This document shows positions 1 through 56,049 of a stretch of 56,049 bases of DNA, piece by piece. This DNA comes from Natrinema pallidum DSM 3751 (GTDB lineage Archaea > Halobacteriota > Halobacteria > Halobacteriales > Natrialbaceae). The stretch lies in NCBI RefSeq assembly GCF_000337615.1, contig NZ_AOII01000095.1, forward strand, positions 1-56,049, in the 5' to 3' direction. Position 1 is the stretch's first letter, and every line of letters starts with the position of its first letter. Both the position numbers and the translations under genes were made by a program. Under the pieces are notes generated by a model. It was not told the origin of the DNA. It worked only from the letters and a program-made list of their open reading frames with translations, and ran no database searches.

Positions 1-2
1 AA

Positions 3-599
3 TTAGCCCTTGCTGAGGGTGCATATCTCCCCGATTGGCCGCCTGCTACGAGACAGTGGCGAAATTTACTGGGGCTAAACACGTACAGAAATACCAAATC
101 GATCCGCTGGAAGTGTGATGAATTGGTTTGAGGGATACTGCTTGATGAGGGGAGAACACTCAATTATTCATGGTATCTATTACCATACGGAATGGCGGCA
201 TTCTACCGAGGCGGCGAGGAACGGGTCAACGTCTTTGAGGTCGATGAGAGGTATCTGTTCAAGCATTATTTTGACAACGAGGAGGTGTTCGATCGCCTCA
301 AGCACTACTACAACAACCAGCATTATCGCTTCGAAGTCCCTCCGGACGAATTTACCCAGCTCCGATCGTTCCTCAGTGATCAAGGATACGGGCTAGTCAT
401 CATCGATACGATCGAAGAATTCGTCGTCGTGGTGCAAAAATACACGACCCATCCCGACAACATTTTTAAACAGTCCGTGATCCAGCGCAGCGTCAGTAAC
501 TACAATTGTTTCTTGCTCACAGACCAAGCAGCGGTCGAACAGGCAACCCGTGACCACGCGACTCGGCTCATTGACACCGACCTAGCCAATCCATTCTAA
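3..599 (+). pseudogene. Unknown haloarchaeal protein, 5' partial, interrupted by an in-frame TGA
   Basis: The frame is open from the window edge to a TGA at 129-131 and then open again to 599. The residues on both sides of the stop look like ordinary protein (RWKCDELV before, then LLDEGRTLNYSWYLLPYG). This suggests one gene with a nonsense codon. Alternatively, it is the tail of one gene followed by an intact 135-residue protein starting at ATG 192. The downstream part is rich in Phe, Tyr and Val and ends in DTDLANPF. I see no catalytic motif, signal peptide or membrane segment and do not recognise the family. Confidence 0.5.
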
Positions 600-615
600 A
601 CGAGAAACAACAGAA

Positions 616-1056
616 TCACAGCGTTCGAGGATCCGGCTCAACGATACTGGCAAACGCAACGTTCTGTTGCACCTGTTCGATCTCGACAGTCGGTACCTCA
701 CCGGGCTGAGCCTCCGGAACAATCACGACGTACCCACGGTCCACCTTCGCGATGCCATCCCCCTGGTCGCCAACCGCCTCAACCGACACGTCTCGAATTT
801 CACCCTCCTCAACGGGTGGCTCAGGAGAACCGTGTTCACCGACAGCTGAGGAAGATCCTGACGGCGAATCTGAAAGCTGGGACTCGGATCGGGCTGTTGT
901 ACCCTCGGCTTCGAGAACGGCGATTCGATACGTCTCACCGGGCTGGATAGCGTCGTGACGCACCTCACTCGTGGGAACCTCGAATGTGTAGCTCTCGTCG
1001 TCGGACTCAATAGTCGCAGTGAATACCGAGCGAAGGGTGTCAGGGATATCGACCAT
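616..1056 (-). CDS. TRAM domain protein
   Basis: A 146-residue acidic protein. The C-terminal 55 residues (DVSVEAVGDQGDGIAKVDRG and following) form a TRAM domain, a small beta-barrel that binds RNA in tRNA-modifying enzymes and in archaeal stand-alone TRAM proteins proposed to act as RNA chaperones. The N-terminal part (MVDIPDTLRSVF) is the usual lead-in of haloarchaeal TRAM proteins and sets the start at 1056; a longer frame would run into the gene upstream. A low-complexity Ser/Pro/Glu linker lies at about residues 55-85. It is co-directional with the next gene upstream, 46 bp away. Family assignment is firm; the role here is inferred. Confidence 0.85.
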   Translation of the reverse strand: MVDIPDTLRSVFTATIESDDESYTFEVPTSEVRHDAIQPGETYRIAVLEAEGTTARSESQLSDSPSGSSSAVGEHGSPEPPVEEGEIRDVSVEAVGDQGDGIAKVDRGYVVIVPEAQPGEVPTVEIEQVQQNVAFASIVEPDPRTL

Positions 1057-1102
1057 CAAGAGAAGATTCAGCATCCGACGCAAATAGTCGTTCCTCACGC
1101 CG

Positions 1103-1678
1103 TCAGTCGGGCGCGTAGGCATCCTCAATATAGTCACGAAGGTCCTCGGGCGTCGTCCACGTGTACGCACGGTCCACCCGCTCCATCGAGAGGAGATAGT
1201 GTGCGAACATCCCGTCGTAGGCCGCGTACTGTTCCCTCTCGGTCTCGTAGGTTCGATAAAACGCTCGCGTTCGCTCCCGATAGGTCGGCTGATCGATGTA
1301 ACCCGCTTCCCACGCGTGCCCGCCCTGGGAGTGTTCGTACACCCCCACGATATGATCCGCGTAGCTGACCAGCAGCTTGAATTTCGAAGTGAAGAACTCC
1401 GAGATGTCCAGAATATCGTCCATCAGGAACGCGTCGACCCCGTCATCGGAGTTCGAGGCTGCGGCATCACTCGCGAGTTGGTCGCGAACAGCCTCCAATC
1501 GTGTCCGCTCCTCCTCACCGTAGGAACCGAGTACGAAGTAGGACGTGTTGTTGATGAACTGTCCGAGATCCTCGTGCATCGCGGTCTGAATCGCCTCGAC
1601 CCGTTCGGGTGTGAGCGTCTCGCCCGGCTGGTCACCCAATTTGTCGATGATTGCACGGGTAGCGTCGTCGTTGGTCAT
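1103..1678 (-). CDS. Hypothetical acidic alpha-helical protein
   Basis: A 191-residue protein starting at ATG 1678 (MTNDDATRAIIDKLGDQPGE); a GTG nine bases upstream is the alternative. It appears to be entirely helical and has many Tyr, Glu and Asp residues. No membrane segment, metal site or Walker motif is visible. It lies directly upstream of the TRAM gene on the same strand and is probably co-transcribed with it. It diverges from the HTH gene at 1811, so the 130-bp gap should hold both promoters. I recall similar unnamed proteins in haloarchaea but no function. Confidence 0.75.
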   Translation of the reverse strand: MTNDDATRAIIDKLGDQPGETLTPERVEAIQTAMHEDLGQFINNTSYFVLGSYGEEERTRLEAVRDQLASDAAASNSDDGVDAFLMDDILDISEFFTSKFKLLVSYADHIVGVYEHSQGGHAWEAGYIDQPTYRERTRAFYRTYETEREQYAAYDGMFAHYLLSMERVDRAYTWTTPEDLRDYIEDAYAPD

Positions 1679-1810
1679 ACTGGGCACCAGTCACCACCGC
1701 CACCTAACGGTACGGAAATCCGACTGGACGTGGAATACGCAAGCACTCTGACCACCACTTCGGAATTCACCGAAATGGTTATCCGACCGGGGGACAAATA
1801 CTGATACACA

Positions 1811-2242
1811 ATGTCCCGGCCTGACGCCACCCCGCTCACGCCAGCCGAGAACGCGGCTGGCCTCGATCCGATCGCAGCGTTGAGTGTCCTCGACGACACG
1901 ACCCGCGCGAATATCATCGGGACGATTGTCGGTCACCCGAAAGGCGCGCCCTCGAAGAAGGAACTCGAATACTACAATCCGAGTATCGCAGCGTCAACGC
2001 TCACCGACCACCTCATCCGGCTGGAGGAAGTGGGACTGATCGAGGCCATCGAACGAGATCGTGAAGGGCTCGAACGGGGCCAGCCGTACCGGTTCTTTCA
2101 GCTCACCGACGCCGCACGCGAGCTGTTCGACCGGAACAACCTCTTCGATCCCGACGCATACCGAGAACTGTTCGCTGAAGTCGAGAAAACAGACGAAATC
2201 AAGGGCGCCGAGGGCGTCGAGCGGCCGAACGGCCGGAATTGA
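1811..2242 (+). CDS. ArsR-like winged-helix transcriptional regulator
   Basis: A 143-residue DNA-binding protein. Residues 22-95 read as a winged helix: ALSVLDDTTRANIIGTIV is helix 1, SIAASTLTDHLIRLEEVGLI is the recognition helix and following strand, and QPYRFFQLTDAARELF is the wing. No cysteine metal-sensing site is seen, so the ligand is unknown. It diverges from the gene pair at 1678-616 and may regulate it through the shared intergenic region. Confidence 0.85.
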   Translation: MSRPDATPLTPAENAAGLDPIAALSVLDDTTRANIIGTIVGHPKGAPSKKELEYYNPSIAASTLTDHLIRLEEVGLIEAIERDREGLERGQPYRFFQLTDAARELFDRNNLFDPDAYRELFAEVEKTDEIKGAEGVERPNGRN

Positions 2243-2443
2243 AACCACCTTCGGAGCGCACGTATTGCCGGACGGAAAGCTCGACATCCGGAATACTTTG
2301 AAAGCGTGATTGGAGCAAAGCCGCCAAGAGAAATTAGTCTCGATTTTGATTCAGGACAAATGAATCGTAACAGAAGGCATGCATCAATTCCATCCTCCGA
2401 GGCTGTGTTGAGTTGAGTAAAGAGGATCTCCGAACGTTCAGAG

Positions 2444-3214
2444 TTAATTATTCGCCAGTCGAACTTCTTCTCGCAGGTTCCAAAGAATCTCGGTCAAATC
2501 GGTCGCGTCGTCACGCATCGCTTCGAGGTCGTTATCGGAGACTCCAATTCGGACGGAGTGGGCCTGTGAATTCCCTTGCTCCCTGAATTCTTCAATCCGG
2601 TTGACGAGGTCATTGTCTAGCTGTCTTGAGTAGTGATTCAGATTGGAAATCTCGCCCCGAAAATTGCTGCAGAGCCTGCCCAACCCGTGAAACCGTCTGT
2701 GACTCGTGTTATAGTACAGGTTAATCCTTACACCGCCGAACTCGGTCCGCAGAACGTCGATAATCAAGTTTTCAAACAGCTTCCTAGTCAGGACGAGGGT
2801 ACCATCGTTGATGGCGTTCCGGTAGGATCTGTTGATGTTGGTGACGAGTAGTTCATAGTCTTCGTTGTCCACTCGGTCGGTGTCGATGAATCGTCCACCA
2901 CGGACTCCGTATTGCCCCCACTCTCCTGCTATCCGGCCGAACGTTCGGAAACCTGCGCGGCTGAGAAAGTAGAGGGTGTGCAGCGATTCTTGTGAGACTG
3001 TTGTGATGAGTCCCTCTTCATGTAATTCTGCGAAATGTGCTGCTACAGTTGTCTCACTCATTGGGAGCTCGTTGATACTGAACAAGTCCTGTATGTCCTG
3101 TACCGCTACGGTGTCTTCTTCACAGTAGGAATGCAGATAGTAGATCGCTAGGCCGACGATATCCCTGTTTGAATCGGCGTTTGTACCGTCGAGAAATTGG
3201 CTGAATGAGTACAT
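2444..3214 (-). CDS. HTH protein with HEPN/DUF4145-like C-terminus
   Basis: A 256-residue protein. Residues 10-90 look like a winged helix (SETTVAAHFAELHEEGLITT, then an LYFLSRAGF wing). The C-terminal half is helical. It ends with a REQGNSQAHSVRIG segment followed by a long helix, which resembles the Arg...His region closing DUF4145/HEPN-like domains. HEPN domains are often RNases or sensors in defence and toxin systems, but the catalytic spacing here is not the canonical RxxxxH, so activity is uncertain. The gene has visibly lower G+C and more AT-rich codons than its neighbours, like the next two genes, which suggests recent acquisition. Confidence 0.6.
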   Translation of the reverse strand: MYSFSQFLDGTNADSNRDIVGLAIYYLHSYCEEDTVAVQDIQDLFSINELPMSETTVAAHFAELHEEGLITTVSQESLHTLYFLSRAGFRTFGRIAGEWGQYGVRGGRFIDTDRVDNEDYELLVTNINRSYRNAINDGTLVLTRKLFENLIIDVLRTEFGGVRINLYYNTSHRRFHGLGRLCSNFRGEISNLNHYSRQLDNDLVNRIEEFREQGNSQAHSVRIGVSDNDLEAMRDDATDLTEILWNLREEVRLANN

Positions 3215-3386
3215 AGTTCGCTAATATGGGTGTTAGTATCTTGAATCTGTGTAAACGCCGAGAATGGCCGTTTTAGCTGGAGCGCCAACTGAATCCTAAA
3301 ATCCCTTTCGGGAATCTGCTACTAGTCAATCTGTCTATAAGGGAAATTATTTCTCACCTCGATAGTTACCCACAATCAGTTCAGTA

Positions 3387-3815
3387 ATGACGGGAGAAAG
3401 TATCCTTGGACGTCTTATTCCCCAGTTCTGGAGCAGTATCGGGTTCCGTAACAGCATCCGGAACGAGTACAAGCAGATGCGATCCTCTCTCCGCCACGAC
3501 AATACAATCCAAGTTCCATTCGATTTTCCGGACAGAGGCCATAGGTTAGGCGATAAAGCCGAGGACGTGCACTTGGAGGTTATCCGGGCAATTGAGAAAG
3601 CGTCGAGCGATAGTGAGGAAATTTTAGGGAGAACGCAGTCAGTAGAGCATACGATTCCAGAGAACAGGACTGAAGATGTTCAGGCCGAGATTGCGCGAGC
3701 GATCAGGGCCATCGATCGACAAAATTGGAAGTCTCGCGGATGGTGGGCCCTGTTCGTTCTTATCCTGTTACTGGTGGTGAGCGCGACGATTATACTGCCC
3801 CAGCTGCTCGCCTAA
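3387..3815 (+). CDS. Small C-terminally anchored membrane protein
   Basis: A 142-residue protein. Residues 1-115 are charged and mostly helical (RAIEKASSDSEEILGRTQSV, EIARAIRAIDRQNW). One strong transmembrane helix closes the protein (WWALFVLILLLVVSATIILP, residues 117-140), so the body probably faces the cytoplasm. It lies 62 bp upstream of the DUF2971 gene on the same strand and shares its lower-G+C composition, so the two probably form one unit. Family not recognised. Confidence 0.65.
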   Translation: MTGESILGRLIPQFWSSIGFRNSIRNEYKQMRSSLRHDNTIQVPFDFPDRGHRLGDKAEDVHLEVIRAIEKASSDSEEILGRTQSVEHTIPENRTEDVQAEIARAIRAIDRQNWKSRGWWALFVLILLLVVSATIILPQLLA

Positions 3816-3877
3816 ATCCGCCAAAGGTTCATTGCTGGTTCGCTAAGTTAACGCAGCCTTCAGACATCAAATAACAC

Positions 3878-4996
3878 ATGACGGACGAACCTGCTGAATT
3901 GAGCGGCCTCCCTACGAATGAACCTCTTGCTTTCAAGGATTGGCGTTGGATGCTTCCCTCAGACCGTATGGTAATCCGCCGGTACAAGAGCTTCTGTTAC
4001 TTTAAAAAGGTCATTGAGGACCAGGAGTTCCGATTCGGACCGGCCATTGATTACCAAGATGACGACCCGTTAGAAGGCCAAGCGACAGAGCCAGTGCGTG
4101 AAGATGAGAGACGAGGGAGTGAGCGCATGGCGGAGTCCATCTCACTGTCTGATGGTGAAGAAATCGATTATGCAGGCGGGATGGAAAACTTCCGGCAAGG
4201 GTCGCAGGAGCAGTACTTCCTGAATTGCTGGCGTATCGGAACAGACGAGGATCCACGATTTTGGGAGAAATTTACACCGAATGGAGATGGCGTTGCAATC
4301 GAGACCACCGTAGGACAGCTCAAACACGCCCTTATGACGGACTTGGAGATGTATATGGGTCTGGTCCGGTATGTCGACCAGCAGCGGCATTTTATCCCCT
4401 CAACCCCGCCAGCAAGTTATTTCTACAAGAACACGCCCTTCACGATCGAGAACGAGTTCCGTGCTCTTCTCTACGAAGGCCCAAACCAAGTGATGGATCT
4501 GCATGGCCGAGATTGGGACACGCCAGACCACAGTCCACATCATTTCGTTGAAGCGGATCTTAATGAAATTATCAACCGGGTTATCGTTTCACCGGACACA
4601 GACGAGGAGTTCCGCGAGCAAGTGCGAGAGGTTCTCGAAACGAATGGCTTTGATATTCCTGTAGATATATCTAGGTTAGCGTGGGATCGAGAACCGGGTG
4701 CAGGTCACGTGCTTCACGGAAATGACGACTTCGACGGCGACAAGGAGGCAATCGATTCACAACTCACAGAAGAACTCCATGCCACCGATTGGTTCATCTG
4801 GGACGTCGTCGACGTCGTGGAAATCTGCCCTCCCAAGGCACCCACGGAAATTCCACTTCCCTTTGCCCATTTCGAGGTCTATCGATACACTGGAACACCG
4901 CCAGACCCAGAAACCTATGGCCAAGGTCACCTGAACTATGTGACTGAAGTCCACCGATTTGAGCAGGAAGGGCCAGTCGAACTCGAGTACGACTGA
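3878..4996 (+). CDS. DUF2971 family protein
   Basis: A 372-residue protein matching the layout of DUF2971. It has an N-terminal YKSFCYFKKVIEDQEFRFGP block followed by DDPLEG. A central NCWRIGTDEDPRFWEKF block is followed by GVAIETTVGQLKHAL. Then come FYKNTPFTIENEFRALL and a C-terminal VIVSPDTDEEFREQV. The biochemical role of DUF2971 is not established; members often sit in phage-defence or mobile islands. With the membrane protein upstream and the HEPN-like protein in divergent orientation it makes a plausible defence module. That functional reading is inference. Confidence 0.75.
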   Translation: MTDEPAELSGLPTNEPLAFKDWRWMLPSDRMVIRRYKSFCYFKKVIEDQEFRFGPAIDYQDDDPLEGQATEPVREDERRGSERMAESISLSDGEEIDYAGGMENFRQGSQEQYFLNCWRIGTDEDPRFWEKFTPNGDGVAIETTVGQLKHALMTDLEMYMGLVRYVDQQRHFIPSTPPASYFYKNTPFTIENEFRALLYEGPNQVMDLHGRDWDTPDHSPHHFVEADLNEIINRVIVSPDTDEEFREQVREVLETNGFDIPVDISRLAWDREPGAGHVLHGNDDFDGDKEAIDSQLTEELHATDWFIWDVVDVVEICPPKAPTEIPLPFAHFEVYRYTGTPPDPETYGQGHLNYVTEVHRFEQEGPVELEYD

Positions 4997-5137
4997 TTCA
5001 TGGGTCAGAGTATTCAGTTGACCGTCGACACATTTAGAACTCTGACAAGAGGCCTGCATCTCTACCGGTGATTCAGCGACCACCTCAGTTCTACATACTT
5101 GTTAATCTTAAGAATAAGGTTAAGTTCACCTCTGGCG

Positions 5138-6154
5138 TCATAAGAGATGACGTTCGCGGCGAATCTTTCCCTTCTTGACAGTGATGGTTTCAACGCTTGG
5201 CGCAAGGTCGCTGGTCAGTCGTTCTGTTGCACCACCACAGAACGCGGAGCAGCCATTCAAAGTCTTCTCAGCGTTCGTATGAAGATGGCCGATAGCAAGC
5301 CCGTCAATCGAAATCGTGCTCTCTTTGAGTACTTCCTGAAGGTGACAATCAGGGTTCGGGCTCCCCGTAAGCGGTGCGACCGACTGATGCATACAGAGGA
5401 GGGTCACAACTCCGTTTGGTGGGCGTTCGAATCCGAGTTGACCACTATCCCATGATTTCTGATGGTCAACGCCGTAGAGTGCCACGGCATCACCGATCAC
5501 AACGGGCCGGGAGCGGAGGTGCGTGGCTAACCCTGCATCACTGAACTGTTCCAGGAAGACACGTCCTGTCTTCCCTGCATGATTGCCGTAGATGTAATAG
5601 AAGGGAATCTCGGCGTTCGCCAGATCGGTGAGTGCATCATGGCACGCCTCTTCAATTTCATCTGAAATTCCGTTCTTCGTATCGTTGTGGAAGACGTCAC
5701 CGGTATGGATGACGGCATCGACCCGCTGTTCGATTGCAATGTCAATCGCGGCGTTGAATCCAGCGACTGTATCGATCTGCCAGGAATTGTTCTTATATCC
5801 GCCTGTCTCCTTCCCCAAGTGGGTATCGGTCAGATAGAGCAGCTTTGCGCGGCGTTCGTTCGGTCGAACGCCTTTGTGTTCGATTTCAAGTTTGCTCGTC
5901 CCGTGGAGTTCTCGGCCAGCTGGCCATACCTCCCCATATGCAGAATGAAGTTTGTACCAGTGTCCTTCCTGCCAGTGGTAGTCCCGTCCATTCTTGCTTT
6001 TCGTCCAGACAGTAAACGTAAATTGCGTCCCGTCGACGTCTTCCACGGTCATCTCAAACGCACGTCTTGAACCTACTCCCGATCTGGAGGACACCACCTT
6101 GACCGTAATGTCGAGATGCTGCTTTTTTCGAATATCAGCATAGACGTTCTCCAT
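5138..6154 (-). CDS. Mre11/SbcD-like metallophosphoesterase with N-terminal OB-like domain
   Basis: A 338-residue protein. All calcineurin-type phosphoesterase motifs are present in order: TDTHLG (D-x-H), GDVFHND, YGNHAGK, CMHQS and GHLHTN. This is the two-metal site of Mre11/SbcD nucleases and YfcE-type phosphodiesterases. The first 110 residues (DITVKVVSSRSG, DVDGTQFTFTVWTKS) read as a beta-barrel typical of nucleic-acid binding, so a DNA or RNA substrate is likely. ATG 6154 is preferred to the GTG at 6181. No Rad50 partner is encoded here, so it is not a standard Mre11-Rad50 unit. It diverges from the ADP-ribosylglycohydrolase gene. Confidence 0.8.
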   Translation of the reverse strand: MENVYADIRKKQHLDITVKVVSSRSGVGSRRAFEMTVEDVDGTQFTFTVWTKSKNGRDYHWQEGHWYKLHSAYGEVWPAGRELHGTSKLEIEHKGVRPNERRAKLLYLTDTHLGKETGGYKNNSWQIDTVAGFNAAIDIAIEQRVDAVIHTGDVFHNDTKNGISDEIEEACHDALTDLANAEIPFYYIYGNHAGKTGRVFLEQFSDAGLATHLRSRPVVIGDAVALYGVDHQKSWDSGQLGFERPPNGVVTLLCMHQSVAPLTGSPNPDCHLQEVLKESTISIDGLAIGHLHTNAEKTLNGCSAFCGGATERLTSDLAPSVETITVKKGKIRRERHLL

Positions 6155-6220
6155 AGTGACTGCCTGTTCCTCTGCTATCACTGATTAATAGTTTTATCAC
6201 GTAGCCTCGAAGGTCGGGAT

Positions 6221-7159
6221 ATGTCGTTGACTGATACCGCTGCTGGCGCTCTTCTTGGGCTTGCGTGCGGTGATTCGCTCGGACGGCCGGTCGAATTTCA
6301 ATCCTCACAACAGATTGCGCAGAAGCATGGAACGGTCACAGAGATGCTGGCCAACGGAACCCACAATCAGCCAGCAGGAACGATCACGGACGATACCGAG
6401 ATGGCACTCTGTATCGCTCGGAGCCTCGACGAGCATCGAGCGGTCAGGCCCGACGATGTCGCTGAGCGCTTCGTCGCGTGGTACGACAGCGGCCCGTTCG
6501 ACATCGGCCTGATGACCAGCGATGCGCTCCAGAAAATCAAACACGACGGCTCCTGGCGCGACGCCGGCCAGCAGGTCTGGGAGTCGCGTCCGGAAGGCAG
6601 CAACGCCGGGAATGGAAGCGTCATGCGCTGTGCGCCGTACGCGCTCGCGTTTCGAGACGATTGGGACACGCTTGCGCGCGTCAGCAGACTCTCCTCGTCG
6701 ATTACGCACGCTGATCCGCGCTGCACGTACGGGTGCGCCGTGCTGAACCTCACTCTGGCGGGTGTCCTGGCCGAGCGAGAGACGCCACTCGAAGACGCAT
6801 TGGCCCACGTCGAGGCGGATGCACCGGCGGAGCTCCTCGCTGCGTTACGACCGATTCCAGACGACACCAGTCTTGACTCCCTCCGCGCAAGTGGCTACGT
6901 CATCCATACCCTCCAAGCGGCGCTGTATCATGGACTTACTGCGGACACCGCGGAGGACGCGATTGTTTCTGCAGTCAACATGGGAGACGATACGGATACC
7001 GTCGGTGCAGTGACTGGTGCGATTGCAGGCGTGCGGTTCGGAGCCAGCGAACTCCCTGAGCGGTGGCTGGCAGAACTCGCGTGTAAGAATGAACTCGCCA
7101 CCCTCGGGTCGACACTAGCAACGACGGAGTTCGCGGTCGACGACGATCTCATTCGCTAG
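6221..7159 (+). CDS. ADP-ribosylglycohydrolase (DraG/ARH family)
   Basis: A 312-residue enzyme of the all-helical ARH/DraG fold, which removes ADP-ribose from modified proteins, nucleic acids or small molecules. The binuclear Mg site is visible: GTITDDTEMALCIARSL near residue 50 and NMGDDTDTVGAVTGAIAG near residue 250. GSVMRCAPYAL is the conserved central segment. The length fits the family. A T-rich box (TTTTAT at about 6190) lies about 30 bp before the ATG, so the transcript is probably nearly leaderless. Target unknown; no ADP-ribosyltransferase is seen in this window. Confidence 0.9.
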   Translation: MSLTDTAAGALLGLACGDSLGRPVEFQSSQQIAQKHGTVTEMLANGTHNQPAGTITDDTEMALCIARSLDEHRAVRPDDVAERFVAWYDSGPFDIGLMTSDALQKIKHDGSWRDAGQQVWESRPEGSNAGNGSVMRCAPYALAFRDDWDTLARVSRLSSSITHADPRCTYGCAVLNLTLAGVLAERETPLEDALAHVEADAPAELLAALRPIPDDTSLDSLRASGYVIHTLQAALYHGLTADTAEDAIVSAVNMGDDTDTVGAVTGAIAGVRFGASELPERWLAELACKNELATLGSTLATTEFAVDDDLIR

Positions 7160-7270
7160 CCCTCTCTCGAATGGTCGTCCGCTTGGCAGTCCTCAATTGC
7201 TAAGATTAAGATTAAGCTTTAGTTTAACCGGCATTTTGCGGGCGTCTGTTGAAAAGCACCATATGAGTGG

Positions 7271-7801
7271 ATGGACAAAACGCCGTATCGAATGTATCGT
7301 CTTGGACATTATGGCGTCGCCCTCCTGGCGTACGCGCCCATCGCGTTCATCCTGCTCGTTCTCGGATTCCGCGAACTGGCGATTGCCGGCGGAGTCGGCG
7401 CGGTGGTACTCGCGATGGTCCCGGATTACGATCAGCGAGTGCCCGGAATCACACACCGCGGGCCCACCCATACGGTCTGGTTCGCCGTCCTCGTCGGCAT
7501 CGTCCTCGGGGTTGGTGGTGGCCTCGTGGGGAGTCCGCAAGGTGTTCTCGCGGCGGCTGGACTCGCTGTCTTTGCGTTTCTCGTCGGCACAGTCGTAACT
7601 CTCTCCCACATCGCGGCAGATGCCCTCACGCCAGCTGGCGTTCGGCCATTCACTCCCATCCGGACTCGGCGGTACACCTACAACCTCACGAAGGCAAAGA
7701 ATCCGATCGCTAACTATGGACTCCTCGGATTGGGAGTGCTCGTGAGCGCTCTGGTGCTCGTGGTCGGCTCCGGTCTCGGCGAGTACCTGAGCCAACTCTA
7801 A
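7271..7801 (+). CDS. YdjM/DUF457-type membrane-bound metal-dependent hydrolase
   Basis: A 176-residue integral membrane protein with about four hydrophobic helices. The family hallmarks are LGHYGVALLAYAPIAF at the N-terminus, VPDYDQRVPGITHRGPTHT in the first loop and LSHIAADALTPAGVRPFTP in the third. The His and Asp residues are the presumed metal ligands. Related proteins usually start at a Met just before the GHYG block, so Met 8 (7292) is an alternative start. It follows the ADP-ribosylglycohydrolase gene by 111 bp. The substrate of this family is not established. Confidence 0.85.
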   Translation: MDKTPYRMYRLGHYGVALLAYAPIAFILLVLGFRELAIAGGVGAVVLAMVPDYDQRVPGITHRGPTHTVWFAVLVGIVLGVGGGLVGSPQGVLAAAGLAVFAFLVGTVVTLSHIAADALTPAGVRPFTPIRTRRYTYNLTKAKNPIANYGLLGLGVLVSALVLVVGSGLGEYLSQL

Positions 7802-7868
7802 CGTCTTCTAAGCGTTCTGTACGAGATGGCAACCCAGAGACGGGAGAAGAGACGTTACTGTTCTCGAT

Positions 7869-8771
7869 TCACTGACGAACCCAGGATTCGAACTCGCCGC
7901 GATGGCACGTCTCCCTATTTTGCTGATGTTGCGATCCGGACCTCGGGAGGCGTCCATCCGGTCGTGGGATACGCCCGGCCTTAATTTCGATGTCGACGCG
8001 ACGCAGATGTTTACAGCCGCCCTCGGGTTTGCGTTGTTGCCAGTCGAGACACGTACACGATTTGCTAATCACGTCGACATCGTAGATGTTCCCCGATGCA
8101 GCGTGGAGCTCGTACACACCGCCTTTCTCCAGTAGCGACACGTCCATCTCCTCCTCGCAGGCTCGTCGCGTCCGCGGGGCTAGCTCGTCGTCTGACGGCT
8201 CTGCTGAGACCGTGTCCGGGTTTGATTCGACGAGAGACTGCGTGTCCCTGGGTTCGACCCACCCGCCATCTGGAGAGAGGGCGGCGTCATCAGGTTCGAT
8301 TTGTCGAGCGAGCAGATCCTCGATGGGATGGTTGTAGGGGAAGAGAAAATGTACTTCGTGCCGACCGCGATGATCGTACGAGCCACAGGGGTCAGCCGGG
8401 CCGTCCCAGACTCGCCACGCGCCCAGCGCCGTCATTACCTCCAGGACCTGTCTCGGCATCTCGTCCTGGTCCGTCTGCTCATAGAACACGCGGAACCGGG
8501 TACAGTGCTCTTGGGGACCGACGTCGGTCCACCACTCGACCTCATCACTCCACTGATCGAACATCGCCGCGTCATTCCCGTATCCGACTGTGAGCCCTGG
8601 AACGCGAGGTTCGCCCGTATGCGTGTCGTCGGCGTTGTTTTCCAGCACCCGGAACACCGCGAATCGAAGGTGTTCGTGAAGGGGCTGGTCGGCACTATAA
8701 CCAACTTGCGGATGGCTCTCGATCGTCTGTCGCGCCTCGTCGAGGAGTAACTCGAGGGTATGTTCAGTCAT
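7869..8771 (-). CDS. SWIM zinc-finger protein
   Basis: A 300-residue protein. The SWIM finger CTCLDWQQRKPEGGCKH (CxCx11CxH) lies near residues 240-256; SWIM fingers bind DNA or proteins. The N-terminal 150 residues hold a separate conserved-looking alpha/beta domain (FDQWSDEVEWWTDVGP, HEVHFLFPYNHPIEDLLA). A Ser/Asp-rich linker joins the two. Start is ATG 8771 (MTEHTLELLLDEAR), 41 nt downstream of a T-box/stem-loop leader at 8812-8837. First gene in a minus-strand series sharing this leader type. Confidence 0.8.
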   Translation of the reverse strand: MTEHTLELLLDEARQTIESHPQVGYSADQPLHEHLRFAVFRVLENNADDTHTGEPRVPGLTVGYGNDAAMFDQWSDEVEWWTDVGPQEHCTRFRVFYEQTDQDEMPRQVLEVMTALGAWRVWDGPADPCGSYDHRGRHEVHFLFPYNHPIEDLLARQIEPDDAALSPDGGWVEPRDTQSLVESNPDTVSAEPSDDELAPRTRRACEEEMDVSLLEKGGVYELHAASGNIYDVDVISKSCTCLDWQQRKPEGGCKHLRRVDIEIKAGRIPRPDGRLPRSGSQHQQNRETCHRGEFESWVRQ

Positions 8772-8811
8772 GTTTATCCCGTTCTGGCCGACGCACGATC
8801 TCGCGCGCCGC

Positions 8812-8837
8812 CGCCCCTCAGGGGCGCAATAGAAACT
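8812..8837 (-). promoter_or_regulatory. T-box plus stem-loop leader, copy 1
   Basis: On the minus strand GTTTCTATT is followed by a palindrome CGCCCCTGAGGGGCG (8812-8826). It lies 41 nt upstream of the SWIM protein start. It belongs to a family of at least 15 similarly built elements in this window. Confidence 0.6.
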
Positions 8838-8879
8838 CACTGCGACGCGATCAGTTAGTTGTCGACGTGGTTCTCCAGC

Positions 8880-9806
8880 CTACCCGTCGATCATTTCAAT
8901 AAGATCTTCCACCGTGCTGCTAATTCGCCCAAGTCGATCTTGAATCACGTCCGGCTCATCACCTTGCCACGCGGCCAAGTAGAACGCGGACCCGCTCGTA
9001 TCTAACTCGAAATACCGCCCGACGATGTACGCGACTGCCTCGGCCTCAACCTCGCGCTTTGATCGCTCGGTCTCGTCGGTTACGTCTGCGTGGAGTAGGG
9101 CGTGAGCGAACTCGTGGATGAGTGTCACGGCGAGGTCGGCCTGATTTTCGCGCGCTTTCGCCTCGACGACGGGTTGGAGATCACGCTTACTCCGGTACTT
9201 ACAGACGCCCTTTGCGTCGCCATGCTTCCACTCGGCAGCGTCGACGATGCAAACCGTCACGCCGAGTTCATCCGCTGCGTCGGTGAGTGCGGGCACCAGG
9301 TCGTCGGCGTCCCCCGTTGCCTCGGTTTCCAGTTCGGGGATCGGCTCACCCTCGGTCTGGGACACGTCGAAGACAGACGTGGGTTTGAAGCCGACTAGCC
9401 CTTTCGACCACTCGTCCGGCGACGTTTCGTCGTATTCACAGTCACTTTGCTCGTGGTAGCTAGGCGAGTTCTCGCACTTGGGACACTGCTTGGTAATGAT
9501 CGGGGCCCAAATCCAGATGGCTGACTCGCCTTCCTGGACGTGCCGGTCGAACTCATTCCGCCAGGTGTTGTAGCCGGCGACCTTCGTCGCCTCGGGACAC
9601 TGGAGATTGATGAGGAGCGTGTTTCGATGGGAATAGTCGTGGAAGCGACTCTGGACGTCGAGCCACTCCTGGAACTCCTCGCTGGCCTGCGCATCGTCAA
9701 CGTGGTCGACGAGCTCGTCGATCCACGCTTCGATGGTACTGTGCATCTCGTCGTGTCGGGCGTCGGTCTCCTCGAACGAGACCGACGAGTCACTGGTCGT
9801 AGCCAT
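8880..9806 (-). CDS. ArdC-like antirestriction protein with zincin metallopeptidase domain
   Basis: A 308-residue protein. The N-terminal half has the layout of the ArdC ssDNA-binding domain: FHDYSHRNTLLINLQCPEAT, VAGYNTWRNEFDRHV, and GESAIWIWAPIITKQCP with a CPKCxxxxxYHEQSDC insertion. The C-terminal half is a zincin with HEFAHALLHA near residue 230 and a downstream glutamate in KREVEAEAVAYIVGRYFEL. ArdC proteins enter recipients with conjugating plasmids and protect incoming DNA from restriction. Start is ATG 9806, downstream of a T-box/stem-loop leader. Its place on a conjugative element supports an antirestriction role. Family assignment is strong; activity is inferred. Confidence 0.85.
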   Translation of the reverse strand: MATTSDSSVSFEETDARHDEMHSTIEAWIDELVDHVDDAQASEEFQEWLDVQSRFHDYSHRNTLLINLQCPEATKVAGYNTWRNEFDRHVQEGESAIWIWAPIITKQCPKCENSPSYHEQSDCEYDETSPDEWSKGLVGFKPTSVFDVSQTEGEPIPELETEATGDADDLVPALTDAADELGVTVCIVDAAEWKHGDAKGVCKYRSKRDLQPVVEAKARENQADLAVTLIHEFAHALLHADVTDETERSKREVEAEAVAYIVGRYFELDTSGSAFYLAAWQGDEPDVIQDRLGRISSTVEDLIEMIDG

Positions 9807-9856
9807 AATGTTCACCGAATCGAGTTCACGGCGATTGCGTCAGTTCAGGACGCGCC

Positions 9857-9887
9857 GCACCCCTTGGGGGGCGCATAAAAACCCGCG
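9857..9887 (-). promoter_or_regulatory. T-box plus stem-loop leader, copy 2
   Basis: Minus strand: GGTTTTTATGC, then a stem with CCCC and GGGG arms (9857-9872). The T-run is at 9875-9881 and CCGC lies upstream of it. The stem is 51 nt before the ArdC-like start. Confidence 0.65.
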
Positions 9888-9894
9888 GCGGCGG

Positions 9895-10251
9895 TCACCG
9901 GAGGGTTGCTTTCTCGTCAGCGAAGCCGACCGCCACGAGGTACTCGAGGAATTCGTCGAACTGTTCCACGTCGCTGGGGGTGTCGGTCGCGAGGTGTCGC
10001 GCCCACTCGATAGCCCATCGGAACGCAGGGTCGGTCCCGCCCTTCCCGTGGATGTACCACCACCGGGCGGCCTTCAGCACGACGAGCGGATTCGTCGGCG
10101 GCTGCTCGCCGGCAAGCCCACGAGTGATTGACCGAATCTCCTCGGGTACCTCGTCGGGGGTAACCTCACCGGATTGCGTGTTCGCGATATTGACCGGAAT
10201 CGCATCGATCGAGACGTCGTTCGCACTCTGTTGTTGACTCACGAAGGTCAC
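9895..10251 (-). CDS. Hypothetical haloarchaeal plasmid protein
   Basis: A 118-residue protein. The most distinctive part is LKAARWWYIHGKGGTDPAFRW in the middle and a helical acidic C-terminus (DVEQFDEFLEYLVAVGF). No metal-binding, membrane or catalytic motif is visible. The ATG at 10251 lies 28 nt downstream of its own T-box/stem-loop leader, so it is probably a separate transcription unit in the antirestriction series. Family not recognised. Confidence 0.7.
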   Translation of the reverse strand: MTFVSQQQSANDVSIDAIPVNIANTQSGEVTPDEVPEEIRSITRGLAGEQPPTNPLVVLKAARWWYIHGKGGTDPAFRWAIEWARHLATDTPSDVEQFDEFLEYLVAVGFADEKATLR

Positions 10252-10278
10252 CTGTGTGAAGGCTCTCTATGGAGCCCT

Positions 10279-10302
10279 CGCCCTCTCCGGGCGCGAAAAA
10301 AC
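10279..10302 (-). promoter_or_regulatory. T-box plus stem-loop leader, copy 3
   Basis: Minus strand: GGTTTTTTCGC, then a stem with GCCC and GGGC arms (10279-10294) and a five-base loop. It lies 28 nt before the start of the 118-residue protein. Confidence 0.65.
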
Positions 10303-10313
10303 CGCTCGTGGCG

Positions 10314-11315
10314 TCACGCTGGCGGGAGGTACACGCTCTGCTCGCCGGCGATCTCCTCGAGATTGTTCCGGTGTCGGTGTGCGAAATAGCAGTCATAACT
10401 GCAGTATCCACAGATCTCGCCCGTATCGTACTCCGCAATGTAGGGGCTGCGCCGGGTCATCCAGACGTTTGCGCCACATTCAGTACAGGTGGCGCTGTCG
10501 AGATCGGTCGGTGACGGTCCCTCGTACTCGATTTGGATGCCGTTCTCCTGCGGTGTCGACTCAGGCCAGACGCCGTGTGCCTGCCAGAACTCCCGAATAC
10601 GACCGAGGCTATGCCGGACAGTTTTGCGAACTGTAACGTGGTCAGCGTCGCGACCGCTATCGTCCCAGCCATCAGCTGACCAGAACTCGCCGAACTGTGC
10701 CCCGCGATGGAGGCCGTTCCAATCGATTCCGACGATGTCAGCCGGTGGTTCACCCGTGAGGGTCGGTCGGGTCAGTTGCTGGATGACGTCAAGCTGTTTG
10801 GGTGGACTCCCACCGAGGATATGAACGCGCTGGCCACGCCAGTCAGTCGGCTCGGAGAACTCGTGGGCCAAACGGTCGGCGTACCCGCGCGAATAGCCGA
10901 GGATGAGATCGTCGGGAATCGTGTGAATCACCTCTCGACACTTGGGAACGATAACGAGTTCTGCATCGGGATAGCTCGCCTGGATTTCGCGAGCCGCGGC
11001 CACGTACTCGTCGACGTCGTCGGGCTCGTATGCATCCCCAATCACGCCGACTCGGGGCTCGTGTTCGAAAAATCGGGAGACGTACCGATCCAAATCGGGA
11101 TTCCGAAAATCGTTATCGAGCATCCCGACGGGGATATCCAAGTGCTGAAACTGAGTCTGCTGATAACTACAATCTTCCCGAAAGCCGGGAAGGAAGCCGA
11201 GCTTCAAGGCATCCAACGCAAACGGAGCGCGATGCAGGAACGCCACGACGTCGGCTTGTCTGGCAGCTGCAATCTCTCGCGCAGTGCTGCTGCTGGTGCT
11301 GATATCAAGCGACAT
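10314..11315 (-). CDS. TGT/DpdA-like protein (DUF6610-type) with C-terminal zinc finger
   Basis: A 333-residue protein. The body resembles the tRNA-guanine transglycosylase barrel as used by DpdA, which inserts 7-deazaguanines into DNA. PVGMLDNDFRNPDLDRYVSR is followed by EPRVGVIGDAYEPDDVDEYV and AELVIVPKC. Then come ILGYSRGYADRLAHEF and a VHILGGSPPKQLDVI block, matching the late-barrel glycine-rich strand. VGIDWNGLHRGAQFGEFW follows. The C-terminal 70 residues hold a zinc finger (CTECG ... CGYCSYDC). I recall the family as DUF6610 in haloarchaea and their viruses. Start is ATG 11315. The base-exchange role in DNA is inferred from fold resemblance and the nearby Mom-like gene; the catalytic aspartates are not proven. 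Confidence 0.65.
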   Translation of the reverse strand: MSLDISTSSSTAREIAAARQADVVAFLHRAPFALDALKLGFLPGFREDCSYQQTQFQHLDIPVGMLDNDFRNPDLDRYVSRFFEHEPRVGVIGDAYEPDDVDEYVAAAREIQASYPDAELVIVPKCREVIHTIPDDLILGYSRGYADRLAHEFSEPTDWRGQRVHILGGSPPKQLDVIQQLTRPTLTGEPPADIVGIDWNGLHRGAQFGEFWSADGWDDSGRDADHVTVRKTVRHSLGRIREFWQAHGVWPESTPQENGIQIEYEGPSPTDLDSATCTECGANVWMTRRSPYIAEYDTGEICGYCSYDCYFAHRHRNNLEEIAGEQSVYLPPA

Positions 11316-11351
11316 GAGTAGGGCCTGGCGCGACCGTCTCTGGCCGCCCCG

Positions 11352-11384
11352 CACCCTTTCCGGGGGGAGAAAAAACGACCGGCG
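11352..11384 (-). promoter_or_regulatory. T-box plus stem-loop leader, copy 4
   Basis: Minus strand: CCGCCGGTCG, then TTTTTT (11370-11375), then a C-rich/G-rich stem (CCC and GGG arms, 11354-11365). It lies 39 nt before the DpdA-like start and directly downstream of boundary repeat A. Confidence 0.65.
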
Positions 11385-11392
11385 GTCAGCTG

Positions 11393-11433
11393 TTAACCAA
11401 CGAGCGTGCCAGATCCCCGGTTCCGTTGGTTAA
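11393..11433. repeat. Boundary inverted repeat A
   Basis: TTAACCAACG at 11393-11402 and CGTTGGTTAA at 11424-11433 form a perfect 10-bp inverted repeat with a 21-bp spacer. It lies between the Mom-like operon end (11474) and the promoter of the DpdA-like gene. One of eight copies. Confidence 0.9.
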
Positions 11434-11473
11434 TCGTCTGAACGAACCTCGAGGTGGTCCAATACTCCCAAGA

Positions 11474-12019
11474 TTACTCGTCGCTGTGATAGCGTCGGCG
11501 TACCTGCTCCGGATTCGGCACCCACGGATGGGCCTCCCAGCAATGGAGCGCGTGGTTCCGTGCCGAATCGAACCGTGACTCACATGACCCGCACTCGTAG
11601 GTTGCCTCGGGCCAGTGTTCCGTGACGAACATCGCCGTCACCGTCGACCTGACTGGGTCTGGTGCGGCCGCCCGCCGGACGTACTCGTAGCCGATTACCG
11701 TCCGTCGACGGAGTGCCGACTGAGCCAACCGCTCCGGCCTGTCTTCCGGGAGATACACCCAGCGCACGAACGCATCTTCCGACGCTTTCGCCGACGGTTG
11801 GAGAATGAACCACCGGTCGTACTCGTCGCGGAAGAGATACCGTTCAGTTCCCCGATTCTGGAGATAGAACGGATCACCACGACCGGGAATCAGCCGAAGG
11901 CCGACGGTCGACGAGATGGCGTTGAGAAGTCGTTCTTCGAGCGCAAGCAAGCCGGATTCACGGGACGACCTGCCGGTCACGAAGTCGTCAAGGGTTGCAT
12001 TCTGAGTCACGGCGACCAC
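11474..12019 (-). CDS. Zinc-finger protein, last gene of the Mom-like operon
   Basis: A 181-residue protein. The C-terminus carries a C2H2-type finger (YECGSCESRFDSARNHALHCWEAHPW, quoted in part: CGSC ... H ... H). The N-terminal 130 residues form a mixed domain (LIPGRGDPFYLQNRG, YLFRDEYDRWFIL) of unknown fold. Its start overlaps the end of the Mom-like gene by 13 nt, so the two are translationally coupled. A role in DNA or protein binding for the modification cassette is a reasonable guess. Boundary repeat A lies 41 bp after its stop. Confidence 0.7.
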   Translation of the reverse strand: MVAVTQNATLDDFVTGRSSRESGLLALEERLLNAISSTVGLRLIPGRGDPFYLQNRGTERYLFRDEYDRWFILQPSAKASEDAFVRWVYLPEDRPERLAQSALRRRTVIGYEYVRRAAAPDPVRSTVTAMFVTEHWPEATYECGSCESRFDSARNHALHCWEAHPWVPNPEQVRRRYHSDE

Positions 12020-12672
12020 CGCTCGAACGTCGCCTGCGTTCGGTCACGACCGGTGGATATCTCACACAGGAACCGCCATTTCGGCTTTTCACGAATTGGT
12101 TTGTCTGGTCGATTCCCCGCTTGCCCCGGTTCCGTCTTCCCCGTACAGTGCCATCCCTTGTCCCGGAGCGCTTTCAGCATCGACCCATCGAAATCGGCGC
12201 GGACGAACGTCAGGAGGAGTCGAATCCCGCGCCGGCGAGCTTCTCGCCGAATAAACTGCTCCATCGACCGTGCGAGCGCTGCCGACGCGAGGTTGGGGAA
12301 GTCGACGCCGATACAGATGCGAGCTGCCTCCACGATCTCGTCGCCCTCGTACCGTGTCTCATCGTGTTCGAGCGAGCGAATGAGTGGATGCCGCCACGTT
12401 ATCGCGCCCATGAGCTGTCCCTGATAGCAGAGGCCGTGATGAACCAAGTTGGTGAGCGGGACGTCGTCCATGTAGGAGTGGTGCGCTTCGTAGATCGCGC
12501 CAGCGACATGCCGGGGGATCGCCTCGATATACACGCGCTCGGCGAACCCGAGGCCGAGCGGCGCCGTGATCGGCTCGCCGTCGCGATGGATCGGACAGTC
12601 ACACCCGCCTGCTGTCCGCGTAAAGTGAAACCCGGTACGACCAGCCGTCTCACCGTCCTGGACGCTGGTCAC
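12007..12672 (-). CDS. Mom-like GNAT-fold acyltransferase
   Basis: A 221-residue protein. It resembles phage Mu Mom, a GNAT-related enzyme that modifies adenine in DNA to block restriction. The matching order is: AGAIYEAHHSYMDDVPLTN, HHGLCYQGQLMGAITWRHPL, EAARICIGVDFPNLASAALA, IRLLLTFVRADFDGSML, then ALRDKGWHCTGKTEPGQ. The central VDFPNLASAALARSMEQFI corresponds to the Mom P-N-x2-S region. The start is GTG 12672, overlapping the stop of the 55-residue gene upstream as GTGA. Assignment is by family layout; whether it acts on DNA, and on which base, is not visible. Confidence 0.65.
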   Translation of the reverse strand: MTSVQDGETAGRTGFHFTRTAGGCDCPIHRDGEPITAPLGLGFAERVYIEAIPRHVAGAIYEAHHSYMDDVPLTNLVHHGLCYQGQLMGAITWRHPLIRSLEHDETRYEGDEIVEAARICIGVDFPNLASAALARSMEQFIRREARRRGIRLLLTFVRADFDGSMLKALRDKGWHCTGKTEPGQAGNRPDKPIREKPKWRFLCEISTGRDRTQATFERWSP

Positions 12673-12836
12673 GATTCGTCGCGACCCGCCGTGTCTGCGT
12701 CTTTCTCTTCTGTTCCTCCCTGCTCGCGCTCATGTCGGTCGTTGTATCGCTTGAGTTCCCGGCCGATCTGCACTAAGGCCTCAACCGCGCGTTCGATGAG
12801 CTGGTAAGTGGTTCGTGAAAGTCGAAGATTCTCCAT
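12669..12836 (-). CDS. 55-residue protein, coupled between DUF6166 and Mom-like genes
   Basis: A short gene translating to MENLRLSRTTYQLIERAVEA and ending AGRDES. It is a single amphipathic helix region followed by a charged tail. It is held in place by overlaps on both sides: its ATG overlaps the upstream stop (TGATG at 12836), and its stop overlaps the GTG start of the Mom-like gene (GTGA at 12669-12672). Such tight coupling argues that it is real despite its size. Function unknown; it may be a small partner of the Mom-like enzyme. Confidence 0.7.
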   Translation of the reverse strand: MENLRLSRTTYQLIERAVEALVQIGRELKRYNDRHEREQGGTEEKDADTAGRDES

Positions 12837-13525
12837 CAGGCATCCCCCTCCTCCGGCTCGACGAGGTCGTTGCTCTCAGCGACGAGTTCCTGAATAGCGG
12901 GCGCAGGGTCATTCTCGACCGGGAGCGTTCGCACGTCGAGCGGAGCGGGATACGCTCGGTCACCCTGAGCGCAGAGCAGAATGAGCCACTCCTCGCTCCC
13001 GTCGCCGAGAACGACGTAGTGGTCGATGTCCCGGCGTTGGAAGACCGTCTGGTCTGACCGGCTCACGGCGCTCCAATTCGCCGGCAGCGATGGCGACGGT
13101 TCCCCACCATCTGGTGTGAGGGGATGGTTGTCCTGGAACTCGGCACGTGCAGCTTCAATGTCGTCGCCGGTGAGATGCCAGCAGTCAGCCGGTCCTTCGC
13201 ACGCTAGCTGGCTCACCATCGCGTTGCGGAACTGGATGTAGTGCTGGTGGGCGACGCTCTCGTCGTCGTAGTAGTCGAGCAGGATCGCGCAGGCGAGTTG
13301 CGCCGGACCGCTCCCGGTGTAGCCCCAGTCGAATCCTGATGGGCTATGTCGTGCGAGCTCGAGGCTTCGGTCGGGGGAGAGGCGCTCGTGCTCTGTAAGC
13401 TTCAGCACCACCGGCGTTCCGTCGACGCGCATGCCCACGTACTCGACGTGGTCTGCGTTTGCTTGGCATCGCTCACTATCATCCTGTACTGCCGCTCGTG
13501 GGTGGTTGGTCGAATCCGTCTTCAT
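12836..13525 (-). CDS. DUF6166 domain protein, first gene of the Mom-like operon
   Basis: A 229-residue protein. Residues 25-125 match the DUF6166 pattern: EYVGMRVDGTPVVLKL, LSPDRSLELARHSPSGFDWG, GSGPAQLACAILLDYYDDE, HYIQFRNAMVSQLACEGPADC, WHLTGDDIEAARAEF. A second acidic domain follows (FQRRDIDHYVVLGDGSEEW). The shorter paralogue at 15497-15898 shares the first domain only. Start is ATG 13525, 32 nt after a T-box/stem-loop leader. Function of DUF6166 is unknown; it is common on haloarchaeal plasmids. Confidence 0.75.
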   Translation of the reverse strand: MKTDSTNHPRAAVQDDSERCQANADHVEYVGMRVDGTPVVLKLTEHERLSPDRSLELARHSPSGFDWGYTGSGPAQLACAILLDYYDDESVAHQHYIQFRNAMVSQLACEGPADCWHLTGDDIEAARAEFQDNHPLTPDGGEPSPSLPANWSAVSRSDQTVFQRRDIDHYVVLGDGSEEWLILLCAQGDRAYPAPLDVRTLPVENDPAPAIQELVAESNDLVEPEEGDA

Positions 13526-13556
13526 CGGTCGAACGCGGGTCTTCGGATTCCCCGCA

Positions 13557-13580
13557 ACCCTCTTGGGGGTCGAAAAACCC
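13557..13580 (-). promoter_or_regulatory. T-box plus stem-loop leader, copy 5
   Basis: Minus strand: CAGGGTTTTTCG, then a stem ACCCC/GGGGT-like (13557-13570). It lies 32 nt before the DUF6166 operon start. Confidence 0.65.
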
Positions 13581-13721
13581 TGCCGGACGAGCACCCTCGA
13601 GGAGAATAGTGATTTTCCACGGACCATTCAGTGGATGTAGAAGAAACAGTCGGATTCCGTGAGTGCTAAACTCGTATTCACCTGTCGGCTCCCCATCGTT
13701 GTCTGCTCTATCCGTCGGCAA

Positions 13722-14087
13722 TCAGCGCTCGGCGCCGTAGATGATCGCTGAGCGGCTTTCGTAGCCGCACTCTCGACATTCGAACCACCGTTGGACTTTC
13801 GCACCGTCAGCACTCTTCTGGCCGACGACGACGTCGTCGTTCGGACACTCTGGACAGGGTAACTCAGGGTGGGGTCGCTTTCGGAGTTCATCGCGAAGCG
13901 AGGTAGCTTCCTTCGTCTCGAATCCGCGCGACCACACCGGGTAGCCGTCGACGAGGATCGCGGCACGCCACTTGTGGATATACGAGTCCGGCGCTCGGTG
14001 AAACACCGCGTGCGCGTTGGTCTCTGTGTTGCGATACGCTAGCTTCGGGGTACGGCTCTCACGCGTCCAATTTGTAATTCGTGGCAT
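13722..14087 (-). CDS. Zinc-ribbon protein (DUF7568-type)
   Basis: A 121-residue protein beginning MPRITNWTRESRTPKLAYRN. Its C-terminal half is a zinc ribbon: CPECPNDDVVV then FECRECGYES (CxxC, CxxC). The middle (HKWRAAILVDGYPVWSRGF) is a compact beta-rich segment. I recall this layout as haloarchaeal DUF7568. The start at ATG 14087 is chosen by family; the frame is open up to 14180, next to boundary repeat B. No T-box/stem-loop leader is seen. Nucleic-acid binding is likely from the ribbon; the role is unknown. Confidence 0.75.
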   Translation of the reverse strand: MPRITNWTRESRTPKLAYRNTETNAHAVFHRAPDSYIHKWRAAILVDGYPVWSRGFETKEATSLRDELRKRPHPELPCPECPNDDVVVGQKSADGAKVQRWFECRECGYESRSAIIYGAER

Positions 14088-14180
14088 GGGTACTGATGCC
14101 CCCGCGTTCGGGAGGCTCGCAGTCGCTTGATTCGGGGATTGACTAGTCTCGCGAGTTGATATCTCGCTTCTCACCATCAC

Positions 14181-14221
14181 TTAACCAACACAGCCAGTCG
14201 AACGAACTAGCTGTTGGTTAA
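14181..14221. repeat. Boundary inverted repeat B
   Basis: TTAACCAACA (14181-14190) and TGTTGGTTAA (14212-14221) form a perfect inverted repeat with a 21-bp spacer. The right arm supplies the TAA stop of the minus-strand gene ending at 14218. Confidence 0.9.
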
Positions 14222-14517
14222 TCCCCGAAGAGACAGCGATCGGATGCATCGTCGCCGGCGAGCGTCTGCTGATCCTCGGTAGTATCGGCGAAGAGGTTCG
14301 ACTGATCACTCTCGGACGATTGTTCTACCTCCGGACGGTCGTCGACGCCGAACTCACTCGCCTCGGGCCGATCGAGCCGTGAATCACGGTCGCGGTGGTC
14401 CACGTCCGCACCGAAGTCCTCGAGGGAGGTTTCGACGCTCGTCTCAGTCACTTCGAGCTGGCCATCGTCTCCGAACGCGGTCTGCTGTTGAATCTCGATT
14501 TCCGGTCGATTGCTCAT
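14218..14517 (-). CDS. Small acidic disordered protein
   Basis: A 99-residue protein, very rich in Asp, Glu, Ser and Gln, with no predicted fold and the ending ASDRCLFGD. Start is ATG 14517 (MSNRPEIEIQQQTAFGD), only 8 nt after a T-box/stem-loop leader with a perfect 9-bp stem. Its stop lies inside boundary repeat B. It may be a disordered or DNA-mimic-like protein; DNA mimicry is a guess based on acidity alone, and most haloarchaeal proteins are acidic. Confidence 0.65.
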   Translation of the reverse strand: MSNRPEIEIQQQTAFGDDGQLEVTETSVETSLEDFGADVDHRDRDSRLDRPEASEFGVDDRPEVEQSSESDQSNLFADTTEDQQTLAGDDASDRCLFGD

Positions 14518-14524
14518 GTGAATT

Positions 14525-14555
14525 GAGCCTCCACCCAATGGAGGCTCCGAAAAAC
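14525..14555 (-). promoter_or_regulatory. T-box plus stem-loop leader, copy 6
   Basis: Minus strand: GTTTTTCG, then a perfect 9-bp stem (GAGCCTCCA 14525-14533 with TGGAGGCTC 14539-14547) and a 5-nt loop. It ends 8 nt before the start codon. The stem sequence is unlike copies 1-5 but the geometry is the same. Confidence 0.7.
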
Positions 14556-14571
14556 TTCCACGAGAGCCGTC

Positions 14572-14793
14572 TCAGCCCTCTTCTTTGCGGAGTTCGCTGG
14601 CTCGGTGTTCGAGACGCCGGAGAATCTGGACCCGATTCTGGTGGGTGTTCTCGTAGGCAACGCAGGCCCGCAGCGTCTCCATGTCGTGAATCGTCACGAT
14701 GCCGGCGTTGAGAAGTCCCGTATTCGATGGTTCGAGACGCTGTTCCGGTGATAGGTCGCTCGATACCGTGGATTGCTCTGAGGAGTTGCTCAA
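14572..14793 (-). CDS. Small haloarchaeal plasmid protein
   Basis: A 73-residue protein with a helical C-terminal half (METLRACVAYENTHQNRVQI then LRRLEHRASELRKEEG). The only upstream in-frame start is TTG 14793, 8 nt after a T-box/stem-loop leader, which supports it. The GIVTIHDMETLRACVAYE block looks conserved-type. Function not known. Confidence 0.65.
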   Translation of the reverse strand: MSNSSEQSTVSSDLSPEQRLEPSNTGLLNAGIVTIHDMETLRACVAYENTHQNRVQILRRLEHRASELRKEEG

Positions 14794-14800
14794 TGAGTGT

Positions 14801-14832
14801 CGCCTCCGCTCCTGCTGAGGCGACGAAAAAAC
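14801..14832 (-). promoter_or_regulatory. T-box plus stem-loop leader, copy 7
   Basis: Minus strand: GTTTTTTCGT, then a stem with CGCCTC (14801-14806) and GAGGCG (14817-14822) arms. It ends 8 nt before the TTG start. Confidence 0.65.
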
Positions 14833-14972
14833 AGCGCCGGACTGAGAATGTCAGAGAGTAGTTTGTGCATCCTCGTTTCGCGTCGTGTGGCGAATAGGCT
14901 GAACGCTCAGTACAGGGAATCTCCGTTACGGTGTACAGAAAGTCTATACCACGACGACACGTTCCTCGTACT

Positions 14973-15089
14973 ATGGACGCGCAATTGGAATGGGCGTTTA
15001 TGATGGTCATTATAGTCCTTTTCCTTGGATACACGCTCTACACCGGAGTCAACCTCATAACCTTCCTCAGTGACTACCTCCGCTCTTGA
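14973..15089 (+). CDS. Possible 38-residue single-pass membrane peptide
   Basis: An ATG frame in an otherwise empty 400-bp gap. It translates to MDAQLEWAFMMVIIVLFLGY followed by TLYTGVNLITFLSDYLRS. One strong hydrophobic helix spans residues 7-20, with a second, weaker hydrophobic stretch after it. No clear promoter or ribosome site is seen. It may be real or a chance hydrophobic frame. Confidence 0.35.
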   Translation: MDAQLEWAFMMVIIVLFLGYTLYTGVNLITFLSDYLRS

Positions 15090-15194
15090 CGGATGGCTAC
15101 CTCGAAGTTCGCACACACATTGAACAGATAGTTCAGTTAAAACGAGTCGAAATTTGTGGCCTGCCAAATCGTTCTGTGAGACCCGCTAGACTGC

Positions 15195-15473
15195 TTACTC
15201 GTCTTCTTCCTCGGGTTGGATTTGGCGGGCGTCCTCGGCGAGTTTGTGAACGTACGCTCGAAGGATCTCCATGTCCTCTCGGGCGTCTTCGAGCGTTTTC
15301 GCTTTCACCTTGGCTTTGATCTGGTCTTCATCTCGTGTCCCGGTTCCGCGCTTGAGCTTCACGGTCAGCGAGACACCGACGTCGCTGCGTTCGACGTATT
15401 CCGTTGGTGACGGCCGCTCACTGTTCTCTATCGATTCGACATCCGCACGAGACGGCTGGGTGTGTTCCGACAT
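15195..15473 (-). CDS. DUF7389-type small protein
   Basis: A 92-residue protein. The core is TEYVERSDVGVSLTVKLKRG, then DQIKAKVKAKTLEDAREDME and a helical acidic end. I recall this as the haloarchaeal plasmid family DUF7389. It lies just after the DUF6166 paralogue with 23 bp between them, so the two probably share a transcript. Function unknown. Confidence 0.75.
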   Translation of the reverse strand: MSEHTQPSRADVESIENSERPSPTEYVERSDVGVSLTVKLKRGTGTRDEDQIKAKVKAKTLEDAREDMEILRAYVHKLAEDARQIQPEEEDE

Positions 15474-15496
15474 ATGTTACTCTCAGTGATCGGTGT

Positions 15497-15898
15497 TCAG
15501 ATGGACGGTGCGGCCGCTTCGTCGGATGTCTCGCGAAGGACTGCGTCGATGTCACTGCCGGTGAGTCGCCAGCGCCCGCCGGGACCAGTGCAATCCAACT
15601 GGCTTACGACCTGGTTTTTGAACTCCGTGTATTGCGCTAGCGCAACCTCCTCGTCGTCGGAGTAATCGAGCAGGAGCGCGAGCGCGAGTTGTGCCGGGCC
15701 ACTGCCCCCGTATCCCCATTCGAAGCCAGAGGGACTGTGACTCGCCAACTCGAGACTCCGATTTGGAGTGAGCCGTTCCTGACCGGGCTGTTTCTCCACG
15801 ATGGCGCGGCCTCGCTGTCGATAGCCGACGTAGACGACGTCACGGTCACTTCTCGGGCGTGTCTGTTCGACTGATTGTGAGTCGATAGTTCCACTCAT
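15497..15898 (-). CDS. DUF6166 protein, short paralogue
   Basis: A 133-residue protein made almost wholly of the DUF6166 domain (VYVGYRQRGRAIVEKQPGQE, LTPNRSLELASHSPSGFEWG, GSGPAQLALALLLDYSDDEE, WRLTGSDIDAVL). It is clearly paralogous to residues 25-125 of the protein at 12836-13525, with enough divergence to suggest an old duplication or separate acquisition. Start is ATG 15898, 38 nt after a leader stem-loop. Function unknown. Confidence 0.8.
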   Translation of the reverse strand: MSGTIDSQSVEQTRPRSDRDVVYVGYRQRGRAIVEKQPGQERLTPNRSLELASHSPSGFEWGYGGSGPAQLALALLLDYSDDEEVALAQYTEFKNQVVSQLDCTGPGGRWRLTGSDIDAVLRETSDEAAAPSI

Positions 15899-15933
15899 CG
15901 TTCTATTCGAGGTGTGCTCGTTCGAGCACCCCC

Positions 15934-15957
15934 GCACCCCTCAGGGGGCGAAAAAAC
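15934..15957 (-). promoter_or_regulatory. T-box plus stem-loop leader, copy 8
   Basis: Minus strand: CCGCAGAGCG, TTTTTT (15951-15956), CGC, then CCCCTGAGGGG. A second hairpin (GTGCTC/GAGCAC, 15914-15929) lies between it and the DUF6166 start. Confidence 0.7.
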
Positions 15958-16002
15958 GCTCTGCGGTCACTGCACCACGGAGCAGCTGGCCGGTTTGTTC
16001 CC

Positions 16003-16494
16003 TCAGAAGTGGATGTCCGCCGGCACAATCCAGAGATCGTCACTCTCGTCGAGAATTCGCTCCAACTGGCCTCGATGCCGGATGCCGCTGCCATGTTCGT
16101 CATACAGGCAGACCGAAGGCCCGTCGTACGCACCGACCTGGTGGAATGCGTGCCGGGCGAGATCCGCATCGCGCATGATCTCCTCGTCGCTGTGTTCGTC
16201 GAGTGCCTCCTTCACCCGGTCGAGATTCCGCTGAAACTCCTCTTTCGTGGCTTCCCAGCCGCGTTCGAGCAGCTCCTCGCCCTCATCGGATTCCACAGAA
16301 GCTGCAACCGGGAGATCACCCCAACGGGCCGTTCCAGCGACCGTCGTGTCCTCCTCGTCAAAGCACACGTAGTAATCGAAGACAGCACCTGCGTGTGGCA
16401 CGGCGCCGACGAGTCGATCGAACACCGTCTTTCCGGTGGCAAGTGCGTCATCTCGTGTCGATGCCTCAACTAGCGTGTAAATGACCATGTGCAT
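16003..16494 (-). CDS. Hypothetical protein with YDExGSGIR C-terminal motif (DUF7995-type)
   Basis: A 163-residue protein. The N-terminus reads MHMVIYTLVEASTRDDALAT, a ferredoxin-like start. The C-terminus is VCLYDEHGSGIRHRGQLERI ending DDLWIVPADIHF. The same closing motif (FLYDETGSGIRDEERL ... DDVWLVPAIAL) is found in the zinc-ribbon protein at 31321-32214. I recall the family as haloarchaeal DUF7995. Start at ATG 16494; ATG 16488 is possible. It has its own T-box/stem-loop leader. Function unknown. Confidence 0.75.
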   Translation of the reverse strand: MHMVIYTLVEASTRDDALATGKTVFDRLVGAVPHAGAVFDYYVCFDEEDTTVAGTARWGDLPVAASVESDEGEELLERGWEATKEEFQRNLDRVKEALDEHSDEEIMRDADLARHAFHQVGAYDGPSVCLYDEHGSGIRHRGQLERILDESDDLWIVPADIHF

Positions 16495-16550
16495 CGGTTG
16501 TCACCTCGGTCTGCCGACGCACGCGACTCCGCTCCGCGTCACTGCTTGGT

Positions 16551-16583
16551 GCGCCGGCACCCATCGCCGGCGCTCGATAAACA
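16551..16583 (-). promoter_or_regulatory. T-box plus stem-loop leader, copy 9
   Basis: Minus strand: CCGGCGGTGTTTATCGA, then a perfect 8-bp stem (GCGCCGGC 16551-16558 with GCCGGCGC 16566-16573), loop of 7. The stem is 57 nt before the start. Confidence 0.7.
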
Positions 16584-16602
16584 CCGCCGGAATACGCGCT
16601 CG

Positions 16603-17040
16603 CTAGGCGTCGTCTCGTTCCGACCCAGTGATCTCCTCGACGGTGATCGTCAGGTCACCGGTTTCGTAGTCGGCGTCGAAATCGACCGCGAACGCCGCCG
16701 ATTCGTACGCTGCGTGGTAGGCGCGGTGGAGTGCGAGTGTTCCAGTCGCTTTGAAGTGGAAGAACGCGGCTGCCGTGTACGGTTTGCTCGCGGTTTCGAT
16801 CTGCGATTCGACCGATGCTTGCAGCGCGATTTGCGGCGTATCGGTGTCGATCCCGGCGGCAAAGGCCCGAGCTTCGTCGACGCTCGCTTGCGAATGCTCG
16901 GGCGTCTCGCCAGTAAGAACATTCACCGGGGTCTCTGTCTCCTCGGTGAACAGGACGTCTTCGAACGTCTGCGTACCGAGGATTGCCTCGGGGCCTAGCT
17001 CACAGTCCTCGAACGAGTCGTCAGTAGATTGCTCGGACAT
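16603..17040 (-). CDS. Hypothetical haloarchaeal plasmid protein
   Basis: A 145-residue protein. The N-terminal third is acidic (FEDCELGPEAILGTQTFEDV). The middle and C-terminal parts are helical with a compact block (ASKPYTAAAFFHFKATGTLA, LHRAYHAAYESAAFAVDFDA). It may be a small alpha/beta fold. Start is ATG 17040 (MSEQSTDD), 11-21 nt after its leader stem-loop. No known motif. Confidence 0.7.
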   Translation of the reverse strand: MSEQSTDDSFEDCELGPEAILGTQTFEDVLFTEETETPVNVLTGETPEHSQASVDEARAFAAGIDTDTPQIALQASVESQIETASKPYTAAAFFHFKATGTLALHRAYHAAYESAAFAVDFDADYETGDLTITVEEITGSERDDA

Positions 17041-17050
17041 GGTATCACGA

Positions 17051-17090
17051 AGCCCCACGTGGGGGCTCAGTCCGTCAGCCCCCGATAAAC
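17051..17090 (-). promoter_or_regulatory. T-box plus stem-loop leader, copy 10
   Basis: Minus strand: GTTTATCGGGGGCT. The region can form two alternative stems: AGCCCCC (17077-17083) with GGGGGCT (17061-17067), or GGGGGCT with AGCCCC (17051-17056). Two mutually exclusive pairings are unique among the copies. Confidence 0.6.
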
Positions 17091-17124
17091 GACTCCTCTT
17101 CACCTGCCAAGGGATGATCACCAG

Positions 17125-17505
17125 TTATTCGCCGATCGGGTCGAGTCCGGTCAGATCGGCGTGAAGGACCTCACCATTGCGGATGACGTACCGCTTGGCG
17201 AGGACCGGAAATCGACACTTCGTATACCCGGCCGTCTGGATGTCGAGTTCCTGGTCGCCATCGATGTACTCCGCGAGCTGCCGGAGGAACTCGTGGGTCA
17301 CGATCCCACCGTCATAATCGGGGAGACCGTTCTCACGCGCTTCGTACACCTCGAAATCGTCGTAGCCCCAGATGATGAGTTCGCCCTCCTCGTCTACCTC
17401 CCAGTTGAGGGTCCCGAAGCAATAGCTCTCACAGAGCTGACGGACTGCTTGTGCGTCCGATACGATCGCGCCGGTCGACGTCGTCGCTGCATGGAGTGTT
17501 GCCAT
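17125..17505 (-). CDS. Hypothetical haloarchaeal plasmid protein
   Basis: A 126-residue protein with a conserved-looking core: QLCESYCFGTLNWEVDEEGE, LIIWGYDDFEVYEARENGLP, CRFPVLAKRYVIRNGEV. The mixed alpha/beta pattern has several aromatic residues. No signal, membrane or catalytic motif. ATG 17505 lies 27 nt after its leader. Function unknown. Confidence 0.75.
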   Translation of the reverse strand: MATLHAATTSTGAIVSDAQAVRQLCESYCFGTLNWEVDEEGELIIWGYDDFEVYEARENGLPDYDGGIVTHEFLRQLAEYIDGDQELDIQTAGYTKCRFPVLAKRYVIRNGEVLHADLTGLDPIGE

Positions 17506-17531
17506 AGGTTGTGCTCGGGGGCGTTCTCCTG

Positions 17532-17558
17532 CCCCTCACCCTTCAGGGGATTACAAAC
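17532..17558 (-). promoter_or_regulatory. T-box plus stem-loop leader, copy 11
   Basis: Minus strand: GTTTGTAAT, then CCCCT (17532-17536) pairing with AGGGG (17545-17549) around an 8-nt loop. It lies 27 nt before the start of the 126-residue protein. Confidence 0.6.
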
Positions 17559-17608
17559 TCTTCCTCTACGGTGAATCTGGAAGAAGCGCCGCTCGACGGT
17601 TTGTGTAG

Positions 17609-17797
17609 TCAGGACTCTATCTGGATATTGGCCTCTTCCGTGGCAGCTGGTCGGGTGAGGAGACTCACTTGCTCCAGGAGCGTCATCGCTGCGTTGATTC
17701 GCTCTTGGTCGGCGGGATCCAACTGGTTGACGTCAATATTGTTGAGAGTGCTGAGTGCGCGATGCAGCCGGTACCCAGGTGTATCTCGTGGGTCCAT
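17609..17797 (-). CDS. Small helical protein
   Basis: A 62-residue protein (MDPRDTPGYRLHRALSTLNN, then DPADQERINAAMTLLEQVSL). Two amphipathic helices, no known motif. Start ATG 17797 is only a few nt after a T-box leader, which supports expression. It is the most upstream gene of the minus-strand series and diverges from the plus-strand genes across boundary repeat C. Confidence 0.65.
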   Translation of the reverse strand: MDPRDTPGYRLHRALSTLNNIDVNQLDPADQERINAAMTLLEQVSLLTRPAATEEANIQIES

Positions 17798-17800
17798 GTG

Positions 17801-17832
17801 TGCGCCTCCGCCGATTTACGGTGCAGAAAAAC
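17801..17832 (-). promoter_or_regulatory. T-box plus weak stem leader, copy 12
   Basis: Minus strand: GTTTTTC, then TGCACC pairing with GGCGCA with one mismatch. This is the weakest stem of the set. It sits directly before the ATG at 17797. Confidence 0.45.
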
Positions 17833-17874
17833 ATCGTCGGGGAGTCAGCAGAGCATCTCCGGGCTGGTTTATAA

Positions 17875-17917
17875 TTAACCAACAAATACGGGTATGTACC
17901 CTCTTTTCGTTGGTTAA
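17875..17917. repeat. Boundary inverted repeat C
   Basis: TTAACCAACA (17875-17884) and CGTTGGTTAA (17908-17917), 9 of 10 bp paired, spacer 23 bp. It lies between divergent genes. Confidence 0.85.
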
Positions 17918-18024
17918 TTGGTTAGCGCTCACTACTACGTCGAATCCCCATCGTTTCCCGGCCTATCTCGAAGCAGATCACGCTGTGTCCGGGATATTTG
18001 TACTGATGAATGGTATCGACTGCT

Positions 18025-18321
18025 ATGCCAAGTAATGATGAGCCGGTGCAACACTGTACGTTGGCTGAAGCGGCGGATCTTCGAACAGCGCTTGAGGCGG
18101 CCGCAATCGAATATCTCGACGTCGACGAATACCGAACGATCGTAATCTATCAGCAAGCGATTTTCATGGTTATTGCCACGGAGGGGCAGGCAATGGCGGC
18201 GTGGGAGTTCGACGTCGAACTCTGGAAGGAACCTCCAGACAATACTACTCGTGATCTGGATGATCTCCTTGCTGGATTCATTGACGAACTGGTGGCAACG
18301 ACTGAGACGACCCGTCGTTGA
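18025..18321 (+). CDS. Hypothetical small protein
   Basis: A 98-residue acidic protein (MPSNDEPVQHCTLAEAADLR start; a start at 18010 is possible). The middle, DEYRTIVIYQQAIFMVIATE, reads as beta strands. Several helical turns follow (DLDDLLAGFIDELVATTE). No known motif. It stands alone in front of the SWIM operon with 90 bp between them. Confidence 0.6.
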   Translation: MPSNDEPVQHCTLAEAADLRTALEAAAIEYLDVDEYRTIVIYQQAIFMVIATEGQAMAAWEFDVELWKEPPDNTTRDLDDLLAGFIDELVATTETTRR

Positions 18322-18410
18322 AAGTCCGAAACGGGTCTGATGTCGGAAGGCTCTCGAGAGTGACGCTGGCCCAACTTTTCTATCGGGAGATACCGTAGAG
18401 AGGCCTACCG

Positions 18411-20246
18411 ATGGGACAGGCACCGACCATAACCGAGGCAGCCATCCGGAACCTCGCACGATCGCAGTCATACGATCGGGGCGAGGACTACTACAATCGA
18501 GGTGCCGTCCGCGAGATCACGCGCCGTGACAACCGTCTGGAAGCAGCGGTCGAAGGCAGTCAGTACGAGCCCTATCAGGTGCAGATCGAACTCGATGAGA
18601 CCGGTGTCATCGACACGTTGTGCTCGTGCCCATACGATCATGGTGGCATCTGTAAGCATCGTGTGGCCGTTCTCCTGACGTACATCCGTGATCCCGACGA
18701 AATCAGCCAGCGCCCACCCGTCTCCAAACTGGTCGCCGATACAAATCCAGAGGAACTCCGAGACCTACTCGTTGCCCTCGTCGAGCGTCGTCCCGACCTC
18801 GCAGAGTGGGTCGAGTCCCGACTCGAGACAGCCCAGTCAGAGGATACAGCCGACGACTCCCACGACCAGAGTCCAGACATCAACCGAGACTCGATTCGAC
18901 GGCAAGTTCAGTATGTCCTCCAGCCCCCAAACGAGCGTGGCGATCAAACCCACGATCCGTATGCGGCAGTCGAAACCGACGTCAAGGAGCTTGGGGAACT
19001 GCTCGATCAAGCGTGGGCTGCCATCGAAGCTGGCGACGGTGAGACGGCACTGGCTGTCCTCGATCCACTCGCAGATGAGCTGATGGACTGCGAGTGGCTC
19101 GCGCTCTCGTACGACGATTCACAGGCCATCTTCGAGTTTTTCGACGAGGTCGACACCGCCTTGGCCGAAGCGCTGCTTACAGCCGACCTTGCTGACGAAA
19201 AGCGCGATGACTGGGAGGCAAGACTCCGAACCTGGGAGAACGAGATGAGTGGCTATACCGACCGACCACCGTACAGCGTCGCCCTTGCGGTTATCCAGCG
19301 TGGCTGGGACTTCGAACCGATCCAGCGGGCGATGAAGCCCGGAAGCAGCGATGCGGACCTCTGGAAGGGTGATCGGCCCTGGTATGCCGAGGATTACATC
19401 AGGGCCCACCTCAACGTTCTCGAACGCCAGGACCGCATCGACGAGTACCTGAATCTGGCGGCGGCCGCCGACCTGATCGACGCATACGTCACGATGCTCG
19501 TCGCGGAGGACCGTATCGACGAGGCGATCAAGTACGGCCAGCAGTACCTGCACTCGCCCGACAACGCACTCACGCTGGCCAGAGCACTCCGGGAACACGA
19601 CCAACCGCAGGCAGCACTAGAGATAGCCCAGCACGGCTTGATCCTGGATGGCAGCGGGAAGGCAGAACTGGCCGAGTGGCTCCGCGACCGAGCCAGCAGT
19701 ATGGACGAACACGACGTCGCGCTGGAGGCAGCCGTCGCCGTGTTCGAAGCCGCACCCACGCTTGCGGCCTACCAGGCGACAGAGGACCTCGCCGGCGAGG
19801 ACTGGCCGACCGTTCGTGTGGAGATACTGGAGGCACTCGCGGACCGAGACACGACCCAACGGAGTGCACAACGACATGTCGAGATCTTCCTGTACGCGGA
19901 GCGGTACGAGAAGGCCATCGCCATCGCAGACCGTTTTTCGGACGACACGGTGGTCGAGCCAGTCGCCGACACCGTCTGGGACGAGTGCCCGCAGTGGACG
20001 ATCGACGCCTGCAAGGCACAGGCCGAACCCATCATCGAGGAGGGGCAATCACAGCGGTATCGCTACGCCGTGGACTGGCTGGAGACCGCCGGAATGGCGG
20101 CCGACGCTGCGGGCGAACTCGACGAATGGCGGACCTACGTACAGGACCTCCGGGATGAACACTATCAAAAGTATAAGCTCCGGCCGATGTTGGATGAGTT
20201 GCTCGAGGAACTTGAAGATCAATCGCACAACGAAGACCATGACTGA
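18411..20246 (+). CDS. SWIM zinc-finger protein with long helical repeat region
   Basis: A 611-residue protein. The N-terminus has the usual SWIM lead-in (RSQSYDRGEDYYNRGAVREI) and finger (CSCPYDHGGICKH, CxCx7CxH, near residues 70-83). Residues 120-600 are helical, with TPR-like pairs (AWAAIEAGDGETALAVLDPL, DNALTLARALREHDQPQAAL). This fits the cytoplasmic SWIM family with C-terminal repeats, used as a protein-interaction scaffold. It overlaps the next gene by 8 nt and is the first of a three-gene operon. Function unknown. Confidence 0.85.
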   Translation: MGQAPTITEAAIRNLARSQSYDRGEDYYNRGAVREITRRDNRLEAAVEGSQYEPYQVQIELDETGVIDTLCSCPYDHGGICKHRVAVLLTYIRDPDEISQRPPVSKLVADTNPEELRDLLVALVERRPDLAEWVESRLETAQSEDTADDSHDQSPDINRDSIRRQVQYVLQPPNERGDQTHDPYAAVETDVKELGELLDQAWAAIEAGDGETALAVLDPLADELMDCEWLALSYDDSQAIFEFFDEVDTALAEALLTADLADEKRDDWEARLRTWENEMSGYTDRPPYSVALAVIQRGWDFEPIQRAMKPGSSDADLWKGDRPWYAEDYIRAHLNVLERQDRIDEYLNLAAAADLIDAYVTMLVAEDRIDEAIKYGQQYLHSPDNALTLARALREHDQPQAALEIAQHGLILDGSGKAELAEWLRDRASSMDEHDVALEAAVAVFEAAPTLAAYQATEDLAGEDWPTVRVEILEALADRDTTQRSAQRHVEIFLYAERYEKAIAIADRFSDDTVVEPVADTVWDECPQWTIDACKAQAEPIIEEGQSQRYRYAVDWLETAGMAADAAGELDEWRTYVQDLRDEHYQKYKLRPMLDELLEELEDQSHNEDHD

Positions 20247-21024
20247 CACAGATACCACAGACCGATTTGTCATCGAAGTCAGCCAAGTGGGTACTGTCGA
20301 CCACATCGTCGACCTCGAAGCAGACTCAGCGGACAGATCGCCGTACGCACCTCGACGGGACTTACCGGGCGAGAAGCTGTGTGACCGGAGTACGCGCTCA
20401 CCCGCAAGCGAGTATATCGAACTACGGGACTACGCTGACTGGAAAGGTTTCGACAAGGCAGCGTTCGACGGTGATGCACCCGACGAGGTGTGCTCGTATT
20501 GCTGGGCAGATGTCGTAGCGGAAGCTGAACGAGGGGAACAGCACAAACGCGACGACGTCGACGAGCGTATCGGGTCTGTCGGGTATCATCTCCGATGGAA
20601 GCAGAAGGGTCGTGCCCGCGGGGAGTGGTACGACATCGTCGTCCGACCCGAGACGACGATAGCGGAACTCGACTCACTTGTCTGTCGGTTCACGACGCTC
20701 GATGACCTCCATCTTCGGATGTACGGGCTCGAAGACGAGTACATCGACTCGACACTCACTATCATCCCCGATCAGCAGTTCACCGAGATTGGCGACCCTT
20801 CATACACGAAAGCAAGCGAGATGACGATTACTGATGTCGCCGAGCGTGCGACGCTCTGGGACGGCGACAGACTCAGCATGGTCTACGATTTCGGGACGCC
20901 CTCACACTACTACTGCATCGTCAAGGAGGTGTACGAACCAGACGAAATCGAGAGGCTACTCGACGAACGTGAACCGATCGCAGCGACCGAGACAGCCGCC
21001 ATCATCGGCGAAAAACGACCCTAA
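20239..21024 (+). CDS. pRiA4b ORF-3-like protein
   Basis: A 261-residue protein. Residues 110-235 match the pRiA4b ORF-3-like fold (PF07929): YHLRWKQKGRARGEWYDIVV, then LDSLVCRFTTLDDLHLRMYG and a late LSMVYDFGTPSHYYCIVKEV, equivalent to the family's YDFGD-W-H block. A CSYCWADVV zinc-like motif lies near residue 88. ATG 20239 overlaps the upstream stop, and the frame is open far upstream only by chance. The family is found on plasmids and next to IS elements; its activity is not known. Confidence 0.75.
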   Translation: MTDTDTTDRFVIEVSQVGTVDHIVDLEADSADRSPYAPRRDLPGEKLCDRSTRSPASEYIELRDYADWKGFDKAAFDGDAPDEVCSYCWADVVAEAERGEQHKRDDVDERIGSVGYHLRWKQKGRARGEWYDIVVRPETTIAELDSLVCRFTTLDDLHLRMYGLEDEYIDSTLTIIPDQQFTEIGDPSYTKASEMTITDVAERATLWDGDRLSMVYDFGTPSHYYCIVKEVYEPDEIERLLDEREPIAATETAAIIGEKRP

Positions 21025-21086
21025 CACGAGCCACGAACGGCCAGTTGCCCCGCTGTTTTTCACCGTGCTCCTCGAACTCGCAGTCA

Positions 21087-22178
21087 ATGGCCGACTGCCC
21101 GTACTGTGAGCAATCCTTCGCTGATGAATCCGACATTCGCAAGCATCTCTATGAAGACCATGAGTACGATGATCTCGGTCGGATCGACACCAAGCGGGTT
21201 GACCAGTACGTCGACGAACATGACCTCAAAGAGAGTGCCGACGATGAGACCCGCGAGCAGCAGGTCACGGGTGAAGCGGAACGCACGGCCCCAGCCACCG
21301 ATCGCCATTCGGGTGAGCGATGGGAGTTACAGGACGTACAGGCGCTATCGACGGCGGAAATCACGGACACGCTTGCCGAACACGGTATCGACACGACCGA
21401 AGCGTCGTTCCGTGACCGCGCGGCCGGAGTAAACTCCGCGATGACACTCGCCGAGCAGTGGGAGGCCGACTACGATGTCGACGCATCGGGGTACGATCGG
21501 GACTTCATTTGGATGGCTTCCGAAGTGCTCTGGAGCCGGTGGGCACCCGACCTCCCCTATCGGGAACGGATCTACGACCTGGTACAGGAAGGTCGGGAAC
21601 TCCGTGAGAAGGGGAACGACGCCGAGGCCTGCCAGCGGTGGCTGACTGCCTGGGAAACCATCGTCGCCGTGACGCCGGACGACATCACGACGATCGAGAC
21701 GGCTAACGATCACCTTCCGAACGTGCTCGCGCTCGAAGCGTTCCTGCGGTCGGTCGACAGCGACCTCGCCACCCTGGCAGCGGACGATCCAGCCTATCAC
21801 GAGCGCCGTCTCGAATTCTGTCGGGAGGTCTGTACCCAGTTTCCGGACGCACCCGACGAGTTACTCCTTGACTTCCGCCACTTCGTCGCTGACTCGCTGA
21901 CAGAACTGGGACGACTGACCGAGAGCAGGAGCGAACTCGAGGCACTCATTGAGGACTATCCTGAGGATCCCTGGGCGTACAAGAAACTCGCGGATAGCTA
22001 CTGGCACGATGAATCGAACGAGCCATCGGTCAGGGAGTTGGAGCGTGCTGCCGAACTGTACCAGCAGGCATTGGACGCCGAGAACCCCCTAGAAAAGCCG
22101 TCAACTGTCTCCAATCGACTCGACGACATCGAACGCCGACTAGCTGATATGGACACGTCCGAGACGCAAGAGAAATAA
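21087..22178 (+). CDS. C2H2 zinc finger plus TPR-like protein
   Basis: A 363-residue protein. It starts with a C2H2 finger (CPYCEQSFADESDIRKHLYE then DH). A short acidic linker and a helical TPR-like array follow (REKGNDAEACQRWLTAWETI; FVADSLTELGRLTESRSELE; AYKKLADSYWHDESNE). It resembles the TPR-rich proteins that accompany SEC-C and SWIM proteins. Start is ATG 21087, 62 bp after the pRiA4b-like gene; upstream in-frame Met codons lie in that gap. Probably the last gene of the operon. Confidence 0.75.
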   Translation: MADCPYCEQSFADESDIRKHLYEDHEYDDLGRIDTKRVDQYVDEHDLKESADDETREQQVTGEAERTAPATDRHSGERWELQDVQALSTAEITDTLAEHGIDTTEASFRDRAAGVNSAMTLAEQWEADYDVDASGYDRDFIWMASEVLWSRWAPDLPYRERIYDLVQEGRELREKGNDAEACQRWLTAWETIVAVTPDDITTIETANDHLPNVLALEAFLRSVDSDLATLAADDPAYHERRLEFCREVCTQFPDAPDELLLDFRHFVADSLTELGRLTESRSELEALIEDYPEDPWAYKKLADSYWHDESNEPSVRELERAAELYQQALDAENPLEKPSTVSNRLDDIERRLADMDTSETQEK

Positions 22179-22248
22179 GCAGTCTCTATCGACGGGTTTC
22201 ACACGGTGAGCGACCCATACACGACATCACACAACTCTACCCAACGAA

Positions 22249-22290
22249 TTAACCAACAACGAACAGCTTTATCACGCGTTCGTTGGTTAC
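22249..22290. repeat. Boundary inverted repeat D
   Basis: TTAACCAACA (22249-22258) and CGTTGGTTAC (22281-22290), spacer 22 bp, two positions unpaired. It lies between the end of the SWIM operon and the CcbP-like gene. Confidence 0.8.
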
Positions 22291-22405
22291 CCTCGTCCAG
22301 CGACGCAGATCCGTTCTGCGGGCGGAATTGAGCGCCTCCTGGATTGGTCGGCAAGTGGTTTCGGCCGCCCCGAGCATCTTGAGGCCGGGATGAGTACTAG
22401 TGGGC

Positions 22406-22762
22406 ATGACGCGGGCCGAGAAAGACGAAGAACGGGAAGAGCGCATCAAGATGCGGATCATCGTCGATACCTACAGCCCTGAGGAGCAGGCGTGGGGATG
22501 GTCCGCCTATCTGGCCGATACGATGGACTTCCCGTTCGAAGCGCGCTGTGTCACCGAGCGAGAGGAGTCACCCCTAGAGGAAGGCGAAACAATACGCGTG
22601 GTCGGAATGTCCCCGACAGATCCGACTCTCAGCCAGATGTTCGTGACGATTGAGTGGATGGATAGGGAGCTTGGCGTGCCGCTAAAGCAACTGGAGCCTG
22701 TCGAAGCCAGCGGTAACACAGAACAAGCGATCGCAGACTGGCAGTACTGGCTCGACCGCTGA
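22406..22762 (+). CDS. CcbP-like calcium-binding family protein
   Basis: A 118-residue protein matching the CcbP/PF11535 layout as I recall it: YLADTMDFPFEARCVTER, GETIRVVGMSPTD, VTIEWMDRELGVPLKQLEPV, NTEQAIADWQYWL. In cyanobacteria CcbP binds Ca ions through acidic surface residues; no EF-hand is present. Start at ATG 22406 is preferred to the GTG at 22400. A single gene between boundary repeat D and a zinc-ribbon gene. Confidence 0.75.
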   Translation: MTRAEKDEEREERIKMRIIVDTYSPEEQAWGWSAYLADTMDFPFEARCVTEREESPLEEGETIRVVGMSPTDPTLSQMFVTIEWMDRELGVPLKQLEPVEASGNTEQAIADWQYWLDR

Positions 22763-22867
22763 CAACCGTGCTCCGTAATGATAGAATCTCGTTTTAACCG
22801 CAGCAGTATAGTCGCCACGCAGACGAAACCGCGTGACTAATCCACTCCTCCCGTGTAGGAGTTGGAA

Positions 22868-23362
22868 ATGAAGGTCCGGTACTACGCAGACCCCGACGTA
22901 CGAAATTGGCACGAGCATGCAGTTGAACTCTTACGAACGATCTACGACGATCACAACATCGATGTCGAGATCGACTGCGTTGAGCAGCGATACGGCCTCA
23001 TCACGAATTTCCCCGGAAATGTTCGTCATACGACACCACAGGATGTGTACGAGCGCGATCTCAAGAGCAACCATGAGTTGATCGACGCGATCGACCAGCG
23101 GCCGTCAAAGGCCTACAAGCGGAGCGGGAAACTCGACATCGCTGGCAATGTTGCAATTGTCGCTGATGAGGGGACAGTTCGGTGGGCTTCGACGCTTCCG
23201 GGCTATACCGATGGCTATGGACCTGACGCTGGATCACAGGCCGCAATGGACTTCCTCGAGGACATCGCCATCTCCCCGAGCAATCGAGTGTGTGTCGAGT
23301 GTCTCCATCTACTGGACGGCGACGAACGCTTCTGTCCGAACTGTGGTTGCGAACTTCCGTAG
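22868..23362 (+). CDS. Zinc-ribbon protein of unknown function
   Basis: A 164-residue protein. It ends with a zinc ribbon (CVECLHLLDGDERFCPNCGC, CxxC-CxxC). The first 130 residues hold an alpha/beta domain (KVRYYADPDVRNWHEHAVEL, HNIDVEIDCVEQRYGLITNF) that looks like a thioredoxin-like or small nucleotide-binding fold, not assigned. Start ATG 22868; a TTG two codons upstream is open. No partner gene is evident. Confidence 0.7.
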   Translation: MKVRYYADPDVRNWHEHAVELLRTIYDDHNIDVEIDCVEQRYGLITNFPGNVRHTTPQDVYERDLKSNHELIDAIDQRPSKAYKRSGKLDIAGNVAIVADEGTVRWASTLPGYTDGYGPDAGSQAAMDFLEDIAISPSNRVCVECLHLLDGDERFCPNCGCELP

Positions 23363-23429
23363 AGCGGTGAGTGTGGTTAGTATTCCTGGGCTGTTCAGTA
23401 TATCTTCGCGGTTACATCGGTCTTTCTCC

Positions 23430-23659
23430 CGCACTGTCTAGTTGAGCGAAATCAAGAGATAGCGTAAGGACTTTCGGCCAGAAGTCATTCGATTAGCGGT
23501 GATGCGAGAGTTCACATGAACGAGAATCCCGCCGAGAGGCGTTCTACTGGTTGAATCGAATTTCATATCAAAAATATAGTAGAAAAGTCCACTCGCGAGA
23601 TTACGAGAAGAAACTCTCTACGATGGATTTTCGTCCGTCTGACTCAACTAGACAGTGCC
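23430..23659. mobile_element. MITE-like element with IS6-type ends
   Basis: A 16-bp perfect terminal inverted repeat (GCACTGTCTAGTTGAG at 23431-23446 and its complement at 23643-23658) bounds a 230-bp AT-richer segment without a gene. The element is flanked by an 8-bp direct repeat CTTTCTCC (23422-23429 and 23660-23667). An 8-bp target duplication is typical of the IS6 family. No transposase is encoded, so it must be mobilised in trans. Related ends are known to me from haloarchaeal IS6-type elements. Confidence 0.85.
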
Positions 23660-23802
23660 CTTTCTCCGGTACCATATAGATAATTATCATTCTAATCTGA
23701 TAGTCTGCTCAACAGGGATCGCAGACATACAGAGACACGCCTCAACGGAACCCGAGGAACCCACATATTGAATCCGGTCGAGGACCTCTGTCTCGACACT
23801 GA

Positions 23803-25203
23803 ATGCAAGTCGAATTCGACGACGGGACGCTCCTGCTCCGTGATGCCCCCGACGATGTCCCCTGTGCGGAGTGGGACGACCGCGTCGACGAGTACCGAAC
23901 GCAAGCGTATCGATATCGATCTCTCCTCGAATGGGCGGGCGCTTGGGAGGACGGAAACGACCAGGCAACGCTTCAGGACAGCTTCGCTCACGCGCTCGAA
24001 GACGCCGCGCGGGCCTATCCTGCTCTCGACCTCACGCCAGCGCTCCACATCGAACCGCGTGACTACCAGCAGGCCGCCCTCGACGCCTGGGTTGACCACG
24101 ACCGGCGAGGGAGTGTCGTGCTCCCCACGGGCAGCGGGAAGACGTTTCTCGGGCTGCAGGCGATCGCCGACGCCGGCGTCAGCACGCTCGTCGTGACGCC
24201 GACGATCGATCTGATGAACCAGTGGCACGCCACGCTCACCAACGCCTTCGGCGATCAACTCCCTGAGCCGGTCGGCGTCCTCGGTGGGGGCAGCCACGAC
24301 GTCACCGCGATCACCGTCACTACCTACGACAGCGCGTACCGCTACATCAACGAGTACGGCGACCAGTTCGGCCTGCTCGTCGTCGACGAGGAACACCACC
24401 TGCCAGCTCCGACCTACCAGCAAATCCCCGAAATGACGATTGCTCCGTACCGCCTCGGGCTGACTGCTACCTACGAACGTCCTGACGGCAAGCACGAACT
24501 CCTAGAGGACCTCATTGGCCCGGTCGTCTACCGCGAGGACGTCGACGAACTCGCCGGCGAGTATCTCAGCGAGTACGAGACGATCCACATGTCGGTCGAC
24601 CTCACGGCCGAGGAACGCTCGAAATACGACGAAGAGTACCAGATCTATCGCGACTACGTCGACAGCCACGAGTTCGACCTCTGGAAAGAGGAGGGCTACG
24701 CAGAGTTCCTCAAGCGCACCTCCTACGACCCACAAGGCCGTCGGGCACTCATCGCCAAGCAACGCGCCGAACGGATCGCTCGTACAGCGGAAAAGAAACT
24801 CGACACGCTCGACAACCTCATCAAACGCCATCACGACGACCGTGCCATCATCTTCACCGCGAACAACGACTTCGCCTACGAGATCTCCCAGGAGTTCGTC
24901 GTCCCCTGTATCACCCACCAAACCAAAACTGACGAACGCACCGAGATCCTTGAGCGATTTCGAACTGGGGAGTACGCGATGCTCGCTACCTCCCAGGTCC
25001 TCGACGAGGGCATCGATGTCCCGGCGGCAAACGTGGGTATCATCCTCTCAGGGAGCGCCTCGAAACGCCAGTACGCGCAGCGACTCGGGCGCATCCTGCG
25101 GCCCACCGATGACCGCCAGCCGGCACGGCTCTACGAGATTATCACGGACGACACGATGGAGACGTACGTCTCACAGCGCCGCCGTGAGGGGGTGAGTGCG
25201 TAG
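23803..25203 (+). CDS. XPB/Rad25-like DNA helicase
   Basis: A 466-residue superfamily 2 helicase of the archaeal XPB type. The motifs in order: RDYQQAALDAW (Q-like), VLPTGSGKTFLGLQAI (Walker A, near residue 108), VVDEEHHLPAPTYQ (motif II), LGLTATYERPDG (motif III), RFRTGEYAMLATSQVLDEG (motif V) and QYAQRLGRILRPT (motif VI). The last codon overlaps the GTG of the Bax1 gene by one base. In archaea XPB and Bax1 form a helicase-nuclease complex that opens and cuts DNA bubbles. A plasmid copy is unusual but known in haloarchaea. Confidence 0.92.
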   Translation: MQVEFDDGTLLLRDAPDDVPCAEWDDRVDEYRTQAYRYRSLLEWAGAWEDGNDQATLQDSFAHALEDAARAYPALDLTPALHIEPRDYQQAALDAWVDHDRRGSVVLPTGSGKTFLGLQAIADAGVSTLVVTPTIDLMNQWHATLTNAFGDQLPEPVGVLGGGSHDVTAITVTTYDSAYRYINEYGDQFGLLVVDEEHHLPAPTYQQIPEMTIAPYRLGLTATYERPDGKHELLEDLIGPVVYREDVDELAGEYLSEYETIHMSVDLTAEERSKYDEEYQIYRDYVDSHEFDLWKEEGYAEFLKRTSYDPQGRRALIAKQRAERIARTAEKKLDTLDNLIKRHHDDRAIIFTANNDFAYEISQEFVVPCITHQTKTDERTEILERFRTGEYAMLATSQVLDEGIDVPAANVGIILSGSASKRQYAQRLGRILRPTDDRQPARLYEIITDDTMETYVSQRRREGVSA

Positions 25204-26561
25204 TGCTGACCGCGAATCTCGCACGGTCACGCACGACCGACAAGGAAATCAGGCCGTTGTTCATCGACCCGACTGATGGGCGCTATCGTGAGACGGCGGG
25301 AGAGCTCATCCAGCTGTTCGAGAGCCATCTCGATGAGCCGAAAGGCGACCTCGAAGACGCAATTGACGAGCTGACTGTCGCGGATACCGACTACAAAATC
25401 GTCCAGGGACTCGCGAAGCTTCTGAAAGACGAGTGCGAGTTCGAGGTCGTCGCCTCGGTCAACCCCCACGATATCCGCCAACGACTGTTCGAGAAAGCCA
25501 ACGCGCGGTATCCCATCGTGCGTCAGCCCACCCTCGGCGAGGATACACAGAAATTGGAGGTGTACAGCACAGTGGCCGACGAGTTAGGGATCTCACTCGA
25601 AGAGTGCTATCGCGGAATGTACGCCGACCTGGAGGACAACAAGCGGCTTGTTCGGATCGGGACGCGAACCGCCGACCAGTACGCGACTGGTGGCGACTCG
25701 TCGACGTCGACGACCGCGTTGACCGGGAGCAGCGACGAGGAGTACGAACACACGGATCTCACCGCGGACTGGCTGTTGACGCGGTACAATCTGGCGCTTG
25801 CCCAGGCGGTCTTCTACGACGCCATCGAGATGTGGATTCGCGTCTGGGATCACTTCGGGACGGTGTTCAGCTACGTGAAGCTGTTCGGGTTGATGCATCG
25901 GATCTATCCGATCGACGCCAACGGTGAACGCGTCGCGAGTACCGACCAGGCTGCCGGCTATGAGGCTGTCCTGGACGGCCCGGCGTCGCTGTTCTCGAAA
26001 TCACAGAAGTATGGAATCCGGATGGCGAATTTCCTGCCAGCGTTGCCGCTCTGTGACCGCTGGGAGATGACTGCCGAGATTCTCGTCGACGAGACGACCG
26101 ACGAGACGCGAGCGTTCACGCTCGACCACACCGAGAACCTCGATTCGCACTACAGCGCCGGGAATAAGTTCGATAGCGATGTCGAGCGGACGCTCGCCCA
26201 GAAGTGGGAGCGCTCGAATACGGAATGGGAACTCGTCCGTGAGGATGACATCTTCGATCTCGGTGCCGAAGTGATGATTCCTGACTTCGCGATTGAACAT
26301 CCTGACGGGCGACGGGTAATCCTCGAGATCGTCGGATTCTGGACGCCCGAATATCTCGAATCGAAGCTAGCGAAGATTCGAAAAGTGGAGGCCGACAATT
26401 TCGTGTTGGCTGTGTCGGAGCGACTGGATTGTGCGAGTGAGGAGTTCGGACGGACAGCCGATCGAGTCCTCTGGTTCAAAACCGGGATTCACGTCTATGA
26501 CGTCGTCGACCTGGCCGAGACAGTTGCTGTCTCGTCTGAGCCACCGTCTGGTTCCGAGTAG
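25203..26561 (+). CDS. bax1: Bax1 nuclease (DUF790)
   Basis: A 452-residue protein, the XPB partner. It starts with the DUF790 block (LTANLARSRTTDKEIRPLFI). The C-terminal nuclease core is visible as EVMIPDFAIEHPDGRRVILE then IVGFWTPEYLESKL (PD...E-x-V, a restriction-like site). Start is GTG 25203, overlapping the XPB stop by one base, so translation is coupled. The complex would serve bubble or fork repair on the plasmid or host DNA. Confidence 0.92.
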   Translation: MLTANLARSRTTDKEIRPLFIDPTDGRYRETAGELIQLFESHLDEPKGDLEDAIDELTVADTDYKIVQGLAKLLKDECEFEVVASVNPHDIRQRLFEKANARYPIVRQPTLGEDTQKLEVYSTVADELGISLEECYRGMYADLEDNKRLVRIGTRTADQYATGGDSSTSTTALTGSSDEEYEHTDLTADWLLTRYNLALAQAVFYDAIEMWIRVWDHFGTVFSYVKLFGLMHRIYPIDANGERVASTDQAAGYEAVLDGPASLFSKSQKYGIRMANFLPALPLCDRWEMTAEILVDETTDETRAFTLDHTENLDSHYSAGNKFDSDVERTLAQKWERSNTEWELVREDDIFDLGAEVMIPDFAIEHPDGRRVILEIVGFWTPEYLESKLAKIRKVEADNFVLAVSERLDCASEEFGRTADRVLWFKTGIHVYDVVDLAETVAVSSEPPSGSE

Positions 26562-26630
26562 GGCGGTTCGGTGACTGGGCGACCGATGCCTTGCACCGTG
26601 CCGCTGGATTTGATTGCGAACTCACTCGTA

Positions 26631-26706
26631 ACGAGGGGTGTTCACTGGCAATGTGGTGTATTATTAACCAACAGAATGGAGGTGCAGGCGGTTATGTTGG
26701 TTAAGC
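26631..26706 (+). repeat. Extended boundary repeat E with ORB-like segment
   Basis: It holds ACGAGGGGTGTTCACTGG, resembling the G-string and dyad of haloarchaeal ORB boxes. TTAACCAACA (26664-26673) and TGTTGGTTAA (26695-26704) follow with a 21-bp spacer. The whole unit is repeated in direct orientation at 30079-30152. Together they flank the orc-origin cassette. Confidence 0.8.
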
Positions 26707-26803
26707 AGGCTCGCTGAACGGAACGGCTAGCGACTCAGGGTAGTCCGGAAGGTAGCGCCAGTGATCGAACGAGACAATCGAGAGGGATACCAGCCCTCCC
26801 GGT

Positions 26804-28183
26804 CTAACGGCCGACAATATCGATGAGCTGTTGGCGCATTCGGGAATCAATAGGAATCTTTGCGCACCGATCATCAAGGCCGATCGATTGAAGCAAGAGA
26901 CTCGCCTCGTCCAACAGAGAGAGCTGGAGGTACGTTCCCTCTCGATATCCGTCACTCGTTCGAGTCATATCGATGATTTTCAGCGTCTCGTACTCCCGAA
27001 GCTGGTCGGTAATTCGCTTCTGGCCGAGGACATTCGTGTCGATCGCTTCGGCGAATTCGCGATAGACTTGATACATTTCGGTTGCTTTGAAATGAGACTG
27101 GTTCGTGTATTCATCCATCGCGGCGAGTGCGGCAATTGCAACCTTCGCCTGCGTCGGACATCCTCGGATAAGATCCTGAATCCGTGTCACTTCGGCATCA
27201 TCGTTGGCAGCACGGACGTGTTCTTCGCGGACGTGGTCGGCATCGTCGTCGCGAGCGATTTCGCCGGCGAGTCGAAAGAGGTCGATCGCACGCCGTGCAT
27301 CGCCGTGTTCCTGTGCAGAAAACGCCGAACACAGCGGGATGACATCGTCCGAGAGGACACCTTCATGATAAGCGTCGCGACGTCGGTCCAGAATGTCGCC
27401 GAGTTGGTTTGCATCGTACGCTGGGAACACGATCTCGTCCGGAGCGAACGAACTCTCAACACGAGTATCCAACCTGTCACCGTATTTGAGATCGTTGCTG
27501 ATACCCATGACTGTAATGCTGGCCTCAACATCATTCTCCTCACCGGCCCGGGACAACTGCATCAGGAGTTTGCTATCATCCGCCTCCTCTGGAGGGACAT
27601 TTTGGGCATCGTCGGGGGGTGCGAGACGGTCGATTTCGTCAAGAACGACAATAACGGCGTCGTAGAGTTCGTCAATAACCGTCCACAAACGATCGTAGTA
27701 GGCCCCCGTCGCGATGCCCGACAGTGGAATCTCCACACCCGTTTTGTCGGAGTCGTTCAAGCTCTTCGAGAGATGAATGATGGTCTGGACCTCCGAACGG
27801 CGTTGGGCACAGTCGATGATTGCACGTCCAATGCGAACGTCATTGCTCGCGCCTCGTTCTTCGACTTCGCGACTGACATACCGAGTGACGAGTGTTTTTC
27901 CGGATCCAGACTTCCCCAAGAGAAGGGTGCCCTTCCCTGATCCCCCAGAAATCGTTGGCTTGAGTCGACGAGCAACGGTTTCGATCTGGTCATTCCGACC
28001 GACGATTTTGTCGTGGTCCGGAATATGGTCGATACGGAGCAGATCTTCGTTGGCAAAAATCGGGTCTTCCTCATCGAGGACAGAAAGCGGATCATCGCGA
28101 GATTTGGAGCGAGAGTACGCAACGGCCCCGTGTTCGGCAGCATACTCACCGAGTGTATTCGTCTGCTCTTCACGTGAAGCCAT
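26804..28183 (-). CDS. orc: Orc1/Cdc6 replication initiator
   Basis: A 459-residue AAA+ protein of the haloarchaeal Orc1/Cdc6 family. Walker A is LLLGKSGSGKTLVTRYV near residue 90; Walker B is VIVVLDEIDRLAPP near residue 183. Sensor and lid segments follow (RAIDLFRLAGEIARDD). The C-terminal 110 residues form a winged helix (FKATEMYQVYREFAEAIDTN, ITDQLREYETLKIIDMT). Start is ATG 28183; the longer frame simply translates the ORB-like box that abuts the ATG, suggesting the protein covers its own promoter. It would load MCM at the adjacent origin. Confidence 0.95.
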   Translation of the reverse strand: MASREEQTNTLGEYAAEHGAVAYSRSKSRDDPLSVLDEEDPIFANEDLLRIDHIPDHDKIVGRNDQIETVARRLKPTISGGSGKGTLLLGKSGSGKTLVTRYVSREVEERGASNDVRIGRAIIDCAQRRSEVQTIIHLSKSLNDSDKTGVEIPLSGIATGAYYDRLWTVIDELYDAVIVVLDEIDRLAPPDDAQNVPPEEADDSKLLMQLSRAGEENDVEASITVMGISNDLKYGDRLDTRVESSFAPDEIVFPAYDANQLGDILDRRRDAYHEGVLSDDVIPLCSAFSAQEHGDARRAIDLFRLAGEIARDDDADHVREEHVRAANDDAEVTRIQDLIRGCPTQAKVAIAALAAMDEYTNQSHFKATEMYQVYREFAEAIDTNVLGQKRITDQLREYETLKIIDMTRTSDGYREGTYLQLSLLDEASLLLQSIGLDDRCAKIPIDSRMRQQLIDIVGR

Positions 28184-28205
28184 ACACCGGATTTCAAATG
28201 AATTC
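28184..28205 (-). repeat. ORB-like box 1
   Basis: ACACCGGATTTCAAATGAAT and two more bases, directly against the orc ATG. Its position suggests autoregulation of orc by its own product. Confidence 0.75.
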
Positions 28206-28377
28206 AACTTAGTTCTTTCCCTCGATCCCGTCGTTCAGTCGGATTTAGCCGAATAGCGGCTTCTTTCCTCCCGTTCGTTCTTGAACCAAGTTCGTCGAAT
28301 AGCAATGAGGCACGTTTGCGTAACACCGCATTTCGAATGATCTTCTCGTGTGAACAGACCGTTTGGAGAGACTATCC

Positions 28378-28405
28378 ATCCCCACACCGGATTTCAGATG
28401 AAATC
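28378..28405 (-). repeat. ORB-like box 2
   Basis: CCCCACACC string followed by GGATTTCAGATGAAATC. Same orientation as box 1; one central base differs. Confidence 0.8.
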
Positions 28406-28440
28406 TCGGTATAGTTTGGCTTGGATGGATTGGTGCCTGC

Positions 28441-28470
28441 ACCCCCACCCCGGATTTCAAATGAATTCAC
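28441..28470 (-). repeat. ORB-like box 3
   Basis: CCCCCACCCC string followed by GGATTTCAAATGAATTC. It has the longest C-string of the left-side boxes and borders the AT-rich core. Confidence 0.85.
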
Positions 28471-28724
28471 CCAAGAGTAGAAGCTCCGTATAGCCAGTAC
28501 GTTAGAGAGGACTGCACCAAGAAAGTCGGAGAATTACGGGATAGAGGCTCTGCTAATGGATGATCATTCAAAATGTGGTGTTGCTCTAGTGGGCATTCGA
28601 GAAGAATCGCGAATAGCTCTCTATGGAGAACGAGAGCAAGTGTTCTAGTGGAGAGTATATAAACACACATCTAGGAATAATCGGACTATGATCAATATCT
28701 GTTCTAACTCTCGAAACTCCGTCT

Positions 28725-28790
28725 TTCACAGCTTTACTACTACTACTACTTTACCGTTATAGTAAAATATATAATAACGCGAAAAGTAAG
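28725..28790. other. AT-rich putative unwinding element
   Basis: A run of TAC repeats is followed by TTTACCGTTATAGTAAAATA and further TA-rich sequence, the most AT-rich stretch of the window. It lies between boxes of opposite orientation. Confidence 0.65.
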
Positions 28791-28911
28791 CTGGCCTCCA
28801 CACGAAATTGAAAACCTAACTTTCGTGAGATACAAACTCTCTACCGCACGATTGACCTTCTTAGGCAGCCAACCGAGTTCCCTTCCGAGCTACCCCACCC
28901 CTTCCCTTGGA

Positions 28912-28944
28912 ACGGATTTCATTTGAAATCCGGGGTGGGGGTGT
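28912..28944 (+). repeat. ORB-like box 4, opposite orientation
   Basis: GGATTTCATTTGAAATCC, a perfect dyad, followed directly by a GGGGTGGGGGTGT string. It faces boxes 1-3 across the AT-rich core. A further CCCCACCCC string lies just before it at 28893. Confidence 0.85.
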
Positions 28945-29189
28945 CGTCCGGCAAGCGAGAATCGTTATTGTCGCTATCTCATCTCGCAAAGCCCGTCGCT
29001 ATGAACTTACGCTGACTCCTAATCGACTCAAATTCAGCTAGCACTACTATAGTGCTCGGGATTCCTGCCGTGTCTGAACTGGACGCATCTATCCTCACCG
29101 GCCGCCAGCTGATCCGGAAGTCCCTGTCGCCGTGTTTTCTTGATCTCTCGTTGACGCCAGCTTCTCCACTAAACTACTGGTCTGCTGTA

Positions 29190-29504
29190 CTATTCCAGAT
29201 CGAGATCCTCCCACCCTTCGAAATGCTTGAGTCGGATGCGCAACTCGAACTCCGACCATCCACACGTATCCGCGAGGTACTGTGCAAGCTGGCCGAATTC
29301 AGAATGATTCAGCATGATGCCACGCTGACCCTGATCCGTAATGAATGGCAAGTCTCGCAATGCCGCAAATACCTGTTTCGCCTCACCGCCGCGGTGACTC
29401 TCGTATGATGCAATTCGAAGTAACTCGTCTTGCGGCATTGGTTGCCCGAATCGATGTGTTGCAACGAGCGCCTCGAGAAGGGCACAGGCGAGATCAGTCT
29501 GCAT
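29190..29504 (-). CDS. Hypothetical small protein beside the origin
   Basis: A 104-residue helical protein (LACALLEALVATHRFGQPMP, EAKQVFAALRDLPFITDQGQ, GIMLNHSEFGQLAQYLADTC). The middle could form a small winged helix, but this is not certain. ATG 29504. It lies between the origin and a divergent winged-helix gene inside the repeat-bounded replicator cassette, so it may serve replication or copy control. Family not recognised. Confidence 0.7.
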   Translation of the reverse strand: MQTDLACALLEALVATHRFGQPMPQDELLRIASYESHRGGEAKQVFAALRDLPFITDQGQRGIMLNHSEFGQLAQYLADTCGWSEFELRIRLKHFEGWEDLDLE

Positions 29505-29591
29505 ACGCTATCGATTTCAGCCACTTCATAATAAAAACGGTAAATTGAATCACCAATACTGGAAACTCAAATCTACAATTCTATGCACAAG

Positions 29592-29597
29592 TTTATA
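29592..29597 (+). promoter_or_regulatory. TATA box of the winged-helix gene
   Basis: TTTATA, centred about 31 bp before ATG 29626. With the usual archaeal spacing the transcript would start a few bases before this ATG, so it is nearly leaderless. This favours 29626 over 29614 as start. Confidence 0.6.
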
Positions 29598-29625
29598 CGC
29601 GAGAAGGGAATAGATGTACCATAGT

Positions 29626-30018
29626 ATGAGCACGCCTGATCACGTTGAAGGAGAGGACTCAGAGCAGAGTACGAAAGAACTCCGCTACGAGCATCCGAGT
29701 GGCTGGCTGTATCTCATGAAGGATAGTTCCGAGGGCCTTCACCTCATCATCGATACCTTACTGTCGGCCTCGGATCGTGAATTCACGAAGAGCGAACTGG
29801 CTGAAGCGGCGGGCGTGAGTCGCCACACGGTTCGTGCTCACCTCGATACCCTCCTCGAACATGGGATCGTCCAGGCTGTCGCCGATGGGAAGCGGTATCA
29901 ACTCAACCTCGACAGTCCTGTCACACAGGAGATTTTCGAGTTGAACAGCGCGATCAACGCGGTCGGGGCTGGTCATGTGACGATCGAGAGCGATACGGGC
30001 AACGTCGTCGACGAATAG
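29626..30018 (+). CDS. Winged-helix transcriptional regulator
   Basis: A 130-residue protein. Residues 40-100 form a winged helix: HLIIDTLLSASDREFTKSEL, AEAAGVSRHTVRAHLDTLLE, HGIVQAVADGKRYQLNLDSP. The C-terminal tail may dimerise. It lies inside the replicator cassette, immediately before boundary repeat F. Control of orc or of copy number is a guess from position. Confidence 0.85.
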   Translation: MSTPDHVEGEDSEQSTKELRYEHPSGWLYLMKDSSEGLHLIIDTLLSASDREFTKSELAEAAGVSRHTVRAHLDTLLEHGIVQAVADGKRYQLNLDSPVTQEIFELNSAINAVGAGHVTIESDTGNVVDE

Positions 30019-30078
30019 CCAAATGCTCTCATGGACCGACGACAAATTCGCCCGTAGACAGCTCTGTTTTCATTCGGC

Positions 30079-30152
30079 ACGAGGGGTGTTTACTGGAAAC
30101 GGTGGAGTGCTTAACCAATAAAAGGGAGAGTAGGTGCGGATGTTGGTTAAGC
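30079..30152 (+). repeat. Extended boundary repeat F with ORB-like segment
   Basis: ACGAGGGGTGTTTACTGG, then TTAACCAATA (30111-30120) and TGTTGGTTAA (30141-30150), spacer 20 bp. It is homologous to repeat E over its whole length and in the same direction. Confidence 0.8.
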
Positions 30153-30182
30153 CTGAGATAGCGCTCAGTTCGGTCACCGTCG

Positions 30183-31175
30183 CTACGACCGCGACCTCAC
30201 TTCCGTGCCGGGTTTGAACTCGGTCAACTCCTCGATGCGCTGTTCGAGCTCGTCGACTTCCTGGCGAAGTTCCTCGGCGTCGGGATCGTCACTCAGCGCC
30301 AATTGATCCTTCAGTCCCTGCAGTCGCGTTTCCTTGCGCTCCTCGTCGACGTCGGCTTTCCGCACGTATTCGCTCTCCTCGACCTCGTAGACGTCCGTCT
30401 CGGAAAGATCGGTTACATCGAGCGCGTCGTCGACCTTCTCGCGGTCGACGGCCAGAATCCGCTCGCGAGGAATCCCCGCGTCCTCGAGGACGCCCATGAC
30501 CTCGTCGTCGTCCTTCAGCGAGCGAGTGCGGCGGCTCGTCCGCTGGACTGACCCATACTGGCCGTGGACCGGCTGGTCGTGGTGGAGCCGCCCGAGGAGC
30601 ACCTCACGCACGTTCTGCCGGAGATCGCCAGCGTTGCGCTGGACATCCGACAGCAGCGTATAGAGGTTGATGAGCGTTGGCGTCTCACAGTCCTCAAGCG
30701 CCGTCGGATCGTGGCGCTCGAGGGCGTCGATCAAGAGGAGCATGTCGGCATAGACGTCGAGATCGGGTTCCGTGCGATCTGCGGCGTCGTCCTGGTCGGC
30801 GACGGACTGGGTGGACGTCCCTTTGATCAGCTGAGACGTCGTTGGCTCGTCGGTTTCAGTAAGCGTCCCCGCCTGATCGCTGATCTCGTATCGGGGATGA
30901 AGGCTCAACACTGCCGCGTACGGGTCCGCATCCGGGGGCAGGCGCTGGAGGTCGAAGGTGTCGCCAGCATCAGTAATACGCTCAGCAAGGGTTTCGAACT
31001 GCTCGCGTTGCAGCGGCTGGGAGTCACCCGAATCGACGAACTCGATGACGATGCGGTGTTCCTGGACGTCGGTGAGGCGGAATCGCGTCTCCGACAGCGG
31101 CGTAATGAGTGTTGCATCCGCGGCGAGCTCTTCACACTCGTCGAGGAGCGTCCGCCAACTCACGGTAAAGGGCAT
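30183..31175 (-). CDS. Hypothetical protein with C-terminal coiled coil
   Basis: A 330-residue acidic protein. The first 95 residues form an alpha/beta domain (ITPLSETRFRLTDVQEHRIV, IEFVDSGDSQPLQREQFETL). A central helical part follows (TLINLYTLLSDVQRNAGDLR). A coiled coil closes the protein (EERKETRLQGLKDQLALSDD, AEELRQEVDELEQRIEELTE). ATG 31175 lies about 27 bp after a TTTTAC box, consistent with a leaderless transcript. Family not recognised. Confidence 0.75.
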   Translation of the reverse strand: MPFTVSWRTLLDECEELAADATLITPLSETRFRLTDVQEHRIVIEFVDSGDSQPLQREQFETLAERITDAGDTFDLQRLPPDADPYAAVLSLHPRYEISDQAGTLTETDEPTTSQLIKGTSTQSVADQDDAADRTEPDLDVYADMLLLIDALERHDPTALEDCETPTLINLYTLLSDVQRNAGDLRQNVREVLLGRLHHDQPVHGQYGSVQRTSRRTRSLKDDDEVMGVLEDAGIPRERILAVDREKVDDALDVTDLSETDVYEVEESEYVRKADVDEERKETRLQGLKDQLALSDDPDAEELRQEVDELEQRIEELTEFKPGTEVRSRS

Positions 31176-31230
31176 AGTAGCCCTTGGTCATATCGCGGTA
31201 AAACTTCTCGGCCCAGTCCGTGCTCGACAT
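31132..31230 (-). CDS. Possible 32-residue overlapping ORF
   Basis: An ATG frame overlapping the start of the coiled-coil gene out of phase. It translates to MSSTDWAEKFYRDMTKGYYA then LYRELADAPRRV. The composition looks protein-like, but it is short and overlaps the likely TATA box of the main gene. Chance is quite possible. Confidence 0.2.
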   Translation of the reverse strand: MSSTDWAEKFYRDMTKGYYALYRELADAPRRV

Positions 31231-31265
31231 CGGTCTCTTGCAACACTTCGGCTAGCTGGCGGCAG

Positions 31266-31306
31266 TTAACCAACAATAGTTCCGATGCATAGGCTGCGTT
31301 GGGTAC
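31266..31306. repeat. Boundary inverted repeat G (degenerate right arm)
   Basis: TTAACCAACA (31266-31275) and CGTTGGGTAC (31297-31306), spacer 21 bp. The right arm has decayed at two positions, but the spacing is kept. It lies between two co-directional genes. Confidence 0.65.
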
Positions 31307-31320
31307 TATCGATACCGCGT

Positions 31321-32214
31321 CTACTGACCTGCTTCAGGCTCCGGCCCGTATCGAGGAGTTTTGCACACCTGACACTCCCACATCGGCTGCCCGGTCCACT
31401 CGTCGTCAGGCACGTCTTCGAGTTCGTTGAATCGATGCTGGGTCTCCTGGTCGCACTCCCGACACTCGAGGTGCTTCCTGTTCGGACTCTCGCGTCGGGG
31501 GCTCCCAGTACTGGCGTCGGTGACGGATCGCTGAAGTGCAATCGCCGGCACCAGCCAGACATCGTCGTCTGCATCCTCACGAAGGGTCACGAGACGTTCC
31601 TCGTCGCGAATTCCACTTCCAGTTTCGTCGTAGAGAAACGTCGCGTATTCGCCGTCGTGACGCGACTGCGTCGTGCCTCGCCACGTAGTCCGCTCACGAG
31701 TCACCGCGAGCAGCTGTTCGCCGCGCTCTGACGTGACCTGTACCGCCGATGGGAGCGAGGGCCACTGGTCGGCAAACTGTGCGGCAGGTTTCTCATCGAG
31801 GTCGTCGATGAGCTGGCAGTCGTTGACCGCGGGGTTAGAACCCGGTTTCGAGAGGAGAGAGGCCGCAGCGGATCCCTTTGCGACGGCGCCGTAGAACGTC
31901 CGCGACTCGACGAGCGCGTGGACGATATGGAGGATATTACATTCCGAATCAGGGGTGTCCTGGTCATCGGGGGCTGCATCGAGATGATTCGTGAGACAGA
32001 ACCGGCACTTCGTCTGGCCAGCGGGAATCGACGTCCCACAGGAGGTACACCCGGTCGCAGTTGCTGTCGTGGGGTCTGGATAGCCTGTGTGGGCTTTACC
32101 TGTTCGTTGACGTCGGGGCTCTCCGTCACTACTGGTGGAGAGATTGTCGTCGGGGATATGCGTCGCTTCGCCAAGCGGCCGGAGCTCTTCGCAGTCAGAG
32201 TAACGTCCGGTCAT
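31321..32214 (-). CDS. Double zinc-ribbon protein with YDExGSGIR domain
   Basis: A 297-residue protein. An N-terminal ribbon (CTSCGTSIPAGQTKCRFCLT) and a C-terminal ribbon (LECRECDQETQHRF ... WECQVCKTPRYG) flank a domain with AVTRERTTWRGTTQSRHDGE, YDETGSGIRDEERL and DDVWLVPAIAL. The last two also close the protein at 16003-16494. Start ATG 32214 (MTGRYSDCEELRPLGE). A TTTAAAAATG box at about 32250 gives a short leader. Likely nucleic-acid or protein binding; role unknown. Confidence 0.75.
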   Translation of the reverse strand: MTGRYSDCEELRPLGEATHIPDDNLSTSSDGEPRRQRTGKAHTGYPDPTTATATGCTSCGTSIPAGQTKCRFCLTNHLDAAPDDQDTPDSECNILHIVHALVESRTFYGAVAKGSAAASLLSKPGSNPAVNDCQLIDDLDEKPAAQFADQWPSLPSAVQVTSERGEQLLAVTRERTTWRGTTQSRHDGEYATFLYDETGSGIRDEERLVTLREDADDDVWLVPAIALQRSVTDASTGSPRRESPNRKHLECRECDQETQHRFNELEDVPDDEWTGQPMWECQVCKTPRYGPEPEAGQ

Positions 32215-32311
32215 AGAGTAGTCTGGTCGCAACATGCTTCGTCTTCATTTTTAAATGATTGCTCTTACGCCAATTCCACTACAGACACGCAAATCAACAA
32301 AAGGAGCGTCG

Positions 32312-33238
32312 TTAGACAGCTAGTCCGTCCAGCGCGTCTCGGTGAGTTCGGACGGTTACGGTTGAAACGTTCGCGACCTCTGCGACGTCCGACTGTGAGA
32401 GCAACTGGCCCTGTTCGCACCCCGCTTTGTACAGGCAGGCCGCGGCGAACCCTGACGGGCAGACACCCGTAGTGACTCCCGTTGATTCAGAATCCTCCGC
32501 CAACCTCCGTGCTCGTTGCCGAATCTGATCTGGGACATCGAGTTCCGAGGCCAAACGCGGGACGAACGCACTGGGCGTCACAGGCTTGGCCGGGAGGCCG
32601 AGTTCCGTATTCAGCGTCTTGTACGCGTTCGTCACGCGCGACTGCTCAACGCGCGCCGGATCGGTAACGTCATCGAGGGTTCGTGAGAGCCCGTCGCACC
32701 GACAGGCGCCGTAGACGCTCGCGGTGGCCATCGCTTCGATCGACCGGCCCAGCAGGAGATTTTCGTTCTGAGCGCTCCGGAAGAGCTGGCACGCCTGATC
32801 ACGAATCGTCTCGGACAGCTCGAGCGCGCTCACGATCCGGCGGACCTCACCCAGACCGTGTGCGAGATTGCGCTCGGCTTTCGACTGAAACCGCCCACGA
32901 GTCTGCTCCCGGCGCATCCGTGCGACCTGCCGGCGCTTCCGTCCGGAGAGCGTATTTCCGTTTGCGTCCGTTCCATGCCCGATTTCGGTCGATAGGCCTC
33001 GGTCGTGTCGCGCCGCAGTCAGCGGCGCACCCGTCCGTTCACGTTCGTCCTCGTCGAATGCTCGCCATTCAGGCCCGTGGTCGATGCGCTGCTCGTCGAC
33101 AACTAGGCCACAGTCTTCACAGACGGTTTCGACCGCATTGGTGGTGACCCGGCCGTCACATTCGGGGCACTGTTTTGCACTTGAGTCAGTCTGGACATCT
33201 TCGTCGAACGTCGTCTCGTAGATCTCTTTGGTTGCCAT
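32312..33238 (-). CDS. tfb: Transcription initiation factor TFB
   Basis: A 308-residue TFB. It has an N-terminal zinc ribbon (CPECDGRVTTNAVETVCEDC), a B-reader region (GPEWRAFDEDERERTGAPLT) and two cyclin repeats (SIEAMATASVYGACRCDGLS; GFAAACLYKAGCEQGQLLSQ). It ends with an HTH (SDVAEVANVSTVTVRTHRDA). Its own promoter is a T-box/stem-loop leader of the shared type, so it may drive the plasmid's own promoter class, itself included. Haloarchaea use several TFBs with distinct targets; the plasmid-specific role is inferred. Confidence 0.95.
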   Translation of the reverse strand: MATKEIYETTFDEDVQTDSSAKQCPECDGRVTTNAVETVCEDCGLVVDEQRIDHGPEWRAFDEDERERTGAPLTAARHDRGLSTEIGHGTDANGNTLSGRKRRQVARMRREQTRGRFQSKAERNLAHGLGEVRRIVSALELSETIRDQACQLFRSAQNENLLLGRSIEAMATASVYGACRCDGLSRTLDDVTDPARVEQSRVTNAYKTLNTELGLPAKPVTPSAFVPRLASELDVPDQIRQRARRLAEDSESTGVTTGVCPSGFAAACLYKAGCEQGQLLSQSDVAEVANVSTVTVRTHRDALDGLAV

Positions 33239-33281
33239 GATTCTCACGAGGGACAGTACAATGAATCGCGCCTCTTAGAGC

Positions 33282-33310
33282 GCCCCTCACCCGTTAGGGG
33301 CAGATAAACA
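33282..33310 (-). promoter_or_regulatory. T-box plus stem-loop leader, copy 14 (TFB gene)
   Basis: Minus strand: GTTTATCT, then GCCCCT (33282-33287) pairing with AGGGGC (33296-33301) around an 8-nt loop. It lies 44 nt before the TFB start. Confidence 0.7.
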
Positions 33311-33312
33311 CC

Positions 33313-33451
33313 TAGCGGTACGGAGCCGGCGCAGTGGGATGCTGTGGCGAAAGCCCGGCGGCTCTGTGAGCCGCCCGGAACGTGGAGGTTGGGTGGGGCG
33401 GCGGGAAGCGGGTGAACGGGCATTAGCAAAAAAGAGAGCTGCGTTAGCCGA
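33313..33451. other. GC-rich hairpin-forming gap between TFB and RPA-like genes
   Basis: No gene. It contains a strong hairpin (GGCGGCTC with GAGCCGCC) and the words GCGAAAGCCCG and GCCCGGAA. Both words recur in the GC-rich stretch at 34440-34830. It is followed by a short A-run at 33426. Confidence 0.5.
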
Positions 33452-34348
33452 CTACTCCCACCACTGACCGCGCTCGGGGAATAGCACGGTGCTCCACCCG
33501 GTCAGGGCCACTGAGACGCGCCCCTGATACCAGTTCCGCGCCGCCCCGTGAATCCGCACACGTTCTCCTTCTTCCATCCACGGTGCGTCCGACGCTTTCC
33601 AACTCGTGAATTTCGTGCGTCCGCTCTCATCCTCGATGAGTCCCACTTGGGCAATGGCTGGACTCGACGGCTCCCACAGTTGTGTAATCGTTCCTTCGAT
33701 GCTCACCTCCTTTCGGTTCACGCCCTCGACCTTCCCGATTGGAATCACCTGGCCCGGCGCCGTCTGTAGCTCCTCGAACACCCCGACGACCGCACTCATC
33801 ATGTCTTTCCCCGTGACGACCGCCTCGGCCAGCCGCCGACTGATCGCCGCCCGCGACCACCCATTCAGCTTCTCGGCCAACCGCATCGACTGTTCGTTCA
33901 CAGCCGCCAACTGCTCCTGCTCGAGCTCTGCACGGGGATCTTGACGCTCCGGGTCCGCCATCGGATCCACGCTCGCTCGCCGCTTCTGGAACTCCGTCCG
34001 CCGCTTCGCGCTTCGTTTTGCCGCGATATCTCGCGTCCGCTTCTCCCGACCCTCCTGCGTCCCGAGTTCGGCCTGGGCACTGATACGCTCCAGCTCAGCC
34101 TCTCGCGCCTTGATGCGCTCTTCCTGTTCGAGGGTCTTCCCGAACATGTGATCCGGCCCTTCCTCGACTCGCGAGTCCGGATGGTTTGAATCGACTTTCG
34201 CCTGCACTTCCATCTGCACCGTCGCCTGGAACTCCGGGGTCTCATCGACGACTTCGAAGCCATCCTCGTCGACTGCTCGTTCGTCCGCTTTCTCGAATGC
34301 CTGTTCATCGACCGAAACTACTTCACTGGTGACGTTCTTACTCGACAT
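33452..34348 (-). CDS. RPA-like OB-fold single-stranded DNA-binding protein
   Basis: A 298-residue protein. The N-terminal half is charged and coiled (EQEERIKAREAELERISAQA, RRTEFQKRRASVDPMADPER). A helical block follows (SRRLAEAVVTGKDMMSAVVG). The C-terminal 100 residues form an OB fold: SIEGTITQLWEPSSPAIAQV, GLIEDESGRTKFTSWKASD, EGERVRIHGAARNWYQGRVS. Such proteins bind ssDNA in haloarchaea and could coat plasmid strands during replication or transfer. Start is ATG 34348 (MSSKNVTSEVVSVDEQAF); the open frame further upstream is GC-rich non-coding sequence. Confidence 0.85.
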   Translation of the reverse strand: MSSKNVTSEVVSVDEQAFEKADERAVDEDGFEVVDETPEFQATVQMEVQAKVDSNHPDSRVEEGPDHMFGKTLEQEERIKAREAELERISAQAELGTQEGREKRTRDIAAKRSAKRRTEFQKRRASVDPMADPERQDPRAELEQEQLAAVNEQSMRLAEKLNGWSRAAISRRLAEAVVTGKDMMSAVVGVFEELQTAPGQVIPIGKVEGVNRKEVSIEGTITQLWEPSSPAIAQVGLIEDESGRTKFTSWKASDAPWMEEGERVRIHGAARNWYQGRVSVALTGWSTVLFPERGQWWE

Positions 34349-34370
34349 AGGTTCTAAGACCTGAAGGCGC

Positions 34371-34439
34371 TCACTCGGCGTCTTCTTCCGACACCACGAC
34401 TCTCCAGCCGTGGCTGTCCACAACGACCAACTCATCCAT
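34371..34439 (-). CDS. Possible 22-residue leader peptide
   Basis: ATG 34439 to TGA, reading MDELVVVDSHGWRVVVSEED then AE. It lies 23 nt before the RPA-like gene and directly after a perfect 17-bp stem-loop (34443-34492). The length and position would suit a leader peptide. The frame is open upstream too, so the start is uncertain. Confidence 0.3.
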   Translation of the reverse strand: MDELVVVDSHGWRVVVSEEDAE

Positions 34440-34830
34440 CGCGCGCTCTCGCTCGCGCCTTCGCGAGCGCCCCTGGGCGCGAGCGAGAGCGCACCCAAGG
34501 AGGCTACCCATCCAGCACCGCGCGCCGACCCGCCCGGAGCAAGCGTCCAGCGGGATATGCCCGCTCGTGTCCGGCCCGATGCGCGGGATCGTGTCCAGGG
34601 CGACTGTCGGGAGCACGGCGAGCCTGCGGGGTGGCTCGCCGCGCGCAGCGGCACAAAGCGCTGGAACGCGAAAGCCCGCGAGGGGCGCAACCGACGGGGA
34701 TACCCGCTGGCGTCGAGGGCACATGCATTTTAGCCCGGAACGGGCGCTCGCGGTGCGGGGAGCGCCCGCAGCCCGGAATGGTCGGTCGCGAGCGACGCGG
34801 AGGGCGGAACGCGGCGAGCGGGGCGTGCCG
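34440..34830 (-). ncRNA. GC-rich, hairpin-dense candidate structured RNA
   Basis: No convincing gene is seen on either strand. There are at least three perfect stems: 34443-34459 with 34476-34492 (17 bp), GGCGAGCC 34617-34624 with GGCTCGCC 34633-34640, and GGGCGCTC 34742-34749 with GAGCGCCC 34760-34767. A TTTACGG box (minus strand, about 34830) could serve as promoter for a transcript reading towards the RPA-like gene. Strand and ends are uncertain. The rest of the gap up to 35005 shows nothing further. Confidence 0.35.
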
Positions 34831-35005
34831 TAAACAAACACTGTTCAACCGGATTCGACGCTCGGTGACCCATCCAATCGCCTGGTGGACTCAGAAAGGG
34901 CGAGGCCGTCTCGGTCGTCCCCCGACCTCGTAAGCACCGCAGGCACGAGGCGCGCAGCGGCGGTCGCGGGATGCCGAGCGGTCGAGGGCTTTCAGGGGGA
35001 GCGTC

Positions 35006-35371
35006 TCAGCTATCCTGCTCTGCGTTTAACTCCCGGAGGAACCAGCCGGCCGTCGTTCCGATCCAAACGCCGTCAACGGGACGCATATCTAGGTCTGTGG
35101 CGGCCCTTCGATGGGAGAGTTGGTCCACAAGAATGCGCCTGATCACCTGTTGGACCGCCTCTTCCCCATACTGGTCAACGACCGCCGCCATGGCCGAATC
35201 AAAATAGGCGTCTTGGTGGCCCGCACGCGGATCTTCCGCTCGAGACAGCAGGAGGTCACAGACGTCATCGACCGGCGCGTGAACCGGGTTCCCTGTCCGT
35301 TCTCGGACGTCATAGAGTGCATCGGCGTCTGTCATTCTGTCTGGCCGTATCTGGCAGTCCGACGGTGGCAT
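35006..35371 (-). CDS. Hypothetical protein
   Basis: A 121-residue helical protein (LYDVRERTGNPVHAPVDDVC, DSAMAAVVDQYGEEAVQQVI, RRILVDQLSHRRAATDLDMR). GGAGGA lies six bases before ATG 35371, an unusually clear Shine-Dalgarno for this window, and decides the start. It follows the HEPN pseudogene on the same strand. Family not recognised. Confidence 0.65.
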   Translation of the reverse strand: MPPSDCQIRPDRMTDADALYDVRERTGNPVHAPVDDVCDLLLSRAEDPRAGHQDAYFDSAMAAVVDQYGEEAVQQVIRRILVDQLSHRRAATDLDMRPVDGVWIGTTAGWFLRELNAEQDS

Positions 35372-35404
35372 CGATTCCTCCGGGTTGAGACGTATTCACA
35401 GGGA

Positions 35405-35956
35405 TTACTGGGAACAGACACACTCGTGCTGTAGTGACGCATAATCCAGAATATATCGGTGGACTGCGTCGGCAAGCGACAACATCGCGTCGGCTTGCTC
35501 GGCGCTGGCGACCGTCTCACGATAATACACCTCGGCCCGGTTCTGTTTCCAGAGCTGGGTGAGCCGATCGGCGAACTCCTCGCTGAATAGATTCACCTCC
35601 GCACCTTGCTGGTACACCGCCGTATGTTCGTAGCGTAAGTCCTCTCCAGAGGCGTGTCCCCGGTGCAGGAGATAGAACTGAATACTGCGCTCGACAGCCA
35701 CGAACGACGTCTACGGCAATCTCTGATTGCCGTGATGCCAAAAACGCGGCGCGTTTTTGAGCACCTCGATGACGACTGTGTAGTACCCGTTCTGCTCACG
35801 GAGCGTTCGCGCTGCTTCGAGGAGTCGACAGGCCTTCCGCAGCTGGACGAGGGCGGCGTCAGAGACATCCAGATCGGATTCACCTGTTTGCCCGCGGGTC
35901 TGCTGAAACGCTGCCTCGGCGTCGGTGAGTGCCTCGTCGACGTAACTATCGTCCAT
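35405..35956 (-). pseudogene. HEPN domain protein interrupted by a 54-bp double-hairpin insert
   Basis: The partner of the nucleotidyltransferase gene, whose stop it overlaps by about 11 nt. Residues before the break read VQLRKACRLLEAARTLREQN then GYYTVVIE; after it VAVERSIQFYLLHRGHASGE and so on, a normal HEPN helix bundle. Between them, 35708-35761 is an apparent in-frame 54-bp insertion that brings a TAG stop (35711-35713). The second part could be read from GTG 35701. The toxin half of an MNT/HEPN pair is therefore probably inactive or split. Confidence 0.75.
35708..35761. mobile_element. 54-bp palindromic insert in the HEPN gene
   Basis: Two adjacent hairpins, each with a 9-bp perfect stem and 3-nt loop: ACGGCAATC/GATTGCCGT (35713-35733) and CAAAAACGC/GCGTTTTTG (35739-35759). 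The structure resembles REP/BIME-like palindromic units. Removing it restores a continuous HEPN reading frame. The insert status is inferred from the family pattern. Confidence 0.55.
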
Positions 35957-36623
35957 TCGTCAGCACCTCCTCTTTGAGCTGTGTGAGGGTCTCGGATGCT
36001 TTGAGCGTCAGGCCGGTGGCGAAGATCTCGCGCAACCGGTCCCCGTAGCGGCGTGCGCTCTCGACGGATTCGGCGAGGACGTGGAATTTGTAGCGGTCAC
36101 CAGCGAAGGCTTCCTCGTTCAATTCGGACGTCAGTTCGTCGGCGGTTTGCTGGGCCGTCGCTTGTGTTCCATCGACGAGGACGAAACAATCGATATCGCT
36201 TCGGCGATCGGCGTTCCCACGGGCAACACTGCCAAAGAGGACGATTCCGTGGATGTCGTCGACGCTGTCGGTCAGCCTCTCGACGAGTTCCCGGACTGGG
36301 GCGTGAAACTCGTCCTGTGGAATCTGAATGATCGGATCGTCGGGCTTGCTGAGCCGGGCACGTTTGATGCGAACGAGCTTTTTCCGCCCGGCGTGCTCGA
36401 TGTCGACGAAGTCGACCGCCCCGAGGTCGTCGATGGCCGACGAAATACTTCGGTGGGGATGGTCCGTCGCTCGGCTCAGATCTCGAATTCCGAACGCTGT
36501 ATATGGATTGTCGACGAGCAATGCAAGAACCTCCCCAGTACAGGCGTGACTGAAGAGGTCCGTGGACGGGACGGGAACTGGCAGCTCGAGTGATGCGCCC
36601 TTTTGGATACTTTTACTGCCCAT
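35946..36623 (-). CDS. MNT-type nucleotidyltransferase with N-terminal winged helix (antitoxin)
   Basis: A 225-residue protein. Residues 30-95 form a winged helix (LVDNPYTAFGIRDLSRATDH, PHRSISSAIDDLGAVDFVDI). The nucleotidyltransferase site is IVLFGSVARGNADRRSDIDC then FVLVDG. Such enzymes silence their HEPN toxin partners by adding nucleotides to them. Start ATG 36623; a TATTTAAG box at 36645-36652 sits 25 bp before it, so the transcript is leaderless. The HEPN gene downstream is broken. Confidence 0.88.
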   Translation of the reverse strand: MGSKSIQKGASLELPVPVPSTDLFSHACTGEVLALLVDNPYTAFGIRDLSRATDHPHRSISSAIDDLGAVDFVDIEHAGRKKLVRIKRARLSKPDDPIIQIPQDEFHAPVRELVERLTDSVDDIHGIVLFGSVARGNADRRSDIDCFVLVDGTQATAQQTADELTSELNEEAFAGDRYKFHVLAESVESARRYGDRLREIFATGLTLKASETLTQLKEEVLTNGR

Positions 36624-36644
36624 GGATAGGATTTCTCCCCGATG

Positions 36645-36652
36645 CTTAAATA
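36645..36652 (-). promoter_or_regulatory. TATA box of the MNT/HEPN operon
   Basis: TATTTAAG on the minus strand, about 25 bp before ATG 36623, the expected distance for a leaderless haloarchaeal transcript. Confidence 0.7.
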
Positions 36653-36810
36653 GACTGTGGGGATAGTCCTTGCGAAGGTCTCTGACGGTGCGCTGTCTAG
36701 GTAATCTTCGAGGATCTATCTTGTTCACATATCCGCGACCGACACATGAGTGAGGTTCCCCGTCCAATTTTGGATCTCGTAGAGCGCGTCGCCAGGTATT
36801 GAAGATTCCC

Positions 36811-37155
36811 CTACTGAGTGTCGGCCGGCGGATCGAGATACGTCTGCATCGTCTCGATGACGGTCTGGACGAAGTCCTCTTGCAACCGGCCCTGTCGGCG
36901 GACGATCGCGGTGTGTTTCGGTGAGGCGACCGCCCAGGGAGACGCGTAACTCTGCTTGGGCATCCCGCCTTCAACCCAGTCAGCAGACTCGATCGGGACG
37001 GTTGCATCGTGTGGCGTCGTGGTCAGTGTGACCGTCATGTACTCTTCCGCACCGAACGGATGCGCGTCGTTATTGAGGATTAGCCATGGGCGCGGGTTCT
37101 CGGTGGACTTGAACGGATCAGGCCCCCAGACGACATCGCCGCGCTGATAGGTCAT
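36811..37155 (-). CDS. PemK/MazF-family toxin
   Basis: A 114-residue protein with the family signature: YQRGDVVWGPDPFKSTENPR then PWLILNN, followed by EYMTVTLTTTPHD, SYASPWAVASPKHTAIVRRQ and a C-terminal helix FVQTVIETMQTYL. MazF/PemK toxins cut single-stranded RNA. The ATG overlaps the stop of the upstream winged-helix gene by 4 nt, the usual antitoxin-toxin order. Activity not tested by sequence alone. Confidence 0.85.
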   Translation of the reverse strand: MTYQRGDVVWGPDPFKSTENPRPWLILNNDAHPFGAEEYMTVTLTTTPHDATVPIESADWVEGGMPKQSYASPWAVASPKHTAIVRRQGRLQEDFVQTVIETMQTYLDPPADTQ

Positions 37156-37511
37156 TCCTGGTCCTCATCGTCGACGGCGTGCTCCACCCATTCGTCCATA
37201 TCTTCCTCGCCGAAGCGGTCGTTCGCAGCGCGTGTGCTCTCGAGCATGCTGCTGTACGCTGCGATGTCTTCGTCTTCGCCGAGTGTCCAGTAGTTGCCCT
37301 TGTGCCGAACGAGGTTCCGCTCCTCGAGGCGGGAGAGTACGACGCTGATACTCCCGGCTTTCACGTCGGTTGCATCGCGGATCTCGCTCTGCATGAACGC
37401 CTGGTCGGGATGCGCAGTGAGGAAGCGCATAACTCGCTCAGCGTTCGTCTCGCCGCCGTTCTGTAGTCGATCCTCGGAGGATGATTCAAATGTCTCGACG
37501 TCGATTGGCAT
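37152..37511 (-). CDS. Winged-helix antitoxin/regulator partner of PemK/MazF
   Basis: A 119-residue protein. Residues 20-75 form a winged helix (AERVMRFLTAHPDQAFMQSE, IRDATDVKAGSISVVLSRLE, ERNLVRHKGNYWTLGED). An acidic C-terminal tail (FGEEDMDEWVEHAVDDEDQE) could mask the basic toxin. A 4-nt overlap with the toxin gene supports co-expression. Confidence 0.8.
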   Translation of the reverse strand: MPIDVETFESSSEDRLQNGGETNAERVMRFLTAHPDQAFMQSEIRDATDVKAGSISVVLSRLEERNLVRHKGNYWTLGEDEDIAAYSSMLESTRAANDRFGEEDMDEWVEHAVDDEDQE

Positions 37512-37604
37512 ATGTATTCATTGTCGCCGAGCGTATTAGATGTATCGGCGTATTCCTAATCCAGAACGGCTGCCGGCACGCCCTTGCAGTTTTCACTGGG
37601 ATAC

Positions 37605-37934
37605 TCATCCTGACTCGACAACGTGGTCGTCGAGATCTCGTGTCCAATAAGCCGCTGGCCCGCCGGGATTACACCGTGTGCATAGCTGCAGCGGCCCTTC
37701 GAGGTGGCCGAGCTCCACGCGGAACCGCGTGAGCGCTGCGAGCGTGTCAACGACGAGCCCACACCCGTCGCAGGCGTGGTGATCGTGCTCATCGGGGTCA
37801 GGTCGCGCCTGAATTGCGCAGTCGACGCAGATTGGGTGGGTGACTCGCTCTTCTTTCCCCCAGGTATGGGCTTCACCGGCCTCGGCGCCGGGCAGCGCCT
37901 CACAGAAGACACATCCAGCGAGAGTCTGCTGCAT
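37605..37934 (-). CDS. Multi-CxxC zinc protein (DUF7558-type)
   Basis: A 109-residue protein with three zinc-knuckle pairs: CVFCEALPG, CVDCAIQ then HHACDGCGLVV, and LCTRCNPGG. Histidines (HTWGKEERVTH, DEHDHHAC) may complete the sites. I recall the layout as haloarchaeal DUF7558. Its start overlaps the stop of the upstream gene by one base. Probably binds nucleic acid or protein; role unknown. Confidence 0.8.
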   Translation of the reverse strand: MQQTLAGCVFCEALPGAEAGEAHTWGKEERVTHPICVDCAIQARPDPDEHDHHACDGCGLVVDTLAALTRFRVELGHLEGPLQLCTRCNPGGPAAYWTRDLDDHVVESG

Positions 37935-38224
37935 CAGGCCGTTTCCTCGTCGGCGTCTCTGGCGGCCGTCCAGCCTTGATGGAAGACAGCCAGTTGTCTG
38001 ATCGAATCGAACGCAGCGTCACTGGGCTCATGGACGAGTATTCGCTCCTCCGCAATCGGAATGACCGCCCCGTCATCGATGCAATCTGCGACGAGCCGTC
38101 GGGCAGTTGTCTCGTCGACGTCGTCGGTCTGGATACGTGCAGCATCCCGGTCTTGCGCTACCAATTCCGCCTCAAGCCGTCTATGATCGTAAGCCGTGTC
38201 GTCGATTGGGTCTTGATCTGTCAT
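37934..38224 (-). CDS. Hypothetical small acidic protein
   Basis: A 96-residue protein (DHRRLEAELVAQDRDAARIQ, TARRLVADCIDDGAVIPIAE, ILVHEPSDAAFDSIRQLAVF). Its stop overlaps the start of the DUF7558-type gene by one base, so the two are coupled. It starts 31 nt after a T-box/stem-loop leader. No motif recognised. Confidence 0.7.
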   Translation of the reverse strand: MTDQDPIDDTAYDHRRLEAELVAQDRDAARIQTDDVDETTARRLVADCIDDGAVIPIAEERILVHEPSDAAFDSIRQLAVFHQGWTAARDADEETA

Positions 38225-38254
38225 TGGAAATCACGCGAGGGCACGGTTTTGAGC

Positions 38255-38283
38255 GCGCCGCGCGCCTCACGGCGCTGACAAAC
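38255..38283 (-). promoter_or_regulatory. T-box plus stem-loop leader, copy 13
   Basis: Minus strand: GGGTTTGTCA, then GCGCC (38255-38259) pairing with GGCGC (38271-38275). It lies 31 nt before the start of the 96-residue protein. Confidence 0.55.
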
Positions 38284-38429
38284 CCTACTGCGGCGGTCGT
38301 CACTCGGTGAACTCACCGTACAGCACCCGATCCGTCCGTCTCTCTTCTCGGGTGGCAGCTCTGCGATGCTGTTTGCTCCGGGTCAGAGGATATGATATAT
38401 ACTGCCGCATTCTGAAGGGGTATATATCG

Positions 38430-40148
38430 ATGGAGATCCAGTTCCAGCACGCAAACCCGTACTCCGGGCGCGAGTCCGTACTCCTCCGGGTTGATGGGTT
38501 GCTTGCCGACCAAACAGTCTGCGTACTCGTCGATGCTGGGGCGAACGTGTCGGCTGCCGATCTCCTTGACGAGGACGCCAATGAGTATCTCTCAGCTGTC
38601 TGCTTGACGCACGCTCATCTCGATCACTACCAGTCGCTCGGAGCGACCCTCGACCACGCCGCACCAGTGTACGCCGCCGCTGATACCGCCCAGATGCTCG
38701 AGGACGTCTTCGCAGCTGGCGCGGACCACTACGAGCTATCGAATACAGCCCGCGTTCTCGAGCAACTAGAACCGATAGCAGAGTGGACGCAGGTCGTTCC
38801 AGGGCTCCGTGTACAGCCCGTTCCGGCGGGACACACGCCGGGCGCAGCGGGCTTCCTGTTCGACGTCACTGACGGCGACGAGCAACGAACGATTCTCGTC
38901 ACCGGTGATTTCACGAACCGTCGCGCTGCCGGCTATCCGGGATTCGATCCCGATCTGCCCGTGGACGTCGATATCCTCGTGCTCACGGCCGCAACTAGCG
39001 AGGCGTATGAACCGACGCTCACTGACGCTGTCGCCACGATTTGTGAACGCGTCCGGGCTGGCTCGACGGTTCTCGCGACGGCCAGTGGCTTGACCGGGCT
39101 ACAGATGGGTTACCTTCTCGGGCATCTCGCCGACCACCGCGACGAGACGCTGCCGATCACGCTTGTGGGCCACGTCGCAAAACTCTACGACCGCCTCGAC
39201 TATACCGTGCCGAACGTCCAGGCGGCCCCCGAGTTTGTTGACCCGACAGATGTACTGGCGGCGGATGGCGTGACGATTGCCGGACCAGAGGTCCCAGTTG
39301 ACGGGAGTGCCGAACGGCTCTTCGAGACAATTTCGGATGACCCCGGTGCTACACTCGTCCAGCTCATCAACGGCGGGAGTTCCCCGGTGACGAGCGCGGC
39401 GTGTACGACCCACCAGTTTTCGCTCAGTAATCACCCCACTCCGGAAACCCTGGACGGTGTGGTCGAGGGCCTCTCGCCAGTTCATGTCGTCATCACCCAT
39501 CAACAGGGGGCGGCCGCGAACCAGTACAAGGACAAGTACGATAGTTTCGTCTGGGCGACCGACGACACGACTTGCTATACGTTACTGGACGAGTCGGGCT
39601 GGACACCGCCGCCGTGGGTGACGGAATCGACAACCCGCCGCGTGCAGGCCGGAACGAACACGAGCGGGCGGCTGCTCGGCGACGCGGTGGATGACGTGGA
39701 GATACCACTCCCGAACGTCACGCGCGTCGATGACGTTGATCTCGGTGCGGAAGGGCTCGACCTAGAGCGGCTTCGTGATCGGCTCCCCACCGGACGTGTG
39801 GGACAGACGCCGGATGGCGCCAGTGACGACCAGCAGGGTGACGACGGTAGTACAGCAGCGACAGACAGTGTGCGGGCCGACGGGATGGCTGGTGAGTGGC
39901 CGGGTACGACCGATGAGCCGGATATCGAGACGGCACTCACGAGTCTTGACGCGCGGCTCGAGCGAATCGAAACGGCAGTGACCGAGCGAGGGATCGATGC
40001 TCGTGTTGTCGATGCTGGCGATGACACTCTCTTGCTTCGACTTGACAATCCGCCAGAACACCTCGAACATGGCCAACGGCTTCGCGTGCTGCTTCAAGAC
40101 GGGGTGGTCTCGGAGAACGCTGCCGGACACGCTGACCGTGAGAGCTAG
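38430..40148 (+). CDS. MBL-fold metallo-hydrolase
   Basis: A 572-residue protein. The metallo-beta-lactamase fold is clear: VCVLVDAGANVSAADLLDE, CLTHAHLDHYQSL (HxHxDH), PVPAGHTPGAAGFLF, ILVTGDFTN and ILVLTAATSEAYEPT. The middle (LQLINGGSSPVTSAACTTHQ, VVITHQQGAAANQY) resembles the nucleic-acid-processing beta-CASP type more than lactamases. A C-terminal coil (ALTSLDARLERIETAVTERG) and small beta domain follow. A TATATA-rich promoter at about 38391-38400 precedes ATG 38430. Possible RNase or DNA-repair enzyme; substrate not established. Confidence 0.85.
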   Translation: MEIQFQHANPYSGRESVLLRVDGLLADQTVCVLVDAGANVSAADLLDEDANEYLSAVCLTHAHLDHYQSLGATLDHAAPVYAAADTAQMLEDVFAAGADHYELSNTARVLEQLEPIAEWTQVVPGLRVQPVPAGHTPGAAGFLFDVTDGDEQRTILVTGDFTNRRAAGYPGFDPDLPVDVDILVLTAATSEAYEPTLTDAVATICERVRAGSTVLATASGLTGLQMGYLLGHLADHRDETLPITLVGHVAKLYDRLDYTVPNVQAAPEFVDPTDVLAADGVTIAGPEVPVDGSAERLFETISDDPGATLVQLINGGSSPVTSAACTTHQFSLSNHPTPETLDGVVEGLSPVHVVITHQQGAAANQYKDKYDSFVWATDDTTCYTLLDESGWTPPPWVTESTTRRVQAGTNTSGRLLGDAVDDVEIPLPNVTRVDDVDLGAEGLDLERLRDRLPTGRVGQTPDGASDDQQGDDGSTAATDSVRADGMAGEWPGTTDEPDIETALTSLDARLERIETAVTERGIDARVVDAGDDTLLLRLDNPPEHLEHGQRLRVLLQDGVVSENAAGHADRES

Positions 40149-40268
40149 TCGAATCCACGAGTCGATTCATGCACGGGGAGGATGGCCGCACCGTCACCGA
40201 GATGGGTGAGCACCGTCGTGCGGCGTACGCTGTTCGGCGAAACCGAATGGTCGCGATTACCGGGCCAC

Positions 40269-40703
40269 CTACTCGTCCCATAACTGGGTGATTCGCTCTT
40301 CGACCTCGTCGAGAACGAGCCTCAGCACGTCACGATGGTCGGTTGGCCAGGAGGCGTCGTCGCCGGGTGTCGGGGCGGTGGGTGGGAGATGGAAGTGGTC
40401 TCGCGTATTGTGGGGGTTCGGATGCCGGTCCCACCGGCATTCCCAGGTACTCTCCGGATGTATCTCCCGATAGTGGATTTTGAAATCGTCGTTCGTGTAC
40501 CAGCGGACAGTCAGGGTCGCCTCGTCGACAGTCGCTGGATAGTACGGCGACGCGAACCGGACGTATAGCTCGAGATGACCGCTGTCGTCCGTGATGGTCG
40601 CTTGTTCAACTTGCTGTGTCGCTCGGAGACGCGTCTGTAGAAATTCGAGGATCGGACGGTCGATCGGGGCGGGGCTGCCCCCATCGCCAGCTGGCGGTGC
40701 CAT
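40269..40703 (-). CDS. TumE-like (DUF6516) toxin candidate
   Basis: A 144-residue protein. The pattern fits the TumE family: LELYVRFASPYYPATVDEAT, VRWYTNDDFKIHYREIHPES, WECRWDRHPNPHNTRDHFHL. The His/Asn/Arg-rich RHPNPHNTRDHFH block is the likely active region. TumE toxins are RNA-targeting and come with an HTH antitoxin. It lies 8 bp after the DUF7342-type HTH gene. Assignment is by pattern only. Confidence 0.65.
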   Translation of the reverse strand: MAPPAGDGGSPAPIDRPILEFLQTRLRATQQVEQATITDDSGHLELYVRFASPYYPATVDEATLTVRWYTNDDFKIHYREIHPESTWECRWDRHPNPHNTRDHFHLPPTAPTPGDDASWPTDHRDVLRLVLDEVEERITQLWDE

Positions 40704-40711
40704 CGCTGGGA

Positions 40712-41245
40712 TTACCCGGAGGCCTGTTCGCCGTCGGTGCCAGCGCGTTGCTGCCGGGCGCGTTCGTAGCGCTCGCGCTCTTCCCGAGCGGTTGCCCAGT
40801 CGCCGAGGTCACTGTACACGTCGTCGATCGTCCACTCGTCGCTCCCCTCCGCGACGGCGACGGCGTCGACCGCGGCAGGTGTCGCGGCGTCGTACACCGC
40901 TTCGTAGTCGGTGATGCGCGTCGTCAGCTCGCGAACGCGCTCTTGGAGGTCCTCGACAGGGTGGTCTGCGGCGAGCTGGTTGATGCGTCGCCACTCGAAG
41001 TAGGCGTCGTTGCGCTCGTAGGTGGCCGGATGCCCGTCGTGGCGCGTGACGATACCCAGGTCCGCGAACCAGTCGAGGTACTTCCGGGCGGTCTTCGGGT
41101 CACAGTCGACACGCTCTGTAATCGCGCTCGCGGTGGCGGGCTCCCGGGTCTGGAGGATGGTTCCGTAGATGCGCTGTTCGACATCCTCGCCGCTGAAGGC
41201 GTCCTCAAACGGCGGAGGTCCATTCGTGGATTCTGAATCGGCCAT
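40712..41245 (-). CDS. HTH protein, DUF7342-type, putative antitoxin
   Basis: A 177-residue protein. Residues 22-75 form a winged helix (RIYGTILQTREPATASAITE, RVDCDPKTARKYLDWFADLG, IVTRHDGHPATYERND). A helical C-terminal region may contact the partner. I recall it as DUF7342, which often precedes a TumE-like gene. Boundary repeat H lies 107 bp upstream of the start. Confidence 0.75.
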   Translation of the reverse strand: MADSESTNGPPPFEDAFSGEDVEQRIYGTILQTREPATASAITERVDCDPKTARKYLDWFADLGIVTRHDGHPATYERNDAYFEWRRINQLAADHPVEDLQERVRELTTRITDYEAVYDAATPAAVDAVAVAEGSDEWTIDDVYSDLGDWATAREERERYERARQQRAGTDGEQASG

Positions 41246-41351
41246 ACGTGTTCTTGCGACTCGATGGATATAGTTCTTGCTTCAGGGAATAGTTTCCCGA
41301 TTGACGCAGCGCATGGGCTACCCGCTGGGTAACGTTGAGCGGGACACCGTA

Positions 41352-41392
41352 TTAACCAACAACTCCAGAAGGCCGGCGCGAATGTTGGTTAA
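41352..41392. repeat. Boundary inverted repeat H
   Basis: TTAACCAACA (41352-41361) and TGTTGGTTAA (41383-41392), perfect arms, spacer 21 bp. It lies between two minus-strand genes. Confidence 0.9.
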
Positions 41393-41402
41393 CCTGACGG
41401 CC

Positions 41403-41843
41403 TCAATCCCGTCGGAGCGCTTGAGCAGGTTTGACGCTAAACGTATCCGCGCCGTCGACTGGGACGTCGTGACTACGATCCGATGCCAGCGATGATGACC
41501 GCGTGAGTCGGGTGATAAGATCCTCGCGAACAGCCTGCCGGCTGACCGTCGACTCGTGCCACCCGAGGCGCTCGTCGTAGTGGCGTTTCTGGAACGTTTC
41601 CCCGACGTCGTCGATGGCGATGAACTGCGTTCGCTTCGCTCCCCACACGTTCGCGGAGACGTACTCCGCACCGACCTCTTCGTGGGTAAGTTCGACAAGG
41701 ACGCACTCGACGAGAGAGACGATGGAAATCTGACTTCTGTCGTTGGGAACCGCCAGTTCCAGATCTGCCCACGGCGCTTCGCTTGGTTGCTCTGTCTGTT
41801 CGTCACGTAGTCGTGATTGCTGTCGCTCGTACTCGGAAGACAT
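41403..41843 (-). CDS. Hypothetical protein
   Basis: A 146-residue protein. The core is ISIVSLVECVLVELTHEEVG, then AEYVSANVWGAKRTQFIAID and a basic KRHYDERLGWHESTVSRQAV. It reads as a small alpha/beta fold. Start ATG 41843, 32 nt after a leader stem-loop. It lies next to boundary repeat H. Family not recognised. Confidence 0.65.
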   Translation of the reverse strand: MSSEYERQQSRLRDEQTEQPSEAPWADLELAVPNDRSQISIVSLVECVLVELTHEEVGAEYVSANVWGAKRTQFIAIDDVGETFQKRHYDERLGWHESTVSRQAVREDLITRLTRSSSLASDRSHDVPVDGADTFSVKPAQALRRD

Positions 41844-41874
41844 GGTCGTTCAGTGGGCGCTCACTGCGCCCCCT

Positions 41875-41897
41875 CACCCCTCTTGGGGGTGATAAAC
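41875..41897 (-). promoter_or_regulatory. T-box plus stem-loop leader, copy 15
   Basis: Minus strand: GTTTATCACCCCC, pairing CACCCC with GGGGTG (41875-41891). It lies 32 nt before the start of the 146-residue protein. Confidence 0.65.
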
Positions 41898-42002
41898 TCC
41901 ACCGCGAATCGCTTCGCGATTGAGTACAAGGGTCGATACCACGGTCTCGCTGGTGCTGTCGCTCAGAATGCATACGTTGCTTTGGGGCAGTTCGAAATTC
42001 CG

Positions 42003-42027
42003 TCACCCCTCACGGGGAGGATAAACG
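42003..42027 (-). promoter_or_regulatory. T-box plus stem-loop leader, copy 16, without a clear gene
   Basis: Minus strand: GTTTATCCTCCCCGTGAGGGG. It lies just after the PrimPol stop and 105 bp before copy 15, with no convincing gene between the two. It may drive a short RNA or a second start for the gene downstream. Confidence 0.5.
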
Positions 42028-42046
42028 CTACGTCGCGGTCTCGCCG

Positions 42047-43318
42047 TTACTCGGAGCCATTCCCGAACAACCGTTTCGTCCGCCCCCAAACAGACGCTGT
42101 CTCGGACTCATCATCGTCCGCACCAGCATCCACGGCGTGCTCTTCGTGGGTCGGGTCTGTCTCTCGGTCACAATCTGCGAGTTCTTCCGTGAGCCGCTCG
42201 ATCTCTGCTTCGAGTGTCTCGATACGCTCGTTTTTCTGTTCGAGCGTTGCCTCGAGTTCGTCGACACGATCGGTTAACAGCCGATTTTTCTCGGTCAGAT
42301 ACGCGTGACTACGATCTGATTCGTCACGTCCGGCATCGGTAGTCGACGTACTCGAACTGGCGTGGGATTGCGTGGATTCGTCGCCCGAGTCGGGATCATA
42401 GAACTCCGAGGTATTCGCAATCGCCCGCTCGATGGTCTTCTCCCCGTACGTCGATCCATCGGCGTAGTGGACATCGTCCCACTTCTCCCGGAGAAGCCCT
42501 GACTGGCGGAAGAGCTGATCTACCCGGGTGTGGTCGCCGCCGGTCCAGAACGCCAGCAGATAGCACAGGGCCATGTCAGCCTCCGACTGGCTATCGTATC
42601 CGACCGTGTTCCCGTTCCAGAGCCGCTCGAACTTCGTCCCGTTCGATGCGTTCGTTGCCTTCTCGAGAAGCTCCTCGTCCTCGAGGTCAACGTCAATCCC
42701 GCCTCCACCGTTCGTTGCTGACTGATCGTCAGTAGCGCCACGATGCCCGGATTCGGACTTCACATCGCTATCAGTGTCATGGACGTACTCGCGGTGAATC
42801 GCTACGAGCGCGTCCTGTCGGCGTGCAACGTGAGCGGGAGTCTCCTCGACGTGGTTGCCAGTAACGGTGAAAAAGCGCGCGGTGTCGTACAGTTCGAAAC
42901 TCCCGCGGCGGTTTCGGCCCTCCGGTAGCTCTCCGGTGATGAGCACGTGGTAGCCGGTGCCGGATGGCGAAATCTCCGTATAGGAGTCGAGTCGCTCGAT
43001 GATGTCCAGCGCCGCGTCGTCGACGTCCCCGGTCTCGGGATCGCGGCAGTCATCGAGATCCACGCCAACGATCGGATCATCGTCAGTAAAGACGAAGCCA
43101 ACGCCATCAGCATTCCCTGTTTCGACGTACTCGAGTGCTGTCTCAAAGCTGTCCCACGTATCTGGATCCGTCGACGAGGCGAATGCTCCTATCCCTGGCG
43201 TCACCGGTATCTTCGTCTGTTTGCCATCGCGCTCTTCTTCTTTCCAGCATACCCACTGCTCGCGTTCTCGCAAGCTAGCTGGCAGCGCTGCTGTGTCAAT
43301 AGAGGTGTCAGAACTCAT
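42047..43318 (-). CDS. Primase-polymerase (NrS-1/PrimPol-like)
   Basis: A 423-residue protein. The N-terminal 170 residues match the plasmid/phage PrimPol AEP type: LREREQWVCWKEEERDGKQT, GVGFVFTDDDPIVGVDLDDC (the hxDxD catalytic strand), SYTEISPSGTGYHVLITGEL, FELYDTARFFTVTGNH. A helical domain follows (MALCYLLAFWTGGDHTRVDQ). The C-terminus is a coiled coil (RLLTDRVDELEATLEQKNER). It has no helicase motif, so it would prime replication with host helicases. Start ATG 43318; a GATATAGTTT box lies upstream. Iteron-like repeats follow at 43479-43562. Confidence 0.85.
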   Translation of the reverse strand: MSSDTSIDTAALPASLREREQWVCWKEEERDGKQTKIPVTPGIGAFASSTDPDTWDSFETALEYVETGNADGVGFVFTDDDPIVGVDLDDCRDPETGDVDDAALDIIERLDSYTEISPSGTGYHVLITGELPEGRNRRGSFELYDTARFFTVTGNHVEETPAHVARRQDALVAIHREYVHDTDSDVKSESGHRGATDDQSATNGGGGIDVDLEDEELLEKATNASNGTKFERLWNGNTVGYDSQSEADMALCYLLAFWTGGDHTRVDQLFRQSGLLREKWDDVHYADGSTYGEKTIERAIANTSEFYDPDSGDESTQSHASSSTSTTDAGRDESDRSHAYLTEKNRLLTDRVDELEATLEQKNERIETLEAEIERLTEELADCDRETDPTHEEHAVDAGADDDESETASVWGRTKRLFGNGSE

Positions 43319-43478
43319 CGTTGATCTCTCCGAGGACCACCGACTGAATCCTCCGAACAAACTATATCATAACCCCGATACGACTGCCGATAATTGATAT
43401 GCTGTCCGACCTGCCTGTCCCCGCACCGTTCTGCGGATGGAACCCAGTGTATACTAGTTGGTTTTGGCCGGGGATGTT

Positions 43479-43562
43479 GCGTGGACAGCACCCCCGTCAT
43501 GCGATTTTGCGTGGACAGCTGTGTCCGTGGAGATTCCTTGGATGGACAGTCTGCGTGGACAG
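43479..43562 (+). repeat. Iteron-like GCGTGGACAG repeats
   Basis: GCGTGGACAG at 43479-43488, 43509-43518 and 43553-43562, plus a variant GGATGGACAG at 43540-43549. The first three units lie about 30 bp apart, roughly three helical turns. They occupy the 350-bp gap between the PrimPol gene and the VirD4-like gene. They could be an origin, oriT or operator; no AT-rich run adjoins them except just upstream of the PrimPol start. Confidence 0.65.
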
Positions 43563-43667
43563 GTGAAGCAAATGCTGGATTCTGGCTGTGTGAGGGGCTA
43601 TTTCGGAGAGAATCGCAGACGAGATGCCATCGAACAGGGATACTCTCAGAAGCACTAACACAGTATA

Positions 43668-46600
43668 TCATATATCTGGTTCATCTCCTTGATCGAGTAG
43701 TGTATACCCCTCCTGTGTCAAGGTGAGTCCGAGGTAGAACTGAACCCGGTCACCATCTACTCTAGACCGGTCGGTGTCGAGGTCGACTACGTTCCGCAAC
43801 TTCCGAGTGAACCAACCCTTGGTTGTCCCGTCGATATCGTGCTGGTCAGTCCATGTGGCGTACGCCTGAAACAGATCATCCTGTGGAACTTTGGCTCCAT
43901 CGGCCTGCCTGACGTACATCGCTGTAAACGCTTCAACACCGTCGCCGTCCGGGTCGATGTCCATCGACTCGTCTTTCGATGACGAATCAGATGCATCGGC
44001 ATCTAGTGGAGCATCCCTGCCAAGGCCGGTCGTCGAAACCTCGACCTGGCCTGAATCACCGGTGGAATCGTCCGGCCACAGCCCCTCGGGATCGGGATTC
44101 TTGGACAGCGCATACGTCTCTCCTTGCTGGAAAATCATTGGACTACCGTCAGCTGGCAAAATCAGTAAGATGTAGCTGTCGCGCGAAACGTCTGCATCTG
44201 GTAGATCGACGTCGGGGATGAATGGCCGTTTGATCGGGGTCCAATCCGCCTCGAAACCGTCTTTCGAGTCATAGACGCAGGTATCTCCAGGTTTGTGGAC
44301 GGTGTACTGGCCGGTTTCTCGATCGTGGCTATAGTAGGCCGGAACGCCGTTTTTGGAAAGCGTTCCCTCGTCTGGAACGCGAGCGAACTCCATCTCGCCG
44401 TCTGAAAGCACGCGCTCGTCAGCGTCTCGCGTCCAGACAGTCCGATTTGTGTCTGCGGTGCGTGGCCGAACAGCGGTTACCCCACCGTGAGCGGTCGCGC
44501 CACCGCCGAACATCACGATCTCGTCGCGATTATAGAACTGCTCGGTGCCGTCGGCCCGCTCTTTCAGCGGCGGCGAGAGGATGTTCTCGATTCGCTTGGC
44601 CCACTTCGTGTCGGAATCACCAGGACGGACGACGAAGAATGGTATCCGGTCGGCCTCGTGGGCTCGTTTGAGGTTCTGCAAGACTTTCGCGGGTCGGTCA
44701 GGTGTCGTCGTCTCGGCCTCGATATTGAACACGCCGTCGTGGTCTGGGTGGGTCGCAGTGGCGTCGGGTTGCTCGCTCCCGTCCTGTTCGAGGATATCGA
44801 CGCTGAACCCGCGCTCGGTGAGCGCCGTCTCGGTATCCATGAGTACTGCATCGTGGCTTGTTCCGCCCGCCGATCCGACAGCCCCAGTCTCAGGCTGTAC
44901 CGTCGTTTCCCCCTCGTCGGAGAGACGGGCGACGATGTCGTCGTTCTTCAGTTCGACTTCGAGCAACCGTGACGTTTCACGCACGTCCGGCAAGTCATCA
45001 TACTCAAAGTCAATGTCGGGATGGCTGTTCCCAAGGCGTACGGAGAGTTCTTCGTCGACGGCGGTGACGTCTACCCAACCGTTCTCCGTCCGTACGTCCT
45101 CCCGTATTTGCACTGCGCGAATCGCCTCCGCCATCGTCTCATCCAGGATTTTCGTCGGGTTTGCTGCTTCGTTGGCGTCGCTGTAGATGAGGTTCTGCAT
45201 AATCTCAGCGTCGGTCAGCGGGTCGGTCCCGTACCGGTCTAAACTCTGCTCGATGATATCGTCGACCGCATCAGCCGACCGAAGCGGTGGATACGGCGGG
45301 AACGAGCGGAGAAGGACGGGCTCGGAGTACCGACCGCCGTCAAGAGGCAGTTTCGTCCAGGCCTGGTATTGGTCGGTCGAGATGAGGTCCTCTGCCGTGT
45401 AGTTTCGGAACCTCTTCATCAAGAGCTGGGCGTCGTCGACATCGTTCACCGAGAAGGCGATGAGGTTGTCGCAGTTGTTCTGCATCGCCTTGAGCGTATC
45501 CTCGTCGAACTGCGACGGGTACTGGGAGGAAAGCGTCACGGAGAGACGCATCGACCGGGCACGGGCGAGCATCGATTCGATATCGAGGTTGTCACTCGCG
45601 ATGTCGTCAAACTCGTCACAGAGGACAAAGTAGGGGTCTGGATCGGTGTCTCGCTCGTATGACCGTTGTTGAATTGCGCTCCAGAGGTTCCGCATCACGC
45701 CGAGCGTGACCATCTTCTTGATGTCCGTGTTCTCGACGGGTGTGCGGACGATGACGATTCGGTCGTTGTCGATGATGTCGCGGAAGTCGATCGTGCTCTC
45801 GCGGTGGGAGATGATTCGCCGGATGACCGAGTTTTCGACCCACGATTTGATTCGCTTGAGCAGCGGTCGGACCGTCTCGTCGTCCATCCGTGCGATTTCG
45901 AGACAGAATTCGCGCACATACGGGTCGTCGACGTCGAGGGCGAACTCTTCGCGCCGTTCGGCGTTCAACAGCGTGAAGTACATATCGATCACCGAGAACG
46001 GTTTCTCGGACTGCATCATCGCCCGACCCATCGACTCGGTAATCGACTTCATGTTGATCCCCCAGTACTCGTCCGTATCGAAGATTGCTTTGAGGTTCTC
46101 GATGCGATTCTCGATTTCGTTTTCACGTTCCTCCTCGGTGTTGCAGTCGGGAACCTCGAGGAAATTCAGTCCGACCGTCTTGTCGTGCTCTGACGATCCG
46201 GGCTCGATCCAGACGACGTCGTCCAGACGGTCTTCGGGGAGTTTCCGCAGGAGTTCACGGGAGTCGCGACCTTTCGGGTCGAAGTATACGAAGCCATACC
46301 CTGAATACGCCCACTGGATCATCATATTCAGCAACTCCGTGGTTTTCCCGTAGCCGGTGGTGCCCGTGATCCAGATGTGCCGGAACAGCGACTCGAAGCG
46401 GAGCGGTGCTTCACGGAATCCACGTTGGGCGTCCTCGTCGTAGCCGATCCAGAGCGGGGCGGGCGAGGTGTCGACACCCGATTCGAACATCTCTCGGACG
46501 TGTGACCCTGCGACAGTGCCCTCACCTGCTGTTTCGGTGATGACGGACTTCCCACCAACGTAGGCCGTGTCTCGCTCACTGATATCGTACGTTTCGCCGA

Positions 46601-46754
46601 GTCGGGTCTGGGAAGCCGATAGTGAATTGGACGTTGAACGCTCGTCTCCGTTGGTCTGCGAATTGGGATCTACTTCCTCGTCTTCTGTGGACTTCTCGGA
46701 CGCTGGAGGCGACTCCTCGGAGTCGTCACGATCGAAAAATCGGTCAAACACCAT
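43668..46754 (-). CDS. VirD4/HerA-like conjugative coupling ATPase
   Basis: A 1028-residue ATPase. Walker A is IWITGTTGYGKTTELLNMMI near residue 140; Walker B is PYFVLCDEFDDIASD near residue 380. GFVYFDPKGRDSRELL and LSVTLSSQYPSQFDEDTLKA are typical of the VirD4/TraG and HerA class that pumps DNA into the secretion channel. The C-terminal 500 residues hold acidic linkers and a winged-helix-like end (AYATWTDQHDIDGTTKGWFT). Start ATG 46754 (MVFDRFFDRDD) overlaps the stop of the previous gene by 11 nt. Last gene of the conjugation operon. Confidence 0.88.
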   Translation of the reverse strand: MVFDRFFDRDDSEESPPASEKSTEDEEVDPNSQTNGDERSTSNSLSASQTRLGETYDISERDTAYVGGKSVITETAGEGTVAGSHVREMFESGVDTSPAPLWIGYDEDAQRGFREAPLRFESLFRHIWITGTTGYGKTTELLNMMIQWAYSGYGFVYFDPKGRDSRELLRKLPEDRLDDVVWIEPGSSEHDKTVGLNFLEVPDCNTEEERENEIENRIENLKAIFDTDEYWGINMKSITESMGRAMMQSEKPFSVIDMYFTLLNAERREEFALDVDDPYVREFCLEIARMDDETVRPLLKRIKSWVENSVIRRIISHRESTIDFRDIIDNDRIVIVRTPVENTDIKKMVTLGVMRNLWSAIQQRSYERDTDPDPYFVLCDEFDDIASDNLDIESMLARARSMRLSVTLSSQYPSQFDEDTLKAMQNNCDNLIAFSVNDVDDAQLLMKRFRNYTAEDLISTDQYQAWTKLPLDGGRYSEPVLLRSFPPYPPLRSADAVDDIIEQSLDRYGTDPLTDAEIMQNLIYSDANEAANPTKILDETMAEAIRAVQIREDVRTENGWVDVTAVDEELSVRLGNSHPDIDFEYDDLPDVRETSRLLEVELKNDDIVARLSDEGETTVQPETGAVGSAGGTSHDAVLMDTETALTERGFSVDILEQDGSEQPDATATHPDHDGVFNIEAETTTPDRPAKVLQNLKRAHEADRIPFFVVRPGDSDTKWAKRIENILSPPLKERADGTEQFYNRDEIVMFGGGATAHGGVTAVRPRTADTNRTVWTRDADERVLSDGEMEFARVPDEGTLSKNGVPAYYSHDRETGQYTVHKPGDTCVYDSKDGFEADWTPIKRPFIPDVDLPDADVSRDSYILLILPADGSPMIFQQGETYALSKNPDPEGLWPDDSTGDSGQVEVSTTGLGRDAPLDADASDSSSKDESMDIDPDGDGVEAFTAMYVRQADGAKVPQDDLFQAYATWTDQHDIDGTTKGWFTRKLRNVVDLDTDRSRVDGDRVQFYLGLTLTQEGYTLLDQGDEPDI

Positions 46755-47871
46755 TGTGTCCTCTGTTGTCAGCATTGCGTTCGTTGGCATCTCCGCTGTC
46801 GGTGGGCGGTTCGTATTGGCCTGCGTCGGCGGGGACGCGGTCACCGCGTTGCGTGTAGCGCCAGTCGATATTCGGCGTCTCGATCTCGTTGTTCGGGATG
46901 TGTGCGACGCCAGCGAGCTCGTCGACAGTCATAATCATACGCCGGTCGGTCCACTCGCGGTCGGCCATCCGGGTGACGTGCTGTTTGAGCTGACTCGCAC
47001 GCTTGGCTTCCTTCCGATGCCACACCGGCGTATCGTCGAGACCCTGCTCGGTGATCGCGTTGTAGTACTTTCTGAACATCCCGGCCACCCCACGGGCACG
47101 GGCCTCGGCCTCGTCCTTATCTGCTGAAATTGCGACCACACGGATGTTGACGTGGAATGCCTGCTGGCCGCGCTGCTGCTCGATGGTTTTGGCGGCCTGC
47201 TTGTCCTTCTCGCTCGCTGGTCGCGTTCGGGGATTGAGCCATCCCACCGACGTTCCCTGGCGGAGCGCGTGGGCGAGGTCGTCGACGCTGTTGTGCTTGA
47301 ACCGGTCGCCCCCCGTCCAGGACTGCTTGGCCGGTCGAAAGACGACTTGCGTGATGACCTTGCTGTCGTCGAGCGAGAGCATCTCGCTCGTGATCTCGCC
47401 ATATGGATCCGTCTCCCACTCCTCGCTGTTGTGATGGCGAATCGGGTAATAGGGGAGCTTCTCCATCTCCAGCCACGCGCCAGCGACGTACTCGTCGGGC
47501 TCAATGACGGGGAAGGCAGCCCCACCTTCGACGGGGAACACCTCGCTGTTTGCGTAGTTGTTCCCGACACGGCGGCGGAACTTGTCGGCGGCCGCCTCAG
47601 TCGCAGCGTGCATATAGAACTTGATCTTCCCCTCGTCGAACCAAACCTCGAAGGAGTGGTGGTCGCTCGTGTTCTTCCCCCGGAAGTTCGTCGTCACGTC
47701 GTGGACCGACTGGAGCAGTCCGGCGCCGTCGACGACTCCCTGATTCTCTTTGAACGGACGAATTCTGAGCAGGATACCCGGCGCACTCTCCGGGTGCTGG
47801 ACGAACGGCTCTTCGAACTCCAGCTGTGTTGCGTCGTACTGCGGGTTGCCACTCAGGAGCTGACTAAACAT
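46744..47871 (-). CDS. Conjugation-associated protein, split N-domain of the coupling ATPase
   Basis: A 375-residue soluble alpha/beta protein. It reads like the N-terminal ferredoxin-like region (DUF8128-type, from memory) that precedes the ATPase in related VirD4/HerA proteins: TQLEFEEPFVQHPESAPGIL, SFEVWFDEGKIKFYMHAATE, FRRRVGNNYANSEVFPVEGG, and later AFHVNIRVVAISADKDEAEA. It is encoded directly before the ATPase with overlapping ends on both sides. I propose that the two work as one split protein; this is inference. Confidence 0.65.
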   Translation of the reverse strand: MFSQLLSGNPQYDATQLEFEEPFVQHPESAPGILLRIRPFKENQGVVDGAGLLQSVHDVTTNFRGKNTSDHHSFEVWFDEGKIKFYMHAATEAAADKFRRRVGNNYANSEVFPVEGGAAFPVIEPDEYVAGAWLEMEKLPYYPIRHHNSEEWETDPYGEITSEMLSLDDSKVITQVVFRPAKQSWTGGDRFKHNSVDDLAHALRQGTSVGWLNPRTRPASEKDKQAAKTIEQQRGQQAFHVNIRVVAISADKDEAEARARGVAGMFRKYYNAITEQGLDDTPVWHRKEAKRASQLKQHVTRMADREWTDRRMIMTVDELAGVAHIPNNEIETPNIDWRYTQRGDRVPADAGQYEPPTDSGDANERNADNRGHNGV

Positions 47872-50800
47872 CGTCGGTACCCTCCTCATTGGACTGGACA
47901 GCGTCGTCTCCACCGTCAGCGAGGGCGGACGTCTCTACCGTACCGTTCCGCCGTGCGTTCGCGACGACCGCTTCAATGAGCTCGTCCTCGGTGAACCCAT
48001 CATCGAGAATGCGAGCCGCCTCGTCCTCGCAGAGGTCGTAGCGGTTGGTAAGCGCGTTCAGCCGCGCCTCGTTCTCCACGAATTCCTCGAAGTCGACGAG
48101 ATCCTCGGGTTCGGCACTTATCGTCTGCTGGATGAACTCGCGATCGTCGGGTTCGTAGTCAATGACGCGCTTCTCGAACTCGTCAGCGACGACGTGCAGC
48201 GGGTACGTCCCGTGTTCTTCGACGCGGACGAGCGCCTGACTGTATCCGAGGTCCTCCTTGCCTGCGTCGGCCCCACGGACGTACTGGCGCTGCTCACGCG
48301 TGAGCCCGATCTTGTCGGCCGTCTCGTCATCCAAGTCGGGCAGTTTGTGGAAGACTTTGATGGGGCACATACCGAGAATCTTCTCGGCCTGGTCGGTCTC
48401 GTAGAACTCCTGGGCAGTCTGGGACAGCAGTACCATCCGCAGGCCGGCGTGGCGCTGGTGGCGGAACGCCGTTTCGAGGAAATCGAGATTCGCCTGATCC
48501 TCGAACAGGTAGTGGGCCTCGTCGATGGCGAGTTCGACGTTTCGATCGGTCTTTTTCGCCTGCTGGTAGACCGTCGACAAGAGCAGCTGCATCAGGAACG
48601 TCTGGCGGTCGATTCCCGACGCACTCCCCTCGATCTGCCCGAGATCGATGTAAACGACCTTGTTGTCGCCTTCGAGGATGTCGATCTCCGACCGCTCAGA
48701 GAGGTTGGCGTACGCACCACCGTCACGGAACGGCTGGAATGCGATTGCGAGTTCGTCGGCATACTTGGCGGCGCGTTCGCGAGCAGATTCGGACGCTGCG
48801 ATGTTGTGCTCGTCGGGATGGTCGGCAATATCCGCGAGGATACGATGGACGTCCGTCATCGTCGGCGAGTTCTCCGGGGTGTGAGTGCTGACGTCGTCCT
48901 CGACGACACCGGCCTGTCGGTACGCCTCGTCGATGACGTACGAGAGAACGCCCGTTTCGGTTCCGAGGTTGATATCGCGAGCGGTCAGGAAGTTCTCGAG
49001 GATGGCGTAGACCTCGTCTTTCTTCGCGGACAACGGTGAGATACCGTCCTCGGATTCGAGCACCTCCTGGGGCGTCTCACGGATTTCCAGGGGATTCAGC
49101 TGTGTGTCGCCCCCGACAGAGATCGTCTTCGCGTTCAGCGCGTCGGCGATGCCTTTGAACCCACCAACCGGGTCGATCATCACGAGCATCGTCTCCTGCT
49201 GGCGCTTCATCATCCGCAGGTGGCGCATGATATCCCCGAACGTCTTCCCCGCACCGGGCATTCCGACGACGAGTTCGCTATGGCCGGTTTCGAGCTCCCA
49301 GGGATTGATCTGGACGGGTGACCCGTTGTGGCCGTGGTAGCCGTACTCGACGCCCTCGTCCATCATCATGTAGTTCGATGAGAAGGGGAACATCGCGCCG
49401 ACCGCCTGATTCGTGAGTGTCGACATCCGATCACGACCAAGCTCATTCCGACCGAGGGGTGAGACAGTCGCAAGGCCCTTCTCTTGCCAGCGGTTCGCCA
49501 CCTTGAGCGTACAGTTCGCTGGCGCGTCCTTGACAATCGAGCGCAGGCGCGTCGACTGGTTGTCTAGTTCCTGCTTGCTCTCGGCGGAGAGTCGGATGAA
49601 GACGCCACCACGGTAGAACGACGCTTTGTTCGCCCGGACGAGTGACCGCATGAACTTCCCCCGGTCGATGTCGTCCTGGAGGTCTTCGGCTTTGAGGCTA
49701 TTCGAGTCGTGCTGGTTGACCTTCAGATCCGAAATCCAGTCGGCCATCATGTCCTCGGCCGACTGATTGTCGAACGGATCGAGATGGATGCTGATGTCCG
49801 TCTGCAGTTCTGTCTCCAGCAGCAATCGCTCAAGCATCCCGTCGGCAGGTTCCTCCGGGAACTGCTCAATCCAGAACGTCCGAATGTACGTTTCGTCGTT
49901 GATGACGGCGTAGGTCGTCTCCCAGTCGACTGTCGACGGCGCAATGACCGACTGGTGGATCGTCGACGTGTCGTCAAGTCGGTTCTCGTAGGTGATATCC
50001 GTCTCGTCGTCCGTTTCTGACGCCTTGCTGCCCTCGTCGTCAAGGTCATCGACGGAGACGTCCCACTCGTCGCTCTCTTGGTCGTGACCGTTGGTCGAAG
50101 CGCCACGCCTGCTGTACTGGTCGTCGTCCATCGCGTCGACGACGTCGTCTGGGTCAGGGGTCGACGGCACGTCGTCGCTGATGCCGTGTGCAACGACCGG
50201 GAACGTGCCGATCGCGTCAGTGATGTCGCCGTACTCCTCAGTACGTCCCGTCCAGTATTCTTTGGTCACACGAGTGAGGTCGTAGGCGTCGACGGGACTG
50301 ACCGAGCAGCGGTAGAGCGAGGACCCACCGCGGCGGATCTGTCCGAGTCGGGACTTCAACTTATCTTCTTTGAGGCGGTCGCGTTCGGCCTCGGAGAGAC
50401 CATCAGACTGAAACCGGCCAAACACGCGCCCCAGGACAGGTATGTCGGCGAGGTAGGCGAGTACGCTGTCACCGGTTTCGTCGAGCTGTTCGACGTCGGC
50501 GTCGCGAACGGCGGTGATGATGTAGTATTCGCGGATGGTCGTGCTTTCGGAGTCGATATCGCCGTTCTGATCGGTGTTGGTGGTGATGTACTCTTCGAGC
50601 AGCCGTTTGAGGACGGGCCGTGAGCGGACATCGGCGTCACCGAGGCGGCGCTGGTGGCCGCGGACGACGTCGTCCTGGTCGACTTCCCGGCTAGTGAGAT
50701 AGAACTTCACGGGGAAGTCGATGGTCGCATTGACGAACTCGGAGAGCGATTGGACGGCTTTCGCCCACGCTTCGTCGTCTTCGAGCGCCATATTCGCCGG

Positions 50801-51211
50801 CTCGACTTTCATTGCGCCGACGAGCGCGCCGTCTGACCGCTCGATGGCGTGCGGGAAGACCTGCCCTACGCGGGTCAAGTAGCGGACCTCGCTGTTATTC
50901 TCACCGTGTGTGTACTCCTTGTTCTTGACCGCCCAGCCGAGCCGGGCGGCCAGCCACTCGGTTAGCCACAGGTAGGAGGGCTTCACCTTGTGGAGTAATC
51001 CCAGAAGGAGTCCGAGCATGATGCCGAACCCGAGGATTGGGATCGTGAAGGTAGCCGGGACGAGTGCTGCGCCGATGAGCGTGACAAACGCCACGCCGAC
51101 GAACAGCATGATTTCGCCGATGGTGTACCCCTGGAAGAACGCGGTCGTCCCGCCGAGTGATTGATGAATTCGTCGTGCACTATACTCGTGATCGTCAGTG
51201 TTCGTACTCAT
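47864..51211 (-). CDS. virB4: VirB4-like conjugation ATPase with N-terminal membrane segment
   Basis: A 1115-residue ATPase. Residues 25-80 hold two transmembrane helices (IGEIMLFVGVAFVTLIGAAL, IPILGFGIMLGLLLGLL), like a fused VirB3/PrgI-type anchor. The VirB4 body follows. Walker A is SELVVGMPGAGKTFGDIMRH near residue 645; Walker B is VELAIDEAHYLFEDQANLDF near residue 895, followed by GLRMVLLSQTAQEF. VirB4 powers pilus assembly and DNA transfer. It overlaps the next gene by 8 nt. Best-supported gene of the conjugation operon. Confidence 0.93.
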   Translation of the reverse strand: MSTNTDDHEYSARRIHQSLGGTTAFFQGYTIGEIMLFVGVAFVTLIGAALVPATFTIPILGFGIMLGLLLGLLHKVKPSYLWLTEWLAARLGWAVKNKEYTHGENNSEVRYLTRVGQVFPHAIERSDGALVGAMKVEPANMALEDDEAWAKAVQSLSEFVNATIDFPVKFYLTSREVDQDDVVRGHQRRLGDADVRSRPVLKRLLEEYITTNTDQNGDIDSESTTIREYYIITAVRDADVEQLDETGDSVLAYLADIPVLGRVFGRFQSDGLSEAERDRLKEDKLKSRLGQIRRGGSSLYRCSVSPVDAYDLTRVTKEYWTGRTEEYGDITDAIGTFPVVAHGISDDVPSTPDPDDVVDAMDDDQYSRRGASTNGHDQESDEWDVSVDDLDDEGSKASETDDETDITYENRLDDTSTIHQSVIAPSTVDWETTYAVINDETYIRTFWIEQFPEEPADGMLERLLLETELQTDISIHLDPFDNQSAEDMMADWISDLKVNQHDSNSLKAEDLQDDIDRGKFMRSLVRANKASFYRGGVFIRLSAESKQELDNQSTRLRSIVKDAPANCTLKVANRWQEKGLATVSPLGRNELGRDRMSTLTNQAVGAMFPFSSNYMMMDEGVEYGYHGHNGSPVQINPWELETGHSELVVGMPGAGKTFGDIMRHLRMMKRQQETMLVMIDPVGGFKGIADALNAKTISVGGDTQLNPLEIRETPQEVLESEDGISPLSAKKDEVYAILENFLTARDINLGTETGVLSYVIDEAYRQAGVVEDDVSTHTPENSPTMTDVHRILADIADHPDEHNIAASESARERAAKYADELAIAFQPFRDGGAYANLSERSEIDILEGDNKVVYIDLGQIEGSASGIDRQTFLMQLLLSTVYQQAKKTDRNVELAIDEAHYLFEDQANLDFLETAFRHQRHAGLRMVLLSQTAQEFYETDQAEKILGMCPIKVFHKLPDLDDETADKIGLTREQRQYVRGADAGKEDLGYSQALVRVEEHGTYPLHVVADEFEKRVIDYEPDDREFIQQTISAEPEDLVDFEEFVENEARLNALTNRYDLCEDEAARILDDGFTEDELIEAVVANARRNGTVETSALADGGDDAVQSNEEGTDDV

Positions 51212-51217
51212 GAATCG

Positions 51218-52420
51218 TCACCACCGCGAAACCTTGTTTTTCGTATTCCTGAACGCCTGCTTCGACCGGGCCTTCGCCGCCTGTGTGGCCTGATTCACGT
51301 CTTCTTTCGTCTTATCGCGCATCCGCCCCGTCCTCGATTTCCGGAGGTTGTTGTAGCGGCCTGCGTGGTCTTTCGTTGACTGCGCAGACGAGCCGAGTTT
51401 GTAGGCTTTTGAGTCACCGCTCCCGAGCTGGGTCTGCCCGCTCTTTGTCACCGGCCCGCGCCCGTTCTGAGCGTACCCTCGATGGACGTTGCGGGCACCG
51501 CGAACCGATTTTCCGGTGCCTTTCTTCGCGGCATTCTTTGCTTTTGGCGCACCTTTCGCGGTTGCTCCCGCACCGGAGTGGGCAATACGCTGGAGCGTCG
51601 GCGCACTCCAATAGACCGTTAGAATACTCGCAATGCAGGCTGCTGGAATGAGCGAAAGACCGAGAAGCAACGCAAATAACGCACTTAATCCACTGGCTGG
51701 GTCAGTCTGCCACCCGAGTCGGAACAGTACCGCGGCCGGAATCCCTGCGATAATGAGGCCCGGATAGATACTTGCTCCTCGGCGTGCGATATTCGACATG
51801 GAATTAACCGGCCATACGTCTACCGCCCACAGAACGCCGAGTAACGGCATCAGTGGCGTCAGTACGATCACACCGAGCCATCGAAGACCATAGACGAATG
51901 CGGCCAAGAGAAGGAGAATATTCTCTACAAAGACCATCACTAACACGGCAATCAGGCCTCCGAGTCCTGCTTTCGCCATCCCTCCAAACCCAGATGACAT
52001 CTGCTCAATGGGTGCGAGTGTCATTCCAATCGAGTTCACGAACTGGAGTGGAATCGAGATGAGCGGGAACCAGACGAACGATCCCATGAACACGATGCCA
52101 ATCCGGCGAAGGAGTCGCTTGCGGCGGTACTCGCTAATAGAGCCCGCTCGGAGTCCGATAAAGGCGAGAGCGACGACTAACAGCATAATCGTCAGTGGCA
52201 GGATATACGGGAGATAGAAATCCTGGTATATTGACTGCCACGGGTCATTCGATGGTGCGCCGACGACGATGTACCGGGAATTGGATTCTGGCGCAGGAAC
52301 ACCGACGATCGGCTGTAAGAGCGCTTGAAAGACGTCTTGTGCAAGTCCAAGCAGCCCGTCCTTTATCCGAGTAAGGACATCAATGATGGCATTCTTCACC
52401 TCTTCTTCGAGCCATCCCAT
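51218..52420 (-). CDS. VirB6/TrbL-like polytopic membrane protein
   Basis: A 400-residue protein with about six transmembrane helices between residues 70 and 290 (YLPYILPLTIMLLVVALAFI; IAVLVMVFVENILLLLAAFV; YGLRWLGVIVLTPLMPLLGV; ALFALLLGLSLIPAACIASI). A basic soluble tail of 100 residues is rich in Lys, Arg and Gly. An N-terminal amphipathic helix (MGWLEEEVKNAIIDVLTRIK) precedes the first helix. The topology fits VirB6/TrbL channel components. Start ATG 52420 leaves a one-base gap to the upstream stop. Six bases separate it from virB4. Confidence 0.8.
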   Translation of the reverse strand: MGWLEEEVKNAIIDVLTRIKDGLLGLAQDVFQALLQPIVGVPAPESNSRYIVVGAPSNDPWQSIYQDFYLPYILPLTIMLLVVALAFIGLRAGSISEYRRKRLLRRIGIVFMGSFVWFPLISIPLQFVNSIGMTLAPIEQMSSGFGGMAKAGLGGLIAVLVMVFVENILLLLAAFVYGLRWLGVIVLTPLMPLLGVLWAVDVWPVNSMSNIARRGASIYPGLIIAGIPAAVLFRLGWQTDPASGLSALFALLLGLSLIPAACIASILTVYWSAPTLQRIAHSGAGATAKGAPKAKNAAKKGTGKSVRGARNVHRGYAQNGRGPVTKSGQTQLGSGDSKAYKLGSSAQSTKDHAGRYNNLRKSRTGRMRDKTKEDVNQATQAAKARSKQAFRNTKNKVSRW

Positions 52421-52421
52421 A

Positions 52422-53324
52422 TCAGGTATCACTCCCGTTCGATGTTGTCGAGGTTTGGTCAGTTGTCTCGCTACCGACAATCGTGAGTTCACAGGCTCCT
52501 TCTTCCCCACCGTACTCAATCGTCTGCGAATACGATGGGTTAGATCCCGGTTCGACAATGGCGGTCAGGTGCAGCGTTTTTGTGTCGATGTTTTCGCACT
52601 CGACGGCAGACGCACCGACGAGACCGCCACTGGTTTCGTAGACTGGCGGGATCGCGTAGACCGCCGTTGTTTCACCTGGTGGGAGCGACTTCGTATGTTC
52701 GAATGTCTGTTCGTCTTCATCGGTGCGAAGGACGAACGGTGCATTCCGCCAGCGAGTTCGAGCGAGCATTGCTGGTCCACTCCCCGTGTTTTTCAGGAGA
52801 AATGCGGCGTGGGTCTCCCAATTATTTGCTGACTTGTCCCACTCCATGTCAGGATGATTTTTCGCCCACTGGAACTCGGTAAGCGTCACCTCTGGTTCGA
52901 GGTCGAGCGTTATCTCGCCGAGCGTTTCATCATTCTTGACGGCAACGAGCCGGTGCGTTCCCGGTGTGTAGCCGTCGGTGCTCTGTCCGACGAGATCAAA
53001 CGAAGTTTCCCTTCCGCCCGGTGCGACCTTCGCCTTCTCTGAGAGATTCCCGTCTGGACCAAAGCGACGCACCCAATCAGCGGACGTATCATTAGCGAGT
53101 GTAACGACGAGTTGACTGCCGGCGACTCTAACCCCCGCAAACACGCCTGACTGTGATGCAGGTGACTCAGTCATCGGATTGGTATTGTTTGCGGGTGTGT
53201 CGCTGCCAGTACCGGGGTTGTCTGTGCATCCAGCGAGCGCGACAAGGGCACCGCTGAGTCCACTGAGGACTGTTCGGCGGTCGATACACCTGCTGTGACT
53301 GGGTGAGTTGGTGTTGTCGTTCAT
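52422..53324 (-). CDS. Tat-secreted lipoprotein of the conjugation operon
   Basis: A 300-residue protein. The signal is a Tat type (DRRTVLSGLSGALVALAGC) ending in a lipobox cysteine near residue 33, so the protein is folded before export and anchored outside the membrane. The exported body has two beta-rich domains (FAGVRVAGSQLVVTLANDTS, THAAFLLKNTGSGPAMLART) of Ig-like appearance. The 4-nt ATGA overlap with the upstream gene shows coupling. A surface role in mating contact is plausible. Confidence 0.85.
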   Translation of the reverse strand: MNDNTNSPSHSRCIDRRTVLSGLSGALVALAGCTDNPGTGSDTPANNTNPMTESPASQSGVFAGVRVAGSQLVVTLANDTSADWVRRFGPDGNLSEKAKVAPGGRETSFDLVGQSTDGYTPGTHRLVAVKNDETLGEITLDLEPEVTLTEFQWAKNHPDMEWDKSANNWETHAAFLLKNTGSGPAMLARTRWRNAPFVLRTDEDEQTFEHTKSLPPGETTAVYAIPPVYETSGGLVGASAVECENIDTKTLHLTAIVEPGSNPSYSQTIEYGGEEGACELTIVGSETTDQTSTTSNGSDT

Positions 53325-55081
53325 GTTCGGTTTGAGATTCCAAGCAGCGCGCCATCGGACATGTAGTCGAAGCCGAAGACCAGGACAGCGACGGGGATAA
53401 ACCAGAGAATCGTCACGACGGCGAGCTGGATGAGCGTCTGGAAATCGGGGAAGTTCGCGGGGGTTTTCGTGATGTCTTCCGACGCCGCGTAGGGCTGGTC
53501 AGTGCGCCACCATGCGGCCGACTGGTACTGGCCGTGAACGAGCAGGGATGGCTTCGAGATGGTAACGACGGCCATTCCGCTACTGTTGAGTGTCGCGGTC
53601 TGATTCCGGATTGTCACGCGGCCAGTCGTGACAGCGTCATCGCTCGCGTTCTCGGTGACCATCGCCCGGACGACCGCGTGGGTAGCGTTGGCTTCGGTGA
53701 CGGTCAAGTCGAGATTCGTTTCGCGGACGGTCTGTTGCTCCGAGAGGGAGACTGTTCGTGATTGCCCGCGGACGATGCCTTGCACTGTGACCTTGCGGAA
53801 GGCGCTCTCGTCGAGGGTTGTGGAACTCACAGCTATCGAATCTGCATTCACGTACGGGTCAGCAGACTCGAGATCGATGTTCACCGGCAGCGACGGCCCT
53901 GTCAGCTCTGTTCCCCACGTTTCTTCGATGGCCAATGGTCGCTTCCCGTCGTCGGTCGGTTCAGTCGGTACGTACGGCGCTTGCTGACTCGGGAATGCAT
54001 GAACTTGGACGGGACGCACCGACGACTCAGCACGCGACGTGTTGGTCGCAGTGGTCGTGACCATCGTCTGCCAGCCGGATCGGCCGGCCGTGTAGAACCA
54101 CCAGTTGCTCCGGGCTCGAACGTCGCCGTCGACGGTAATCGTCGACCACTCAGTGCTTGGATGGATGACTGCGCCGACCCGGTTCTTGTGTGTCTCGAAC
54201 TGGACGCGGTTCCCAGAAATGCCGGAGAGTCGATTGACAACGACCTTCTGTGACGTCGACACCGTTTTCGACGCTTCGAGGGTTTCGACGTCGCGAGTCC
54301 AGTCGCCGTCACAACCGGATATCGAGGAGTTCCAGTCTGGGCAATCCAGCGTGACATGACGAAGCGTTACCGTGATATTGGCCTCGACGGTCAGCTGTGG
54401 CGAACCCGAGAGGCCGGTATACTGGAGCGTTGCCTGATGGCCGTTCCCAGTGTCGATGGTTCGTCCATCAGCGGAGAGCTCAACAGACTCGATACTCGTT
54501 TGGTCGATCGACCAGCGTTCACGCTGTGACCCGTTCTGATCACCCTGGGGAACGGCAACGCGATAGTCACTGAGTGCGCGAACCTGGCCGTCTGGGGCAA
54601 CGTATTGCGTCGTCTCGTTCCCTTGGTGGAGGATCGTCGACGGTTGAGTGGCGAAGATGCTGACATACGCATCCTTAATGTACACACCATCTTCGAGGGA
54701 TGCACTTTCAGGATGGATAGACGAATCTCGGCCACCAGGACTAAAATCACCGAAATCTCCATTGTTCCAGTCCTCAGCAGCCTGTGGTGGCTGATCGAAT
54801 GGGATGTCCGTCGACCGAGCAAGTCGGTGTGCGAACTCGGCGCGCGATGAAACATTTGCATCGTCGAAATCGTCTGCTGAGAGGTTGCCGTTGTCGGCAT
54901 CCTCGGACCAGAGCCGCTGAAACGTACTGTTATTCACGCCGTAGTCCGGTCCATCGTCAGGAACAGCGGACCCGGAATCGGGTGTTGTGGCGGGAGCCAT
55001 GCCTCCCGCAACGACAACTACAGCGCTGCTGCTCACGAGAAAGAGGGCAAGCACGGCAGCCTTCGTGCGGAGGGAGTACAT
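53321..55081 (-). CDS. Large secreted, C-terminally anchored surface protein
   Basis: A 586-residue protein. It has a Sec signal (AAVLALFLVSSSAVVVVAGG) and a long Ser/Thr/Asp-rich ectodomain with many N-x-S/T sites. A C-terminal transmembrane helix (LIQLAVVTILWFIPVAVLVF) and a short cytoplasmic tail follow. Three cysteines lie in a CPDW ... SGCDGDW region. The ectodomain looks beta-rich, like an adhesin or S-layer contact protein. Its place between the pilin and the lipoprotein suggests a mating-pair role. Confidence 0.75.
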   Translation of the reverse strand: MYSLRTKAAVLALFLVSSSAVVVVAGGMAPATTPDSGSAVPDDGPDYGVNNSTFQRLWSEDADNGNLSADDFDDANVSSRAEFAHRLARSTDIPFDQPPQAAEDWNNGDFGDFSPGGRDSSIHPESASLEDGVYIKDAYVSIFATQPSTILHQGNETTQYVAPDGQVRALSDYRVAVPQGDQNGSQRERWSIDQTSIESVELSADGRTIDTGNGHQATLQYTGLSGSPQLTVEANITVTLRHVTLDCPDWNSSISGCDGDWTRDVETLEASKTVSTSQKVVVNRLSGISGNRVQFETHKNRVGAVIHPSTEWSTITVDGDVRARSNWWFYTAGRSGWQTMVTTTATNTSRAESSVRPVQVHAFPSQQAPYVPTEPTDDGKRPLAIEETWGTELTGPSLPVNIDLESADPYVNADSIAVSSTTLDESAFRKVTVQGIVRGQSRTVSLSEQQTVRETNLDLTVTEANATHAVVRAMVTENASDDAVTTGRVTIRNQTATLNSSGMAVVTISKPSLLVHGQYQSAAWWRTDQPYAASEDITKTPANFPDFQTLIQLAVVTILWFIPVAVLVFGFDYMSDGALLGISNRT

Positions 55082-55133
55082 GATGTACGGGGCAAGGGAC
55101 GCGGGGATAGTTCGCTGTCGATCTCAGATGGGC

Positions 55134-55619
55134 CTAAAATGGTTTGACGCAGTCTGAGAAGCCGAATCCCATCTGGCTACCGACCTTGTCGATGAGTTCT
55201 GGCGAGACGAGTGCGAGGGTGACGATGCCGAAGCCGATGCCGGACATGACGAGCTTTTCCTTGGCATCGTTTTTCTTCTCGGGGTTACCGCCGGCCCGCA
55301 TGTACGAAAGGCCAGCCTTCCCGGTGTAGAAACCGGTTGCGGGAAGGCCGAGACCAGCGACCGCGCCGAACACGAGGTCAATCCCTGTCGCGACGCCAGT
55401 GTTACAGTACACGTCGCCGACCTGACTCTGTGCGGCAGCCGGGCCAACAGCGACGACGAGGAACGCGAGCCCCATCGTGAGGGAGACAAACCGCGGGGGC
55501 GCTCGGGCGAGGACTGTTTTGAGACGGTGGCTGATCGTCGACTCGGCGGTCTGGTCGTCAGTAGGGGCTGTTTCAGTTGACGGTGCATCGCTCGCGGGGT
55601 CAGAGGGTGCTTGACTCAT
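55134..55619 (-). CDS. VirB2/TrbC-like pilin
   Basis: A 161-residue protein. A long N-terminal segment leads to a hydrophobic signal (FVSLTMGLAFLVVAVGPAAA, residues 44-63). Two further hydrophobic helices (GIDLVFGAVAGLGLPATGFY; LVMSGIGFGIVTLALVSPEL) flank a short basic loop (GGNPEKKNDAKEK). This hydrophobic-basic-hydrophobic layout is that of VirB2/TrbC pilins. Two cysteines (VYCNTG near the first helix, FSDCVKPF at the end) could form a disulfide. Pilin role is inferred from topology and operon position. Confidence 0.7.
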   Translation of the reverse strand: MSQAPSDPASDAPSTETAPTDDQTAESTISHRLKTVLARAPPRFVSLTMGLAFLVVAVGPAAAQSQVGDVYCNTGVATGIDLVFGAVAGLGLPATGFYTGKAGLSYMRAGGNPEKKNDAKEKLVMSGIGFGIVTLALVSPELIDKVGSQMGFGFSDCVKPF

Positions 55620-55636
55620 AGACGTTTTCTGGGGAG

Positions 55637-55906
55637 CTAGTCGGTGGAAGGGTCTGCTTCGAGCAGGGCGTTCATATCCTCCATGCTGGAGGTCTGTTCG
55701 AGGAGGTCATCGAGGTCTCGGTCAGTATCGGTGAGCGCCTCCTCGGTGAGCGTCGAGAGTTCGTCGCGGTCGATATCTCGGTAAGCCATCTGCTCGGCCA
55801 ATGCCTCACGGAAGAGCCCGGATGCGTTGATGCCGGTCGCCCAGCTGAGGAATAACGCATCGGCGGGCATGATCGACACAGTCGTGTTGATGGTGTTCCG
55901 TGACAT
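55637..55906 (-). CDS. Ribbon-helix-helix regulator at the head of the conjugation operon
   Basis: An 89-residue protein. The N-terminal 45 residues read as RHH: strand NTTVSIM, helix PADALFLSWA, turn TGI, helix NASGLFREALAEQM. An acidic helical tail follows. First gene of the minus-strand operon, so it may repress it or take part in the relaxosome; neither is proven. A TATA-rich stretch on the minus strand near 56030-56041 may be its promoter. Confidence 0.7.
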   Translation of the reverse strand: MSRNTINTTVSIMPADALFLSWATGINASGLFREALAEQMAYRDIDRDELSTLTEEALTDTDRDLDDLLEQTSSMEDMNALLEADPSTD

Positions 55907-56049
55907 TCGTCAGTTGGTTATGTGCGATTGACCGATAATCTGTGATGTTGCTTGCCCTCGTAGCATGTGTTTACCCCCATAGAGTTCCTGGCTGAGCCAC
56001 TGAGACGGCTGAAAACAGCACCCTCTATTTGATTTATATATCTCTCAGT

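Follow-up and report, generated by a model that had tools for sequence, protein, structure and literature searches.

What a conjugative element of a haloarchaeon does with genes for a DpdA-like and a Mom-like protein carried close to each other is the question raised by a stretch of 56,049 nucleotides from Natrinema pallidum DSM 3751 (contig NZ_AOII01000095.1; in the following, the window). An initial annotation had described a TGT-barrel, DpdA-like protein with an added zinc finger near an operon encoding Mom-like, C2H2, 55-residue and DUF6166 proteins, and had read the pair as stacked or sequential modification of the transferred DNA. All of these genes are present, on the minus strand (table 1), and VirD4/TraG and TrbL genes are also found, which identifies the element as conjugative, as had been proposed. 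The likely explanation is that these genes belong to an anti-restriction island on a conjugative haloarchaeal element, in which a protein of the DUF6610 family, acting as a DpdA-like DNA guanine transglycosylase, is found beside an ArdC-like protein and can be joined by an optional Mom cassette.

Table 1. Features of the window that are discussed in the text.
Feature	Position	Strand	Basis or remark
Conserved 118-aa protein, between DUF6610 and ArdC	9895..10251	-	downstream of DUF6610 in 57/72 loci
ArdC-like anti-restriction protein	8880..9815	-	PF08401 + PF06114 above cutoff; phrog_7245 anti-restriction, 7.5e-13
DUF6610 protein, 333 aa	10314..11315	-	ORF opens at 11354; PF20314, E 2.5e-80
C2H2-type zinc-finger protein, 181 aa	11474..12019	-	Cys/His near C-terminus conserved; synteny; junctions
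Mom-like protein, 221 aa, optional cassette	12007..12672	-	phrog_1384, 6.5e-8; PF25680, E 2.3e-4
o55, 55-aa protein	12669..12836	-	alignment; junction
DUF6166 protein (D6166a), extra C-terminal domain	12836..13486	-	ORF opens at 13627; PF19663, 2.9e-26
Conjugation region: VirD4/TraG-like coupling ATPase, second TraG-type ATPase, TrbL_3/VirB6-like protein	43668..52510	-	

The protein first described as DpdA-like is a member of the Pfam family DUF6610. Its AF2 model is a TIM barrel, with the core at high confidence, and in Foldseek the TGT structure 2pwu is the rank 1 PDB match, with the barrels of pyruvate kinase and FBP aldolase nearly equal to TGT in score; matches in BFVD include annotated phage queuine transglycosylases. 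Thus, the TGT-type barrel stands as a predicted fold, whereas direct membership of the TGT family had to be rejected, PF01702 giving no match in Pfam. At the place of the added zinc finger there is a Cys-rich C-terminal tail (C277xxC280...C302xxC305xxxC309), which is retained in close DUF6610 relatives and absent from more distant ones. Residues D67, D94, H165, D198 and N200 are conserved and, in an hhalign alignment scoring below significance, the first four pair with the invariant D63, D105, H187 and D206 of DpdA, while the segment VHLLGGSP...D lies opposite VHLFGAGHP...FDS of arcTGT. Against TGT/DpdA, hhalign gave E 0.25 and z ~1.6 relative to 150 column shuffles, with 141 aligned columns versus a shuffle maximum of 76; since these scores are non-significant and the TGT-DpdA positive control was likewise weak in the same setup (E 0.016), only the placement of the conserved residues was used from the profile-profile comparison. 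Indeed, significant homology to TGT/DpdA was detected by none of the sequence methods (Pfam PF01702, hhalign and a PDB sequence search, in which DUF6610 found no match). A scan with a DpdA-profile HMM placed no DUF6610 protein above decoys, but it likewise missed haloarchaeal DpdA and archaeal TGTs, so that its reach is limited. Among PHROG families, DUF6610 matches phrog_23010/16059 only, with no significant match to the known DpdA families phrog_887/7068, to which DpdA of phage CAjan belongs. DUF6610 is probably a separate and highly diverged family of DpdA-like DNA transglycosylases.

The functional evidence for DUF6610 comes from its viral relatives, the family being found in many haloarchaeal viruses. 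In HVTV-1, the DUF6610 member gp69 (PF20314, 2.7e-56) is encoded directly after folE within the que cluster, as are its counterparts in HCTV-1 and HCTV-5, and dPreQ1 accounts for ~30% of G in HVTV-1 DNA, with no known DpdA there (PMC6884629). At the family level, the linkage to queFCDE/folE and to YhhQ-type transporters is tight in viruses: in 22 of 43 IMG/VR viral loci (some near-duplicates included, and neighbour genes Pfam-checked for a subset) a gene for 7-deazaguanine synthesis or transport lies near DUF6610, with a que gene in 12 loci and Vut_1/YhhQ in 14, and in all but one of the 22 loci such a gene lies within 300 bp of it. YhhQ of E. coli is reported to have a role in preQ0 transport (PMC5372724). 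Furthermore, viral DUF6610 proteins fused to ParB domains are found, and ParB genes are neighbours of phage dpdA. The que and transporter linkage, and the presence of dPreQ1 in a virus with no known DpdA, make DUF6610 probably a DpdA-like DNA transglycosylase, and the initial proposal of a TGT-type barrel enzyme that puts 7-deazaguanine into DNA in an anti-restriction setting probably holds. If so, the family provides a candidate answer to what inserts preQ1 into HVTV-1 DNA.

DUF6610 is found in 99 of 292 Halobacteria genomes (45 of 77 genera) and Mom in 39 of the 292 and, with the same gene order, the gene set is not a chance assembly. ArdC, which combines an N-terminal ArdC domain with an IrrE/M78 domain, both above the Pfam cutoff, is the near-constant partner of DUF6610, being encoded within 3.5 kb and co-directionally in 68 of 72 loci. 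In some elements, cargo that by eye looks like metal resistance (MerA-like, P-type-ATPase-like) lies between the C2H2 and DUF6610 genes; an island made of anti-restriction genes only was rejected on this account. The host encodes QueC and QueD, with no match to QueF, so that a plasmid DUF6610 enzyme would use host preQ0.

Sharing of the precursor and of the kind of barrel with the host arcTGT, along with the Foldseek match to TGT, would suit a role of DUF6610 on RNA, in which it would serve as an additional tRNA transglycosylase for archaeosine. Such a role is very improbable, as TGT genes are already encoded by the host itself (on C53), PF01702 is unmatched, ArdC is the neighbour, and relatives occur in viruses with a preQ1-type pathway, the DNA of HVTV-1 containing dPreQ1 (PMC6884629). 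A second alternative stems from the plasmid proteins themselves, which form a separate, long-branched clade in the tree, with no que genes beside them, making a changed function possible. They may have lost or altered the transglycosylase activity and may read, remove or cleave 7-deazaguanine DNA, e.g. to exclude viruses such as HVTV-1, a role that would be in line with the many haloarchaeal viruses bearing DUF6610. This is considered improbable in the light of the retained Asp/His signature residues, of a neighbour that is the anti-restriction ArdC rather than defence genes, and of PADLOC, in which DUF6610, C2H2, Mom, o55 and DUF6166 all lack a match.

With regard to the Mom-like protein, its PHROG family is that of the ‘Mom-like DNA modification protein’, its score with the Pfam Mom model is 21.3 bits, under the cutoff of 27.1, and a relative in HRTV-4 reaches 32.6 bits, above it. 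Sixteen invariant columns, M1 included, are common to the Mom-like proteins and phage Mu Mom (among them, in Mu numbering, H58, Y59, H70, E108, R111, N121 and S124). The PHROG match and these residues bear out the initial description as Mom-like and, from its sequence, the protein is predicted to be an adenine-modifying enzyme of the GNAT superfamily. A PDB sequence search with it gave chance-level matches only. The Pfam score, and a structure model too poor for a fold search (pLDDT 50), would be compatible with a common GNAT whose substrates are proteins, small molecules or tRNA; this is an unlikely, though not negligible, alternative given the PHROG match, the HRTV-4 relative and the invariants common to Mu Mom.

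Synteny sets D6166a as the first gene of a D6166a-o55-[Mom]-C2H2 operon, in which the stop of o55, a protein conserved in its N-terminal half according to the alignment, overlaps the Mom start, and the C2H2 gene is coupled to Mom or, where Mom is absent, directly to o55. The slot is precise (o55|Mom|C2H2), with RTGA junctions on both sides, and the Mom-like gene is a real but optional cassette: it lies upstream of DUF6610 in 8 of 67 neighbourhoods, is absent from the other 59, and is lacking from the second copy in the same genome. Of 34 haloarchaeal regions with Mom, a count that excludes one short contig, 20 have DUF6610 within 20 kb and 14 do not. An obligate pair was rejected on this synteny, in which no dependence of either gene on the other is seen, and the genes first read as ‘stacked or sequential’ fit a mix-and-match anti-restriction island better. 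That the two enzymes act on each other's product, or work only together, leading to a compound hypermodification, could draw on the co-location in the 20 regions, which spans two divergent subfamilies, and on phage proteins that join a GNAT domain and DUF6610, in either order; with so many copies of each gene found alone, and with the phage GNAT domains matching Acetyltransf_1/7 rather than Mom, it has very little probability. Improbable as well is that a GNAT enzyme and DUF6610, on one chain in the phage fusions, yield an acylated form of the inserted base, i.e. an undescribed N-acylated 7-deazaguanine, and that haloarchaeal Mom/DUF6610 elements do a version of this or that their DNA has two distinct hypermodified bases during conjugation. 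The coexistence of the genes in some elements makes two marks on one DNA possible.

In the mix-and-match island, DUF6610 would remove selected guanines from DNA and insert a 7-deazaguanine base, here preQ0 from the host archaeosine pathway, so that the modified element DNA would resist the restriction enzymes of the recipient; ArdC would protect incoming DNA at this same bottleneck, and the separate, optional Mom cassette would probably add a bulky acyl-type group to adenine in the same DNA. We infer catalysis, base identity, targets and protection from what is observed or predicted, namely gene order and its conservation, the barrel, the Asp/His positions, the viral que linkage and the Mom family resemblance. 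If true, 7-deazaguanine DNA is likely a trait of conjugative haloarchaeal elements, with the family in about one-third of the sampled Halobacteria genomes, and DUF6610, ArdC and optional Mom form a module set that may allow plasmids of archaea to escape restriction. Transformation of haloarchaea is limited by restriction, and these modules may therefore have practical relevance for it. The literature searched makes no mention of DUF6610, and published work on phage 7-deazaguanines may already name the family.

Compared with known systems, DUF6610 resembles phage and bacterial DpdA (Escherichia phage CAjan, phage 9g) in the predicted TIM barrel, the Asp/Asp/His/Asp motif order (in the non-significant alignment), the ParB and que neighbours in viruses and the anti-restriction setting, but lacks significant sequence similarity and belongs to different PHROG and Pfam families; furthermore, the plasmid protein would rely on host precursor, and the close haloarchaeal subfamily has the Cys-rich tail. 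HVTV-1 gp69 and its Druskaviridae homologues belong to the same Pfam family and keep the invariant Asp/His positions, but have a virus-encoded preQ0/QueF pathway alongside and a long extra N-terminus, and neither ArdC nor Mom was seen next to their genes. The TIM barrel and the VHLLGGSP...D segment recall arcTGT, which differs in its match to PF01702, in its Cys pattern and in length (~480-560 versus 333 aa). The Mom-like protein shares the invariant columns with phage Mu Mom/phrog_1384, but only 20% identity with Mu Mom, scores under the Pfam cutoff and is found on a conjugative archaeal element. Finally, the plasmid ArdC has the N-terminal ArdC and IrrE-like peptidase domains and the conjugative setting of R388 ArdC (PMC7213743), from which it differs in being archaeal and in adjoining DUF6610.

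Every gene named in the initial annotation is found on the minus strand of the window (table), and the label of conjugative element proved right, since the contig also encodes VirD4/TraG-like and TrbL-type proteins, a Cdc6/Orc1-type protein and TFIIB. A second DUF6166 paralog lies in the same region.

Coordinates of the window genes and of the compared loci (L)
Feature	Sequence	Position	Strand	Match
DUF6610 protein	window	10314-11315	-	Pfam 2.5e-80
C2H2-type protein	window	11474-12019	-	
Mom-like protein	window	12007-12672	-	Pfam Mom 2.3e-4 (below cutoff); PHROGs 'Mom-like DNA modification protein' 6.5e-8
55-aa protein (o55)	window	12669-12836	-	
DUF6166 protein	window	12836-13486	-	Pfam 2.9e-26
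Second DUF6166 paralog	window	15497-15937		
GNAT-DUF6610	L119	9437-10567		
GNAT-DUF6610	L123	9461-10546		
DUF6610-GNAT	L261	9749-11071		
ParB-like-DUF6610 region	L115	7226-10657		
Hafunaviridae DUF6610	L103	7815-8729		
HRTV-4 Mom-family gene	L104	4959-5501		
Island cargo	L070	8873-17339		
344-aa DpdA-like transglycosylase, host contig C61	L101	9701-10735		

The strongest evidence on the function of DUF6610 (PF20314) is genomic linkage in viruses. The phage records matched by tblastn are all haloarchaeal viruses, and HVTV-1 gp69, a clear family member (2.7e-56), HCTV-1 gp64 and HCTV-5 gp68 each directly follow folE in clusters with queF, queC, queD and queE. In HVTV-1 DNA dPreQ1 represents about 30% of G; the DNA transglycosylase DpdA was not found in this virus, and a host enzyme was proposed (Hutinet et al. 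2019, PMC6884629); gp69 is a natural candidate for the insertion. The linkage is general: among 43 viral loci from an IMG/VR scan, some of them near-duplicates, DUF6610 has que genes nearby in 12, a Vut_1/YhhQ transporter gene in 14 and either in 22; the nearest such gene is at most 300 bp away except in L115 (1 kb). QueF, QueC, PTPS, GTP cyclohydrolase I and Vut_1 were verified with Pfam on a subset. Hafunaviridae (HJTV-1 and others) carry DUF6610 with no annotated que genes nearby, and host preQ0 may serve to modify their DNA.

The TGT barrel of DpdA type initially assigned to the window protein is supported at the level of the fold: AlphaFold2, with a 46-sequence alignment, predicts with confidence a core of alternating beta/alpha barrel type, but the tail only poorly, and the top PDB match is the TGT 2pwu (1.2e-4). 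However, pyruvate kinase and aldolase barrels follow close behind, and a Pfam search gave no match of this protein to the TGT family PF01702. The BFVD search puts two proteins on top, one from HCTV-1 and one from a phage, named ParB/sulfiredoxin; its weaker matches include annotated queuine tRNA-ribosyltransferases. Invariant in a highly diverse set of 17 members are D47, D74, P106, H145, L147, G148, P151 and D171 in L114 numbering; in the window protein these are D67, D94, P124, H165, L167, G168, P171 and D198. Profile alignments place D/D/H/D opposite D63/D105/H187/D206 of phage DpdA (collinear, 141 columns), and VHLLGGSP...D opposite VHLFGAGHP...FDS of archaeal TGT; they may be taken as consistency only, because the scores (z about 1.6 relative to shuffles) fall short of significance and the positive control, TGT against DpdA, is weak too.

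In the DUF6610 tree, the que- and Vut-linked members group together (100/98), separately from Druskaviridae; members from haloarchaeal plasmids and chromosomes sit on a long branch as a clade of their own (100/100). Viral linkage and tree thus make a strong case for the family, from which we infer the function of the plasmid branch.

Of 292 Halobacteria genomes, 99 carry PF20314, frequently in several copies, and these span 45 of 77 genera; the Mom-like protein occurs in 39 of the 292. Gene order, compared over 60 regions from these genomes and 80 named genome loci, is recurrently D6166a (a DUF6166 protein with an extra C-terminal domain) - o55 - [Mom] - C2H2 - (cargo) - DUF6610 - o118 (a 118-aa protein) - ArdC. 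Counting only named loci with enough flank (72 downstream, 67 upstream), ArdC lies within 3.5 kb downstream of DUF6610 in 68/72, o118 downstream in 57/72 and Mom upstream in 8/67. The cargo in L070, L149 and L185 includes ORFs that by eye are MerA-like and P-type-ATPase-like, and a recurrent protein of ~400 aa without Pfam match.

That the Mom-like protein belongs with Mom is favoured by its PHROGs match and by alignment with phage Mu Mom, with 16 invariant columns (including Mu H58, Y59, H70, E108, R111, N121 and S124), several of which we take, as a lead only, to be residues reported important in Mu Mom; its Pfam score, however, stays below cutoff. The structure predicted for it is too poor a model to establish its fold. 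HRTV-4 gene 19 exceeds the Pfam Mom cutoff, and HGTV-1 gene 215 is annotated as Mom-like. The HRTV-4 Mom-family gene, annotated as hypothetical, lies two genes upstream of the large terminase gene.

Mom behaves as an optional cassette. In islands lacking it, the stop of o55 and the start of C2H2 overlap in ATGA, and in Mom-bearing islands RTGA overlaps occur at both junctions, o55|Mom|C2H2. A second copy of the island in the host genome (contig C38) lacks Mom. By manual count over 20 kb per region, one short contig excluded, DUF6610 is near Mom in 20 of 34 Mom-bearing regions and not in 14. The two genes assort independently, which argues against the stacked or sequential modification first envisaged, at least as an obligate two-step pathway.

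The host genome encodes adjacent QueC and QueD homologs (contig C45) and yielded no QueF match, so that DUF6610 here probably uses the archaeosine precursor preQ0 and makes dPreQ0 or a derivative of it. A third PF01702-type host gene, with a transposase-like ORF nearby, encodes a DpdA-like transglycosylase that could also modify DNA. When plasmid R388 conjugates, its ArdC is needed inside the recipient to counter restriction by HsdRMS (PMC7213743). We infer a mechanism in which ArdC would shield DNA arriving in a new cell, DUF6610 would exchange guanine for host-made preQ0, Mom would, in some elements, additionally modify adenine, and DNA so marked would, when next transferred, be protected from the enzymes of the host.

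The literature searched contained no mention of DUF6610, an earlier assignment elsewhere being possible, and no relevant paper on DpdA3 or DpdA4. In uncultivated viruses, a GNAT domain is fused to or overlaps DUF6610, N-terminally in L119 and L123 and C-terminally in L261, which hints that some members may acylate the inserted base; further GNAT neighbours occur among the IMG/VR loci. In L115, overlapping genes encode a ParB-like-DUF6610 fusion, a second ParB-like ORF, a Vut_1/YhhQ transporter and QueF. Several viral DUF6610 proteins carry a fused ParB domain, in line with the ParB genes found near dpdA in four phages (Typha, Brownie5, Sonali and phiSM).
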